This document shows, in pieces, positions 1 through 58,336 of a stretch of DNA of 58,336 bases. A model generated the notes under the pieces. That model made no database searches, was not told the DNA's origin, and saw only the letters and a program-made list of their open reading frames with translations. Within the stretch, counting starts at the first letter, position 1. The number at the start of each line of letters is the position of its first letter. The stretch comes from Syntrophomonas sp. (lineage in GTDB: Bacteria; Bacillota; Syntrophomonadia; Syntrophomonadales; Syntrophomonadaceae). The translations under genes and the position numbers were made by a program. The stretch lies in the NCBI RefSeq assembly GCF_028707975.1, contig NZ_JAQVZX010000007.1, positions 1 to 58,336 of the forward strand. The letters are read 5' to 3'.

Positions 1-141
1 GTCGCTTTTAATGTTGCACCCTGCGGGCACTTCTGATGCTCCCTTTGGTCGCTTTTAATGTTGCACCCTGCGGGCACTTCTGATGCTCCCTTTGGTCGCT
101 TTTAATGTTGCTGAGCGGTATATTTTATGCAAACGAATGCA
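1..141. repeat. Tandem repeat, period 47 bp (about 2.3+ copies, truncated by window start)
   Basis: GTCGCTTTTAATGTTGCACCCTGCGGGCACTTCTGATGCTCCCTTTG begins at 1, 48 and 95. It is the hairpin cassette also seen once inside the repeat copy at 810-1099. Confidence 0.9.
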
Positions 142-166
142 TATTAATAAGTTTTTGCACTAAAGG
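1..166 (-). repeat. Dispersed repeat family A, copy truncated by window start (left end plus tandem cassettes)
   Basis: GTTGCTGAGCGGTATATTTTATGCAAACGAATGCATATTAATAAGTTTTTGCACT matches the left end of the 810-1099 and 6186-6367 copies (reverse orientation). Confidence 0.8.
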
Positions 167-374
167 AATAATTAACTTCAAGTCGAATTAAAACTATAAC
201 AATGACCTTATTAATATCCAGCGCAATTATAGTCCAGAACATTACCGGTAATATCTGTTAATCAGGTTAATATTACTATAGTTGCCAAAAAACACTGAGC
301 TCGCCAAACAATCAAAGCTCTTACCAGTCTCAAACGATTGGGAGAGATTTTTGTTCCGGGGGAGGGACTTTACA

Positions 375-800
375 ATGAATGAATTGTTAAAAACCCTCTA
401 CAAAGATATATTGCAGCAGGTAATGGTACTGGAATCCTGCAAAAAGGAGCTTAGCATCCAAATCCTTTTAACCAGAGACTTAACAGGCCGACTGGACTTA
501 ATATTGCGATTTTTAGGCTACGACCTGGATAAACATGAACTTTTGGAACATGCAGCCGTACTTGCCATCTCCAACCAGGAAGAATCCATAGTTGAGGATC
601 TGGAAAAACTCTATGCTTATATTGAAGGTAATGATTTAATCCAGAAAATTAGGGATGAAATCAAATTTATGCAAAGATTTATAAAAACTATCAATAAGGC
701 TATAAAGCATCCTAATTTGAGAACTTTTTATGAAAGACGGATGGTTCAGGAAATCAGTAAATATGTTCTAGAGCAAGCCAGGCTATATAGTGCCATTTAA
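375..800 (+). CDS. Hypothetical protein
   Basis: ORF track 282..800. ATG at 375 is preceded by GGGGGAGGG; the N-terminal extension from 282 lacks a clear RBS. Confidence 0.6.
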   Translation: MNELLKTLYKDILQQVMVLESCKKELSIQILLTRDLTGRLDLILRFLGYDLDKHELLEHAAVLAISNQEESIVEDLEKLYAYIEGNDLIQKIRDEIKFMQRFIKTINKAIKHPNLRTFYERRMVQEISKYVLEQARLYSAI

Positions 801-809
801 TTTACATTT

Positions 810-1099
810 GATTCCCCTGCAAAAAACCCTTTTTGTTGCATAAGGGTTGCATGAATATAAAAAACGCTGGTGAAGGTGAAAGCGGGCGTTCGAAGACCGC
901 CCTTACAATGCCTTGCAGTCGCTATTAAGGTTGTTGCGCCTGATTCGGAACGACACGGGGGTCGTTCCCTAAATACCCTGCGATCGCTATAATGGTTGCA
1001 CCCTGCGGGCACTTCTGGTGCTCCCTTCGGTCGCTATTAAGGTTGCTTAGCGGTATAAATATGCACACTAATGCATATTTATTACTTTTTGCAGTGACA
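810..1099 (-). repeat. Dispersed repeat family A, long three-cassette copy
   Basis: Starts GATTCCCCTGCAAAAAACCCTTTTTGTTGCATAAGGGTTGCAT and ends TATTTATTACTTTTTGCAGTGACA. Contains hairpin cassettes (GGGCG..CGCCC; GGAACGAC..GTCGTTCC; GCAC..GTGC) separated by the TCGCTATTAAGGTTG joiner. Flanked by TTACATTT / TTAAATTT. Confidence 0.85.
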
Positions 1100-1170
1100 T
1101 TAAATTTAAAACTAGAGAGCAATTGCTGGGGTACTCCGGTCGAGCTCAGCTTGACTATTGTGATAAATTA

Positions 1171-1259
1171 TAACGAGGTGAAATATGTCCCCCGCTTCTT
1201 TAAGCGGTCGGGTTCCTATTAACAAAGCAGGCGGCGGGTTTTAATCCCCCACCTCGTTG
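1171..1259 (+). ncRNA. Structured RNA or DNA-hairpin element upstream of dapB (class unknown)
   Basis: Outer stem AACGAGGTG (1172-1180) / CACCTCGTT (1250-1258). Inner hairpin CCGCTT-CTTT-AAGCGG (1192-1207). Confidence 0.4.
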
Positions 1260-1340
1260 CAGCGGTGTGTTGAAATTGCTCCGCAGTTTCTTCAGATGCT
1301 TAAATATAGGATTTTTGGATAGCATGCGGGAGGTTTTATT

Positions 1341-2141
1341 ATGAAGCAAAAGGCCAGGGTAATAGTAGCGGGGGCTCTGGGGAAAATGGGCAAGGAAACA
1401 CTTAAAGCTATTGCCGGGGACGAGGAACTTGAGCTGATAGCTGCGGTGGATCTTAAGGCCAAAGGAGAAAATATTGCCGACTTAATGGGCATGGTTGGAT
1501 TGGATATAAACCTGGAAAACGACCTCGACCTGGTTTTGGAAAGGTTCAGGCCAGATGTAATGGTGGACTTTACCAATCCCCAGGCGGTCTTTAATAACGC
1601 TAGAAGCGCTTTGAAAAAAGGAGTGCGCTGTGTAATTGGAACAACGGGCTTAAACGAAATAGAAATCAAAGAACTGGAGAGGCTGGCAGGAGAAAAGCAG
1701 GTGGGGGCAGCCATTATCCCTAACTTTGCTATTGGGGCCGTATTGATGATGAAGTTTGCCAGTGAAGCGGCCAAGTACTTTCCTGAGGTGGAAATTATAG
1801 AGCTGCACCATGATCAAAAAATGGATGCCCCTTCTGGTACTGCCATAAAAACCGCCGAAATGATAAATCAGAATCGACCCTTGAGGCCGCCCAGAAATGT
1901 TCGGGAATTTGAGAAAATAGCTGGTTGCCGTGGGGGAGATCTGGGCCAGGTAAGGATTCATAGTGTACGCTTACCAGGTTTAATCGCTCACCAGGAAGTG
2001 ATTTTCGGAGGCGCCGGCCAGGGCCTCAAAATCAGGCACGATTCATTTGATAGAGCTGGTTTTATGCCCGGTGTAGTGATGGTAGTCAAGAAAATACTCC
2101 ACTGCAAGGAACTGGTCTATGGTATGGAGAATTTTCTCTAA
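1341..2141 (+). CDS. dapB: 4-hydroxy-tetrahydrodipicolinate reductase
   Basis: VIVAGALGKMGKETLKAI NAD-binding start, ELHHDQKMDAPSGTAIKTAE motif; operon context with asd and dapA. Confidence 0.95.
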   Translation: MKQKARVIVAGALGKMGKETLKAIAGDEELELIAAVDLKAKGENIADLMGMVGLDINLENDLDLVLERFRPDVMVDFTNPQAVFNNARSALKKGVRCVIGTTGLNEIEIKELERLAGEKQVGAAIIPNFAIGAVLMMKFASEAAKYFPEVEIIELHHDQKMDAPSGTAIKTAEMINQNRPLRPPRNVREFEKIAGCRGGDLGQVRIHSVRLPGLIAHQEVIFGGAGQGLKIRHDSFDRAGFMPGVVMVVKKILHCKELVYGMENFL

Positions 2142-2186
2142 GTTCAGTTCTTATATCTCAAATTGTATATTAAAGTGAGTTGCGAA

Positions 2187-2236
2187 AAGGCTATAGTCTG
2201 CTTAGCTCAGCTGTAGCCTTCTTTCGTTTTCTGACT
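2187..2236 (+). terminator. Intrinsic terminator-like hairpin after dapB
   Basis: AAGGCTATAG...CTGTAGCCTT (one G-U) followed by a T-rich stretch (CTTTCGTTTTCTG). Confidence 0.5.
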
Positions 2237-2250
2237 CTACTGCAAAAAAA
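2232..2250 (-). repeat. Family A right-end fragment
   Basis: TGACTCTACTGCAAAAAAAC matches the reverse of ...TTTTTTGCAGTGGAGTC. Abuts a family C hairpin repeat. Confidence 0.5.
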
Positions 2251-2290
2251 CTAGTGGTTGTGTCCCCCGGGCATGGGAGGTTGTTAATTC
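2251..2290 (+). repeat. Dispersed repeat family C (GC-rich hairpin)
   Basis: CTAGTGGTTGTGTCCCCCGGGCATGGGAGGTTGTTAATTC is similar to AGTAGTTGTGGCCCCCGGCCATGGGGGGGTTAATACG at 6529. Confidence 0.6.
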
Positions 2291-2399
2291 AAATCCCCTT
2301 AAACAGCCCTGGCTTATTAAGACAAGCACCACTGTTATGGCAAATACATATAATGCTATTGATTGTGGCTACAGAATTATCCCAAAGGAGGACTTAAGG

Positions 2400-3314
2400 G
2401 TGAGTTCGCTGCTTTCGGGAAAAAGAATTGCTGTTCTGGGTGGAGATGACCGGGAGCTAATTCTGATATCTGAACTGGTAAAAAGGGGAGCCATTTTAAA
2501 AGTTGCTGGCTTTCCCAGTTCCAAATTATGCGATGGAGCTTCTGCTGTTAATAGCGTAGAAGACGCTTGCCGGGATGCAAAAGTCGTGATATTACCTCTG
2601 CCAGGAACCAGCTTGGAAGGAATTATTCGTGCTGTCTATGCCGGGGGCGAGCTTAAGCTTAGCGAAAAGGCGGTGGCCGTTTTAGCAGATAATGCTCTGC
2701 TTATTATTGGTTCAGCCCGTCCTTTTCTCAAGGAGTGGGTAAGAAAGTATAGTCTGCGGCTCATAGAAATTACCGAGATGGATGATATCGCCATAATGAA
2801 TTCCATTCCAACTGCCGAGGGAGCCATTCAGATAGCCATGGAAGAAAGCAAGATTACGATCCACGGGAGCAGGAGTTTAATTATTGGTTTTGGTCGCATT
2901 GCGATTACTCTTGCACGCACCCTCCGGGCTCTGGGTTCAGATGTTACGGTGGTGGCAAGAAATGAAGGGCAAATGGCCAGGGCCTATGAAATGGGCTGTA
3001 AAAGAGCCCATTACTCAGAATTAACCACAGCTATAAGTAATAGTAATTTTGTTTTTAACACTGTTCCCAGCATGGTGCTAAGCAAAAGTGTCTTAAGACA
3101 GGCCAATTGCGATGCCTTAATCATTGACCTGGCTACCCAGCCCGGAGGGACTGACTTCGAAGCAGCGAATGAATATGGTTTTAAAGCAATTCTAGCCCCC
3201 GGGCTTCCGGGTAAGGTGGCACCGATTTCGGCGGGTAAGATTCTGGCCGAACTGGTTCCGCGTTTAATAATAAAAGAGCTAGGTAAAATGGGGCAGAACC
3301 TGGTTTTGGAGTAA
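2400..3314 (+). CDS. dpaA: Dipicolinate synthase subunit A
   Basis: ORF track 2337..3314; GTG at 2400 follows AAAGGAGG. Dipicolinate synthase A-type Rossmann protein (SRSLIIGFGRIAITLARTLRALGSDVTVVAR) adjacent to dpaB. Confidence 0.92.
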   Translation: MSSLLSGKRIAVLGGDDRELILISELVKRGAILKVAGFPSSKLCDGASAVNSVEDACRDAKVVILPLPGTSLEGIIRAVYAGGELKLSEKAVAVLADNALLIIGSARPFLKEWVRKYSLRLIEITEMDDIAIMNSIPTAEGAIQIAMEESKITIHGSRSLIIGFGRIAITLARTLRALGSDVTVVARNEGQMARAYEMGCKRAHYSELTTAISNSNFVFNTVPSMVLSKSVLRQANCDALIIDLATQPGGTDFEAANEYGFKAILAPGLPGKVAPISAGKILAELVPRLIIKELGKMGQNLVLE

Positions 3315-3321
3315 AGAGGAG

Positions 3322-3927
3322 GTGGCAAAAGTGCAAAAGACCCGTTTAAGGGGAGTCAGAATAGGAGTGGTTCTGACCGGTTCCCATTGTACCACTGCCG
3401 AGGTGCTCCCTCAGATCAAGAATCTTAAAGAGGAAGGAGCCGATATTTATCCGGTGTTTTCCTACACAGTAAACGAGGTGGATAATCGTTTCTATAAAGT
3501 AAATGATTTAAAAAATGAAATAAAGGAAATAACTGATCGACCTTTAATTAATAGCATTGTTGGGGCTGAACCAATCGGACCGCAAAGGTTGTTGGATATT
3601 GTGGTAGTTATGCCGGCAACGGGTAACACCATCGCCAAGCTTGCCAATGGAATTGTTGACACCCCGGCTTTAATGGCAGTGAAAGGCCAGTTAAGGAACC
3701 AGAGACCGGTGGTAATTGCTCTATCAACTAATGATGCTTTAGGTATAAATGCAAAGAATATAGGGATGCTGATCAACATGAAAAACATATTCTTTGTTCC
3801 ATTCCGGCAGGATAGCCCACTGGAAAAGGTTAATTCGCTGGTTGCTTGTATGGATAAGGTGGTTGATACGATTGTCTATGCTTTACAGGGTAAACAAATA
3901 CAGCCAGTTCTCCTTGGCCCGATTTGA
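3322..3927 (+). CDS. dpaB: Dipicolinate synthase subunit B (flavoprotein)
   Basis: GVRIGVVLTGSHCTTAEVLPQIKNLKEEGADIYPVFSYTV...PATGNTIAKLANGIVDTPALMA. SpoVFB-like, directly after dpaA. Confidence 0.93.
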   Translation: MAKVQKTRLRGVRIGVVLTGSHCTTAEVLPQIKNLKEEGADIYPVFSYTVNEVDNRFYKVNDLKNEIKEITDRPLINSIVGAEPIGPQRLLDIVVVMPATGNTIAKLANGIVDTPALMAVKGQLRNQRPVVIALSTNDALGINAKNIGMLINMKNIFFVPFRQDSPLEKVNSLVACMDKVVDTIVYALQGKQIQPVLLGPI

Positions 3928-4043
3928 TCTTTTATAAAAACCCGATTTGCTGGTTGGCTTTATTACAATCACCCCATTGTCCTTGAGAATAGAAGAGGTA
4001 TTGTGCTAAAATACAGAATAACATTTAACGGGAGGCAGGATTT

Positions 4044-5060
4044 GTGGCAAAGGGAGTTAGACTTGCAATTGTAGGAGCAACAGGCGCCGTAGGACAGGAA
4101 ATGATGAAGATTCTGGAAGAACGAGAGTTTAAAGTGGAGGAACTAATTTGCCTGGCTGACCCTCGTGAAGAAGGAAACAAAGTGAGATTCAGAGATGAAG
4201 TTCTTACGGTAAGAGCAGTTAATGCTGAAGCATTTAAGCAGGCAGATCTGGCGTTATTTGCTGTTAATACTGATATAAGTAAGGCTCTGGCTCCACTAGC
4301 CCGGGAGAATAATTGCCTGGTAATTGATAATAGTTATGCCTTTAGGTTGGAGGAAAATGTGCCTCTGGTGGTTCCTGAGGTAAACTCGGAAGATATTGCC
4401 AAGCATCAAGGGATTATTGCTAACCCTAATTGCTCTACCACAATAATGGTTGTGGCAATTAACCCTATTCATCAGGCAGCTCGGCTGAAAAGGGTTTTGG
4501 TTTCGACCTACCAGGCAGTTTCCGGAGCGGGAAAAGCTGGAATTGACGAGCTTGATCAGCATGTTCGGGACTATTTGGCTGGAGAAGACATGGTTCCAGA
4601 GGTTTTCCAGCATCCAATAGCCTTTAACCTTATACCTCATATTGATGATTTTATGCCGGATAATTATACCCGCGAAGAAATGAAACTAGTCTGGGAGACC
4701 CGCAAGATAATGCATGCTCCAGATCTGAAGATTGCTGCTACAGCAGTTAGAGTTCCGGTATTTAGAAGCCATTCCGAATCCATTAGTGTGGAGACGGAAA
4801 CTCCACTTAAGGTGGAGGATGTTAAAATGATTTTCTCCCAGGCCCCCGGAATAGTTTTGCAGGATCAACCGGAAAATAAACTTTATCCTATGCCCCTTTA
4901 TACTTCTAACAAGGATGAAGTTTATGTAGGTAGGATTAGGCAGGACTTGTCTTTAGATAATGGTATTCTTTTTTGGGTGGTGGCCGACCAGATTCGAAAA
5001 GGTGCAGCTACTAATGCCATACAAATAGCGGAAATAGTGGTTAGAGATAGTCTTTATTAA
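4044..5060 (+). CDS. asd: Aspartate-semialdehyde dehydrogenase
   Basis: RLAIVGATGAVGQEMMKILEER, IANPNCSTTIMV active-site Cys motif, STYQAVSGAGKAG. Confidence 0.95.
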   Translation: MAKGVRLAIVGATGAVGQEMMKILEEREFKVEELICLADPREEGNKVRFRDEVLTVRAVNAEAFKQADLALFAVNTDISKALAPLARENNCLVIDNSYAFRLEENVPLVVPEVNSEDIAKHQGIIANPNCSTTIMVVAINPIHQAARLKRVLVSTYQAVSGAGKAGIDELDQHVRDYLAGEDMVPEVFQHPIAFNLIPHIDDFMPDNYTREEMKLVWETRKIMHAPDLKIAATAVRVPVFRSHSESISVETETPLKVEDVKMIFSQAPGIVLQDQPENKLYPMPLYTSNKDEVYVGRIRQDLSLDNGILFWVVADQIRKGAATNAIQIAEIVVRDSLY

Positions 5061-5079
5061 ATTGGATGGTGGTGAAGAA

Positions 5080-5958
5080 ATGTCAGCTCCCCGCTTAATG
5101 ACAGCCATGATTACTCCCTATGGGGATAATTTGGAGGTAAACCTTTCTCGGGCGGTTAAACTGGCTGAATACCTTTATGAAAATGGTAGTGAAGGTATTG
5201 TTGTTTGCGGTACAACCGGAGAATCCCCGGTTCTCAGTGCTGATGAAAAACTGCAGCTATTTACCGCAGTAAAAGAAAAAATGGGGGATAAGATTCCAAT
5301 ATGGGCAGGTACCGGGTCAAATTATACTGATTATTCGATTGATCTTAGTCGTAAGGCGGAAAAGACTGGAGTAGACGGAATCATGCTGGTTACTCCTTAT
5401 TATAATAAACCCAGCCAGGAAGGCCTTTACCAGCACTTCAAAGCCATTGCCGGCAGTGTTTCCTTGCCAGTGATGCTTTACAATGTCCCGGGACGCACGA
5501 GTTGCAACCTGCTTCCAGAGACGGTTAAGAGGCTGGCGGCTATTGATAATATTGTAGCTATCAAAGAAGCCAGCGGTAATATGGATCAGGTTTCTTTATT
5601 GAAGAATCTGCTTGGAGAAGATATCTTAATATACTCCGGAGATGACTCACTTACTCTTCCGATGCTGGCTTTGGGCGCTCATGGGGTGGTTAGCATTGCT
5701 TCCCATCTGGTGGGTAAGAGAATGAAGGAAATGATTGATGCTTTTATCTGTGGCGACAACAAAGCGGCAGCGTCGATTCATGGGCAGCTCTTTCCCTTAT
5801 TCAAAGCTTTATTTGTTACTACCAATCCTATACCTCTCAAGGAAGCCTTGAACATGTTGGGAATGAGGGTTGGTGGCTTTAGATTGCCTCTGACAGCTGC
5901 CGGAGAAGATGAAAAGAAGTTAATAAAAGATGTATTGCTCCAGTACCATTTATTATAA
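5080..5958 (+). CDS. dapA: 4-hydroxy-tetrahydrodipicolinate synthase
   Basis: ORF track 5062..5958. VCGTTGESPVLSADEK, MLYNVPGRTSCNL, IVAIKEASGNMDQ motifs. Confidence 0.95.
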   Translation: MSAPRLMTAMITPYGDNLEVNLSRAVKLAEYLYENGSEGIVVCGTTGESPVLSADEKLQLFTAVKEKMGDKIPIWAGTGSNYTDYSIDLSRKAEKTGVDGIMLVTPYYNKPSQEGLYQHFKAIAGSVSLPVMLYNVPGRTSCNLLPETVKRLAAIDNIVAIKEASGNMDQVSLLKNLLGEDILIYSGDDSLTLPMLALGAHGVVSIASHLVGKRMKEMIDAFICGDNKAAASIHGQLFPLFKALFVTTNPIPLKEALNMLGMRVGGFRLPLTAAGEDEKKLIKDVLLQYHLL

Positions 5959-6074
5959 GGCTGGAATAAATTATAATTGCAGGGGCATTTTGCACTATGG
6001 ATGATTACATAAATTAGCCGGTTTAGGCCATCCAGCTTGGAGCAAGTGTTTTTATTTCATCAAAATAGATTTTC

Positions 6075-6128
6075 AGTTGCAAACAAGGGTAGATTAATAT
6101 ATCTACCCTTGTTTGCAACTTCTTTTCG
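6075..6128 (+). terminator. Perfect 20-bp inverted repeat downstream of dapA
   Basis: AGTTGCAAACAAGGGTAGAT (6075-6094) / ATCTACCCTTGTTTGCAACT (6101-6120), 6-nt loop, then TCTTTTCGTT. Confidence 0.6.
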
Positions 6129-6185
6129 TTAAAGAAATTGCTGGACAAGAATCAGGCGGTACTCCTTAATTTAAGTATTTATTGA

Positions 6186-6367
6186 TGTCACTGCAAAAAG
6201 TAATAAATATGCCTTAGTGTGCATAAATATACTGCTCAGCAACCTTAAAAGCGACCGCAAAGCATTGTAAGGGCGGTCTTCGACCGCCCGCCTTTACCTT
6301 CGCCAACGCTCGTTTTGTATATTCACGCAACCCTTATGCAACAAAAAGGGTTTTTTGCAGTGGAGTC
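6186..6367 (+). repeat. Dispersed repeat family A, one-cassette copy
   Basis: TGTCACTGCAAAAAGTAATAAATATGC ... GGGCGGTCTTCGACCGCCC ... CAACCCTTATGCAACAAAAAGGGTTTTTTGCAGTGGAGTC. Flanked by TTTATTGA (6178-6185 and 6368-6375). Confidence 0.9.
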
Positions 6368-6453
6368 TTTATTGAGTTGTATCAGGCACTGTAAAAGGTT
6401 ATAATTAAATTGAACGATTTGGACGGTATTTTAGGTAATCTGAGCATTAGTAA

Positions 6454-6528
6454 GAAAAGTGAGGAGTGAGGGGTTAAGTTTTTTTACTACATCTTACTAT
6501 TCAATAGCCTAAAACTCACTTTTCATCA
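6454..6528 (+). repeat. Dispersed repeat family B (GTGAGG element)
   Basis: GAAAAGTGAG (6454-6463) and CTCACTTTTC (6515-6524) ends. The interior GTGAGGGGTTAAGTTTTTTTACTACATCTTAC recurs reversed at about 53770-53820. Confidence 0.7.
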
Positions 6529-6567
6529 GTAGTTGTGGCCCCCGGCCATGGGGGGGGTTAATACGAA
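6529..6567 (+). repeat. Dispersed repeat family C (GC-rich hairpin)
   Basis: AGTAGTTGTGGCCCCCGGCCATGGGGGGGTTAATACG. Confidence 0.6.
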
Positions 6568-6781
6568 TTATCTATGGTAAATGGCATTAGGTTCGGTGCT
6601 GTTAATGCTTTTGTTAATTACATAAGGATATTTGAAGGGGTTTTAGTTAAGCCTAATTAGCTTGACGGGTTTAGATAAGATCACAAAACATTTTTAGGAA
6701 ATTAAGCGATTCTAATCCTTACTGTAATTGTGCGGCTGTTGCGGAACGATTTAAAAAGTTGAATATGAAGAGGGTGTTTTG

Positions 6782-8443
6782 ATGTCTGAAGAGTCTCGTG
6801 TTAAAATTATTCCCCTGGGCGGATTGGGGGAAATTGGGAAGAACATGACTGCCATCAGATATCAGGATAGTATTTTAGTTATTGATGCCGGGCTTATGTT
6901 CCCTGAAGAAGAATTGCTGGGTATTGATATCGTAATTCCTGATATTACTTATCTGATGGAAAACAAAGATAAGGTTGAGGCCATATTGCTTACCCACGGA
7001 CATGAGGATCATGTGGGAGGGCTTCCTTATGTATTGAAAGAAATAAATGTGCCCGTATATGGAAGCAGGCTAACCCTGGGAATTGTAGAGGAAAAGCTTA
7101 AAGAACACAACCTGGGAAGTGTCCAATTGCAGACTGTTCGTCCCCGTGATCTAATATCTATTGGTCCTTATGAAGTGGAATTCATAAGAGTTAGTCATAG
7201 TATTCCCGATGCTCTGGCCATAGCCCTGCACACCCCGCTCGGAATAATACTGCATACCGGAGATATCAAGCTGGACCAGACGCCAGTCGATGGAGAAGTG
7301 GTGGATTTTCGGAAATTAGCCGAACTGGGCGAAAAAGGCGTACTGGTTATGCTGGGTGATAGCACTAATGCTGACAAAGTGGGATTTACCATGTCGGAGA
7401 AGGTAGTGGGGAATACCTTTGATGAATTGTTTGGCAAATGTGAAGGTCGCATAATTGTTACTACCTTTGCCTCCAATGTTCATCGAATTCAGCAAGTAAT
7501 CTCTACAGCCCAAAAATATGGGCGTAAAGTAGCAGTGGTAGGACGCAGTATGGTTAATAATGTGCGTATATCCAGTCAACTGGGCTATATGAATATTCCC
7601 GATGGAATATTGATTGAGATGGAGGATATTGGTAAGTATCCAACGGGTGAGATCGTTATCGTAACTACTGGTTCTCAGGGTGAGCCTATGTCTGCTCTTA
7701 CCCGAATAGCCACGGCGGATCATCGCTGGGTGGCTATTGAACCAGGGGATACTGTCATTATATCAGCTACTCCTATCCCCGGAAATGAAAAATTGGTGGC
7801 AAAAACGGTTGACTTGCTATTTAGGCAGGGTGCAGAAGTGATATATGAAAAGGGGGCAGGAGTACATGTCTCTGGTCATGCCTCGCAGGAAGAATTGAAA
7901 ATCCTGCTGAATCTTATCCGACCCAGGTATTTTATACCCGTGCATGGTGAATACCGGCATTTGATGAAGCATGCTAAACTCGCGGAAAGCCTGGGTATAC
8001 CGAGATCACGCATTTTTGTTGCCGAAAATGGCCAGATAATCGAGGTGGGAAAAAAGAAAGCCGTTACCAGTGGGAAAGTAACAGCAGGAAAAGTACTGGT
8101 AGATGGACTGGGCGTAGGAGATGTGGGTAATATTGTACTTCGCGACCGCAAACAGCTTTCCCAGGATGGTATCATGATTGTAGTGGTTACAATAAACAAA
8201 GAATCCGGTGAAGTAGTAGCGGGGCCCGACATTGTTAGCCGTGGTTTTGTTTATGTCCGCGAATCCGAGAAGTTGATTGAGAATGCTAAAGAAAAGGTCA
8301 ATGAGGCCCTGGAGGTATGCTCCAAAAGGAATATAAGCGAATGGGCCGTTATAAAAGCTCAGGTTCGCGAGAAGCTGGGTAAGCATCTGTATGAAAAAAC
8401 AGGTCGTCGACCCATGATATTGCCAATCATAGTAGAGGTATAA
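6782..8443 (+). CDS. rnj: Ribonuclease J
   Basis: IIPLGGLGEIGKNMTAIRY, LTHGHEDHVGG metallo-beta-lactamase motif, TGSQGEPMSALTRIA beta-CASP motif. ORF track 6779..8443. Confidence 0.95.
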   Translation: MSEESRVKIIPLGGLGEIGKNMTAIRYQDSILVIDAGLMFPEEELLGIDIVIPDITYLMENKDKVEAILLTHGHEDHVGGLPYVLKEINVPVYGSRLTLGIVEEKLKEHNLGSVQLQTVRPRDLISIGPYEVEFIRVSHSIPDALAIALHTPLGIILHTGDIKLDQTPVDGEVVDFRKLAELGEKGVLVMLGDSTNADKVGFTMSEKVVGNTFDELFGKCEGRIIVTTFASNVHRIQQVISTAQKYGRKVAVVGRSMVNNVRISSQLGYMNIPDGILIEMEDIGKYPTGEIVIVTTGSQGEPMSALTRIATADHRWVAIEPGDTVIISATPIPGNEKLVAKTVDLLFRQGAEVIYEKGAGVHVSGHASQEELKILLNLIRPRYFIPVHGEYRHLMKHAKLAESLGIPRSRIFVAENGQIIEVGKKKAVTSGKVTAGKVLVDGLGVGDVGNIVLRDRKQLSQDGIMIVVVTINKESGEVVAGPDIVSRGFVYVRESEKLIENAKEKVNEALEVCSKRNISEWAVIKAQVREKLGKHLYEKTGRRPMILPIIVEV

Positions 8444-8453
8444 ATCTGAATTA

Positions 8454-8508
8454 AAAAGGGGCAGGCTGGACTCTGCTTCATTAGGTCCAGCCTGCCCCTT
8501 TTGTTATT
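8454..8508 (+). terminator. Strong intrinsic terminator after rnj
   Basis: AAAAGGGGCAGGCTGGAC (8454-8471) / GTCCAGCCTGCCCCTTTT (8485-8502), perfect 18-bp stem with flanking A/T tracts. Confidence 0.9.
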
Positions 8509-8580
8509 TTCATGTATTATTTTCTCCCTTGGGGTGATGCTAAGAAAAAGGAAATATACTGAAGAAGGGAGCAAGGTGTT

Positions 8581-9279
8581 TTGCGGCAACCCCACCATAC
8601 GTCAAGCAGTGAAACTGAGCAAAAAGTAGAAAACATCAAAGAACTGGGTCAGATTGAAGTACCCAGTTTCAAGAGCGATATCCATTGTATAACCATTTCT
8701 GGTCAGGTTGAAGGCCATATGGTACTTCCCCCGCAGAATAAGACCACTAAATACGAACACATTATACCCCAACTGGTAGCAGTGGAAGAAAATCCGCAGA
8801 TTAAGGGCTTGTTGGTGGCGCTTAATACTGTGGGTGGAGATGTGGAAGCTGGCCTGGCACTGGCCGAAATGATAGCCAGTCTCTCTAAACCTACCGTTTC
8901 CATAGTATTAGGGGGCGGGCATTCTATAGGCTCTACCATTGCAGTCTGTACAAATTATTCGTTTATTGCCCCTTCAGCTACTATGACGATTCACCCAATA
9001 CGTTTGACTGGTTTAGTAATCGGAGTACCCCAAACCTATGAATACCTGGATAAAATGCAGGATCGGGTGGTTCGTTTTGTAGTGGAGCATTCTAATATAA
9101 GTGAAGAAAAGTTCCGGGAATTAATGTTCAGAATGGGAGATCTGGCCCGTGATATTGGTACTGTACTGGTAGGTAAGGATGCGGTTGATTGCGGTTTAAT
9201 TGACCAGTTGGGCGGCATCAAGGATGCCCTGGCCAAAATACATGAATTAAAAAATGCTCCCGGGGGAATGGTACAATGA
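8581..9279 (+). CDS. tepA: ClpP-family protease, TepA-like (translocation-enhancing protein)
   Basis: [19 protein letters not shown] and [31 protein letters not shown] (ClpP-like Ser/His). Located between rnj and ylzJ as in Bacillus. Confidence 0.88.
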
Positions 9280-9509
9280 TATTTTATACACCTGATCCCA
9301 TGGAATACCTTGCTTACGGTCAGGAGTTAGGAGAGCCTATAATTCTGAAGCTTCCGTCAGGGGGAGTGATTAATGCGGTGAAAGATGAATCCAGGCAATT
9401 AAGAATATTAAATATTGTGAGCACTGACCCCCTGGATTATTTAAATAGCCAATACCAACCGGGAACAATTATTGCTATGCAGCCGGATTGGGAAAAATTA
9501 AAAGCTTGA
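9276..9509 (+). CDS. YlzJ-like protein
   Basis: Short ORF overlapping tepA by ATGA; position and [17 protein letters not shown]...[16 protein letters not shown] typical of YlzJ. Confidence 0.8.
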
Positions 9510-9595
9510 TGGCAGCAGGCTCAAGCATTTTGCAGACATTTATCACAGGCAATGTGATATAATCTAAAAAGTGTTTTTCAAGGGGAGAGAGGATT

Positions 9596-10381
9596 TTGAC
9601 TTTATTTCAGGCGATAGTTTTGGGTGCGGTACAAGGATTAACCGAATTCCTTCCCGTAAGCAGTTCTGGTCATTTGGTTATTTTCCAACATATTTTTGCT
9701 ATTGAAGAAGCCCCCTTAACTTTTGATGTATTGGTTCATCTTGGCACTCTAATTGCGGTATTTATAGCCTTTTGGGACGATATTTTGGGTATATTGAAGA
9801 AGCCTTTTTGCCGTTTGACATATTTGCTTATTGTGGGATGTATTCCTGCTGGATTAGCTGGTTTTCTCCTGGCTCCGTATTTCGAAAAGGCCTTTGACTC
9901 TCTTTTAGTAGTAGGAATTGCCTTGATATTTACGGGAATACTCTTAAGCTTGTCTGAAAATTTAGCTCAAAGGCATTTTGGCCTGAAACAAGAGGAAGAG
10001 ACCGCCTTTTCAGATGCATTATTTATTGGCATTCTTCAGGCCCTGGCCATTGTACCGGGTTTATCTCGCTCAGGTTCTACCATAGCTGCCGGTTTGATGG
10101 CCGGTCTGGATCGGGAATTTGCAGCTCGATTCTCTTTCTTGCTTTCCATTCCGGTAATAATCGGAGCCGGTATTTTTGAATTAAGTGATGTATTTGTTAC
10201 CGGAATACCTGCCAGCAACATCTTACCTTACACTTTGGGGCCGTTGACAGCAGCTCTATTCGGCTTATTTGCCATTAAAGTAGTGTTGGGTCTGGTGCGA
10301 AAAGGGAAATTGGCATATTTTTCTTACTATTGTTGGATTTTAGCGGTCATTACCCTATGTTGGTATAATATAGGTAAATAG
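9596..10381 (+). CDS. uppP: Undecaprenyl-diphosphatase (BacA/UppP)
   Basis: [23 protein letters not shown] and [19 protein letters not shown] signature motifs. Confidence 0.96.
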
Positions 10382-10392
10382 AATACAGAGTA

Positions 10393-10420
10393 AACGGGGG
10401 GTAAGCCCCTGTTTTTTCAT
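10393..10420 (+). terminator. Intrinsic terminator after uppP
   Basis: AACGGGGGGTAAGCCCCTGTTTTTTC hairpin plus T-tract. Confidence 0.65.
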
Positions 10421-10468
10421 TTATGAGGAAGGATTATACCAATAATTGGCGAACACATCTATAGTATT

Positions 10469-10550
10469 TACTCCACTAAAAAACCCCTTTTGTTGAATAA
10501 GAGTTGTATAAATATAACAAACGGTATTGGCGAAGCATGGATGCAACACC
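10469..10550 (-). repeat. Family A right-end fragment (one-ended)
   Basis: TACTCCACTAAAAAACCCCTTTTGTTGAATAAGAGTTGTATAAATATAACAAACGGTATTGGCGAAGCATGGATGCAACACC. Its reverse complement aligns with 57648-57731. Confidence 0.75.
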
Positions 10551-10641
10551 CCGGCTAAGGTGTGCAGGCGAAAGGGCGCGCGTGACAGGATGTCGCAAGC
10601 AAATGGCTTCTTTGTATCTGGGAACAAGAGGTGAAATAATC

Positions 10642-12867
10642 ATTCAAGATAAGGGAAAAAAGCCTAAAGCCAAATCCGAAAAAACAAAAGACAAAAGTAA
10701 AATAAGCCGGGAGCGGATAAAAAGGGAAATAATAGCACTGGTTGTCTTCATGCTGGCTATTTTTGTCTATATTAGTGTGAGCCGATTTAGCGGCAGGGTT
10801 GAAAGCACACAATTTATTGGAGTTCTGGGCACCTATATTTTAAAGGGTTTAGAGCTTTTGCTGGGTAGTGGAGCATTGTTTTTCTCTTTTTATTTGTTGT
10901 TCTGGTCTATGGTTATTGGTATTGATAGGAAAATATGGTCTATTCGCATGTGGGGAGCCAGCCTTATATTTTTATCATGTTTACTCTGGCTCAGCCTTTA
11001 TGATATACCAAGCGGATTAAGTGCCTGGGAAGCAGGAACTAAAGGTATGGGCGGCGGGATTTTGGGCGGTGTTCTGGTTACCGGGGTTATTACCTTGCTT
11101 GGGAAAGTAGGAGCAACAATAATTTTAATTTTAAATATGGCAGTTGCTATTTTGCTGATAGTGGGTAAACCCATTAAGGTTATTATTGACTTTATTATTA
11201 ATTCCAGCCGTGTTTTAAAGAGCAGCCTGGACAAGATAATGTATTATGAGGCTGATGATGATTTGCCGCTACCGGGAGAAAGTCGAGATCAGGTAATAAT
11301 TAACCATCCAGAATCGTCACCAGGGGAGATCGGGAATGAGTGGTCGCGGGTGGAAAATGCCCCCTTGTTGCCTGAATCGGCCATTAGTCTTGATAAATCA
11401 ATTTCTTATACAGATAAGAACAAAATCCGGTCGATAAGTAGTCAGCTTGATTATCAGAAGCCCCCTTTGGATTTGCTGGGTGAAGTTAGCCGGGAAAGAA
11501 TTATTGATAAAAAAAATATCAAGGAAAGTATTGGAGTTCTAGAAGATACCTTTGCAAATTTTGGCATCAAGGTGAAAGTCAACCAGGTTAGCTGTGGACC
11601 AGCTGTAACCCGTTATGAACTTACGCCGGCTCCGGGGGTTAAAGTTAGCAGGATTCTAAGTCTTACTGATGATTTGCAGTTGAACCTGGCTGCACCGGGA
11701 ATAAGAATAGAGGCTCCTATTCCAGGGAAATCAGCAGTGGGCATAGAAGTTCCCAACAGTAAACTCTTAAGTGTAGGTTTACGCAACCTCCTTTCTTCGC
11801 CGGCTTTCAAGAATTTAAACACTCCTCTGGCCTTTGCTTTAGGGGAGGATATCAGTGGCAATACCGTGGTGGGAAAGTTGAACGATATGCCTCATCTTTT
11901 GATTGCCGGATCCACCGGATCGGGGAAAAGTGTCTGTATCAACAGTATGATAATGATCTTCCTGTTCAATTCGACACCGGATGAATTAAAATTTGTCTTT
12001 ATAGATCCTAAAATGGTTGAGCTCGCTGCTTATAATGGTATTCCTCATTTAATGACTCCAGTAGTTACCGATCCCAAGAAGGCCTCGGTGGTACTGCGCT
12101 GGATGGTTTCAGAAATGGAAAAACGCTATAAAATGTTTGCTGATCGAGGGGTAAGAGATATTCAGAGATTTAATCAGCTTAGCGAAGAAAGCTTGCCTTA
12201 TATCGTAATAATCATTGATGAACTGGCTGATTTGATGATGGTTTCGCCTGTTGAGGTGGAAGATTCCATTTGCCGACTGGCGCAAATGTCCCGGGCTGCT
12301 GGGATGCATCTGATTGTCGCCACCCAAAGACCTTCAGTAGATGTGGTTACTGGTATAATTAAGGCCAATATTCCCTCGCGTATAGCTTTTGCAGTTTCTT
12401 CCCAGGCTGATTCGCGGACCATCCTGGATTCTTCTGGAGCGGAAAAACTCTTGGGGAAAGGGGACATGCTTTTTTTGCCGGTAGGAGCAGCAAAACCTTA
12501 CCGGGTACAAGGGGCTTATGTTAGCGATGGAGATATCGAGAAGGTGGTCAATTATGTCAAAGAACAGCTGCCCCAGTCCGAAGAAGCCGAGGTAGCCAGC
12601 GAGATAGATATGGCTCTGGATAGATTGGAAGAGGACTATGGCGATGAACTCTTTTGGGATGCGGTAAGCGTTTTTGTAGAGAATCGTAAGGCCTCAGTAT
12701 CCTTGCTGCAGAGACGCTTACGCATAGGTTATGCCCGGGCGGCACGCCTGGTTGATTTGATGGAAGATAGGGGAATAGTATCGGAATTGGATAGCAGCAA
12801 AAAGCGCGAAGTTTTAATCGATAGAGAGCAATTGGATAAACTATGCAGCAACTCTAAACTGTGTTAA
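10642..12867 (+). CDS. DNA translocase FtsK/SpoIIIE
   Basis: ORF track 10504..12867. N-terminal TM helices, LIAGSTGSGKSVCINSMI Walker A, IVIIIDELADLMMV Walker B, C-terminal gamma wHTH. Proposed start ATT at 10642 after GAGGTG; the track start lies inside a repeat. Confidence 0.93.
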   Translation: MQDKGKKPKAKSEKTKDKSKISRERIKREIIALVVFMLAIFVYISVSRFSGRVESTQFIGVLGTYILKGLELLLGSGALFFSFYLLFWSMVIGIDRKIWSIRMWGASLIFLSCLLWLSLYDIPSGLSAWEAGTKGMGGGILGGVLVTGVITLLGKVGATIILILNMAVAILLIVGKPIKVIIDFIINSSRVLKSSLDKIMYYEADDDLPLPGESRDQVIINHPESSPGEIGNEWSRVENAPLLPESAISLDKSISYTDKNKIRSISSQLDYQKPPLDLLGEVSRERIIDKKNIKESIGVLEDTFANFGIKVKVNQVSCGPAVTRYELTPAPGVKVSRILSLTDDLQLNLAAPGIRIEAPIPGKSAVGIEVPNSKLLSVGLRNLLSSPAFKNLNTPLAFALGEDISGNTVVGKLNDMPHLLIAGSTGSGKSVCINSMIMIFLFNSTPDELKFVFIDPKMVELAAYNGIPHLMTPVVTDPKKASVVLRWMVSEMEKRYKMFADRGVRDIQRFNQLSEESLPYIVIIIDELADLMMVSPVEVEDSICRLAQMSRAAGMHLIVATQRPSVDVVTGIIKANIPSRIAFAVSSQADSRTILDSSGAEKLLGKGDMLFLPVGAAKPYRVQGAYVSDGDIEKVVNYVKEQLPQSEEAEVASEIDMALDRLEEDYGDELFWDAVSVFVENRKASVSLLQRRLRIGYARAARLVDLMEDRGIVSELDSSKKREVLIDREQLDKLCSNSKLC

Positions 12868-12978
12868 TATGCAGGCAGTGTAAAGTCCAGGTTGCCATTT
12901 TACTATAGCCAGGATGGGGGCGAGGTTGTAACATTTTACCAGCTTTTGCCCTGAGCCATTTTAAAAGGGAGATTGAAT

Positions 12979-13944
12979 ATGAGGTTAACCTCTAGAGAAA
13001 AGGAAATTTTTGAAGTATTGAAGAAAGAACCTCTGATTTCTCAGGAGGAACTGGCACAACGCTTAGCTATAACTCGTTCGTCAATAGCGGTCCATATATC
13101 CAACCTGATGAAAAAAGGTGTAATTCTGGGAAAGGGATATGTTTTTAACGAACAGGTCTCAGTAGTTGTTATTGGAGAAAGCTACTATTACATCAAAACC
13201 AGTGGGGCAGAAGATGATTGTTCGATTAATATTGGCTTGGGAGGATTTGCTGTCGATACAGGAAGAATTTTTGCAAACTTTGGCTTAAATGTTAAACTAA
13301 TAACTATAATAGGAAATGACAATGAAGGAACAAATATTTTAAATGAACTGCAAGGTAAAGGTATCGATACAGTAAATATATTTAGACATACCAAAAAAAG
13401 AAGCTGTCGTAAAATATTCTTAAACGATAATCGGATACTGGAAGAAAATTTTAGTATGCAGGAATATGAGAAGGCAATTGATGCTAGAGAATGGGTAGTT
13501 TTCAACTGTGAATGGTTGGCAGTTGAAAGCAAGTTTCAGGAGCTTTTGCATCTTAAATCAATTGGAAAGGATGAGGAGAAACTCCCCTTCTTCTGCACCT
13601 ACCGTTACTTGGATTTAATAGAAGAAATGCCACCTTATTTGTCACGCTATGCTCTGTTGGTTTTAGGGGTACAAGATGATAGTATACTGGACTATTATTC
13701 AAGCCAGGCTCAGATGTTGAGTTCTGATGGAGTGCAAAGCATTGTTCTAAGTGACGGAAACACGAGGCTGCTTTATTTTCAGCAAGGAATCGCTTATGAG
13801 TTTCCCTTACTCCCCAACCAGAGTTTTGATAGTAGAGAGGGATTACCTGCTTTATTAGCAGGGATTGTTTATGGCCTATCCAGTGGTTATTCTTTGCGAC
13901 AGGCAGTTAGAATAGCTATGGGTACAGCCTCGTCTAATGATTGA
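12979..13944 (+). CDS. Winged-helix/HTH protein fused to a PfkB-like (ribokinase-fold) domain lacking the GAGD motif
   Basis: LTSREKEIFEVLKKEPLISQEELAQRLAITRSSIAVHISNLMKKGVI HTH. GLGGFAVDTGRIFANFGLNVKLITIIGNDNEGTNIL is PfkB-like. The C-terminus has SFDSREGLPALLAGIVYGL where kinases have (T)GAGDxFxAG. ORF track 12973. Confidence 0.75.
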   Translation: MRLTSREKEIFEVLKKEPLISQEELAQRLAITRSSIAVHISNLMKKGVILGKGYVFNEQVSVVVIGESYYYIKTSGAEDDCSINIGLGGFAVDTGRIFANFGLNVKLITIIGNDNEGTNILNELQGKGIDTVNIFRHTKKRSCRKIFLNDNRILEENFSMQEYEKAIDAREWVVFNCEWLAVESKFQELLHLKSIGKDEEKLPFFCTYRYLDLIEEMPPYLSRYALLVLGVQDDSILDYYSSQAQMLSSDGVQSIVLSDGNTRLLYFQQGIAYEFPLLPNQSFDSREGLPALLAGIVYGLSSGYSLRQAVRIAMGTASSND

Positions 13945-14049
13945 GGCTTTTGCATAATTCTTCCGCGAAAATGGTTTAAATATGCAGTGTGTGTAAAAGA
14001 TAACAACACTATATATTGTAGTTTTTAAAAATATCCTCACTGATATTTT

Positions 14050-14104
14050 GATTCTCCTGCAAAAACCCCTTTTTGTTGCATAAGGGTTGCATAAATATAC
14101 AAAG
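14050..14104 (-). repeat. Family A right-end fragment
   Basis: GATTCTCCTGCAAAAACCCCTTTTTGTTGCATAAGGGTTGCATAAATATACAAAG. Confidence 0.8.
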
Positions 14105-14158
14105 AGGCTTATAAATCGATAAAATTTAGGGTCAGGATCTAATTAGGAGTGAAGTAAA

Positions 14159-14896
14159 TTGGCATGGGGAAAGACTCTCCGTGAGAGGCGAGAACAACTT
14201 GGTTATACTCTGGAATTTGTGGAAGAGGAAACCAAGATACGAAAATACTATTTGGAAGCCCTGGAAAATGACCATTTTTCTTTGCTTCCGCCGAAAATCT
14301 ATGCCAGCGGTTTTGTAAAGCAATACGCTCGAATGTTGGAGTTGGATGAAAAGCAGATAGTGGGTGAGTTTAGACGATTGGCTTATGGGGATGGTGAGGA
14401 TAATGATGACATCAACCTTAAACAAACGCTATCATCTGAACCGAAAAGCTGGTTTCGTTTCAAAAACCTCTTTTTTGCCCTGGCTTTTTTGGTACTGGCA
14501 GTATGGTTGGGCAATTATTTAGTAGACTATTTGGCGCAGGAGGGAACCCGGAATATGGGTTCGGGGATTTCGCGGCAAGAACAGCCAAATGAACAAGGGC
14601 ACAACGATAAGCCAAAAAAGGAAGCTCCCGTGGCTAAAACTGCCCGGCTAGAAATCGAAGCCAAACAAAAGTGCTGGACGCTGGTAAAGGTGGATGATGA
14701 AATTATATATTCAGGTACTTTAAAAGCAGGTGAAAATAGAGTTTTCGAAGGAAAGCAGTCCATTTACATCAAAGCCGGAAATGCCGGGGGTATAGAGATA
14801 ACTTTTAATGGTCATAAAGAGGGCACAATGGGTATGCCTGGGGAAGTGAAAGAAAGGGAATTCCTGGCCCCGGGGAAGCAAGTTAAACAGGAGTAA
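14159..14896 (+). CDS. rodZ: RodZ-like HTH membrane protein (DUF4115 C-terminus)
   Basis: GKTLRERREQLGYTLEFVEEETKIRKYYLEALENDHFSLLPPKIYASGFVKQYA HTH, single TM, CWTLVKVDDEIIYSGTLKAGE domain. Confidence 0.85.
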   Translation: MAWGKTLRERREQLGYTLEFVEEETKIRKYYLEALENDHFSLLPPKIYASGFVKQYARMLELDEKQIVGEFRRLAYGDGEDNDDINLKQTLSSEPKSWFRFKNLFFALAFLVLAVWLGNYLVDYLAQEGTRNMGSGISRQEQPNEQGHNDKPKKEAPVAKTARLEIEAKQKCWTLVKVDDEIIYSGTLKAGENRVFEGKQSIYIKAGNAGGIEITFNGHKEGTMGMPGEVKEREFLAPGKQVKQE

Positions 14897-14902
14897 TAAC
14901 GG

Positions 14903-16222
14903 GTGAATATTGGTTTTATTAGTCTAGGCTGCTCCAAAAACCAGGTGGATACTGAGGTAATGATGGCGACCCTGAAGAAGGCGGGACATAAAATAGTGAA
15001 TTCGCTGGAAAGAGCGGATTTGGTAATTGTGAATACCTGCGGTTTTATTACACCGGCAAAAGAAGAATCAATAGAGGCAATTATTGAAACTGGTGAATTA
15101 AAGAAAACGGGAAGCCTACAATATCTTATAGCTGCTGGTTGCCTATCCCAGCGATATGGTCGAGATTTATTAACAGAAATACCGGAACTCGATGGGGTTT
15201 TTGGCATATCCTCTCTATCCTCTATTGCCGGGGTTGTTGAACGGGTTGTTCAGGGAGAGAGAGTCTCCTTTATGGAAGCACCGCCGCTTATATATTCGGA
15301 AAAAGGGCCGCGAATGCTCAGCACACCCCCAGGGTCTGCCTATCTGAAAATTAGTGAAGGCTGTAATAATTCTTGTGCTTACTGTGTCATTCCCTCCATC
15401 CGCGGCAGATTGCGTTCCAGACCACTTGAGGAATTGCTGGATGAAACGGCCCAGTTGCTTAAGATGGGTGTTAAAGAATTGGTTCTCGTAGCCCAGGATA
15501 CTTCCGCCTATGGCCATGATATTTCCCCCCGGACTACACTGCCGATGCTCTTGAGAGAGTTATCCAGCATTGACGGACTAGAATGGATTCGTTTAATGTA
15601 CTTGCATCCTCTTTACTTGAGCGATGATATAATTGATACTATTGCGAAAGAAAGCAAGGTGCTTCCTTATCTCGACATTCCCATTCAACATGCTTCTTCT
15701 CGAATTCTAAAACAAATGCATCGCCAGCATGATAATAAACATTTGCGTATGATGATAAGCAAGTTGCGAGCAAGAATCCCCAATCTAGCCTTGCGCACCA
15801 CAGTAATGCTTGGATTTCCCGGTGAAGAGCAAAAAGATTTTGCAGAGCTCTATGAATTTGTGGCTGAAAGTCAATTTGATTGGTTGGGAGCTTTTTGTTT
15901 TGTCCCAGAGGAAGGCAGTGAAGCTGCATTGATGCCCGAGCAAATTGAGGATAAAATCAAGGTAGAACGAAGGGATAAAATACTTAGACTCCAGCAAAAA
16001 ATTACCCGACAAAAGAACCTGGCGCGAATTAATTCCCGGGAAAAGGTTTTAATTTCTTCGCAACTCAGCAAAAATTTATATGCCGGAAGAACATATTTTC
16101 AAGCTCCTGAGGTTGATGGCTTGACTCTGGTAAAAACAGAATCCAAGTTGGCCAAAGGTAGCTTTGTTGATGTACAATTAGTAGGTGTAAGGAACTATGA
16201 TATGATTGGGGAATACCAATGA
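14903..16222 (+). CDS. rimO: Ribosomal protein S12 methylthiotransferase RimO
   Basis: IGFISLGCSKNQVDTE, ISEGCNNSCAYCVIPSIRG radical SAM motif, TRAM domain at the C-terminus. Confidence 0.95.
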   Translation: MNIGFISLGCSKNQVDTEVMMATLKKAGHKIVNSLERADLVIVNTCGFITPAKEESIEAIIETGELKKTGSLQYLIAAGCLSQRYGRDLLTEIPELDGVFGISSLSSIAGVVERVVQGERVSFMEAPPLIYSEKGPRMLSTPPGSAYLKISEGCNNSCAYCVIPSIRGRLRSRPLEELLDETAQLLKMGVKELVLVAQDTSAYGHDISPRTTLPMLLRELSSIDGLEWIRLMYLHPLYLSDDIIDTIAKESKVLPYLDIPIQHASSRILKQMHRQHDNKHLRMMISKLRARIPNLALRTTVMLGFPGEEQKDFAELYEFVAESQFDWLGAFCFVPEEGSEAALMPEQIEDKIKVERRDKILRLQQKITRQKNLARINSREKVLISSQLSKNLYAGRTYFQAPEVDGLTLVKTESKLAKGSFVDVQLVGVRNYDMIGEYQ

Positions 16223-16755
16223 ATGTGCCAAACAGCTTGACATTGATGCGGATTTTTTTAATCCCTGTTTTTGTACTGATTTTGTTAATCAAAATTCCTT
16301 ATGGGGACTATTTTGCAGCTGCTGTTTTTATTACTGCTGCTTTGACGGATAGCCTGGATGGGTATTTGGCAAGAAAATGGAAACAGGTTACCAAACTGGG
16401 GATTATTCTCGACCCCATAGCTGATAAACTCTTAATTACGGCAGCATTGATCAGTCTGGTTGAATTGGGGAGAATTCAGGGTTGGATTGCCATAATAATT
16501 CTGGGACGGGAATTTGCCGTATCGGGATTGCGGGTGGTCAAGGCCGAAGAAGGAATTATTATTCCAGCCAGTAAACTGGGCAAAATTAAGACCATAAGTC
16601 AAATAGTGGCCGTTATTTTAATTATTCTGGAAAAAGCCTACCAACCCTATATTGATCTACCATTGGGACGATGGGTAATGTATTTTGCGGTAGTCATAAC
16701 ATTAATATCCGGCTTTGAGTACTTTTATCGCTTCAAGTTGCATTCCGATGGCTAG
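16219..16755 (+). CDS. pgsA: CDP-diacylglycerol--glycerol-3-phosphate 3-phosphatidyltransferase
   Basis: NVPNSLTLMRIFLIPVF; DSLDGYLARKWKQVTKLGIILDPIADK CDP-alcohol transferase motif. Confidence 0.94.
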   Translation: MNVPNSLTLMRIFLIPVFVLILLIKIPYGDYFAAAVFITAALTDSLDGYLARKWKQVTKLGIILDPIADKLLITAALISLVELGRIQGWIAIIILGREFAVSGLRVVKAEEGIIIPASKLGKIKTISQIVAVILIILEKAYQPYIDLPLGRWVMYFAVVITLISGFEYFYRFKLHSDG

Positions 16756-16865
16756 AACTTACCCTACCTCGCTACTCTTCTTTTTCTGCGTAATTACCAA
16801 ATATTAATCAACTCTTTGCCAGCAGGGTCTATGTTATAATAAGCAGGTGAGGGGGGCAAAATTCG

Positions 16866-17408
16866 ATGAAAAACAACGAATTTCGCGTATTTATTTCTAT
16901 TGCCGCCTTGATTTTAAGTCTGGGTGTTTTCTTAGGTGCTTACAACCTATATGTTAAATGGGGAATAGAGAAACCCCTTAAAGCTGAGTTGTTGGTACAA
17001 GAAGGGGTAAAGAAAGTCGAAGTTAATAAAGGTGAAAAGGGATATGAAATTAAGGTGGAGCTAAAAAAGGTGGACAACATTCAGCAGAGCTATGTGGATA
17101 TCAGCCGAGTTTTGAATAGCAGATTGAACGATGGAGACTATGAATTGAAGATTGGTGACCAGCGCAACCAGGATTTACAAGCGTTTTTTAATACCCTTCA
17201 ACCTGCGATTTATGAAGCTCTTGCCGATAAGTGTTTTATTTGGCTGAATGAACTGTTAGCTGAGAAAGTTGCTGCCCAGGGAATGAAGCACGCTATGTAT
17301 ATCGATAAAGAGCGCCTCTATCTTCAGATTTGGGACGAGCAGAAATATCTTTATGAAGTAATTGAAAGAACTAGCAGTAGCAGCCCGGCAGAAACAGGGA
17401 GGAAGTAG
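16866..17408 (+). CDS. Membrane-anchored hypothetical protein adjacent to FtsH-like protease
   Basis: One N-terminal TM helix (VFISIAALILSLGVFLGAYNLYVKWG), no recognised domain; 2-bp gap to the next ORF. Confidence 0.6.
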   Translation: MKNNEFRVFISIAALILSLGVFLGAYNLYVKWGIEKPLKAELLVQEGVKKVEVNKGEKGYEIKVELKKVDNIQQSYVDISRVLNSRLNDGDYELKIGDQRNQDLQAFFNTLQPAIYEALADKCFIWLNELLAEKVAAQGMKHAMYIDKERLYLQIWDEQKYLYEVIERTSSSSPAETGRK

Positions 17409-17410
17409 TT

Positions 17411-18892
17411 GTGAGGGAGATTTTGGTAGGCTCAGCCGTAGGCCTGGTAGTATTTCTTGCTATCATCGGTGTTAATATCATCCCCTTTGTTTTAATTGCC
17501 CTGATAATGGGAGGGTTTTTCTTTTTTATGCAGACCCAGGGCTCAATTAAGTTCAATGAAGTGGGAGGGGCGCTAAAAAATTCTCGCCATGCCCGCTTCG
17601 AAGATATAGGGGGGCAGGATGCGGCCATTAAAGAATTGCAGGAAGCCCTGCAATTTATTTTAAGACCGGATGAAATAGGTAAGATGGGAATCAGGCCCAT
17701 TAAAGGCATTCTACTGGTAGGGCCGCCAGGTACCGGCAAAACTTTACTGGCCAGGGCTGCTGCCAGCTTTACCAGTTCTATTTTCATTGCTGCTTCAGGT
17801 AGTGAGTTTATCGAAATGTATGCGGGAATTGGGGCCAAGAGGATTCGCCAGCTTTTCAAAGATGCCCGCGTCAAAGCTAGTAAGGCAAAAAAGAAGAGCG
17901 CAATCATTTTTATCGATGAGCTGGAAATACTGGGGGTTAAGAGAGGAAGTAACAGCAGCCACATGGAATACGACCAGACGCTAAACCAGTTGCTGGTGGA
18001 GATGGATGGTATCAGCCAAAACGAAGAAACCCGCTTATTAATAATAGCCGCAACCAATAGGGCGGACATGCTGGACCCGGCACTTTTGCGACCAGGCCGT
18101 TTTGACCGTCAGGTTCAGGTAGGCTTACCGGACAAACACGGTCGGACTAAAATTCTGAATATCCATACCCGTAACAAGCCTTTAGATGACGAATTGATAC
18201 TGGAGGAGATTGCCCGAGCCACATTTGGATTTTCTGGCGCCCATTTAGAAAGCCTGGCGAATGAAGCGGCGATTCTGGCTATGCGGGAAAAATTGCCTAG
18301 AATCGAAGCCCGGCACTTTGAGGAAGCTATCGATAAAGTAATAATGGGAGAAAAAATGGATAGAAAACCATCCTCCAAGGAGATGGAACGGGTAAGTATA
18401 CATGAAAGCGGTCATGCCCTGGTTAGTGAACTCCTGCAACCAGGATCGGTTTCAGCCCTGACTATTGTTCCGCGGGGTGGTGCTCTGGGTTTTATGCGTA
18501 AAGCTGCCCAGGAAGACCAGTATCTCTATACCCGCGATGAACTGGAAAAACAGATTATGGTTGCGCTGGCTGGAGCCCTGGCTGAGGAAATTATCTTTGG
18601 CAACCGCAGTACTGGCGCCCGCAATGATTTTGCCCAGGCCTGGGATCTGGTACGGGGAATTATAGATGCCGGTCTCTCATCACTGGGAATAGTAAAAGCT
18701 GAGGAAATACCTACTCCCACCTTTTATCGGGAATGTAAGGCCATAATAAAGGAGTTGGAAGAGCAAACCAGGGAACTATTGCAGGAAAATATCCTGGCCC
18801 TGGAAAAGATAGCTGCCGGCGTATTGGATGAAGAATCCCTTGATCGCAACCGGCTGTTAGCTTTGCTGCAGTTATCGGAAATAGCTTCATGA
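17411..18892 (+). CDS. Short FtsH-family AAA+ zinc metalloprotease
   Basis: LLVGPPGTGKTLLARAAA Walker A, AIIFIDELE Walker B, FIEMYAG pore loop, HESGH zinc motif. About 493 aa with only an N-terminal hydrophobic region. Confidence 0.88.
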   Translation: MREILVGSAVGLVVFLAIIGVNIIPFVLIALIMGGFFFFMQTQGSIKFNEVGGALKNSRHARFEDIGGQDAAIKELQEALQFILRPDEIGKMGIRPIKGILLVGPPGTGKTLLARAAASFTSSIFIAASGSEFIEMYAGIGAKRIRQLFKDARVKASKAKKKSAIIFIDELEILGVKRGSNSSHMEYDQTLNQLLVEMDGISQNEETRLLIIAATNRADMLDPALLRPGRFDRQVQVGLPDKHGRTKILNIHTRNKPLDDELILEEIARATFGFSGAHLESLANEAAILAMREKLPRIEARHFEEAIDKVIMGEKMDRKPSSKEMERVSIHESGHALVSELLQPGSVSALTIVPRGGALGFMRKAAQEDQYLYTRDELEKQIMVALAGALAEEIIFGNRSTGARNDFAQAWDLVRGIIDAGLSSLGIVKAEEIPTPTFYRECKAIIKELEEQTRELLQENILALEKIAAGVLDEESLDRNRLLALLQLSEIAS

Positions 18893-18940
18893 GAAAGAGA
18901 CGATGCTTTTGTTTTAAAGATTGTTCTTGGGGACTAACGA

Positions 18941-18980
18941 TTCCAGGCCAGGTTCTAGACCTGGCTGTTTTGTTTTTATC
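18941..18980 (+). terminator. Intrinsic terminator
   Basis: GGCCAGGTTCTAGACCTGGCTGTTTTGTTTTT. Confidence 0.75.
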
Positions 18981-19094
18981 AATTTTATTAGCCCAGCGGA
19001 TATTTTTTGCACCGCTATGGAATTTGTAATAGAATAAAAAGGGAAAATTGAAATTGAGCTTGCTTAAGTGAGTATATTTAAGTAACCAAAATAG

Positions 19095-19150
19095 GACTCT
19101 GCTGCAAAAACCCTTTTCTAGGCAAGCTTATAACTTTTTGCAATGACATC
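19095..19150 (-). repeat. Family A minimal two-ended copy (about 56 bp)
   Basis: GACTCTGCTGCAAAAACCCTTTTCTAGGCAAGCTTATAACTTTTTGCAATGACATCAAG. Both ends present, no cassettes. Confidence 0.75.
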
Positions 19151-19175
19151 AAGATCATATAAGGAGATGCTGGGA

Positions 19176-20429
19176 ATGAAAACAGCCTGTCTTATTTCCA
19201 CTGGCACTGAATTGCTGCTCGGTACTACCAATGACAGCAATTCGACATATATTGCCGAAAGGCTATTTAATCGAGGAATCAGGGTGGTTGGAAAGGTAGT
19301 AGTGGGGGACAATCATAATACGATAAAAAAGGCCTTTGAGAATGCCCTGGACCTGGCAGATATTGTTGTTTCCAGTGGCGGTCTAGGACCCACCAGAGAT
19401 GACTTGACAAAAGAAGTAGCTTGCGAAGTAATGGGATGTGATATGCTGATAAACATGGTGGAAGTACAAAGGCTGAAAGATTATTTTGCCCGCCGCCAGA
19501 GGTCCATGCCTGAATCCAACCTGAAGCAAGCACTGTTTCCACCAGAAGCAGAGATAATATATAACTCGCTGGGAACTGCTCCTGGTATGTACCTCAAAAA
19601 GGATAATAAAGTTCTAGTACTGCTTCCGGGCCCGCCACGGGAGATGGAACCGATGTTTAAACAGGAAATTGAACCCAGGCTGGAAAGAGACTTCCCCCAG
19701 GCGGTAAACCGGGTGATACGAAGGACCATAAAAATCCTGGGTCCCGGGGAGTCACAGCTGGAAAAGATGTTGGATAGTGTAATGGACGCTTATCCTGAGC
19801 TTGCTATGGCCCTGCTGGCAGTAGATGGTGAAATACACATAAAGCTTACGGTTGAGGGTCAAGATATTAATCACAGTCAAGAGCTTATGGAGAAAGTAAG
19901 CCAAAGCATCAAAGAATCTGTGGGTCGTCATATAGTGGGCTATGATGATGATAGCCTGGTTTCGGTTGTGGCCCGCTGCCTGGTAGAAACGGAGAAAAAA
20001 CTAGCCGTTGCTGAATCCTGTACTGGGGGATTATTAGCCAAGATGATAACTGACTTGCCCGGAAGTTCTGAGTACTTCTGGGGCTCAGTCACTTCTTATA
20101 GCAATGAAGCCAAGATGCTTTACCTGGATGTTAAGCGGGAGACTTTAGAAAAACATGGTGCAGTTAGCCCGGAAGTAGCCCGGGAGATGGCTCAGGGTAT
20201 GCAAAAAAAATCTGGCGCAGAACTGGCCCTTTCCATTACTGGAATTGCGGGACCCAATAGTGATGCGAAAGAGAAGCCGGTGGGTTTGGTCTACATTTGC
20301 CTGGCTGCCGGAGATCTTTTGCAAGTTAAAGAAATGCACTTTGTGGGAAACCGAGAGTCCATTCGTATACTGGCCGCTAAAACAGCGCTTGATCTTCTGC
20401 GCAGGCATTTAATAAATGGAGGGCGATAA
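19176..20429 (+). CDS. cinA: CinA-family (competence/damage-inducible) protein
   Basis: ISTGTELLLGTTNDSNSTYIAERLF; SSGGLGPTRDDLTKE; LAVAESCTGGLLAKMITD. ATG 19176 after AAGGAG; ORF track 19143 begins inside a repeat. Confidence 0.93.
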   Translation: MKTACLISTGTELLLGTTNDSNSTYIAERLFNRGIRVVGKVVVGDNHNTIKKAFENALDLADIVVSSGGLGPTRDDLTKEVACEVMGCDMLINMVEVQRLKDYFARRQRSMPESNLKQALFPPEAEIIYNSLGTAPGMYLKKDNKVLVLLPGPPREMEPMFKQEIEPRLERDFPQAVNRVIRRTIKILGPGESQLEKMLDSVMDAYPELAMALLAVDGEIHIKLTVEGQDINHSQELMEKVSQSIKESVGRHIVGYDDDSLVSVVARCLVETEKKLAVAESCTGGLLAKMITDLPGSSEYFWGSVTSYSNEAKMLYLDVKRETLEKHGAVSPEVAREMAQGMQKKSGAELALSITGIAGPNSDAKEKPVGLVYICLAAGDLLQVKEMHFVGNRESIRILAAKTALDLLRRHLINGGR

Positions 20430-20992
20430 TTCTGCGAGCCTTTTTAGCTATTACAGTACCTGACTATTTGAAAGACTATGCCTTTAGCATAAAAAAACAG
20501 CTGGTTTCGACAGCGGCAGATGTAAAATGGGTGGAAAGAGAGAATTACCACTTGACCCTGAAGTTTCTGGGCGAAATCAAGCCGGAACTCACGGAAAAAA
20601 TCAAGCAAGATATGGAGTCCGTAGCTGACTCTTGTCCCATCCTCCAGCTGCGAGTAAATAAACTGGGAGTATTCCCCAACCAAAAGCGACCGCGGGTAAT
20701 CTGGCTGGGGATTGAAGGGGAAATGGAAAAGCTCAATTTCCTGGGTGAAAGGGTTGATGCTCATTTATACATATTGGGTTTCGAACCCGAGAAAAGACGC
20801 AGTTTCCATCTTACTTTGGGCAGGATACGTTCGGAGAGCAATAAAGAGCTTTTGCTGCAACAGCTGGCTCTCATCAATCGGGAAGTTGAAAATATCTCTT
20901 TTCCCGTCCACGAATTTCAATTGATGGAAAGCCAGCTGTCGTCCCGGGGACCCACTTATCTTCTTCATAAGAGATTTATGCTCAGGGGCTAG
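20429..20992 (+). CDS. thpR: RNA 2',3'-cyclic phosphodiesterase (LigT/ThpR)
   Basis: HLTLKFLGEI and HLTLGRI HxTx motifs. Reading through to ATT 20429 or CTG 20432 restores the family N-terminus (I/M)LRAFLAITVPDYL; no ATG/GTG/TTG is available near the GGAGGG RBS. Confidence 0.85.
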   Translation: MLRAFLAITVPDYLKDYAFSIKKQLVSTAADVKWVERENYHLTLKFLGEIKPELTEKIKQDMESVADSCPILQLRVNKLGVFPNQKRPRVIWLGIEGEMEKLNFLGERVDAHLYILGFEPEKRRSFHLTLGRIRSESNKELLLQQLALINREVENISFPVHEFQLMESQLSSRGPTYLLHKRFMLRG

Positions 20993-21048
20993 TAAACGGC
21001 GTGAGCAATGTAGGGGCAGGCCCATCCCCTTGACAACCCAGAAATAAT

Positions 21049-21077
21049 TTGACATTTTTAGATAATTCATATATTCT
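21049..21077 (+). promoter_or_regulatory. Putative recA promoter
   Basis: TTGACA (21049-21054), 17-bp spacer, TATTCT (21072-21077). Confidence 0.65.
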
Positions 21078-21087
21078 TAATTAGAAA

Positions 21088-21101
21088 CGAACAAATGTTT
21101 G
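21088..21101 (+). promoter_or_regulatory. LexA/SOS box upstream of recA
   Basis: CGAACAAATGTTTG matches the Gram-positive SOS box CGAACNNNNGTTYG and sits just downstream of the -10. Confidence 0.85.
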
Positions 21102-21114
21102 AGGAGGGTTTTGG

Positions 21115-22149
21115 GTGGAGATTAACGAGTTAAATAAAGGTAAATTGGAGGCCCTTAATAGCACTATTAAGAATATTGAAAAACAGTATGGCAAGGGATC
21201 AATAATGAAACTGGGTGATGCTGTCAGTATGAATGTTGAGGTTATTTCTACGGGATGCATTTCCCTGGACCTGGCACTGGGTGTGGGAGGGATACCACGG
21301 GGTCGGGTAATTGAAATATTTGGACCGGAGTCATCGGGAAAAACCACGGTAGCTTTACATGCTATCGCTCAAGCTCAAAAAGAAGGCGGTATGGCAGCTT
21401 TTATTGATGCTGAACACGCGCTGGATCCACTTTATGCAAAGAAACTGGGAGTTGACATCAACAACCTACTGGTGTCTCAACCTGATTCTGGCGAACAGGC
21501 TCTGGAAATTGCTGAGGCTTTGGTCAGGAGCGGTGCGATTGACATTATAGTTATCGACTCGGTAGCGGCTCTGGTTCCCCGTGCTGAGCTGGATGGAGAA
21601 ATGGGAGACATTCATGTGGGTTTGCAGGCACGCTTGATGTCACAGGCATTAAGAAAGCTCACAGCTCACATAGGTAAGTCCAACGCCTGTGTTTTGTTTA
21701 TCAACCAAATACGGGAGAAGGTAGGAGTAGTCTACGGCAATCCAGAGACAACCACCGGTGGCCGGGCCCTGAAGTTTTATTCTTCCGTAAGAATAGAGGT
21801 AAGAAAGGGTGAGACGATAAAGCAGGGTGCAGATCCGATAGGTAATAAAACCAAAGCCAAGGTAGTAAAGAATAAGGTGGCTCCCCCCTTCAAAACTGCG
21901 GAATTTGATATTATGTATGGGATAGGTATTTCGCGGGAAGGCGATTTCCTGGATATCGCTGTTGCCATGGATATAATTCAGAAAAGTGGTTCCTGGTATG
22001 CCTATCAGGGCGAACGATTGGGACAAGGACGGGAAAATGCCAAGGAATATCTTAAAAATCACTCTGAATTCATGGTTTTATTGGAAAGCCGGATAAAAGA
22101 AATGAAGCAGGAAAAGAATATAGCAAGCAACCCGGCAGAGGAAGCTTGA
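21115..22149 (+). CDS. recA: Recombinase RecA
   Basis: [65 protein letters not shown]. Confidence 0.98.
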
Positions 22150-22213
22150 CAGCCATAGGGAAACTAACTAATATTTATATAAAGCTCTGGTTGGAAGTCT
22201 TACCTGAAAAGCT

Positions 22214-22470
22214 TGACCATATAGACTGCTTATTTATATAGATGTTGTCCATTGGCTATGAAGGAAACCTATATCTTTCCGATATACGGCATACTGCCAG
22301 GAAGTGTTAGCTTGTCTGTTAAGGTTAAAGTGAGTTGTTGTAATGCTCACCATTATATTATGGGATAAGTATGGGGTGTTCCATTCTTGCCTTAGTATCT
22401 TGTGGTGCAAATAACAATATTAGGTACTTAAAGGCTTCTCTATGAACCGAGTTTCAACTCGGTTTTTTGC
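22214..22470 (+). ncRNA. Candidate small RNA or long leader between recA and rny (class unknown)
   Basis: TTGACC-N18-TATAGA promoter-like sequence (22214-22243), no ORF, and an intrinsic terminator about 220 nt downstream (22445-22467). Confidence 0.35.
22445..22470 (+). terminator. Intrinsic terminator
   Basis: AACCGAGTTTCAACTCGGTTTTTTGC. Confidence 0.85.
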
Positions 22471-22579
22471 TTTCCAGGCTAGATTTTCCTTAAACCGGAT
22501 TGGCCGGCAGTGATCAAAGCCAGCAGATTAAAGGCATGAATACTATTTATTGAAAAATAAAAAAAAGGAGGTGATAGAG

Positions 22580-24118
22580 ATAGACCTAACTAGTTTTGTT
22601 ATAATTACCCTTTCTTTGGCCGTGGGATTAATCGGGGGTTATTATGGGAGACGCTTTCTGGCGGAAAGCAGAATAGGTACTGCTGAAGAAGAAGTAGCCA
22701 AAATGCTGGATGAGGCTACCAAGGAAGTTGAAGCAAAAAAGAAGGAAATTTTGCTGGAAGCCAGGGATGAGATCCATCGCAACCGACAGGATGCCGAAAA
22801 GGACATCCGTGAGCGGCGGCGTGAGCTGGATCGAGTCGAAAGACGCATAATACAAAAGGAAGAAATGATTGACAAGAAGACGGAAAACATGGAAAAGAAA
22901 GAACAAGTTCTTCTGGACAAAGAGAAAGAAACCGAGAAAACCCAGCAAGACTTGCAGATGATTCTTAGTCAACAACTAAAGGAATTGGAGCGTCTTTCCG
23001 GATTAAGTTCTGAAGAAGCCAAAGAATTACTCTTATATAATACTGCACAACAAATTAGACAGGAAACGGCCTTATTGATAAGGAGCATTGAGAGCGAGGC
23101 CAAGGAAGAAGCTAATAAGAAGGCTAAAAATATTGTATCACTGGCCATTCAAAGGTGTGCCGCCGATGTTGTTTCAGAAAGCACCGTATCGGTGGTTCCT
23201 TTGCCCAATGATGAAATGAAAGGTCGAATCATAGGTAGGGAAGGGCGAAATATTCGTACTTTTGAGGCTTTATCGGGAGTTGATTTGATAATCGATGATA
23301 CCCCGGAAGCGGTTATTTTGTCATCCTTTGACCCGATTAGAAGAGAGGTTGCCCGGGTTGCCCTGGGTAATTTGGTATCTGATGGGCGAATCCATCCGGC
23401 TCGTATTGAAGAAATGGTGGAGAAAGCCCGGAAAGAGATAGACCAGGAAATTCGTGAAGTAGGTGAACAAGCCGCCTTTGAGGTGGGAGTTCATGGTTTG
23501 CATCCAGAGCTGATCAACTTGTTGGGGAGGCTAAAATACCGTACCAGCTACGGACAAAATGTTCTTCGGCATTCAGTGGAAGTGGCCCATCTGGCTGGGA
23601 TTATGGCAGCCGAATTGGATGTTGACATAATGCTGGCTAAACGTTCCGGCCTATTGCATGATATAGGGAAGGCTGTTGATCATGAGGTTGCTGGTCCTCA
23701 TGTCGAAATAGGGGTTGATCTGGCTAAGAAATATCGGGAAAACAAGGATGTTGTTCACGGTATAGCAGCTCATCATGGAGATGTAGACCCAGAAACGGTA
23801 GAGGCCGTTTTAGTACAGGCCGCCGATGCCATATCAGCATCTCGTCCGGGAGCCAGAAGAGAAACGCTGGAAACCTATATAAAACGATTGGAAAAACTGG
23901 AAAATGTGGCCGAATCTTTTTCTGGAGTCGACCGTACTTTTGCCATTCAGGCGGGTAGGGAGATTAGGATAATTGTCAAACCAGAAGAAATTGATGACCT
24001 GCATTCGCTTAATCTGGCTCGGGATATAGCCGCCAAGATTGAACAGGATCTTGATTATCCCGGTCAAATTAAAGTTGTTGTTATTAGGGAGACCAGATCA
24101 GTAGAATATGCCAAGTAA
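22580..24118 (+). CDS. rny: Ribonuclease Y
   Basis: ORF track 22550..24118. N-terminal TM, coiled coil, KH domain ([47 protein letters not shown]), HD domain ([12 protein letters not shown]). AAAGGAGGTGAT is followed 8 nt later by in-frame ATA at 22580. Confidence 0.95.
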
Positions 24119-24179
24119 TTCAAGGAATAGAAGCTACATAAAAGAAGTAATTTCTTCTTCCTGGGTTCTGGCAATCATA

Positions 24180-24210
24180 AAAAAGGGCTTATTTCGAGCC
24201 CTTTTTTTAT
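24180..24210 (+). terminator. Intrinsic terminator after rny
   Basis: AAAAGGGCTTATTTCGAGCCCTTTTTTTAT. Confidence 0.85.
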
Positions 24211-24320
24211 GCTCTTGCGTAATGGAAAGCCTGCTATTTTTTACAAGTCCTAAATTAAAGGACTTTACTATTTCCCTGAAGAAATGGTTTATAATTAGTT
24301 TTTTAAGGAGAAGATGGGTA

Positions 24321-24812
24321 ATGGACAGAGATTTGGGACTGGATGTTTTTTTAACAGTTTCGCTTAATCATCCGGAAATAAATGCAGTGAAATACCTGGC
24401 CGATAAAGAGCAGCTGATATTGGAAGTGGCTCTTAACGGTACAATCGGAATCGCCAGGCGGGAGTCCTTCTTGAAAAAAACCAGGGATTGCCTGAATTTG
24501 TTTCACCAGCTTTTAGGACAAAAGCCAGGGTTAATGGAAGTTGAATTGATTGATAAATCAGAACTTTCCTTTTTGCGATTTTACCGAGATGTGGGAACCT
24601 TGTCTCAGGATGAGATAGGTATGTTAATCTTGCTATTGCGAGAGGAATTTGATAATTTACTAGTAAAGGATAATAATGATATAGTGGCTAAAGATGCATT
24701 TAAGAGAAAGCTCAAACGAAGTCTCATGCAAAAAATAAACCGGGATAGCTCCAATTCCACCGATTTCCTGGCCTATCGCAAGGAAGGTCGGGTATTTGTA
24801 TTTAACCGGTAG
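24321..24812 (+). CDS. Hypothetical protein
   Basis: ORF track 24108..24812 overlaps the rny terminator. ATG 24321 is preceded by TTAAGGAG. Confidence 0.6.
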   Translation: MDRDLGLDVFLTVSLNHPEINAVKYLADKEQLILEVALNGTIGIARRESFLKKTRDCLNLFHQLLGQKPGLMEVELIDKSELSFLRFYRDVGTLSQDEIGMLILLLREEFDNLLVKDNNDIVAKDAFKRKLKRSLMQKINRDSSNSTDFLAYRKEGRVFVFNR

Positions 24813-24826
24813 ACGGAGGTTGTTTT

Positions 24827-25612
24827 TTGAATATTCTTGTTATTGGTGATATTGTTGGCAGACCTGGTAGAAGAGCTATTCGAACCTTATTACCCCAAAT
24901 CCAAAAAGACCATAATATTATGTTTACCATAGCCAATGCTGAAAATGCGGCTGGAGGAAGGGGTTTGAGCCGTGAGGTAATGAAGGAACTGCTTTCCCTT
25001 AATATTGATGTTTTAACCATGGGTAATCATGTTTGGGATAACAAAGAAATATTTGGCTTCGTTGATGATGAACACCGTCTGATAAGACCAGCCAATTATC
25101 CTCCTTATTGCCCCGGACAGGGGTATCATGTATATTCCGCCGCTTTTAACCAGAAGATCGCGGTGGTCAATGCTTCAGGGAGAGTTTTTCTGCCGTCTCT
25201 GGATTGTCCTTTTCGAGTTGTAGATGATATTGTTGCCGAGCTGCAAGAAAAATCCGATTTAATTATTGTAGACTTTCATGCTGAAGCCACCAGTGAAAAG
25301 CTGGCCTTTGCCCATTATTTTGATGGGAGAGTTGCTGCCGTTCTAGGTACTCATACCCATGTTCAAACTGCCGATGAAAAGATATTACCCAGGGGGACAG
25401 CCTATATCACCGACCTGGGGATGACCGGACCGGTTGATTCCATTCTGGGTATGCAAAAAGAGCAGGTTATTCAAAAGATAATTACCCAGAGACCGGTGCG
25501 GCTTGAGGTGGCGAAGGGAGCCTGCCAGATTCAGGCTGTAGCATTAACCTTCGACGAGGCTAGCCATAACTGCATCAGCATTGCGCGAATTTCACAGAAA
25601 TTACCGGCCTAA
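24827..25612 (+). CDS. ymdB: YmdB-family metallophosphoesterase
   Basis: NILVIGDIVGRPGRRAIRTLLP, TIANAENAAGGRGLS, TMGNHVWDNKEI, VDFHAEATSEK, GTHTHVQTAD. Confidence 0.93.
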   Translation: MNILVIGDIVGRPGRRAIRTLLPQIQKDHNIMFTIANAENAAGGRGLSREVMKELLSLNIDVLTMGNHVWDNKEIFGFVDDEHRLIRPANYPPYCPGQGYHVYSAAFNQKIAVVNASGRVFLPSLDCPFRVVDDIVAELQEKSDLIIVDFHAEATSEKLAFAHYFDGRVAAVLGTHTHVQTADEKILPRGTAYITDLGMTGPVDSILGMQKEQVIQKIITQRPVRLEVAKGACQIQAVALTFDEASHNCISIARISQKLPA

Positions 25613-25636
25613 GTCATAAATTCTCTCTTTACTTCA

Positions 25637-25667
25637 ATGTAACAAGGGGAAGGTTCTCTTGTTACAT
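25637..25667. other. Inverted repeat downstream of ymdB
   Basis: ATGTAACAAG (25637-25646) / CTTGTTACAT (25658-25667). Confidence 0.6.
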
Positions 25668-25689
25668 CCCGCACTCCTTATTTTCGTAT

Positions 25690-25721
25690 AACCCCCGATG
25701 GCCGGGGCCGCAACCACCGAT
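25690..25721 (-). repeat. Dispersed repeat family C (reverse)
   Basis: AACCCCCGATGGCCGGGGCCGCAACCACCGAT; its reverse complement resembles the 2251 and 6529 copies. Confidence 0.5.
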
Positions 25722-25920
25722 GAAAATAGGGGCAACAAGAATAAGAATATTTTTTGATACAACCTTAACAGTCACACCCGCAGGGTCTGCGCCCTTCTGC
25801 ATCAAAACTCTATTTTCTAATCAAATCCTTATGATCCTATATCAGAAGAACCGGCCCCATGATAAATTACGGGTTCATGAAAATTTAACCAAAACAATTA
25901 TGGAAAAAAGAAGGAATTAC

Positions 25921-25970
25921 CAGATAAGTTTAGAATATAGATAAATATAGAGCAACTTATCTGTTTTTAT
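25921..25970 (+). terminator. Terminator or attenuator upstream of spoVS
   Basis: CAGATAAGTT (25921-25930) / AACTTATCTG (25954-25963) followed by TTTTTAT. Confidence 0.55.
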
Positions 25971-25993
25971 AATTTTTGAAGGGGGTTATATTA

Positions 25994-26254
25994 GTGGAGG
26001 TATTAAAAGTCTCAGCTAAATCCAGTCCTAATTCGGTTGCAGGGGCTCTGGCAGGAGTTTTACGAGAAAAAGGAGCTGCTGAAATACAAGCTATAGGTGC
26101 AGGAGCCATCAACCAGGCTGTGAAAGCAATAGCTATTGCACGTGGATTTGTTGCTCCCAGTGGCATGGATCTGATATGTATCCCTGCTTTTACCGATATA
26201 AAAATTGATGGAGAGGAAAGAACCGCCATTAAGCTAATTATTGAGCCCAGATAA
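25994..26254 (+). CDS. spoVS: Stage V sporulation protein S
   Basis: VEVLKVSAKSSPNSVAGALAGVLREKGAAEIQAIGAGAINQAVKAIAIARGFVAPSGMDLICIPAF. Confidence 0.97.
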   Translation: MEVLKVSAKSSPNSVAGALAGVLREKGAAEIQAIGAGAINQAVKAIAIARGFVAPSGMDLICIPAFTDIKIDGEERTAIKLIIEPR

Positions 26255-26286
26255 TATGATATTAAAATTTGCCGTTATAGAATATT

Positions 26287-26314
26287 AACCTGCCATGAAG
26301 GCAGGTTTTTTCTG
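26287..26314 (+). terminator. Intrinsic terminator after spoVS
   Basis: AACCTGCCATGAAGGCAGGTTTTTTCT. Confidence 0.85.
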
Positions 26315-26331
26315 TAGAAGGGAGGATAATT

Positions 26332-27264
26332 ATGCAGATTGTAGATTTGCATTGTGATACTATTTCAGAAATTACTGTACGGAATGAAGCGTTGCTAAAT
26401 AATAGGCGGCATTTTGATCTGGAAAGGGCAAAAAAAGCTGGTATTTGTTTGCAAATATTTGCTTTATTCAGCTCCAGTCGGGAAGCTGATAGCTCTCTGC
26501 GAGAAATCCTTATACAGATAGACAAGTTCTATCATGAACTAGAGCAAAATTATTTGCGTGTTTTTCAGATTCTGGGTTCCAATGAACTGCAAAAAGTGGG
26601 ACAAACGGATAAAATAGCCTGTCTGCTGCACCTTGAAGGTGCGGAAGCAATTGGGACCGACCTGGCTGTTTTTAGACAACTATGCCGGATGGGCTTGCGT
26701 AGTATCGGTCTGACCTGGAATTATTCCAATCAACTGGCCGGGGGCATTGCTGAGGGAGGAAATGCCGGGGGCTTGACTCGGTATGGGAAAGATATTATTA
26801 AGGAAATTGAGCGAAGCGGAATTCTGCTGGATCTCTCCCATATATCTGAGCAGGCCTTTTTTGAGGCCTTGGATTATTATAATTTGCCTGTAATGGTGAC
26901 TCATGCCAATGCCCGAGCTATATGTAATCATCCGCGGAATCTGAGTGATGAACAATTAAAGGTATTGGCTGAAAATGGAGCTGTGATAGGTCTGAATCAG
27001 GTAGCTCATTTCGTAAAAGAGGGAAAAGCAACACTTGAGGACTTTTTGAATCATGCAGTTTATATTTCCGACTTAATAGGAGTTAAACACCTGGCTCTCG
27101 GTTCTGACTTCGATGGAACAGATAGTTTGGTTTTACCTGGAGTTGAGGCTTATGCTACACTGGAACAAGGGCTTCATGACAGAGGGTTCCTCCCGCAAGA
27201 AGTGGAGATGATTCTTCAGCGGAATGCCTTAAGAGTAATGAAGAGGGTTTTAAATGCTATATGA
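26332..27264 (+). CDS. Membrane dipeptidase-like (peptidase M19) protein
   Basis: IVDLHCDTISE; LHLEGAEAIG; GLTWNYSNQLAGG; LGSDFDGTD. Confidence 0.9.
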   Translation: MQIVDLHCDTISEITVRNEALLNNRRHFDLERAKKAGICLQIFALFSSSREADSSLREILIQIDKFYHELEQNYLRVFQILGSNELQKVGQTDKIACLLHLEGAEAIGTDLAVFRQLCRMGLRSIGLTWNYSNQLAGGIAEGGNAGGLTRYGKDIIKEIERSGILLDLSHISEQAFFEALDYYNLPVMVTHANARAICNHPRNLSDEQLKVLAENGAVIGLNQVAHFVKEGKATLEDFLNHAVYISDLIGVKHLALGSDFDGTDSLVLPGVEAYATLEQGLHDRGFLPQEVEMILQRNALRVMKRVLNAI

Positions 27265-28108
27265 CTTACACACTCATACTACTGCTTCAGATGGTCTATT
27301 AAGTCCAACTGAACTGCTGGGCAAAGCCAGTGAGATGAGATTGCCAGGATTGGCAATAACTGACCATGACACGATAGATGGTCTGGAAGAGGCCCGCCGT
27401 TTTATAGCGGAGAATAGTCTGGCTCTGGATTTCGTTCCCGGAATAGAATTGAATACTGAACTGACTGAAAAAGAAATTCATATTCTAGGCTACTTTATCG
27501 ATTATCATGATCATCGACTATTGGGGCGTTTACAGGAAATTAAAGAAGCGCGTTTAGAACGAGCCCGTAAGATGATAAATCGCCTGGTTGTTATGGGCTT
27601 AAATATTGATTTAGACCAGGTGAAAAGACTAGCTCAGGGTGATTTGATTGCCCGACCACATATTGCCCAGGCGTTGATGGAGAATTCTTATGTATTTTCT
27701 GTAAAGGAAGCTTTCGATAAATATATCGGCAAAGGAAGACCAGCTTATGTTAATCGTTATAAATTCTTGCCTGAAGAGGCCATTGCTCTAATAAATGAAG
27801 CCGGAGGTATAGCTGTCCTTGCTCATCCAGGTCTCATTAGAAACGATAGTTTAGTTGAGGATATTATTGCTTTGGGCATTGAAGGAATTGAAGTTTTTTA
27901 TCCAGAGCACAATCATAAACAGATTCTCAAATATAGCGCTTTCTGCCAGCAGCACCAGCTACTAATTACTGGAGGCTCTGATTTTCATGGATATGGGAAA
28001 GAGGAAGGCCGGGGAAAATTCGGTTCTTTTGGTGTTAGTAGGGAAAAAATGCAAAATATTTTTGACTATCAGCAAAATAGGAGTAAAAAACAAGCAAGAA
28101 GAACATGA
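27254..28108 (+). CDS. PHP domain metal-dependent phosphoesterase
   Basis: LYDLHTHTTASDGLLSP; AITDHDTIDGL; PGIELNTE; GGSDFHG. Confidence 0.92.
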   Translation: MLYDLHTHTTASDGLLSPTELLGKASEMRLPGLAITDHDTIDGLEEARRFIAENSLALDFVPGIELNTELTEKEIHILGYFIDYHDHRLLGRLQEIKEARLERARKMINRLVVMGLNIDLDQVKRLAQGDLIARPHIAQALMENSYVFSVKEAFDKYIGKGRPAYVNRYKFLPEEAIALINEAGGIAVLAHPGLIRNDSLVEDIIALGIEGIEVFYPEHNHKQILKYSAFCQQHQLLITGGSDFHGYGKEEGRGKFGSFGVSREKMQNIFDYQQNRSKKQARRT

Positions 28109-28182
28109 GTTTGGGAGGATTTCCCCTACCCCTGTAGAAAATTATCAAGTGGGAAATTTTTTTTGGGAAAGGTAGGGGAATA

Positions 28183-28992
28183 ATGAGAAGTATTTGGGCT
28201 GTTATATTTTTGCTTCCAATATTTTTACTTATGGGTGGGACAAGCCTCGAAGCCAGTGAATCTGTTTACATAGTAAAATCCGGTGATAGCCTGTGGAAGA
28301 TATCCGCGCAACAGGGAATTAGTATTAAGGAGATAAAGGAAATAAACCATTTGAGTTCTGATTCTCTCAAGATAGGGCAAAAGCTGTTACTTGGAGGAAA
28401 TAGAGAGGCCGAGGCGGGAAAAGATATAACTGCTGTAGGACAAGAGAGTTACACAGTACAAGCGGGAGATAATTTAGGGCTTATTGCCCAAAAATTTGGT
28501 ATGACTGTTGCACGACTAAAGGAATTGAACAATTTGAACAGTGATATACTGAACGAAGGGCATCAACTTAGGGTCGAGAATCGTAATTTAGCCAATCCGT
28601 CCCGATCGGGTGTTCCTCTTGATGGTAGGTTCATTATTGAAAAAGCAGCACAATATTTAGGAACAGCATACCGCTATGGGGGAGAAGGCCCAGCTGGATT
28701 TGATTGTTCCGGCTTTGTAAGATATATCTTTTCAAACTTTGGTTATGACTTGCCTCATAATGCCGCCGCTCAGTTTAAAACCGGCGCCGAGCTTGATGGA
28801 AGTGAAATGAAGATCGGCGATCTGGTGTTCTTTGCCTGCGGAGGCCGGGGAATTGATCATGTGGGAATTTATTCCGGCGATATGAAATTCATTCATTCCA
28901 GTTCTCCACGAAGCGGTGGGGTTATTTATTCTTCATTGAGCGAAGGTTATTATGCGGGTAAATATGTTGGTGCCCGCCGGATATTTCATTAA
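28183..28992 (+). CDS. LysM-NlpC/P60 cell wall hydrolase
   Basis: Signal peptide, two LysM repeats (YIVKSGDSLWKIS.., YTVQAGDNLGLIA..), NlpC/P60 catalytic Cys (GPAGFDCSGFVRYIF) and His (IDHVGIY). Confidence 0.93.
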   Translation: MRSIWAVIFLLPIFLLMGGTSLEASESVYIVKSGDSLWKISAQQGISIKEIKEINHLSSDSLKIGQKLLLGGNREAEAGKDITAVGQESYTVQAGDNLGLIAQKFGMTVARLKELNNLNSDILNEGHQLRVENRNLANPSRSGVPLDGRFIIEKAAQYLGTAYRYGGEGPAGFDCSGFVRYIFSNFGYDLPHNAAAQFKTGAELDGSEMKIGDLVFFACGGRGIDHVGIYSGDMKFIHSSSPRSGGVIYSSLSEGYYAGKYVGARRIFH

Positions 28993-29036
28993 ATAATTGG
29001 CAAATTAGAATCAAGGAATTTTTAGGAGGTAAATCG

Positions 29037-29438
29037 ATGGAGGAAAACGAGAACATCTTGGAAAAATTTGGCCTTCCCCCTACGATCTTTGGCACCAAGG
29101 AATGGCAGGATATAGAAAGAAAAGAAAATACTCTAGGGGCAGACTTATTGTTGACAGAGATAATAGATAAGAAAATATGGTCCAATGAAGAAATTCTTTG
29201 GGTTATGAAAAGATTGATCTTCTTCTATGGTAAAAAGGACGCTTTGCTAAAAAAAGCCCCGGTTGAGCGTTTGTTTACGAACATGGTTGATATACTAAGA
29301 GCATTTTATGTTATTCTAGACATAAGTAATCCCGAAATCGATGATAATATGCGAAGTTACATCTCTACAAAACTGGCGGATGCTACCTGGGGGGTAAACC
29401 TGCGTACCCGGGAATACCTGGAAAAACTAAAGGATTAA
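29037..29438 (+). CDS. Hypothetical protein
   Basis: ORF with AGGAGG RBS; no recognised family. Confidence 0.65.
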   Translation: MEENENILEKFGLPPTIFGTKEWQDIERKENTLGADLLLTEIIDKKIWSNEEILWVMKRLIFFYGKKDALLKKAPVERLFTNMVDILRAFYVILDISNPEIDDNMRSYISTKLADATWGVNLRTREYLEKLKD

Positions 29439-29444
29439 AGAAAT

Positions 29445-29511
29445 GTTGCTGAGCGGTATATGGTTCCACTGCAAAAAATCCTTTTGATGCAGAAGGGTTG
29501 CATAAATATAA
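29445..29511 (-). repeat. Family A fragment (left-end piece joined to right-end piece)
   Basis: GTTGCTGAGCGGTATATGG + TTCCACTGCAAAAAATCCTTTTGATGCAGAAGGGTTGCATAAATATA. Confidence 0.7.
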
Positions 29512-29728
29512 TTATTATAATATATATCAGAAGGACCAACCCCAGGATATACTTTTAGAGGTTTTTCAAGTATTACCGACTTTGGTGTTTAGCGATAGGA
29601 TTTGGCACTTCAAAGCACTATTCATAATTCCTCTATGCTATTTTTATTCCAGATATATTAAGCAGTTATTAATAGATTTAGAACAATGGCCTTTTCATTG
29701 CGCCCAATATTATTTCGGGGAGGACGAA

Positions 29729-30385
29729 ATGCCATCAAGCAGGGAAGAAATTATCCGGCAAATCATTGTGCTTGAGGACAGGATTTTACGATGCTGTCGC
29801 TGTAATTCTTTGATTAAATGTACTGGAAAACCCGCTCTGGGCAAGGGCGAATTGCAGCCCGAGCTTATGATGGTTTTTGAGTCCAATAACAAGCTGACCC
29901 ATGACTCTAAAAAGCTAATTGAGCTAAGAAGTTTTATCCAACTTGAATTTAAGCTTAAAGATATTTACCATACTTTTCTGGTAAGATGCTCTCCCAAAGC
30001 CTGTACTATGCGAAACGCTATTGACCCATATACTCAATACCAGTCCTCTTCAGAACGCTATTTGGATAATTACAATATATGCTTGTTGAAACAAGAGCCG
30101 TGTAACGGTATATTAGTAAGGCCACGAAATGAAGAGATAGTGTATTGCCTGCCTTTTTTAATAGAAGAAATTACTATATTGCAACCCCGATTTATTATTC
30201 TTTTTGGACAAAGAACCGCAGAATTCGTTTTAAAATCCTTTGGGTTTCATGGTGAATTTGTAAGCTACAGACAATATAAGAAAGACGGCATGGTCTTTTT
30301 ATTTGTTAATTACCCCCAGGAAGATTTGGCCTTGCCAGACCTTAAAGTTTTAAAGAGCGTATTTCTGAAAACTTCATCTAGTTAA
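29729..30385 (+). CDS. Divergent uracil-DNA-glycosylase-superfamily-like protein
   Basis: ORF track 29498..30385. ATG 29729 after GGGGAGG. LRCCRCNSLIKCTGKPALGKGELQPELMMVFE ... YHTFLVRCSP ... RPRNEEIVYCLPFLIEEITILQPRFIILFGQRTAEFVL resembles the family 4/5 UDG layout. Confidence 0.55.
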   Translation: MPSSREEIIRQIIVLEDRILRCCRCNSLIKCTGKPALGKGELQPELMMVFESNNKLTHDSKKLIELRSFIQLEFKLKDIYHTFLVRCSPKACTMRNAIDPYTQYQSSSERYLDNYNICLLKQEPCNGILVRPRNEEIVYCLPFLIEEITILQPRFIILFGQRTAEFVLKSFGFHGEFVSYRQYKKDGMVFLFVNYPQEDLALPDLKVLKSVFLKTSSS

Positions 30386-30396
30386 TAAATTCTTGA

Positions 30397-30603
30397 TGTC
30401 ACTGCAAAAAGTAATAAATACATAATAGCGACCGCAGGGTGTGTAGGGAACGACCCCCGTGTCGTTCCGAATCAGGCGCAACAACTAGCGACCGCAAGGC
30501 ATTGTAGGGGCGGTCATCGCCCGCCCGCTTTCGCCTTCACCAACGCTCGTTTTGTATATTCATGCAACCCTTATGCAACAAAAAGGGTTTTTGCAGTGGA
30601 GTC
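30397..30603 (+). repeat. Dispersed repeat family A, two-cassette copy
   Basis: TGTCACTGCAAAAAGTAATAAATA...TAGCGACCGCAGGGTGTGTAGGGAACGACCCCCGTGTCGTTCC...CTAGCGACCGCAAGGCATTGTAGGGGCGGTCATCGCCCGCCC...CAACCCTTATGCAACAAAAAGGGTTTTTGCAGTGGAGTC. Confidence 0.9.
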
Positions 30604-30810
30604 GTTCAGTTAATTTTATGCTTCGAGAATTATTCCCCTCTACTACAAAGGCTTGATTTGTGTTAGAATAAAATTTAGGAAATAGAGGACATCTTACCCA
30701 TTTTAGCATACAAATTATGATAATCGGTCTTTCATGTGCTAGTTAAGGAGGTGGTAAGAGGTAGTCGTCATTGAAAAAGAGAGCCTATTTTTGAGAGGAG
30801 GAAGTTATAA

Positions 30811-31158
30811 ATGGCAAATAAAGAAAACCTGAAAAAGGCATTTGTAATTAGTGAAAGTTCTGCTGAAAAACTATGGGATATGTGGTTGGTTACTCTTGGG
30901 AGCATGTCATGGACACAAGAACAGATCGAAAACATGATAAGGAAATATCTGGATCAAAGAAAAGTGGCCAGAGAAGAAACAACCAAATTGGTTGAGGAAT
31001 TGATGAACCAGGCTAAAAAGAATCAACAACAGATGCAAAAGATGATGCAAGAGGCAGTAAATGCCACCATGGAGAATGTTGATTTCCCAAATTTTAATTA
31101 TTTTGATGAATTGAATAAAAAGGTTGACGACCTATCCAAAAAGGTGGAAAACCTTTAA
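30811..31158 (+). CDS. Phasin-like / PHA-associated helical protein
   Basis: Amphipathic helical protein (KLWDMWLVTLGSMSWTQEQIENMIRKYLDQRKVAREETTKLVEELMNQAKKNQQQMQKMM) in the PHA cluster. Confidence 0.6.
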   Translation: MANKENLKKAFVISESSAEKLWDMWLVTLGSMSWTQEQIENMIRKYLDQRKVAREETTKLVEELMNQAKKNQQQMQKMMQEAVNATMENVDFPNFNYFDELNKKVDDLSKKVENL

Positions 31159-31181
31159 TCCTATAATTGCTTAACGAAACA

Positions 31182-31208
31182 GCGGTTATGGCTTGATGCC
31201 ATAACCGC
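31182..31208 (+). other. Perfect 11-bp hairpin between the phasin-like gene and the PhaE/R-like gene
   Basis: GCGGTTATGGC (31182-31192) TTGAT GCCATAACCGC (31198-31208), no strong U-tract. Confidence 0.8.
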
Positions 31209-31253
31209 ATTGTCTCTTAGTCAAGAATCCAGGTGAAAGGAGCCAGGAGTTAT

Positions 31254-31793
31254 ATGTCCCAGGAGGGTGACAAAGCAAAAACTGATATTCAAATCCCGGA
31301 TCTGGCCGAATTGTGGAAACAAATGTATTTTAGCACTGAGGGCGATTGGTCCAAGACTATGAAGGGTTTTATTAGTACTGAAACCTTTGTTGCTATGTTG
31401 GACAAGACTCTGGAACAGTACCTGGCTATGTCCAAGATAAGTCACCAGCAGATGGACAAGTTCTCGGAAAAGGGGATTGTACCCAGCAAAAAAGATGTGG
31501 CCCGGGTAGCTGAACTGGTTATTTCGCTGGAAGAAAAAGTGGACATGATGGAGTTCCAGTTTATTGATAATTTTCGTAAGATGACTGATAGTCTTATGAA
31601 AATGGCGGATTTTCAGGATCTTTTTAAACAAGAATTATCTTCATTAAAAACTGAGTTACAAGAGATAAATCGAAATATTCAGAGCCTGAAGGTCAATCAG
31701 AAAACCGAGCAGATAGAAGCGGCGGCAGAAGCGCCTAAAAGCAAAAAAGGAAGCCGGAAGAAAGCCGCAGAAAAAACCACTGTGTCAGATTAA
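31254..31793 (+). CDS. Putative PHA synthase subunit PhaE/PhaR-like protein
   Basis: ORF track 31233..31793. LAELWKQMYFSTEGDWSKTM...PSKKDVARVAELVISLEEKVDMMEF plus Lys/Ala-rich tail; upstream of phaC. Confidence 0.7.
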   Translation: MSQEGDKAKTDIQIPDLAELWKQMYFSTEGDWSKTMKGFISTETFVAMLDKTLEQYLAMSKISHQQMDKFSEKGIVPSKKDVARVAELVISLEEKVDMMEFQFIDNFRKMTDSLMKMADFQDLFKQELSSLKTELQEINRNIQSLKVNQKTEQIEAAAEAPKSKKGSRKKAAEKTTVSD

Positions 31794-31860
31794 TATTAGC
31801 CTTGTAAGATAGTGAGGACTATGAGCTTTAGTAATGATCTGGGAAGGTCTAATATCTGTG

Positions 31861-31974
31861 ATTATTAGCTTTAGCAAGCTAATAATGTCGGAGCAGAGCC
31901 TCGCCACAGTTCCGCAGTATTAGAAAGCGCTATTAATGCGGAGCGCTTTGCTCATAGGTTCCTGTAAACAGGAA
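31861..31974 (+). ncRNA. Structured intergenic element between PhaE/R-like and MaoC-like genes (three hairpins)
   Basis: ATTATTAGCTT-TAGC-AAGCTAATAAT (31861-31886); AAAGCGCT..AGCGCTTT (31924-31931/31942-31949); TTCCTGT-AA-ACAGGAA (31959-31974). Confidence 0.45.
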
Positions 31975-32063
31975 TCTGGGATCATCACTTTACTTAAGAA
32001 CTTGTAGTTTATTAGGGAATAGAATGGTACTGGAACTTGGATGAGGGGGAGGAGTTTTGCCGG

Positions 32064-32492
32064 ATGATTGAACATATTTACGATGAATTAAATATCGGTG
32101 ATATGGACTATGTAGAAAAAACCATCACTGAAACGGATGTTTACCAGTACGCAGGTATCACTGGTGATTTCAGTTGGCTGCATGTTAATGAAGTGCGCTC
32201 GCGCCAGGGGCATTTTAAGAAGCGGGTGGTTCATGGTATGTTGCTGGTGGGATTGATATCCAATGTCATCGGTAATCGTATGCCGGGAGCTGGAACCATA
32301 TATGAGACCCAGGATATCCGCTTTCTAAAACCTTGTTTTATCAATGATACTATTAGAGCTCAAACTGAAGTATTGGAAAAGCTGCCTCGGGGAAGAGTTA
32401 AGCTAAGAACCTCCTGTTTCAACCAGTTCGGCGAGTTGATTCTGGATGGAGTCGCTGTGGCCATACCGCCGCGCGACCACATCATCAAATAA
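32064..32492 (+). CDS. phaJ: MaoC-like (R)-specific enoyl-CoA hydratase (PhaJ-like)
   Basis: ORF track 32037..32492. TITETDVYQYAGITGDFSWLHVNEV...RVVHGMLLVGLIS hot-dog hydratase motif, next to phaC. Confidence 0.82.
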   Translation: MIEHIYDELNIGDMDYVEKTITETDVYQYAGITGDFSWLHVNEVRSRQGHFKKRVVHGMLLVGLISNVIGNRMPGAGTIYETQDIRFLKPCFINDTIRAQTEVLEKLPRGRVKLRTSCFNQFGELILDGVAVAIPPRDHIIK

Positions 32493-32525
32493 GAACAGCG
32501 AATTCAGTGAAGGAGAAGAGGAAGA

Positions 32526-33617
32526 ATGAAAAAACCTTTTTTACACAATGAATCCGCAGCAGATGTAGGAATGGAACTGCAACAAAGCTATGACCGCTTG
32601 CTGGATACCACTCGCAAATGGGTGGATATAATCAATTTTGACCCTCTTCCCGAGACCGGCATGACCCCCAAGGATATTGTCTGGAGAAAGAACAAGAGCC
32701 GTCTCTATCGTTATGTCAACCATAAAGGATATAAATATCGCACCCCTTTATTGATGATCTATGCCCTCATTAATAAGGCATATATACTTGATTTAAGACC
32801 AGGTATGAGCCTGGTTGAATACTTGGTAGACCAGGGTTTTGATGTTTACCTCCTGGATTGGGGAGAGTTTGACTGGGAAGACCGGGATTTAAGCTTTAAC
32901 CAGATAATTGCAGATTATGTTTACCGGGCAGTATACAAGGTTTGCCAGTTTTCCAATGTAAATGAATTGAGCATTCTGGGCTATTGCATGGGTGGTACTA
33001 TAGCCACTATGTATGCAGCTCTGTATTCCCAACCACAGATTAAAAATATGATTTATGTAGCGGCCCCCATTGATTTTGGAGATGCGGGGTTGTCCAGTAT
33101 ATGGTTGAAAGCATCCGTTTTTGATGTGGACAAGGTTACTGACACATTTTCTCTTATCCCCAAGGATTTTATTGATCTCGGGCTTAAGATGTTAAATCCC
33201 GTTAATAATTTTGTAGCCACTTATACTCGTCTATGGAAATCTATTGACGAAGGCGTGTCAGTCGAAGCGTGGAAAGCATTGAATAAATGGGTGGATGACA
33301 ATATTCACTTTCCTGGTAAAGCCTACCGGGAGTGGGTAAAGTATCTTTACCAGGATAATGCCCTGGTTAAAGACGAATTCATTATTCAGGGCCGCCGGGT
33401 AGTTCTATCCAATATAGATGCCTCTTTGTTGGTGCTCACCGGGAAAACTGATCATATCGTATTACCGCAGCAGAGCACCCCTATTCTTGACCTTAGCTCT
33501 TCCCAGGACAAGACTAGTTTACAGTATCCGGTAGGTCATGGGGGATTGGTATTCGGAAGCAGAGCCAGGAATGAGGTATATCCTACCATTGCGGAATGGC
33601 TAGCTCAGCGCTCATAA
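32526..33617 (+). CDS. phaC: Poly(3-hydroxyalkanoate) synthase, class III-type PhaC
   Basis: LSILGYCMGGTIATMYAAL lipase-like box with Cys; GLVFGSRARNEVYPTIAEWL C-terminal His region; DVYLLDWGEFDWEDRDLSF. Confidence 0.93.
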   Translation: MKKPFLHNESAADVGMELQQSYDRLLDTTRKWVDIINFDPLPETGMTPKDIVWRKNKSRLYRYVNHKGYKYRTPLLMIYALINKAYILDLRPGMSLVEYLVDQGFDVYLLDWGEFDWEDRDLSFNQIIADYVYRAVYKVCQFSNVNELSILGYCMGGTIATMYAALYSQPQIKNMIYVAAPIDFGDAGLSSIWLKASVFDVDKVTDTFSLIPKDFIDLGLKMLNPVNNFVATYTRLWKSIDEGVSVEAWKALNKWVDDNIHFPGKAYREWVKYLYQDNALVKDEFIIQGRRVVLSNIDASLLVLTGKTDHIVLPQQSTPILDLSSSQDKTSLQYPVGHGGLVFGSRARNEVYPTIAEWLAQRS

Positions 33618-33656
33618 GTTTGGGCTTTATGCAATGACATCATATTTTGAATATAG

Positions 33657-33692
33657 AGGATAGGCTTTAAGGCCTGTCCTTTGTTCTTTTAT
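33657..33692 (+). terminator. Intrinsic terminator after phaC
   Basis: AGGATAGGC TTTAAG GCCTGTCCT followed by TTGTTCTTTT. Confidence 0.7.
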
Positions 33693-33743
33693 AAGCCTTC
33701 ATTGAATAAGAATTTGTCAAAATGATTCAATGGAGGCTAAATT

Positions 33744-36455
33744 ATGCCAAATTGTTCCTGGCACAGTGCTGGCCTGGATGAAGTATTGCTATTATTGGAT
33801 ACAAATCGAAAAGAGGGATTAAGTCTGGCTGAGGTAAGCCAACGACAGAAGATTTATTCCAATTCCTTGGAAGAAGACAAAAGGCTTAATCCCTTGATTC
33901 TATTTATAAATCAATTTACAGATACCATGGTACTGGTTCTTCTAGGAGCTACAGTTATATCAGGCCTTATTGGAGCCATGGCTGATGCTATTACTATTAT
34001 GGCTATAGTGGTATTAAATGCTTCCCTGGGTTTTATCCAGGAATACCGGGCGGAACGCTCCCTGGAAGAAATAAAAAAGCTAGCATCACCATTTGCTCTG
34101 GTTTTGCGGGCAGGAAGGCGGATTAAGGTGTCCGCTTCTGAACTGGTGCCAGGTGATATTGTGTTTCTGGAAACGGGAGACAAAGTACCTGCCGACCTCC
34201 GGCTTTTGGAAAGTTTCAGCCTGGAAATAGATGAAGCGATTTTGACCGGGGAGTCCCTGCCGGTTAATAAAAACCACTCTAGCATTATCCCGGAGTCCAC
34301 TCCTCTGGCTGAAAGAAAAAATATGGCTTTTATGGGAACCGTTATAACTCGAGGCCGGGCGCGAGCAGTTATAGTCACAACCGGTATGCACACAGTAGTG
34401 GGTCAAATAGCAAAAATGATGAAGGATACGGAACGACCGCAAACACCACTGCAGATGAGGCTGGACCAACTGGGGAAAACTCTCATTGTGATTTGCTTGC
34501 TGCTTTGTACTTTAGTTACCCTCTTGGGTATTTATCGTGGTGAAAATGTAATGGTTATGCTTATGGCTGGAATTAGTCTGGCTGTCGCTGCTATTCCTGA
34601 AGGCCTTCCGGCGATTGTGACGGTGGTATTGGCTCTTGGAGTACAGAAAATGGCCCGGAGAAACGCCATAATTAGGAAGCTGCCAGCAGTTGAGACCCTG
34701 GGTTGCACTACGGTGATCTGCTCCGACAAGACTGGAACTTTAACCCAGAATCAGATGACGGTGGGAAGACTGGCCACTATAGATAGAGTAATGGAGATAA
34801 CGGGAAACGGCTATGAATCACGAGGAAGCTTCCACCACCAAGGCAATGAAGTCAACCCTCTTTCTGATATGAATAGTCGGTTAATAATGCAGGTTGCTCT
34901 AAACTGCAATAATGCAACCCTGGAAAAGATTAAGGGCAGTTATCAGATTCAAGGCGACCCGACCGAAGCTTCCTTACTGGTAATGGCAGAAAAAGCAGGT
35001 ATGACTGCGGTGTATAAGCGCCTCAAAGAAATACCCTTTGATTCCAGCAGAAAAAAGATGAGTATAGTAGTCGAAGCAGATGGAGATTATTTTGTTTTTG
35101 CCAAGGGCGCCCTGGAAGTTCTTATGCCCTCTTGTAGTCGGGTAATTAAACAGGGTCAAGCTCAGCCGCTGCTGGAGAAGGATAGGCGATACTTCTCCTG
35201 TTTACAGGAACAATGGGCAGAGGAAGCCTTAAGGATTTTAGGCTTTGCCGCCAAAAAAATAAGCGTTGGAGAAATTATTTTGGCGGATGATCTTTTGGAG
35301 TCAAACTTGACTCTATTGGGGATTTGCGGAATGAGTGACCCACCCCGCAACGGGGTGGAGAAATCTGTTGCCGCCTGCTTAAATGCTGGAATTGTACCGA
35401 TAATGATTACGGGGGATCATCCAGCTACCGCCCGTGCTATTGCGAGGAAGATAGGAATTAGTGAAAGTGATGAGGTTATCAGCGGAAGTGAATTAGAACA
35501 TTTGACTGAGCAGGATTTATACCGAAAATCCTTGACCACCCGTGTCTTTGCGCGGGTTGCTCCCGAACAGAAAAACCGCATTGTAGAAGTTTTGAAGAAA
35601 CATAGGGAAGTTGTAGCCATGACTGGTGATGGAGTAAACGATGCCCCGGCCCTGAAATCCGCTGATATTGGGATTGCCATGGGTATAAGTGGAACAGAAG
35701 TGAGCCGGGAGGCATCATCGATGATTTTAGCTGATGATGATTTTTCCACCATTATTTCGGCAGTTTATGAAGGCCGGGCTATTTATGATAACATCAGGAA
35801 GTTTATTCGCTATCTGTTAGGTTGTAATATTGGTGAGGTACTGGTCATGTTTCTAGCTTCAGTTTTGGGCATGCCTCTGCCCTTGATTCCTATTCAAATC
35901 CTCTGGGTTAATCTGGTAACCGATGGCTTGCCGGCCATGGCTTTGGGTCTTGAACCACCTGAACCGGAAATAATGAAGCGTAAACCCCGAGCAGCAGACG
36001 AAGGGATATTTGCCCGCCGTCTGGGATGGATGGTTCTTTCACGCGGCTTCTATATTAGTATCGTTACCCTCCTGGCTTTTACGATAGCTTTATTATATTC
36101 CCGTCTTAATGGAATAGATCCACTACCGCTGTCCCGCAGCATGGCTTTTACTACCCTGGTTGTAGCTCAGCTATTTTATGTATTTGAATGCCGGTCGGAA
36201 AAATACAGCGCCTTTGAACTGGGTTTTTTCAAAAACAAATTTCTGCTGTTAGCTGTATTTTGTTCCATCAGCATGCATTTGATGGTGCTTTATATACCCT
36301 GGATGCAGGGAGTCTTTAATTCCGTGGGCCTGAATTGCTGGCAATGGGCCGTGATTCTGTTGCTTACTGGATGGAAATTTATCTTAAGATTAATTCTTCA
36401 TCTATGGAAAAGGGTTTTTGCTTTCAAATGGGATTATGTTAAAATTAATGCTTAG
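33744..36455 (+). CDS. Calcium-translocating-type P-type ATPase
   Basis: ICSDKTGTLTQNQMTVG phosphorylation site, LTGESLPVNK, MTGDGVNDAPALKSADIGIAMG, AVAAIPEGLPAIVTVVLALG M4 motif. Confidence 0.93.
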   Translation: MPNCSWHSAGLDEVLLLLDTNRKEGLSLAEVSQRQKIYSNSLEEDKRLNPLILFINQFTDTMVLVLLGATVISGLIGAMADAITIMAIVVLNASLGFIQEYRAERSLEEIKKLASPFALVLRAGRRIKVSASELVPGDIVFLETGDKVPADLRLLESFSLEIDEAILTGESLPVNKNHSSIIPESTPLAERKNMAFMGTVITRGRARAVIVTTGMHTVVGQIAKMMKDTERPQTPLQMRLDQLGKTLIVICLLLCTLVTLLGIYRGENVMVMLMAGISLAVAAIPEGLPAIVTVVLALGVQKMARRNAIIRKLPAVETLGCTTVICSDKTGTLTQNQMTVGRLATIDRVMEITGNGYESRGSFHHQGNEVNPLSDMNSRLIMQVALNCNNATLEKIKGSYQIQGDPTEASLLVMAEKAGMTAVYKRLKEIPFDSSRKKMSIVVEADGDYFVFAKGALEVLMPSCSRVIKQGQAQPLLEKDRRYFSCLQEQWAEEALRILGFAAKKISVGEIILADDLLESNLTLLGICGMSDPPRNGVEKSVAACLNAGIVPIMITGDHPATARAIARKIGISESDEVISGSELEHLTEQDLYRKSLTTRVFARVAPEQKNRIVEVLKKHREVVAMTGDGVNDAPALKSADIGIAMGISGTEVSREASSMILADDDFSTIISAVYEGRAIYDNIRKFIRYLLGCNIGEVLVMFLASVLGMPLPLIPIQILWVNLVTDGLPAMALGLEPPEPEIMKRKPRAADEGIFARRLGWMVLSRGFYISIVTLLAFTIALLYSRLNGIDPLPLSRSMAFTTLVVAQLFYVFECRSEKYSAFELGFFKNKFLLLAVFCSISMHLMVLYIPWMQGVFNSVGLNCWQWAVILLLTGWKFILRLILHLWKRVFAFKWDYVKINA

Positions 36456-36462
36456 CAGAATA

Positions 36463-36479
36463 TTTTTACAGTGGAGTAA
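36463..36479 (+). repeat. Family A right-end fragment
   Basis: TTTTTACAGTGGAGTAA. Confidence 0.4.
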
Positions 36480-36506
36480 TTCGTGGCGAAAGGTTGATTT
36501 TTTACA

Positions 36507-37385
36507 ATGATAAAAAGTATGACTGGTTTTGGACATAGTCAGGTTACTAATGAGGGCTACAAGATTAGCCTGGAGATTAAGTCAGTAAATCATCGTTTTC
36601 TTGACCCGCATATAAGAATTTCCCGGCGCTATACCCTGCTCGAAGATCGTATCCGGGAAGAGCTTAAAAATTTTGTAAACCGGGGGCGACTGGATGTCAA
36701 CATAAATATCGAGAAAATAGATGATTCACTGCGTGATATCAAGCTTGACAAAGATTTGGCGATAGCTTATTATTACTACTTGAAGGATTTAGCAGAAAAA
36801 CTAAATATTTCGCAAGAAATCAGAGTTATTGACGTTTTCCGCTTGCCCGAAGTTTTTTCTCTGGAAGAGAAGGAAGAGAATTGGGAAAACCTGTGGGAGG
36901 TTCTTAAAGAGGCCATAACAATAGCTATGAAAGAACTCCTGACCATGCGGATAAATGAAGGACAAAACCTGGCCCGCGACATAATGCAAAGGAACCAGTT
37001 GATTCTTTCCCGGGTAGAAAAGTTGGAATGTAAATCTCCAGAGATAGCAGAGGAGAATATGGAAAGGCTGCGAAAACGCATAAGCGAACTCGTATCTCAG
37101 CAAATGCTTGATGAAGCCAGGATTGTTCAGGAAGCAGCTATTTTTGCTGATAAATCCAGTATCACTGAGGAAATTGTCAGGCTCAAAAGCCATAGCGATT
37201 ATCTTTCGAATTTTTTGAACAGTGATGATCCCATCGGTCGAAAAGCTGATTTTTTGGTTCAGGAAATGTTCCGGGAAATTAATACCATTGCGTCCAAAGC
37301 AAATGACCTGGAAATGAGCCAAATAGTGGTCGAGGTCAAAGCCGAACTGGAAAAAATCAGAGAACAGTTGCAGAATATTGAATAA
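36507..37385 (+). CDS. yicC: YicC family endoribonuclease-like protein
   Basis: IKSMTGFGHSQVTNEGYKISLEIKSVNHRFLD; C-terminal GRKADFLVQEMFREINTIASKANDLEMSQIVVEVKAELEKIREQLQNIE. Confidence 0.94.
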   Translation: MIKSMTGFGHSQVTNEGYKISLEIKSVNHRFLDPHIRISRRYTLLEDRIREELKNFVNRGRLDVNINIEKIDDSLRDIKLDKDLAIAYYYYLKDLAEKLNISQEIRVIDVFRLPEVFSLEEKEENWENLWEVLKEAITIAMKELLTMRINEGQNLARDIMQRNQLILSRVEKLECKSPEIAEENMERLRKRISELVSQQMLDEARIVQEAAIFADKSSITEEIVRLKSHSDYLSNFLNSDDPIGRKADFLVQEMFREINTIASKANDLEMSQIVVEVKAELEKIREQLQNIE

Positions 37386-37417
37386 CAGGAGGTGGATCCG
37401 GTTAATCCGGGATAGTT

Positions 37418-37678
37418 ATGGACATAAAATTAGTAAATATTGGCTTTGGAAATATTGTGGCTGCTAATAGGATAGTAGCTATAGTAAGCCCTGAATCAGC
37501 CCCAATAAAAAGGATTATCCAGGAAGCAAGGGAAAAAGGAATTTTGATTGATGCCACTTATGGCCGCAGAACCAGAGCAGTTATTATAGCAGACAGTGCA
37601 CATGTTATTTTATCTGCGGTTCAACCGGAAACTGTTGCTAATCGTCTTTCATCCAAGGACGTGAATGAAGAGTCTTAA
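37418..37678 (+). CDS. remA: RemA-like regulator (DUF370)
   Basis: [72 protein letters not shown]. Confidence 0.95.
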
Positions 37679-37701
37679 TTTTCACTGGAAGTGTAATAAA
37701 A

Positions 37702-38289
37702 ATGAATAAAAAAGGTATTTTATTTGTAATATCAGGTCCTTCAGGTGTGGGAAAGGGAACTCTTAAAAAGGCTTTACTGGACCAAACCAAGGACCTGAAT
37801 CTATCAATATCGGCAACTACTCGCCCGGCGAGAACTGGAGAAGTTAACGGCCAACATTATTTTTTTATTGATCAGGCCAGATTTCGGGAGATGATTGAGC
37901 AGGATGCCTTTCTAGAATGGGCTCAGGTATATTCCAATATGTATGGAACTCCGCGGGATTTTGTATTAAATCATCTACACCAAGGCCGAGATGTTCTCTT
38001 AGAGATTGACATTCAAGGAGCTCTACAGGTTAAGGAGAAGATGCCATCAGGAGTTTTTATATTTATCTACCCGCCCAACCTGGAAGAACTAGCTTATCGC
38101 CTGCTTTCACGGGGACAAGATTCCCAGGATAGCATAGAAGCACGCCTGGCTGCCTGCGAGAATGAATTAAAGCATATCGATTATTATGATTATCTTGTGG
38201 TTAATGATAAAATTGACCGCGCTCTCCAAAAAGTTACTGCGATTATTATTGCTGAAAGGTGTAAAATAAATAATTTGAATATGGGGTGA
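37702..38289 (+). CDS. gmk: Guanylate kinase
   Basis: ISGPSGVGKGTLKKAL; SISATTRPARTGEVNGQHYFF. Confidence 0.96.
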   Translation: MNKKGILFVISGPSGVGKGTLKKALLDQTKDLNLSISATTRPARTGEVNGQHYFFIDQARFREMIEQDAFLEWAQVYSNMYGTPRDFVLNHLHQGRDVLLEIDIQGALQVKEKMPSGVFIFIYPPNLEELAYRLLSRGQDSQDSIEARLAACENELKHIDYYDYLVVNDKIDRALQKVTAIIIAERCKINNLNMG

Positions 38290-38295
38290 TAATGG

Positions 38296-38511
38296 GTGAT
38301 TCCATCTTCCACCAGAGAATTACTCAACATAGCTAATAGTAAATATGCAGTGGTAGTTGCGGTTGCCAAAAGAGCCAGATCTCTTTCCGCGAAGTGTAAA
38401 AATGATGAAAACTACCGCCTTTCTACGATGGTAACCCGGGCTTTGGATGATGTCGTGAATGGTAGAGTAATAATTGTGCCATCAAAAAACGACGGTTCCA
38501 AGGAGGTATAG
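38296..38511 (+). CDS. rpoZ: DNA-directed RNA polymerase subunit omega
   Basis: Small ORF between gmk and coaBC; SKYAVVVAVAKRARSL...VTRALDDVVNGRV. Confidence 0.88.
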   Translation: MIPSSTRELLNIANSKYAVVVAVAKRARSLSAKCKNDENYRLSTMVTRALDDVVNGRVIIVPSKNDGSKEV

Positions 38512-38513
38512 TT

Positions 38514-39710
38514 ATGGTAAAGACAGTTGGACTGGGGATAACTGGCGGTATAGCGGTATACAAGCTGGCAGAATTGGTAAGCCTGCTCAAGAAAGAAAAT
38601 ATCGATGTTATCGTAATGATGACCGAATCAGCAAGTAAATTTGTAACACCCCTAACTTTTAAGACCCTGTCTGGGCGAGAAGTAATTACCAGCCTATGGC
38701 AGGATAGCCAGGAGTGGAAAGTCCAGCATATTGGAATAGCAGAAGAATTGGACTTGCTGGTAATTGCTCCGGCAACAGCCAACTTTATAGCCAAAATGGC
38801 CCATGGCCTGGCTGATGATTTGCTTTCAACTGTAGTTCTGGCCAACACTGCTCCGGTATTAGTTGTTCCTGCCATGAACAGCAATATGTTTATCAACCCG
38901 GTAGTACAGGATAATCTGAAAAAATTGCATGACTATGGCTTCAGCGTGATGCAACCGGGTACTGGGCAACTAGCTTGTGGTAGCAGTGGTCCGGGAAGGC
39001 TTCCAGCAGCCCCGGAAATTCTGGCTGAAATCAAGCGAATGTTGTTTCCCAAAAAAGATTTATTGGGAAAGCGTTTGATGGTTAATGCCGGAACAACCTG
39101 TGAGGATATTGATCCAGTCAGGTTTATTGCTAATAGGGGTACTGGGAAAATGGGCTATTGTATAGCGCGGGAAGCAGTATCAAGGGGCGCTGAAGTTGTT
39201 TTGGTAAGTGGAAAATCTCATCTGGAGCCCCCGGCTGGAGTTGAGATGGTTTCAGTCTGGGGAGCGGAAGAGATGTGTGCAGCGATGCTGAAATATCAGG
39301 CGGCATGTGACATAATAATTGGTGCGGCAGCAGTAGGCGACTTTAAAATTGCCCAGGTAGCCGACCAAAAGCTTAAGAAAACAGAACAACACACCGAAAA
39401 ACTGGTATTAGAGCTGATAGGGACTCCCGATATTTTGAAGGAACTAGGCAAGAACAAGCTGGATCATCAGATTATGGTAGGATTTGCAGCAGAAACAGAG
39501 AATGTACTGGAGAATGCCCGTAAGAAATTGGAGAGCAAGAAGCTGGACATCATTGTGGCCAATGATGTCACCATGGAGGGAGCCGGTTTTGCTACGGACA
39601 CCAATATCGTTACTATCATAAGTAATGATGGACGGGTTTCTTCCCTGCCCAAAATGAGTAAAGAGGAAGTAGCTGGGGCCATACTGGATGAAGTAGTAAA
39701 ATTAATTTAG
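38514..39710 (+). CDS. coaBC: Phosphopantothenoylcysteine decarboxylase / phosphopantothenate--cysteine ligase
   Basis: GITGGIAVYKLAELVSLLKK; PAMNSNMF; NAGTTCEDIDPVRFIANRGTGKMG. Confidence 0.95.
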   Translation: MVKTVGLGITGGIAVYKLAELVSLLKKENIDVIVMMTESASKFVTPLTFKTLSGREVITSLWQDSQEWKVQHIGIAEELDLLVIAPATANFIAKMAHGLADDLLSTVVLANTAPVLVVPAMNSNMFINPVVQDNLKKLHDYGFSVMQPGTGQLACGSSGPGRLPAAPEILAEIKRMLFPKKDLLGKRLMVNAGTTCEDIDPVRFIANRGTGKMGYCIAREAVSRGAEVVLVSGKSHLEPPAGVEMVSVWGAEEMCAAMLKYQAACDIIIGAAAVGDFKIAQVADQKLKKTEQHTEKLVLELIGTPDILKELGKNKLDHQIMVGFAAETENVLENARKKLESKKLDIIVANDVTMEGAGFATDTNIVTIISNDGRVSSLPKMSKEEVAGAILDEVVKLI

Positions 39711-39737
39711 AATACATGACTTAAGGAGATGATTAAT

Positions 39738-40928
39738 TTGACAAGAACGCTATTTACTTCTGAGTCGGTTACCGAAGGGCATCCGGATAAAGTGGCAGAC
39801 CAGATTTCCGATGCAGTATTAGATGCTATTATGGCTCTTGATCCCTATGGGCGTGTTGCGGCTGAGACCATGGTTACCACCGGCCTGGTTCTGGTGGCCG
39901 GTGAGATTACCACCAACTGCTATGTGGATATTCCGCGCCTGGTTCGCAGCACTATCGAGGATATCGGGTATACCCGGGCTAAATATGGTTTCGATGCGGA
40001 GACCTGTGCAGTTCTAACCTCCCTTGATGAGCAGTCCAGCGATATTGCTATGGGTGTAGATCGGGCCTTTGAGGCTAAAAAAGGTGAAATGAGCGATGAA
40101 GAACTGGATGCTATTGGGGCTGGAGACCAGGGTATGATGTTCGGCTATGCCAGTAATGAAACTGCTGTTCTTATGCCCATGCCTATCTATCTGGCCAGCA
40201 AGATGGCTGAACGACTGGCCAAAGTTCGCAAGGAAGGGATTCTTCCCTATTTGAGACCAGATGGAAAGACTCAGGTTACGGTAGAGTACGAAGACGACAA
40301 ACCGCTAAGGGTCAATACAGTAGTGGTTTCGGCGCAACACCATCCCGAAGTATCCAGTGCTACCATCGAAAAAGACATAATTGAAAATGTTATTAAAGTG
40401 GTTGTTCCGCCCGAAATGATTGATGCCAATACGCTTTTTTATGTCAATCCCACCGGGCGTTTTGTAATCGGAGGTCCCCAGGGTGACAGTGGCTTAACCG
40501 GAAGAAAGATAATAGTGGATACATATGGCGGCATGGCCCGGCATGGTGGTGGTGCTTTTTCCGGCAAGGACCCGACCAAAGTTGACCGTTCCGCTTCATA
40601 CATGTTAAGATATGTGGCTAAGAATATTGTTGCTGCCGGGTTGGCAGAGCGTTGCGAAATTCAAGTTGCCTATGCCATTGGGGTGGCCAACCCTCTGTCC
40701 ATAAATGTGAATTGCTTTGGAACTGGCAAAATAAGCGATGATAAGATAATAGAGCTAATAAAGAAGAATTTTGATTTGCGACCAGCTGCTATAATCAGGG
40801 ACTTGAATCTAAGGAGACCAATTTATCGGAAAACTGCGGCTTACGGTCATTTTGGCCGGGAAGATGCAGACTTCACCTGGGAGAGAATAGACAAGGCAGA
40901 AACCCTCCGGGAGCAGTCCGGTTTGTAA
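39738..40928 (+). CDS. metK: S-adenosylmethionine synthetase
   Basis: [56 protein letters not shown] track 39729; TTG 39738 has better RBS spacing. Confidence 0.97.
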
Positions 40929-40978
40929 GAGCTTTAAGCCGGTTCTATTACCCAATGAGAATCATGAACAGCTGGAAG

Positions 40979-41012
40979 ATTAAGGCGGGCTATCCCGCCT
41001 TAATTTGATTAG
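40979..41012 (+). terminator. Intrinsic terminator-like hairpin after metK
   Basis: ATTAAGGCGGG (40979-40989) CTAT CCCGCCTTAAT (40994-41004) TTGATT. Confidence 0.65.
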
Positions 41013-41039
41013 TACCAGCTTTAAAGGAGAGCTTTAATT

Positions 41040-43448
41040 ATGCTCCGAGTAAGGGTCTTGATAAACCTCCCGGCAATTAGCCTGGATCACTCTTATACCT
41101 ATATGGTACCCCAACCATTGAGAGAAGATATAGAGGTGGGGAAAAGAGTACTGGTGGAGCTGGGAAATAGAAAAGTGGAAGCTTTCGTCAGCGAAATCCT
41201 GGGTGAGGAAGAAAGCTCCGTCAATGATGTTACTACAATAAAACCAGTGCTAAAAGTACTTGACCGGGAAGCGATTTTTGACCATAATCTTTTTTTGCTG
41301 GCGGAGTGGATGGCAGAAAGCTATCTTTGCCCGATAAGCCTGGTATTGAAGTTGATGACCCCCCGCCTATTACGCAAGAAAAAGGGAGTCATAGTCACCC
41401 CGGCGTTAAAGCGCGAAGAAATAGAGCTATGGAGTTCCCGACTGATGGCCCAAAGGGAAAGTGATTTCCTGGATTTATTGCTTAAGCGGGGAAATTTGTC
41501 TCTCTATGAAGCTAAAAAATATTTAAGTAATGAAGAGATTAAAGCCTTGGTGGATGAGAATGTAATTAAACTCTCCGGTCATTATTCGGCACAGAGAGTA
41601 GAGAAAATTGGCTATGTTTATGTCCTAAAAGATTTTGATTTGGAGCAGGATTTGCCTTTACTGGAGAAAGCAGCACCCAGGCAGGCCGAAGCTGTCCGGA
41701 TAATTGCTAAAGAGCAAGAAGTTGATTGTATTTTACTGGAGCAATTAATCCCTGCTCGCAGCATAAAATCCTTGCTGGAGAAGAGTTTTATTGAAAGGCA
41801 AAAAAAGAAATCCATTCTAAGCGATAGAATCCTGCAGCTAAACCGGGAACAAGAGACAGCCTATAGAAGTATAAAAAAAGCCTTAATTAATGATAGTGGA
41901 GAAGAATTTCTACTTTTTGGGGTAACCGGAAGTGGTAAGACGGAAATATATATACGCAGTGTGGAAAAGGCGATTCAGCAGGGGAGAACAGCCATAGTAC
42001 TGGTTCCGGAGATAGCCCTGACCCGGCATTTGCTGGCTGATTTTTCTTCACGCATCAAGAATATGGCCGTGATGCATAGTGCCATGGCCGATGGAGAAAG
42101 GCATGCTGAATGGAAAAGAATTCGCCAGGGAGAGGTTGATTTGGTTTTAGGAACCAGGTCGGCGATTTTTGCTCCTCTGCACCGGCTGGGTCTGATTATT
42201 ATCGATGAAGAGCAAGAGAGCAGCTATAAGCAGGAGGATACTCCCAAATACCGTGTTCATGAGGTGGCGCGGAAGCGGGCGGAATTGGATAGAGCCGTTC
42301 TGCTGATGGGCAGCGCTACGCCTTCCCTGGACACACTATACCGAGCGGTAAAAGGGGAAATGAAACTGCTCAGTTTGAAGCAGAGAGTTGCTGAGGCTAG
42401 AATGCCCATCATTCGGGTAGAAAATATGAAGGCAGCAGCTTTATCCCGGCAAAGCCGGGTGATATCACCTTTCTTGTCGGAAAAGCTTGCCACGACCCTG
42501 CAGCGAGGAGAGCAGAGCATCCTTTTTATTAATCGCCGGGGCTATTCACCCTTAAGCCTGTGCCGGAGTTGTGGTAATATCTTATTATGCCCCTCCTGTT
42601 CGGTAGGTTTGACCTACCACCAGGATACAGCTAAAAACCTGTGTCATTATTGCAATTATCAGGCCAGTCCGCCAGTGAACTGTCCATTTTGTGGAAGCCG
42701 CCACATGAGTTATCTGGGCCTGGGAACGCAAAGAGTGGAAGAAGAAAGCCAAAAACTTTTCCCCACCGCCCGTATTCAGCGTCTAGATATGGATAGCAGC
42801 AGAAGAGTGGGCTTCCAGGAAAGTATTTTAGAAAGAATGGAAAAAAGAGAAATCGATATTCTGATTGGTACCCAGATGGTGGCCAAAGGCTTGAACTTTC
42901 CCCATGTATCCCTGGTAGGGATAGTTGATGCCGATAGCATGTTGAATCTACCTGATTTTCGTGCTGCTGAAAGGTGTATTCAACTCTTGCTCCAGGTTGC
43001 AGGCCGCTCCGGTCGCGGCAGTTTACCCGGAGAAGTGATAATACAAACCTTTAATCCTGCTAATCCCTTGTTTTCGATACTACAGAATCAAGACTATCTA
43101 GCCTTTTTCTACCAGGAAATCAAACAGCGTCGTTTATTGAATTATCCCCCCTTTACTCAGCTTTTAAGGATAGTGTGTTCGGCCGAAAGCCCGGAAATGG
43201 CTCAGATGGTGGCAGATGTTTTAAGTAGAGAAATTAATGATATAATTGATGCCAAAGAGGAAGACATTGAAATATTGGGACCAGCACCTTGCCCATTGCT
43301 GAAAATACGCAACCGCTATCGCTGGCAATTAACCCTGAAATGCGAAAATATGTTATTATTGAAAAGCATTGCTCGCTATATAATAGATTATAAGGATTTC
43401 AAAAACACCCAGGTTGAATGGGACTTGAATCCAGTCATGACCATGTGA
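41040..43448 (+). CDS. priA: Primosomal protein N' (replication restart helicase PriA)
   Basis: LLFGVTGSGKTEIYI; IIIDEEQESSYKQEDTPKY; zinc-binding Cys clusters CRSCGNILLCPSCSVGLTYH / CHYCNY / CPFCGS; IGTQMVAKGLNFP. Confidence 0.96.
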   Translation: MLRVRVLINLPAISLDHSYTYMVPQPLREDIEVGKRVLVELGNRKVEAFVSEILGEEESSVNDVTTIKPVLKVLDREAIFDHNLFLLAEWMAESYLCPISLVLKLMTPRLLRKKKGVIVTPALKREEIELWSSRLMAQRESDFLDLLLKRGNLSLYEAKKYLSNEEIKALVDENVIKLSGHYSAQRVEKIGYVYVLKDFDLEQDLPLLEKAAPRQAEAVRIIAKEQEVDCILLEQLIPARSIKSLLEKSFIERQKKKSILSDRILQLNREQETAYRSIKKALINDSGEEFLLFGVTGSGKTEIYIRSVEKAIQQGRTAIVLVPEIALTRHLLADFSSRIKNMAVMHSAMADGERHAEWKRIRQGEVDLVLGTRSAIFAPLHRLGLIIIDEEQESSYKQEDTPKYRVHEVARKRAELDRAVLLMGSATPSLDTLYRAVKGEMKLLSLKQRVAEARMPIIRVENMKAAALSRQSRVISPFLSEKLATTLQRGEQSILFINRRGYSPLSLCRSCGNILLCPSCSVGLTYHQDTAKNLCHYCNYQASPPVNCPFCGSRHMSYLGLGTQRVEEESQKLFPTARIQRLDMDSSRRVGFQESILERMEKREIDILIGTQMVAKGLNFPHVSLVGIVDADSMLNLPDFRAAERCIQLLLQVAGRSGRGSLPGEVIIQTFNPANPLFSILQNQDYLAFFYQEIKQRRLLNYPPFTQLLRIVCSAESPEMAQMVADVLSREINDIIDAKEEDIEILGPAPCPLLKIRNRYRWQLTLKCENMLLLKSIARYIIDYKDFKNTQVEWDLNPVMTM

Positions 43449-43459
43449 GGAGGATGGCA

Positions 43460-43912
43460 ATGTCGGTTTACCAGGTTCTAACCGTACCCAATGAGATCTT
43501 GCGCGGCAAAGCCTTGCCGGTAAAGGAGATAAATGCCGGGGTCTTAAGGGTACTGGATAACATGCGCGATACTATGTATGCCGCTGACGGAGTAGGTCTT
43601 GCTGCACCACAGATAGGGATATCCAAGCGTATCATTGTAGTGGATATAGGAGACAATTTACTTGAGCTAATTAATCCGGAAATATTAATGCAAGAGGACA
43701 GTCAACTGGGCTCAGAAGGATGTTTGAGCGTTCCCGGGATTGTCGGAAGAGTAAACCGGGCTAAAAAGGTTCAAGTCAAAGGACTGGATAGGAATGGACA
43801 GGAGCTTAATCTTGAAGCAGTAGATTTGTTAGCCAAAGTATTGCAACATGAAATAGACCACCTTGAAGGGGTCTTATTTATAGACAAGGCGACTGAGACC
43901 AGAACGGAATAA
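43460..43912 (+). CDS. def: Peptide deformylase
   Basis: GVGLAAPQIG; EGCLSVPGI; LQHEIDHLEGVLF. ORF track 43418. Confidence 0.96.
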   Translation: MSVYQVLTVPNEILRGKALPVKEINAGVLRVLDNMRDTMYAADGVGLAAPQIGISKRIIVVDIGDNLLELINPEILMQEDSQLGSEGCLSVPGIVGRVNRAKKVQVKGLDRNGQELNLEAVDLLAKVLQHEIDHLEGVLFIDKATETRTE

Positions 43913-43951
43913 CCATAATCATAGGGTTAGAAATCAGGTGATATATTAATT

Positions 43952-44896
43952 ATGAGAATCGTTTTTATGGGCACCTCCCATTTTGCCCTACCCTCCTTGA
44001 AAGCTTTAATTGCATCCGAACATGAGATAGCCGGGGTAGTAAGCCAACCGGATAAACCACGGGGGCGGGGCCGCAAAGTTGCACCTACTCCAGTTAAGGA
44101 AATAGCAGATCTAAATGAACTGGAGTTGTACCAGACCCTTAATATAAAAACTCAGGATTCCATTGTACGAATTAAGCTGTGGAAACCCGAATTGATTGTA
44201 GTAGTTTCCTATGGCCAGATTATACCTCTGCCTATTCTGGAGTATCCCCGCTATGGCTGCATCAATGTACATGCCTCTCTCTTACCCCGTTATCGGGGAG
44301 CAGCACCAGTACAAAGGGCCTTGATGGATGGAGAGAAGAATAGCGGTGTGAGCATTATGTATATGGATGAGGGTTTGGATACCGGGGATATTATTATGCA
44401 AAAAGCAATAGCCGTAGATGATAATATCAATCACGGAGAACTGGAAAAAATCCTGGCGGAAAAAGGAGCTGATTTGCTGTTGCAGGTGGTAAATCGCCTG
44501 GCGCAAGAAGGAAAAGTACCACGGGTGGTTCAGGATGATAACCAGGCCAATTATGCTGCCCGAATTAGCAAAGAAGATGAGATAATTAACTGGTCCGAAT
44601 CAGCCAGCGCCATTCATAATCGTATAAGAGCATTAAATCCAGAACCGGGGGCATATTCTTATATTAATGGAACAAAAGTTAAAATATTTGCCAGTAAGGT
44701 GAGAAGTGAAGCAGGAAGTGGGGTGATTGCAGAAGTTATTGAGGTTGATAAAAGCACTTTTAAGGTGCAAACTGGCGAAGGTATTTTAGAAGTATTGGAA
44801 ATTCAAAAAGAAGGCAAAAAGAGAATGCCTACTTCCGAATTTTTAAAAGGTTTTACACTGCACCCCGGGGTCTTGTTGGGATCGAAGGAGGGGTAG
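43952..44896 (+). CDS. fmt: Methionyl-tRNA formyltransferase
   Basis: RIVFMGTSHFALPSL; GCINVHASLLPRYRGAAPVQRALMDGEKNSGVSIMYMDEGLDTGDI. Confidence 0.96.
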   Translation: MRIVFMGTSHFALPSLKALIASEHEIAGVVSQPDKPRGRGRKVAPTPVKEIADLNELELYQTLNIKTQDSIVRIKLWKPELIVVVSYGQIIPLPILEYPRYGCINVHASLLPRYRGAAPVQRALMDGEKNSGVSIMYMDEGLDTGDIIMQKAIAVDDNINHGELEKILAEKGADLLLQVVNRLAQEGKVPRVVQDDNQANYAARISKEDEIINWSESASAIHNRIRALNPEPGAYSYINGTKVKIFASKVRSEAGSGVIAEVIEVDKSTFKVQTGEGILEVLEIQKEGKKRMPTSEFLKGFTLHPGVLLGSKEG

Positions 44897-44900
44897 GGCG

Positions 44901-45653
44901 ATGGAAGCCAAGAAACGAATATACATAGGCTTACTGGCAGCAAGTCTTTTTTTTGCCATATTCGCTCTTTTTCTGCTATGGTATCTAGTAAGTAAACGGG
45001 AGTTTATAGTAAGCCAGTTTCTTTTGCTGCTTATTCTAGCCCTGGTAATTCTATTCTTTCTGATTCTGGCTACCGGTATAGTAGCAATAATATTCATGAT
45101 ATTGAGGTCAAAAAGCATTCCTTCCCTGGAAAATATAACCCAGCTGGCCAATGAAATGCTTTTCCCCCTTACTCTTATTATTGGCCGGCTCATAGGCATA
45201 GAAAAGGAAAAGATACTGCGTTCCTTTATTGCAGTAAACAATTACCTGGTTCGCTGTAAAAAGCTCATACTGAAAAAGGAACAAATCATGTTATTGGTTC
45301 CCCATTGTTTGCAGAATTCAGACTGTCCCCACAAAATAACGGTTGATGTCAATAACTGCAAAGAATGCGGGAAGTGTAAAGTAGGGGAGCTCAAGAAGCT
45401 GGCCCGTGAGCATGGAGCCCTGCTAAAGGTAGCTACCGGTGGTACCTTGGCCAGAAAGTTTATTGAAGAAAATAAACCCCGGGGAGTTATAGCGGTGGCT
45501 TGCGAAAGGGATCTTTCATCTGGAATCCACGATATGGGTTTTTTGCCAGTTATGGGAGTGCTCAACTGTCGGCCCAACGGTCCTTGCTTTAATACTGATG
45601 TGGAACTGGAAAAAGTGAAAATGGCTCTTAATACCATGTGCAAAGGAGGATAA
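44901..45653 (+). CDS. DUF116 domain membrane protein
   Basis: N-terminal TMs, then LLVPHCLQNSDCPHKITVDVNNCKECGKCKVGELKKLA...ACERDLSSGI; after fmt as in other clostridia. Confidence 0.85.
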   Translation: MEAKKRIYIGLLAASLFFAIFALFLLWYLVSKREFIVSQFLLLLILALVILFFLILATGIVAIIFMILRSKSIPSLENITQLANEMLFPLTLIIGRLIGIEKEKILRSFIAVNNYLVRCKKLILKKEQIMLLVPHCLQNSDCPHKITVDVNNCKECGKCKVGELKKLAREHGALLKVATGGTLARKFIEENKPRGVIAVACERDLSSGIHDMGFLPVMGVLNCRPNGPCFNTDVELEKVKMALNTMCKGG

Positions 45654-45656
45654 AAC

Positions 45657-46334
45657 ATGATCTATCTGATTTTCATTCTTCCCGCTTTAATCTTGTCGTT
45701 TTATGCCCAGTTTAAAGTCAAATCAACCTTTAGCAAGTACTCGAAAGTGCGGTCGGCTCGCGCTTACACTGGGGCTGACGTAGCCACTGCCATATTGAGG
45801 AGAAATGGTATGAGCGGACAGGTTGCGGTAGAAGCAGTAGCAGGCAGCCTCTCTGACCATTATGATCCTAGCGCTAGAACCGTAAGATTATCCGAAGATG
45901 TTTATGGTAGTAATTCTATTGCCGCCATCGGAGTAGCCGCCCATGAGGTAGGCCATGCCATACAGCATAACCTGCAATATGGACCCCTGGAGCTTAGACA
46001 CAAAATGGTTCCGGTTACCAATTTTGCATCCTCGGCCTCATTTCCCATCTTATTATTAGGTTTCTTTCTGCAGATAAGTGATTTGATTTTCGTAGGAATC
46101 ATTCTTTTTTCATCAGTTGTTTTGTTTCATGTGGTCACCTTGCCGGTAGAGTTCAATGCTTCCAGAAGAGCCGTGGTTCAACTTGCGGAGACCGGTCTGG
46201 TAAGCGATGAAGAGGTGCCCATGGTTAAAAAGGTACTGGGAGCAGCAGCACTAACATATGTAGCAGCAGCCCTTTCGGCTATAGCCAATCTGCTCTATTA
46301 TCTGTTGATTTTCATGGGCAGTGGGGACGACTAA
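45657..46334 (+). CDS. Neutral zinc metallopeptidase (YugP-like)
   Basis: VAAHEVGHAIQH zinc motif, multiple TMs, PVEFNASRRAV. Confidence 0.88.
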   Translation: MIYLIFILPALILSFYAQFKVKSTFSKYSKVRSARAYTGADVATAILRRNGMSGQVAVEAVAGSLSDHYDPSARTVRLSEDVYGSNSIAAIGVAAHEVGHAIQHNLQYGPLELRHKMVPVTNFASSASFPILLLGFFLQISDLIFVGIILFSSVVLFHVVTLPVEFNASRRAVVQLAETGLVSDEEVPMVKKVLGAAALTYVAAALSAIANLLYYLLIFMGSGDD

Positions 46335-46367
46335 TATTTTGCCTGGAATCCCGCGATGAAATATTGA

Positions 46368-46452
46368 TGTCACAGCAAAAAGTAATAAATACTATTTTGC
46401 TTCTATAATAATACAAGCTGTAGGTAACATAAAGAGTTTTTGCAGTGGAGAA
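46368..46452 (+). repeat. Family A two-ended copy with divergent core
   Basis: TGTCACAGCAAAAAGTAATAAATACTATTTTGC...AACATAAAGAGTTTTTGCAGTGGAG. Confidence 0.75.
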
Positions 46453-46501
46453 AATACAACGCGCTTATGTAGTTTAAAGATCCATGAGGTGAGAAAAAGA
46501 A

Positions 46502-47881
46502 TTGACAGTGAAAAAAAGCCCCCCGGCGAATAAAGCCCGAATAATGGCCGTGGAAATAGTTTATGAGGTAATGGAAAAGGGTGCCTTTGCCAACCTGACC
46601 CTGGCTAAAATGCTTCGTAACTCAAGTTTTTCAGCAGCAGATCGGCACCTGCTTACAGATATTGTAAACGGGACTGTTCGTATGATTAAGCACCTTGATT
46701 GGGTGCTTGAATTTTTTTTACGCGGTTCCATAGAGAAGCAGAATCCCTGGTTGTTGAGTATCCTCAGGACCGCTCTATACCAGTTAATGTTTTTGGACAG
46801 GGTACCTGATTATGCCCTGGTCAATGATGCTGTAGAAATAAGTCGCCAGAAGATGGGGGCGAAAATGGCCGGGGTAAGCAATGCAGTCTTGCGAAATATA
46901 AGCAGGAACCTGGATAAAATCAAGTATCCGGATGAACCCCTTGGCTTCTATTCCATATATTATTCCCACCCAAAATGGATGGTTAAGTTATGGCTGGATA
47001 CATTTGGACCGCAGGCCAGTGAAACTCTTCTAGCCTATAACAACAGTCGTCCACAGGTGGTTTTACGCTGCAACTTTTTAAAGTGCAACCGGGAGGAGCT
47101 TATAGAAAAATTATGGGAAGAAGGCTTTAAAGCCCAGACCAGTCCATTAACTACATGGGGAATAGTGCTGGAAGACAGCCCGCAAGCAATAAGCGAAACG
47201 GCATCCTTTAAGAAAGGTTGTTTCTATATACAAAATGATGCTTCCATGCTGGCGACAGCCATTTTAAATCCACCAGCAGGGGCGCGAGTGCTTGACCTTT
47301 GCTGTGGAGTGGGAGGAAAGACTACTCACCTGGCAGAATACATGAAAAACCAGGGAGAAGTGCTGGCAGTCGAGTTATATTCCCAAAAGCTAGAACTCCT
47401 GCGGCAAAATTGCCAGCGTTTGGGTATAAGCATCGTCAAAAGCCTGGAGCAGGACATAAAAACCCTGGACAACAAAAATGTGATGACTAGCTATCTGCTT
47501 CTGGATGCCCCCTGTTCGGGATGGGGAGTTCTTAATAGAAGAGCAGATGCCCGTTGGCGCAAGAATCAGGAGGAAATAAACGAACTGACCCAGCTTCAGT
47601 CCCAGCTTCTTCGCTGTGCGTCCACAATGGTGGAAAAGCAAGGCTGTTTACTCTATGCCACTTGTACCATTAATCGGGCGGAAAACGAAGAAATCATAGA
47701 AAGATTTTTAGAGAAAAATCAGCATTTTGCCTTGGAGGGTTTCCAGCAAAAGCTTTCATTTTTTCCTCTGGACCAGCAGGATAAAACTAATGCGGCCCAA
47801 GGAATGCTGACCTTGATGTCTGGTAAATATGGAACTGATGGTATGTTCTATGCTTTGATGAGGAGGAAGAATTTTAAATAG
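46502..47881 (+). CDS. rsmB: 16S rRNA (cytosine(967)-C(5))-methyltransferase
   Basis: NusB-like N-terminus; VLDLCCGVGGKTTHLAEYM; LLDAPCSGWGVLNRRADARW; LLYATCTINRAENEE. Confidence 0.94.
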   Translation: MTVKKSPPANKARIMAVEIVYEVMEKGAFANLTLAKMLRNSSFSAADRHLLTDIVNGTVRMIKHLDWVLEFFLRGSIEKQNPWLLSILRTALYQLMFLDRVPDYALVNDAVEISRQKMGAKMAGVSNAVLRNISRNLDKIKYPDEPLGFYSIYYSHPKWMVKLWLDTFGPQASETLLAYNNSRPQVVLRCNFLKCNREELIEKLWEEGFKAQTSPLTTWGIVLEDSPQAISETASFKKGCFYIQNDASMLATAILNPPAGARVLDLCCGVGGKTTHLAEYMKNQGEVLAVELYSQKLELLRQNCQRLGISIVKSLEQDIKTLDNKNVMTSYLLLDAPCSGWGVLNRRADARWRKNQEEINELTQLQSQLLRCASTMVEKQGCLLYATCTINRAENEEIIERFLEKNQHFALEGFQQKLSFFPLDQQDKTNAAQGMLTLMSGKYGTDGMFYALMRRKNFK

Positions 47882-48955
47882 ATGAACTCAGGAGATAAAA
47901 AACAGCTTTTAGGTTTGGATCTCAATCAAATGGAAGAATTCATGCTCTGCCTGGAGGAAGCCCGTTTTCGAGGGCGACAGGTACATAAATGGATATATCA
48001 GAAAGAATGCAGCTCTTTTTATGAAATGAGTGATATCCCGCGCAATCTGAGAAAAAAACTGGACGAGAAAGCACGGATTTCCATCCCGCGGGTTCTTAAA
48101 CAGAGGGTGAGTAATGATGGCAGTCGTAAATTCCTCATGGAACTAGATGATAAGAAAAAGATTGAGTGCGTTCTTCTACCCCAGAGCAAAGATAAAAAGT
48201 CCAGCTATACCTTATGCCTTTCCACCCAGATTGGATGTCCGATAGCGTGCAGCTTTTGTGCTACCGGCCAATCCGGCTTTCAAAGGAATTTGAAAGCCTT
48301 TGAAATAATAGGTCAGTATTTGGGCTCTAAAAAGGAATTGAGCAAGAGACTGAAATCTGCAAACGGTGAGTTGATAAGTAATGTTGTATATATGGGCATG
48401 GGTGAGCCCCTTCTAAATTACGATGAGGTTCTAATATCAGTTCATATGCTTAATGACCCTAAAGGAATTAACCTGGGTCAGAGGCGGATAACTGTTTCTA
48501 CCTCCGGTGAGGTAGCAGGAATAAAAAAGCTGGCTCAGGAGAATATACAGCTTACCCTGGCTATTTCCTTGCATGCCTGTGACAACTCCTTACGGGATCA
48601 ATTAATTCCTTTAAACCGCAAATACCCCCTCGAAGTGCTGTTCCCAGCGGTGGAGGATTATATCGCTATCACCGGGCGCCGGGTAACTTTTGAATACCTC
48701 CTGCTGGATGAAGTAAATATGAGCCGTAAAGATGCTCAGAAAATGATAAAATTACTAAAACCTTTGCTAGCAAATGTTAACTTGATTCCTTATAATGAAA
48801 TCGAAGGCATTCCCTATAAAAAACCCGAAACAGCGAAAATATGGCAGTTTTGCCAGTGGCTGCAGGATGGCGGTTTGAATGTCAGTATCCGGGAAGAAAG
48901 AGGTAGCGATATAAATGCAGCCTGTGGACAATTGCGTTCAGAATACTGCAGGTGA
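47882..48955 (+). CDS. rlmN: Dual-specificity RNA methyltransferase RlmN
   Basis: STQIGCPIACSFCATGQSGFQRNL; VVYMGMGEPLLNYDEV; ISLHACDNSLRDQLIPLN. Confidence 0.96.
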   Translation: MNSGDKKQLLGLDLNQMEEFMLCLEEARFRGRQVHKWIYQKECSSFYEMSDIPRNLRKKLDEKARISIPRVLKQRVSNDGSRKFLMELDDKKKIECVLLPQSKDKKSSYTLCLSTQIGCPIACSFCATGQSGFQRNLKAFEIIGQYLGSKKELSKRLKSANGELISNVVYMGMGEPLLNYDEVLISVHMLNDPKGINLGQRRITVSTSGEVAGIKKLAQENIQLTLAISLHACDNSLRDQLIPLNRKYPLEVLFPAVEDYIAITGRRVTFEYLLLDEVNMSRKDAQKMIKLLKPLLANVNLIPYNEIEGIPYKKPETAKIWQFCQWLQDGGLNVSIREERGSDINAACGQLRSEYCR

Positions 48956-49015
48956 TAGTCTTATGGCGTTTGCATCGGTTCTTATTTGTCAATTCGGGCT
49001 TTATTGAGGTTAATT

Positions 49016-49726
49016 ATGAAAGTTGTTGGATTATCGGATCGGGGTTTAAAGCGAAGTAAAAACGAAGATGCTTATTTGATTAAGGAATCCTGGGGACTTT
49101 ATGTCATTTGTGATGGCATGGGTGGTCACCGGGGTGGCGATGTAGCATCTCGATTAGCAATTAAAACAATTAATAGCTGCTTTGAAGATGATTCATCGGA
49201 AAAGAATATTAGTCTTCTCAATCATGGTATTCATCAAGCAAATAAAGTGATTTGGGAGCAGGGATGCATTAATCCGGAATGGCATGAAATGGGAACCACT
49301 ATAACTGCGGCCTTAATTAATGGTCTAAAGTTGGAGATTGCCCATGTTGGAGACAGCGGTTGTTACCACTTTCGCGCTGGCTTGATAAGCAAAATAACCA
49401 GAGACCACACCCTGGCCCAAAAAATGGTAGATCAGGGCATTATTAAGACCTGGGAAAAACGCCAATCTTCCTATAACCATATTCTGACCCGGGCTTTGGG
49501 AGTAGATGAGCATGTGTTGGTGGATAATTATGAACACGAACTCTTGAAGGGGGATCTCTTGCTGCTATGTAGTGACGGTCTAAGCGATATGCTGGAAGAG
49601 GCTGAGATACTGAAGATTGCCTCCAATTTCGATGGTGATTTGAATGAAACAGCTTCCAAGCTCTTACAGCAAACCCTTGATCGAGGTGGTTATGATAATA
49701 TAAGCCTTATATTGATCAGAATTTAA
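49016..49726 (+). CDS. stp: PP2C-type serine/threonine phosphatase
   Basis: DRGLKRSKNEDAYL; VICDGMGGHRGGDVAS; AHVGDSGCYHF; CSDGLSDML. ORF track 48986. Confidence 0.93.
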   Translation: MKVVGLSDRGLKRSKNEDAYLIKESWGLYVICDGMGGHRGGDVASRLAIKTINSCFEDDSSEKNISLLNHGIHQANKVIWEQGCINPEWHEMGTTITAALINGLKLEIAHVGDSGCYHFRAGLISKITRDHTLAQKMVDQGIIKTWEKRQSSYNHILTRALGVDEHVLVDNYEHELLKGDLLLLCSDGLSDMLEEAEILKIASNFDGDLNETASKLLQQTLDRGGYDNISLILIRI

Positions 49727-49742
49727 CCGGGAGGTAAATTGA

Positions 49743-51581
49743 TTGAAGACCACGGTTTTAGGTGATCGTTATGAATTGATGGAAAAAATTGGCGAAGGGG
49801 GAATGGCCACAGTCTATCGAGCCCGCTGCCGTACCCTGGATCGCATAGTGGCAGTCAAGATTCTCAAGGAAGAGTTTTTAAACGATCAAAGTTTTGTGGA
49901 AAAATTCAATACCGAGGCCCTATCCGCAGCCCAGCTGTCCCATCCCAATATCGTCAATGTTTACGATGTAGGTCAGCAGGAACAAATCTATTATATTGTA
50001 ATGGAGTATGTTGAAGGCAAGAGTCTGAATGAATTATTGGACGAAGAAGCTCCTCTGGCGGTAGAAATGGCAGTTGATATTGCTATAGGCATATGCGATG
50101 GAATTCATCATGCCCACAGCAAAGGGATTATCCACCGGGATATTAAGCCACATAATATCTTGATCACCTCTGATGGAATCGTTAAAGTGGCCGATTTTGG
50201 GATAGCTCAAGCTATATCCAGGAAAACCGTTACTTTCGGAGGAAATGTCGTAGGTTCAGTACATTACATTTCGCCCGAGCAAGCCAAGGGAGAAGCTGTG
50301 GGCCCGGCCAGCGATATTTATTCTCTGGGCTGTGTACTATATGAAATGCTTACTGCCCAGCTTCCCTTTGATGCTGATAGCCCCATTACCGTAGCTTTGA
50401 AACATATGTATGATGAAGCCGTAAGCCCTCGGAGCATTAACCCGGAGATTCCCCCTACCCTGGAAGGCATAATAATGAAAGCCATGGAAAAAATGCCGGT
50501 AGAGCGATTTGCCAGTGCTGAAGCTATGCGTAACGCCCTCCTGGATTCGGAGGGCGATTCCCTGGCTGGCTATAAAAGATCCAATAGAAATGGGAAGACC
50601 ATGGTATTGCCTGCATGGAAAGATCAGGAGATGAATGAAGTAGTGAAAAAGAAAAAACTGCGTACCCCGTTTCTGGTGGGGATAATCATTGCTGTTTTGG
50701 GTCTCCTGGGCGGCTTTCTCAGTACTATGGGTGCTCAGTTATTCCCGGATGAGGTAGCGGTCCCGAATATTGTGGGAAAGGATATCAAAGAGGCGGAGAA
50801 AGAGCTCTCCAAGGTTAAATTAACCATGAATGTAATTAAGGAGTTTAATGATGAATACGACAAGGATAAAGTCTTTTTCCAGAATCCCGGCCCCGGGCAA
50901 AAGGTTAAGGAGGGACGGGAAATTAAAGTTAAGATGAGCAAGGGCGCGGAACTACAGAAAGTACCTTATCTGGAAGGACTAAAGCTCATTGACGCCGAAA
51001 TAAAGCTAAGGAATGAAGGTTTGGAACTTGGAAAAACAGACAGGATATATGATGACAAATATGAAGCAGATCTAGTGATATCACAGGATCCAGAAGCTGG
51101 GAGCCGAAGCAAGAAAGGAACTAAGGTCGATCTTATGGTCAGTAAAGGCAAAACTCCAGAAAAGGTAGCTATGCCTAAACTGCTGGGTTTAAGCCTCAAG
51201 GAAGCTAACAACAAACTGCAGGAAAACAAACTCTTGCCCGGTGAGGTAAAATATCAGCCAAACAGCGAATATTATTCTGATCAGGTTTGCAGCCAGGAAG
51301 TTGAAACAGGTGTTCTGGTAGATGAGGATAGCAGTATAGCATTAACCGTCAGTCAGGGACCGGGACCAGTTGCCCGGGTCAAGGAGATTGAGTTTTCGCT
51401 TCCCCTGGAACAGGATTATTATAAAGTTCTTATTATCGTAAAAGATAGCCAGGGAAAACGGCAAGTCTATGATGAATTGCACCGGGCCGGGGATACGGTA
51501 TATTCAGCCGTCAAATATTATGGAAGTGGAGAGCTGGAAATTCGCTTAAATGGTAAATTCTATAAAACTATGAAGATTTAG
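49743..51581 (+). CDS. prkC: Serine/threonine protein kinase with PASTA repeats
   Basis: IGEGGMATVYRA; IIHRDIKPHNILIT; DFGIAQA; one TM and three PASTA repeats. Confidence 0.95.
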   Translation: MKTTVLGDRYELMEKIGEGGMATVYRARCRTLDRIVAVKILKEEFLNDQSFVEKFNTEALSAAQLSHPNIVNVYDVGQQEQIYYIVMEYVEGKSLNELLDEEAPLAVEMAVDIAIGICDGIHHAHSKGIIHRDIKPHNILITSDGIVKVADFGIAQAISRKTVTFGGNVVGSVHYISPEQAKGEAVGPASDIYSLGCVLYEMLTAQLPFDADSPITVALKHMYDEAVSPRSINPEIPPTLEGIIMKAMEKMPVERFASAEAMRNALLDSEGDSLAGYKRSNRNGKTMVLPAWKDQEMNEVVKKKKLRTPFLVGIIIAVLGLLGGFLSTMGAQLFPDEVAVPNIVGKDIKEAEKELSKVKLTMNVIKEFNDEYDKDKVFFQNPGPGQKVKEGREIKVKMSKGAELQKVPYLEGLKLIDAEIKLRNEGLELGKTDRIYDDKYEADLVISQDPEAGSRSKKGTKVDLMVSKGKTPEKVAMPKLLGLSLKEANNKLQENKLLPGEVKYQPNSEYYSDQVCSQEVETGVLVDEDSSIALTVSQGPGPVARVKEIEFSLPLEQDYYKVLIIVKDSQGKRQVYDELHRAGDTVYSAVKYYGSGELEIRLNGKFYKTMKI

Positions 51582-51603
51582 CAGGCTTTTGCTAAACCTC
51601 CAA

Positions 51604-51727
51604 TGTTCTTGTAAAATACTCTGTAGCGAAAGCTGTAGTCGTAATGTTGTAGTCGTAATATGGAGGAAAAGAGATAAAGGCGAGGGAAATGCGCAACATA
51701 ACACCACATAGAATCCTTACAAGAACA
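51604..51727. other. Intergenic segment bounded by an 11-bp inverted repeat and containing a short tandem repeat
   Basis: TGTTCTTGTAA (51604-51614) / TTACAAGAACA (51717-51727); TGTAGTCGTAATGTTGTAGTCGTAAT inside. Confidence 0.6.
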
Positions 51728-51834
51728 GAACCACCTATGTTAGACCTCGACCAAAAGACCGGGCTCTTTCGGAATATACGACCACAGCTCTCATTTATTC
51801 CCAGCCGCTCAACCCGCTCCCATGGAGGAGATTT

Positions 51835-52722
51835 ATGACCACTAATAAAGTTGAAGGATTGGTTTTAAAAAGATACAGCGGCTTTTACTATGTGCAGGAC
51901 GAGCAATACCAGATATATGAGTGCAAACTCAGAGGCAAGATAAAAGTAGCTGTTTTGACTGGAGATAGGGTTGGCTTTACTCCTCTAGAGGCGGGGAAGG
52001 GCATCTTAGAAAGCATACTTCCACGAAAAAATGAACTTTACCGGCCCAGAATAGCTAATGTTAACCTCCTGTTAATAATAATGGCCTGTAAACAACCGGC
52101 GCCCAGCCTCATTCTTCTGGACAAGCTATTGTTGATGGCCAGCTTTTATCGACTCACCCCGCAAATCCTACTTAATAAATCCGATTTGCCCCCGGACTCT
52201 AAATCCGTCTTTATTGAGGACTATTATCCCCGGATTTGCCTTCCTCCTATTAAGACTTCCGCCAAAGAAAAGACGGGTATAGACCTTTTGCGAAAAGTTA
52301 TAGAGAAGAAGATTGCAGTTTTTGCCGGACCCTCTGGGGCAGGTAAATCAAGCCTGCTAAATACATTGATAGATGGTGTTTCAGTGAAAACCCAGGAGCT
52401 AAGCAAAAAAGTAGCACGGGGTAAACATACCACTCGTCATGTCGAACTATACCCGCTAAGATCTGGGGGCTGGATAGCTGATACCCCGGGTTTTAGCCTG
52501 ATAGAGACGCCAGCCGCAATTAAAAGTTCTGAACTGTCCGGGCATTTTAGTGAATTGGGCTCAGTAGCTGGGGGATGTAGATTCAATGATTGTCTTCATC
52601 GTGGAGAAAAACATTGTGCGGTGAAAGAGGCCGTAAATGAGGGCTTAATTGCCCCGAGCCGTTATAAGAATTACCTTTACATACTAGAGGAAATCTTGGC
52701 AAAGGAGAGAAGCTACAAGTGA
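51835..52722 (+). CDS. rsgA: Ribosome small subunit-dependent GTPase A
   Basis: Circularly permuted GTPase: NKSDLP, FAGPSGAGKSSLLNTL, DTPGFSLIE, zinc motif CRFNDCLHRGEKHCAV. Confidence 0.95.
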   Translation: MTTNKVEGLVLKRYSGFYYVQDEQYQIYECKLRGKIKVAVLTGDRVGFTPLEAGKGILESILPRKNELYRPRIANVNLLLIIMACKQPAPSLILLDKLLLMASFYRLTPQILLNKSDLPPDSKSVFIEDYYPRICLPPIKTSAKEKTGIDLLRKVIEKKIAVFAGPSGAGKSSLLNTLIDGVSVKTQELSKKVARGKHTTRHVELYPLRSGGWIADTPGFSLIETPAAIKSSELSGHFSELGSVAGGCRFNDCLHRGEKHCAVKEAVNEGLIAPSRYKNYLYILEEILAKERSYK

Positions 52723-53390
52723 TATTAGTTGCTCCGTCAATATTATCCGCTAATTTTGCTCATCTGGGGGAAGACATCAGAAAGGTAGAAGAAGCTGGAG
52801 CTGATTGGCTGCATGTAGATGTAATGGACGGCCATTTCGTACCTAACCTTACTATTGGCCCTCAGGTAGTAGCTGATATTCGCTCCCAATCAGGGCTATT
52901 CTTTGATGTTCACCTGATGGTGGAGAACCCGGAATTATTGATACCCGCTTTTGTAGACGCCGGTGCCGACCTTTTAACGGTACATTATGAAAGCTGTCCC
53001 CACTTGCACCGGGTTATACATATGATAAAAGACGCAGGAATTAAAGCAGGAGTAGCCCTTAATCCTGCTTCGCCGATAATCTTGCTGGACAATATAATCT
53101 CTGAACTGGATTTGCTTTTACTGATGAGCGTGAATCCTGGCTTTGGGGGACAAGGTTTTATTCCCGGGGTATTGGATAAAATCGAAAAAGCGAAGAAGCT
53201 GATGGAGATGACTGGCTCATCGGCCTATCTTGAAGTGGACGGAGGAATAAACCTGGAAACGGGAAGACAGGTGGTAGAGGCAGGTTGCAATGTACTGGTT
53301 TCCGGCTCCTATGTGTTCAGATCCCCGGAACCCGGGAAAGCATTAAAGGACTTAAAAGACCTCGCTGCTCTTGACCATTGGAGATGGTGA
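52719..53390 (+). CDS. rpe: Ribulose-phosphate 3-epimerase
   Basis: APSILSANFAHLGEDI; HVDVMDGHFVPNLTIGP; MSVNPGFGGQGFIP. Confidence 0.96.
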   Translation: MILVAPSILSANFAHLGEDIRKVEEAGADWLHVDVMDGHFVPNLTIGPQVVADIRSQSGLFFDVHLMVENPELLIPAFVDAGADLLTVHYESCPHLHRVIHMIKDAGIKAGVALNPASPIILLDNIISELDLLLLMSVNPGFGGQGFIPGVLDKIEKAKKLMEMTGSSAYLEVDGGINLETGRQVVEAGCNVLVSGSYVFRSPEPGKALKDLKDLAALDHWRW

Positions 53391-53423
53391 TGCTACTATA
53401 AGTTAAAATTAATAAGCAAGCTT

Positions 53424-53540
53424 TCTTCGGGGATGGGTGCAATTCCCTATCGACGGTAAAGCCCGTGAGCCTTATGGGGCAGGAATCGGTGAAACTCCGA
53501 TGCCGACAGTAAAAGTCTGGATGAGAGGAGAAGGTTGAAC
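53424..53540 (+). promoter_or_regulatory. FMN riboswitch (RFN element)
   Basis: TCTTCGGGGATGGGTGCAATTCCCTATCGACGGTAAAGCCCGTGAGCC...GAATCGGTGAAACTCCGATGCCGACAGTAAAAGTCTGGATGAGAGGAGAAGG is canonical RFN sequence, upstream of rib genes. Confidence 0.97.
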
Positions 53541-53579
53541 CGAGCATGTTTAAATGCTCCGGTTTGGCTATGCCTATTT

Positions 53580-53610
53580 TACCCGATGATTATCGGGTTT
53601 TTTGTTTTTT
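53580..53610 (+). terminator. Riboswitch-associated intrinsic terminator
   Basis: ACCCGATGATTATCGGGTTTTTTGTTTTTT. Confidence 0.9.
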
Positions 53611-53673
53611 AAGTATTAATCCCCTATGCCCCTAACCTTAATAGTGACGCCCGAAGGGTGGAACACCAGGAGT

Positions 53674-53735
53674 ACCCGGCACTCAGTCAATATTTGCTCA
53701 AGTCTGTTATCAATCATTGTAGCTGAGTGCCGGGT
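53674..53735. other. 13-bp perfect inverted repeat between riboswitch terminator and ribD
   Basis: ACCCGGCACTCAG (53674-53686) / CTGAGTGCCGGGT (53723-53735). Confidence 0.75.
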
Positions 53736-53749
53736 GGAGAACAAAACCC

Positions 53750-53822
53750 GAATGAAAAGTGAGGGAGTAGGCGCTTGTACCGTAAGATGTAGTAGGAAAT
53801 AACTTTGACCCCTCACTCCCCA
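53750..53822 (-). repeat. Dispersed repeat family B (reverse)
   Basis: GAAAAGTGAGGGAGTAGG...GTAAGATGTAGTAGGAAATAACTTTGACCCCTCACTCCCC; its reverse complement aligns with 6454-6528. Confidence 0.7.
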
Positions 53823-53846
53823 CAAATTAATCGATTTGAGGTGCCT

Positions 53847-54950
53847 ATGACCAATAATGATGACCAGAGATTTATGCAAAGAGCCCTGGAACTCGCCGCA
53901 AGAGCCCGCGGCCGAACCAGTCCTAACCCGCTGGTGGGGGCCGTGCTGGTTAAGGACGGCCAAATACAAGGGGAAGGATACCATCAGAAGGCAGGAAGCC
54001 CTCACGCTGAGATTCATGCCCTGAATGCTGCTGGTCCAGAAAGGGCTAAAGGAGCAAGCATCTATGTCAGCCTGGAGCCTTGCAGTCATTATGGCCGTAC
54101 ACCTCCCTGTGCTCTGGCGCTGGTAGAGGCCGGTATTGCCGAAGTGGTTATGGCTACCCTGGATCCCAATCCTCAAGTTAGCGGCAGGGGTCTGCATATT
54201 CTCCGGGAAGCAGGGATAAAGACCAGAGTAGGAGTACTGGCTGATGAAGCTAGGAAGCTAAATGAATTCTTTTTTAAATACATACAGAGCGGCCGACCTT
54301 TTGTAAGCCTGAAATTAGCTATGACCCTGGATGGAAAAATCGCCACCAGCACTGGAGACTCCAGGTGGATTACCGGAGCAGCATCGCGCGAATATGTGCA
54401 TCATTTGAGGAATACCTATGATGGCATAATGCTTGGGATTGGTACTGTACTAAAGGATGATCCCCGCTTAAATACGCGATTGGAGCTGGAAGGAAAAAGA
54501 GACCCGGTGAGAATAATAATTGATGGCAGGCTGGAATTGCCCCTGAACAGTGTTATCGCTTTGACCAGCCATCAACAACGAACAATTATATTTGCAGCCG
54601 AAGATTCCGACCAAGAAAAGGCCAAAGCGTTGCGGGATTGTGGTCTGGAAATCATTAAGGTGGGGGGCAAAGCGGACTGCTTAGATTTAAAAGAAGTCCT
54701 GGACATTCTGGGGAAAATGGAGATATTAAGCCTCTTGCTGGAAGGAGGCGCTGAAATAAACAGCAATATGATAGAAAATAAACTGGTGGACAAGCTATAC
54801 TGGTTTATTGCCCCCAAAATTATCGGCGGCAGGTCTGCGCCTTCTCCTCTGGGTGGGGAAGGCATAAAAACCATGAACCAGGCTCTTAAGCTGAATTCCA
54901 TTGAAACCCGGTACTTTGAAGAGGACATATTAATAAGCGCCTATCTTTAA
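53847..54950 (+). CDS. ribD: Riboflavin biosynthesis deaminase/reductase RibD
   Basis: SPNPLVGAVLVKDG; GSPHAEIHALNAAG; SLEPCSHYGRTPPC; C-terminal reductase SLKLAMTLDGKIAT. ORF track 53805. Confidence 0.96.
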   Translation: MTNNDDQRFMQRALELAARARGRTSPNPLVGAVLVKDGQIQGEGYHQKAGSPHAEIHALNAAGPERAKGASIYVSLEPCSHYGRTPPCALALVEAGIAEVVMATLDPNPQVSGRGLHILREAGIKTRVGVLADEARKLNEFFFKYIQSGRPFVSLKLAMTLDGKIATSTGDSRWITGAASREYVHHLRNTYDGIMLGIGTVLKDDPRLNTRLELEGKRDPVRIIIDGRLELPLNSVIALTSHQQRTIIFAAEDSDQEKAKALRDCGLEIIKVGGKADCLDLKEVLDILGKMEILSLLLEGGAEINSNMIENKLVDKLYWFIAPKIIGGRSAPSPLGGEGIKTMNQALKLNSIETRYFEEDILISAYL

Positions 54951-54969
54951 AGAACGGTAAGATTAGGGG

Positions 54970-55629
54970 GTGAGTTCGATTTTTACAGGTCTTATTGAAG
55001 AAGTGGGAAACATAAAGCAGATTATACGAGGAAAACAATCCATTCAACTCAAGATCGAAGCGGAAAAAGTTTTATCCGATGTTAAAATTGGCGATAGTAT
55101 CGCTGTCAATGGAGTTTGTCTGACAGTTACTGACTTTATCAGTACTGATTTTACCTGTGATCTTATGCCTGAGACCATGGATAAGACCAGTTTAAAATTC
55201 CTGCAAAGTGGTAGTCCGGTAAATCTGGAAAGGGCTTTACGGCTCTGCGACCGCCTGGGTGGCCACCTGCTACAAGGACATGTAGATGCGATTGGGAGAA
55301 TAAAACAGAAAGAGCATTTGGACATAGCTGTAATCTTTCGCATCGAGGCCCCGTCCAGTGTTTTGAAATACACGGTTCCCAAAGGCTCAATCGCCATCGA
55401 TGGCATTAGCCTTACCATAATTGATGTATTCCCGGACAGCTTTAGCGTTTCTTTAATTCCTCACAGTGCTAAAAACACCACCCTGGCTAAAAAAAGCATC
55501 GGAGATAAGGTGAACCTGGAGAGCGATATTATTGGTCGTTATGTAGAGAAATTGCTAAATTTTGCGGAAAGCGAAGCGAAATCATCCGATCTTAATCTAA
55601 GCTTTTTGGTCGAAAATGGTTTTGTATAG
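54970..55629 (+). CDS. ribE: Riboflavin synthase alpha chain
   Basis: [50 protein letters not shown] (duplicated lumazine-binding fold). Confidence 0.95.
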
Positions 55630-55643
55630 AGGAGGTAATATAT

Positions 55644-56840
55644 GTGTTCAGCAGCATAGAAGAGGTAATCCAGGATATTAAAGAAGGGAAAATGATTGTT
55701 CTGGTTGATGATGAAGACCGGGAAAACGAAGGGGATGTAATCATAGCAGCGGAAAAGGCCAGCCCTGAAGCCATTAACTTTATGGCTACCCATGCCAAGG
55801 GACTGATTTGCATGCCGGTTACCGGACAGAGATTGGACGAACTGGAAATTCAGGCTATGGTTACAGAAAATACGGATAATCATGAGACCGCCTTTACGGT
55901 TACGGTTGATTTCCGGGGAACCACCACCGGTATTTCCGCTTTTGAAAGGGCCGCAACGGTAAAAGCCTTAATTGATCCTGACAGTAAGCCCAGTGATTTC
56001 CGCAAACCCGGGCATATCTTCCCCTTGCGCTACCGAGAAGGGGGCGTCCTGAGAAGAGCCGGGCATACAGAAGGTTCCATCGACCTTACCCGTCTGGCTG
56101 GGCTTTATCCGGCAGCGGTTATCTGTGAAGTAATGAATGAAGATGGCACTATGGCCCGCCTGCCCCAATTGCTGGAATTTGCCCATCAACATAACTTTAA
56201 ACTGGCCAGCATTGCTGATTTGATTGAGTACCGGCGGCGGAAGGAAAAATTAGTAGTAAGGGTAACCGATGCCCAGCTTCCCACCAGATACGGAGATTTT
56301 GTGGCTGTAGCTTATGAATCCCTCCTGGATAATAAAGGCCATATAGCCCTGGTTCAAGGGGAATGGGAAGAAGATGAACCCATATTGGTCAGGGTACATT
56401 CCGAATGCCTTACCGGTGATGTGTTTGGCTCCCGGCGCTGTGATTGTGGAGAGCAATTGGAAACAGCTATGAGTATGATTGCCGGCGAGGGTAAAGGAGT
56501 TTTGCTCTATATGCGACAGGAAGGCCGGGGAATAGGTCTGTTAAACAAAATAAAGGCTTACAAACTCCAAGATCATGGCCGGGATACGGTCGAAGCCAAT
56601 TTGGAATTGGGTTTCCCTGCTGACCTGAGGGATTATGGTATTGGAGCGCAGATTCTGGTAGACCTGGGGGTACGCAAAATGCGTCTTATGACCAACAACC
56701 CCAAGAAAATAAGGGGTTTAGAGGGTTATGGTCTGGAAGTTGTGGAAAGAGTACCTATTGAAATGGCCAGGAAACCAGAAAATACCCGTTACCTGAGAAC
56801 CAAAAAAGAAAAAATGGGGCACCTGCTGGCCAGTCTATAA
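55644..56840 (+). CDS. ribBA: 3,4-DHBP synthase / GTP cyclohydrolase II
   Basis: [22 protein letters not shown]-like [49 protein letters not shown]. Confidence 0.96.
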
Positions 56841-56906
56841 GAGGCCGGGGGAAAACATTTGGTTTATACCAGACGCATTAACTTTATGTTTAGGGAGGTA
56901 TTAGTT

Positions 56907-57368
56907 TTGGGCAGAGTTATTGAAGGAAAACTAATTGGTAATGGACAGAGGATGGCAATTATTGTTTCCCGCTTCAACGAGTTTATCACCAACAAACTCT
57001 TATCAGGCTGTTTAGATGCCCTGACCCGGCACGAAGTGAAACAGGATGATATTGATATTGTTTGGGTACCAGGGGCATTTGAAATGCCTTTGGCGGCACA
57101 GAAGATGGCGCAAAAGGCTTATGATGCAGTAATCTGCCTGGGGGCGGTAATACGGGGTGCTACGCCACATTTCGAGTATGTGTCGGCGGAAGTAACCAAA
57201 GGAATAGCCCAGGTGGGGCTTAACTCTGGCATTCCAGTGGTTTATGGAGTTATAACTGCTGATACAATTGAACAGGCTATCGAGCGCGCAGGTACCAAGG
57301 CCGGCAATAAAGGGGTTGATGCGGCCATCACCGCCATCGAGATGGTTAATCTTCTAAAGAATATCTAG
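56907..57368 (+). CDS. ribH: 6,7-dimethyl-8-ribityllumazine synthase
   Basis: [55 protein letters not shown] track 56859; TTG 56907 after GGGAGG. Confidence 0.95.
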
Positions 57369-57370
57369 TA

Positions 57371-57393
57371 AGAGAAGTGAGGGGTGAGGAGTT
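57371..57393 (+). repeat. Dispersed repeat family B fragment
   Basis: GAGAAGTGAGGGGTGAGGAGTTAA. Confidence 0.5.
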
Positions 57394-57525
57394 AATGCCA
57401 CGGGCGTCACCATTAAGCTCGCGGCCATGAAGGTTTACTTGGAGCTGATGACTTTACCCCAGATTCCCTGAAAGCTTATCAATAGCCGTGACCCACGGAA
57501 TGCTAGTTGCCGGATATTCAACAAG

Positions 57526-57572
57526 AAAGACAAGAACTGCCCAGTTCATACGACAGTTCTTGTCTTTTTTAC
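57526..57572. terminator. Strong intrinsic terminator at end of rib operon
   Basis: AAAGACAAGAACTG (57526-57539) / CAGTTCTTGTCTTT (57554-57567) plus T-tract; 14-bp perfect stem. Confidence 0.9.
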
Positions 57573-57647
57573 TTATGAGAAAATATAGTATCATTACCCT
57601 CTTATTTTTCGTGTAAGTTAATTATGCAAAGTGATACCACTGTAATA

Positions 57648-57731
57648 GGTGTTGCGTCCATGCTTCGCCAACGCTCGCTTGTATTTTTATTCAACCCTGA
57701 TGCAAGAAAAACGGGCTTTTGCAGTGGAATC
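57648..57731 (+). repeat. Family A right-end fragment (one-ended)
   Basis: GGTGTTGCGTCCATGCTTCGCCAACGCTCGCTTGTATTTTTATTCAACCCTGATGCAAGAAAAACGGGCTTTTGCAGTGGAATC. Confidence 0.8.
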
Positions 57732-57752
57732 AAAAGCCTAACTTACCAGGTA

Positions 57753-58292
57753 TTATTGTTTTAAGGATAATTCCTTTTCCAGTACAATTCTTTTAACTAC
57801 ATTGTCCCTGATTTGAAAAACGATATTATTCTCGCCTCCATAAACAAGATCAAAATCTTCAGCTTTTTGGGGCATAATAACCCGCGCACAATCGGTTCCA
57901 TATTCCTGACTTATTTTGTCGAAAGAATCACCAATCTTGATTCCCCGGGCCGTAGCAAAGTCTCCGCCTTCAATGTGCATAATAAGCAGCAGGTTTTCGT
58001 CTTCGGAGAAAGTAAAAAGACAGTCGCCTTCCTTTGATTGGTAGATGGTGCTCATTCCCAGCATTTTACCCCCAGGAAGAAGCTTTTGAATCTCCTCCCA
58101 GCTGGATTCACCTACTCTTATACTCCCTTTATCTGTGGAAACATAGAAGTCTTCTTTATCAAGGAGCATTTCCGTCTCTGGCCTGATTATTTGCAACTCC
58201 GATTGCTGGTTAATAAGCAAAAGTCCAATCACTACTGACAGAACCACAATAAGCAATACTGCAATAAATTCCTTTCTATCCTGATATAGCAA
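57753..58292 (-). CDS. Membrane-anchored hypothetical protein
   Basis: N-terminal TM (FIAVLLIVVLSVVIGLLLI) plus extracytoplasmic region with two GxxIGxS-type motifs (IRVGESSWEEIQKLLPG; GIKIGDSFDKISQEYG). AAAAGGAGATGAG RBS on the minus strand. Confidence 0.7.
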   Translation of the reverse strand: MLYQDRKEFIAVLLIVVLSVVIGLLLINQQSELQIIRPETEMLLDKEDFYVSTDKGSIRVGESSWEEIQKLLPGGKMLGMSTIYQSKEGDCLFTFSEDENLLLIMHIEGGDFATARGIKIGDSFDKISQEYGTDCARVIMPQKAEDFDLVYGGENNIVFQIRDNVVKRIVLEKELSLKQ

Positions 58293-58336
58293 TTACTCAT
58301 CTCCTTTTTTTCACGGGAGTCAGACAGGTTCTTCGC

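Follow-up and report, generated by a model that had tools for sequence, protein, structure and literature searches.

Many short repeats of a Syntrophomonas genome are copies of one miniature inverted-repeat transposable element (MITE), a short non-autonomous DNA transposon, and it is well supported that this MITE is modular and that its interior units turn over. We consider it probable that the MITE is moved in trans by an IS1182-like transposase, and that its units turn over through the joiner sequences they carry and through ectopic gene conversion between copies. The window, by which we mean the whole 58,336-nucleotide stretch that was analyzed, is contig C175 of genome G000, a 2.36-Mb draft in 177 contigs that is 88% complete. 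We compared it with two sister genomes of the same genus, G001 (one contig of 2,936,195 bp, probably S. wolfei) and G002; the comparison covered the surroundings of repeats and a single syntenic block. In the literature searched, we found no paper on these Syntrophomonas repeats. The window contains the following copies and parts of copies, in which B and A denote the two ends and J1, J2 and J3 the joiner-led units that carry the modules m1, m2 and m3:

810 to 1101, minus strand: complete MITE of 292 bp, B-J1-J2-J3-A (m1, m2, m3), with its B end at 1101 and its A end at 810 (the 810 copy)
1045 to 1101, minus strand: B end of the 810 copy, a terminal inverted repeat with the AT-rich hairpin TATGCATTAGTGTGCATA; the same end occurs at about 150 genomic sites
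998 to 1044, minus strand: joiner and m1 of the 810 copy, a 47-bp unit that is also an independent dispersed repeat
933 to 997, minus strand: joiner (J2) and m2 of the 810 copy, with the hairpin GGAACGAC..GTCGTTCC
884 to 932, minus strand: joiner (J3) and m3 of the 810 copy, with the hairpin GGGCGGTC TTC GAACGCCC, in which one pair is broken here
810 to 865, minus strand: A end of the 810 copy, TATATTCATGCAACCCTTATGCAACAAAAAGGGTTTTTTGCAGGGGAATC
1 to 159, minus strand: MITE cut by the contig edge, with tandem 47-bp joiner+m1 units and then the B end
6184 to 6367, plus strand: MITE of 184 bp, B-J3-A, with m3 only and a TTTATT target duplication on both sides (the 6186 copy)
30395 to 30603, plus strand: MITE, B-J2-J3-A (m2, m3), with a shortened left end; absent in G001 (the 30397 copy)
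19095 to 19150, minus strand: minimal 56-bp MITE without interior modules
46366 to 46452, plus strand: 87-bp MITE without m1 to m3; absent in G001
14047 to 14103, minus strand: A-end remnant of a MITE
29458 to 29511, minus strand: A-end remnant of a MITE, adjoining a short B-end-like stretch at 29442
57679 to 57734, plus strand: A-end remnant of a MITE
10478 to 10523, minus strand: degenerate A-end remnant of a MITE

The copy at 19095 and the one at the window start share the MITE ends, and the proper description of the repeat is therefore a MITE with a variable interior. Its inverted ends are GATGTCACTGCAAAAAG and TTTTTGCAGTGGAGTC, and the terminal inverted repeats GATGTCACTGCAAAAA and TTTTTGCAGTGGAGTC are present in 77 complete elements. 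Genome-wide, we located the B end 150 times and the A end 121 times, against 1 and 0 sites, respectively, for reversed-pattern controls, and we estimate about 120–150 copies of the MITE in the window's genome. In 37 of the 77 distinct complete MITEs, the ends are immediately flanked by exact 6- or 7-bp direct repeats, with the target-duplication consensus A....T; the duplication flanking the 810 copy is imperfect (AAATTT/AAATGT). Elements range from 56 to 422 bp and contain no transposase gene. Both G001 and G002 have an exact empty site for the 6186 copy, with a single TTTATT. Neither sister genome has the 810 copy in the orthologous intergenic region, G001 likewise lacks the 30397 copy in the corresponding one, and there are more clean empty sites in sister species for MITEs of G000 and G002. 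Many MITE insertions are not common to the species compared. Given the transposon ends and target duplications, we rejected a CRISPR-like or plain tandem array.

A candidate for the mobilizing enzyme came from a survey of DDE transposase genes in G000, G001 and G002. G001 carries six identical copies of a 1,920-bp insertion sequence (IS) whose left end is identical to the MITE B end at 17 of 17 bases; its opposite end is TTTGGCAGTGACATC. Like the MITE, it makes target duplications of 6–7 bp (AATATT, AAGATT, AACAAC, ATTATT, ATTTCTT and ACATAT). Its 562-amino acid protein contains DDE_Tnp_1_6, DDE_Tnp_1 and DUF772 domains and matches IS1182 weakly. This putative partner thus resembles IS1182-family insertion sequences in its transposase domains and in a partial match to the IS1182 model, and differs from them in scoring under the family's curated cut-off (167 bits against NF033551, where the NCBIfam cut-off is 270). 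We found no intact copy of the IS in G000 or G002; its absence in G000 is weak evidence because that genome is an 88% complete draft. Judging from sequence, the transposase of G001 likely moves the MITE in trans; in the window's own genome the MITE may not be mobile at present.

Between the ends, we tabulated modules by local alignment in 81 elements of G000 and 57 of the two sister genomes. A preliminary description of this DNA had claimed that the repeat contains interchangeable palindromic cassettes, each introduced by a fixed joiner and gained or lost as a unit. As that description anticipated, there is a limited module alphabet in many combinations, including B-J2-A, B-J2-J3-A, B-J1-J2-J3-A, tandem J1 and m3 only; a second MITE lineage has an interior of modules X, Y and Jv. 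The compositions it gave for the window were right in outline: m1-m2-m3 at 810, m2-m3 at 30397, m3 at 6186, none at 19095, and tandem m1 at the window start, where we count 2.4 tandem copies of the 47-bp unit. Duplicated units comprise tandem J1 and, in G002, J2J2. Counts of compositions are inflated because subfamilies were copied: two near-identical size classes, of 65–66 bp (six to seven elements) and 180–181 bp (about a dozen), have been amplified. Free interchange of the cassettes, on the other hand, was not borne out, as the order 1-2-3 is kept in 48/48 elements that have at least two of m1–m3 across the three genomes.

The joiner is recurrent and less fixed than had been claimed. In the window it has six matches at up to three mismatches, where 0.02 are expected by chance, but the exact 18-mer does not occur there, all six matches carrying one to three mismatches. 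In the 30397 copy, the joiner between m2 and m3 is shortened (AACAACTAGCGACCGC) and the first joiner abuts the truncated left end. Joiner variants are position-specific, with m2 often preceded by GATCGCAGGG or GACCGCAGGG and m3 by GACTGCAAGGC. Two m1-m3 elements without m2 have hybrid joiners, in which a J2-type left part runs into m3; they show that m2 was lost at joiner homology, as recombination or slippage between joiners would predict.

Palindromy, claimed for every cassette, holds for two of them. Both m2 (DNA-fold z −2.7) and m3 (z −4.8) are hairpins, while the joiner+m1 unit is not a significant one (z −1.1, with 29 of 200 shuffles folding as well). Across copies, the m3 stem has 18 broken pairs and 0 compensated ones and is substituted as often as non-stem positions; its pairing is therefore not being kept. 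At the Rfam gathering score, the window gives only an FMN riboswitch elsewhere (53419–53536). We rejected a conserved structured RNA on this negative Rfam result and on the decay of the m3 stems. One stretch similar to m2 was seen outside the MITE, in genome G003 (L102).

To follow interiors at fixed sites, we identified orthologous insertions by matching both flanks. L001 and L108 are one insertion, with the m1 unit in L001 and without it in L108. L185 lacks J1 and Jv, which its G001 and G002 orthologues both carry. L176 and its G002 orthologue have private end variants, unique to this pair among the sequences retrieved, and differ in their interiors (GCAGT-X-Y versus J1-X-Jv); L070 and its G002 orthologue differ by the same GCAGT/J1 kind of exchange, and L185 is a further case of this type. 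At other loci there are near-identical interiors (97.5–100%). Because simple deletion cannot yield GCAGT from the J1 form and near-identical interiors lie elsewhere, the simplest reading is that whole module sets were replaced from another copy by ectopic gene conversion. We base this step on orthologues that keep the target duplication and private end variants and carry another interior. Whole-unit differences at orthologous loci (L001/L108; L070, L176 and L185 versus G002/G001) are what the preliminary description had led us to look for, and with the hybrid joiners they bear out its gain and loss by unit. Its exclusion of random decay fails at irregular truncations that lie off module boundaries, at L059 in G001 and at L386/L355. 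Five other comparisons show an unchanged composition: L005/L201, L059 and its G002 orthologue (identical), L081/L379, L356/L385 and L147/L204. Unit turnover is real at orthologous MITE sites and ordinary decay is real too; the two coexist. What stands of the earlier account is thus unit gain and loss and the compositions, and what falls is free interchange of order, a palindromic m1 unit and the absence of decay.

At some sites, different MITE variants lie on the same target duplication across species: the G001/G002 orthologue of window 18903–19162, L003/L407, L392/L202 and L359/L187. The first two of these pairs lie in opposite orientation, and simple conversion does not account for that. Shared target sites of this kind may reflect a strong preference for the target, successive replacements or an inversion of the element through its ends. 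Flanks on G000 contigs C129, C5, C15, C78 and C142 (those of L176, L070, L185, L059 and L081) are 92–99% identical to G002, while the window itself is about 85% identical to it. Recent exchange or a mixed draft assembly may explain these near-identical contigs; a mixed assembly would alter the genome to which an allele is assigned, not the comparison itself.

We propose that the transposase of the 1,920-bp IS1182-like IS, whose ends match those of the MITE, would move or copy the MITE in trans, as the shared ends and target duplications suggest, and that the interior would have been assembled from small repeat units, chiefly the 47-bp dispersed repeat joiner+m1. The joiner recurs as a direct repeat from one unit to the next, so that slippage or recombination between joiners could delete or duplicate units, a step to which the hybrid joiners point. 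Ectopic gene conversion could swap whole module sets at fixed chromosomal sites because the roughly 120–150 dispersed copies share long homology, and transposition would then amplify some compositions. The units most probably serve no shared function in the cell, and the m3 hairpin at least is not maintained.

The joiner forms the 5' half of the 47-bp repeat, and this repeat leads a life of its own. In a search of 61 genomes, joiner+m1 had matches in seven genera of the family, and genomes from outside the family had none. L304 and L314 each carry an exact 47-bp joiner+m1 insertion within a different repeat, of 138 bp, whose uninterrupted form is found at window 1167–1304. At L104/L301, a tRNA-like 3' flank is duplicated, one copy with joiner+m1 and the other without. 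In G003, joiner+m1 forms tandem arrays. Two targets were amenable to dissection, and in both of them GC stands on either side of the 47-bp insertion. Joiner+m1 has been inserted elsewhere on its own, apart from the MITE, and L104, L304 and L314 contradict the view that it occurs only inside, or is derived from, the MITE. It is conceivable, if unlikely, that the 47-bp unit is a free-standing precise inserter, moved by a non-RAYT enzyme and smaller than known MITEs, and that the MITE interior collects and trades such units, with preferred slots that would gain, lose and regain units in parallel at several loci.

Several further observations concern these repeats. The 138-bp repeat of window 1167–1304 (TAACGAGGTGAAATATGTCCCCCGC...CCTCGTTGCAGCGG...) is a second dispersed repeat, with dozens of copies per sister genome. 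It is absent at the orthologous site in the sister genomes, folds better than shuffled sequences (z −2.8) and has no Rfam match. A stand-alone joiner+m1-like unit lies at window 53634–53690, outside recognized MITEs and shortly downstream of the FMN riboswitch. In other genera (L106/L110/L300, L308, L317 and L111), the 47-bp unit lies time and again in one kind of repeat, GACACTGATAACACTGATT, and at almost identical positions within it, which hints at a target preference.

The precision of joiner+m1 insertion would also fit a second alternative, that m1, m2 and m3 are repetitive extragenic palindromes (REPs), each moved by its own REP-associated tyrosine transposase (RAYT), that landed in the MITE. 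In copies of m2 and m3, a perfect stem is immediately preceded by GTAG or GTAA, which recalls the tag of GTAG REPs (PMC3733652). The tag is mostly GTAG at m2, with TTAG in the 810 copy, and GTAA or GTAG at m3. Y1 transposase genes of RAYT size are also present, three in G000, six in G001 and four in G002. However, no m1, m2 or m3 motif lies around the RAYT-type genes of G000, G001, G002 or G003, and one RAYT-like gene of G003 has its own, different palindrome arrays. The m3 stems decay uncompensated and joiner+m1 lacks a significant hairpin, which also count against this origin, and we regard it as quite unlikely. We rejected linkage of m1–m3 to a RAYT or REPtron on the surroundings of the genus's RAYT genes, which are without these units. 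Separately, one weak m2-like match was seen in another genus (L219), and at L249 (G003:C5:125400-128200) a RAYT-like gene sits amid many copies of the palindrome GAAGCTTTAGCTTCC...GGAGGCTAAAGCCTCC, making this locus a good candidate REPtron.

Ordinary decay would have a long ancestral MITE shrink randomly, with amplified shrunken copies mimicking cassettes. The 65–66-bp and 180–181-bp classes are clearly amplified subfamilies, and irregular truncations are present, both as this account expects. Deletions at joiner homology with hybrid joiners, duplicated units, and orthologous sites with differing or exchanged units are not what it expects; as the sole explanation, decay is already contradicted, and we consider the account very unlikely. 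We give equally little weight to the modules being regulatory or mRNA-structuring parts under selection, an idea put forward for BOX and BrickBuilt. The window copies are intergenic, two of them at most 10 bp past a stop codon, the whole MITE folds somewhat better than shuffles (z −2.45), and composition is unchanged in the five orthologous MITEs noted above. Against selection stand the unmaintained m3 stem, the many species-private insertions and the differing compositions at one and the same site. Finally, a dedicated, integron-like system, with a site-specific recombinase that puts cassettes in and takes them out at the joiner, would suit orthologous sites that differ by whole units with conserved boundaries, but is barely credible given the fixed module order, joiners that belong to an independent 47-bp repeat and that diverge by position and form hybrids as homologous recombination predicts, an alternative slot content (GCAGT) that is not a simple excision product, and no recombinase gene implicated, albeit without a dedicated search.

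A modular MITE with unit turnover has its closest parallels in anatomy, with no claim of sequence relation, in the BOX elements of Streptococcus pneumoniae and the BOX-type elements of S. suis. These are composite MITEs with fixed end modules and variable interior modules, which in S. suis comprise seven subsequences in particular permutations; similarity of the BOX terminal inverted repeats to an IS (ISSpn2) has been proposed as the basis of mobilization, and BOX module number differs between strains at one site (PMC3049150). The Syntrophomonas MITE is alike in its fixed ends and variable number of interior modules, and in module number varying at orthologous insertions (L001/L108; L070, L176 and L185 versus G002/G001). 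It differs from BOX in that a 5' joiner is common to several kinds of interior unit, in that one unit, of 47 bp, is also an inserted dispersed repeat outside the MITE and in other genera, and in that orthologous sites show exchange of interior sets. BrickBuilt, a MITE of Porphyromonas gingivalis, has a leader and a tail around a variable tandem array of a 23-bp minisatellite (PMC4596501). It too is a MITE with a variable array between its ends, again with no sequence relation claimed, but it repeats a single unit where the Syntrophomonas MITE has several kinds in fixed order, and has 19 copies rather than about 120–150. With GTAG REPs and their RAYTs, the partial likeness lies in the GTAG or GTAA beside the 8+8-bp palindromes of m2 and m3 and in the presence of RAYT-type genes in Syntrophomonas. 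Unlike REPs, the Syntrophomonas units are linked to no RAYT gene of the genus, joiner+m1 has no clear hairpin, and the units stand in fixed order inside a MITE.

The small dispersed repeats (SDR) of cyanobacteria are very short units inserted in unrelated repeats, and we know of no mobilizer for them. By description, the 47-bp unit is alike, being also a very short insertion in unrelated repeats; it comes from a different phylum, and in addition occurs as tandem arrays and inside a MITE. These repeats are named in PMC3116915.

Set against these systems, the Syntrophomonas MITE is new in degree, in combining several joiner-sharing kinds of unit, one of them an inserted dispersed repeat, with exchange of module sets at orthologous sites. 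The three species together provide a natural series in which, at fixed sites, the inside of a bacterial mini-transposon is seen to change one piece at a time. The series makes testable how BOX-like modular repeats gain and lose modules, whether by slippage or by conversion between copies, and how units of less than 50 bp, too short to resemble transposons, spread through genomes.
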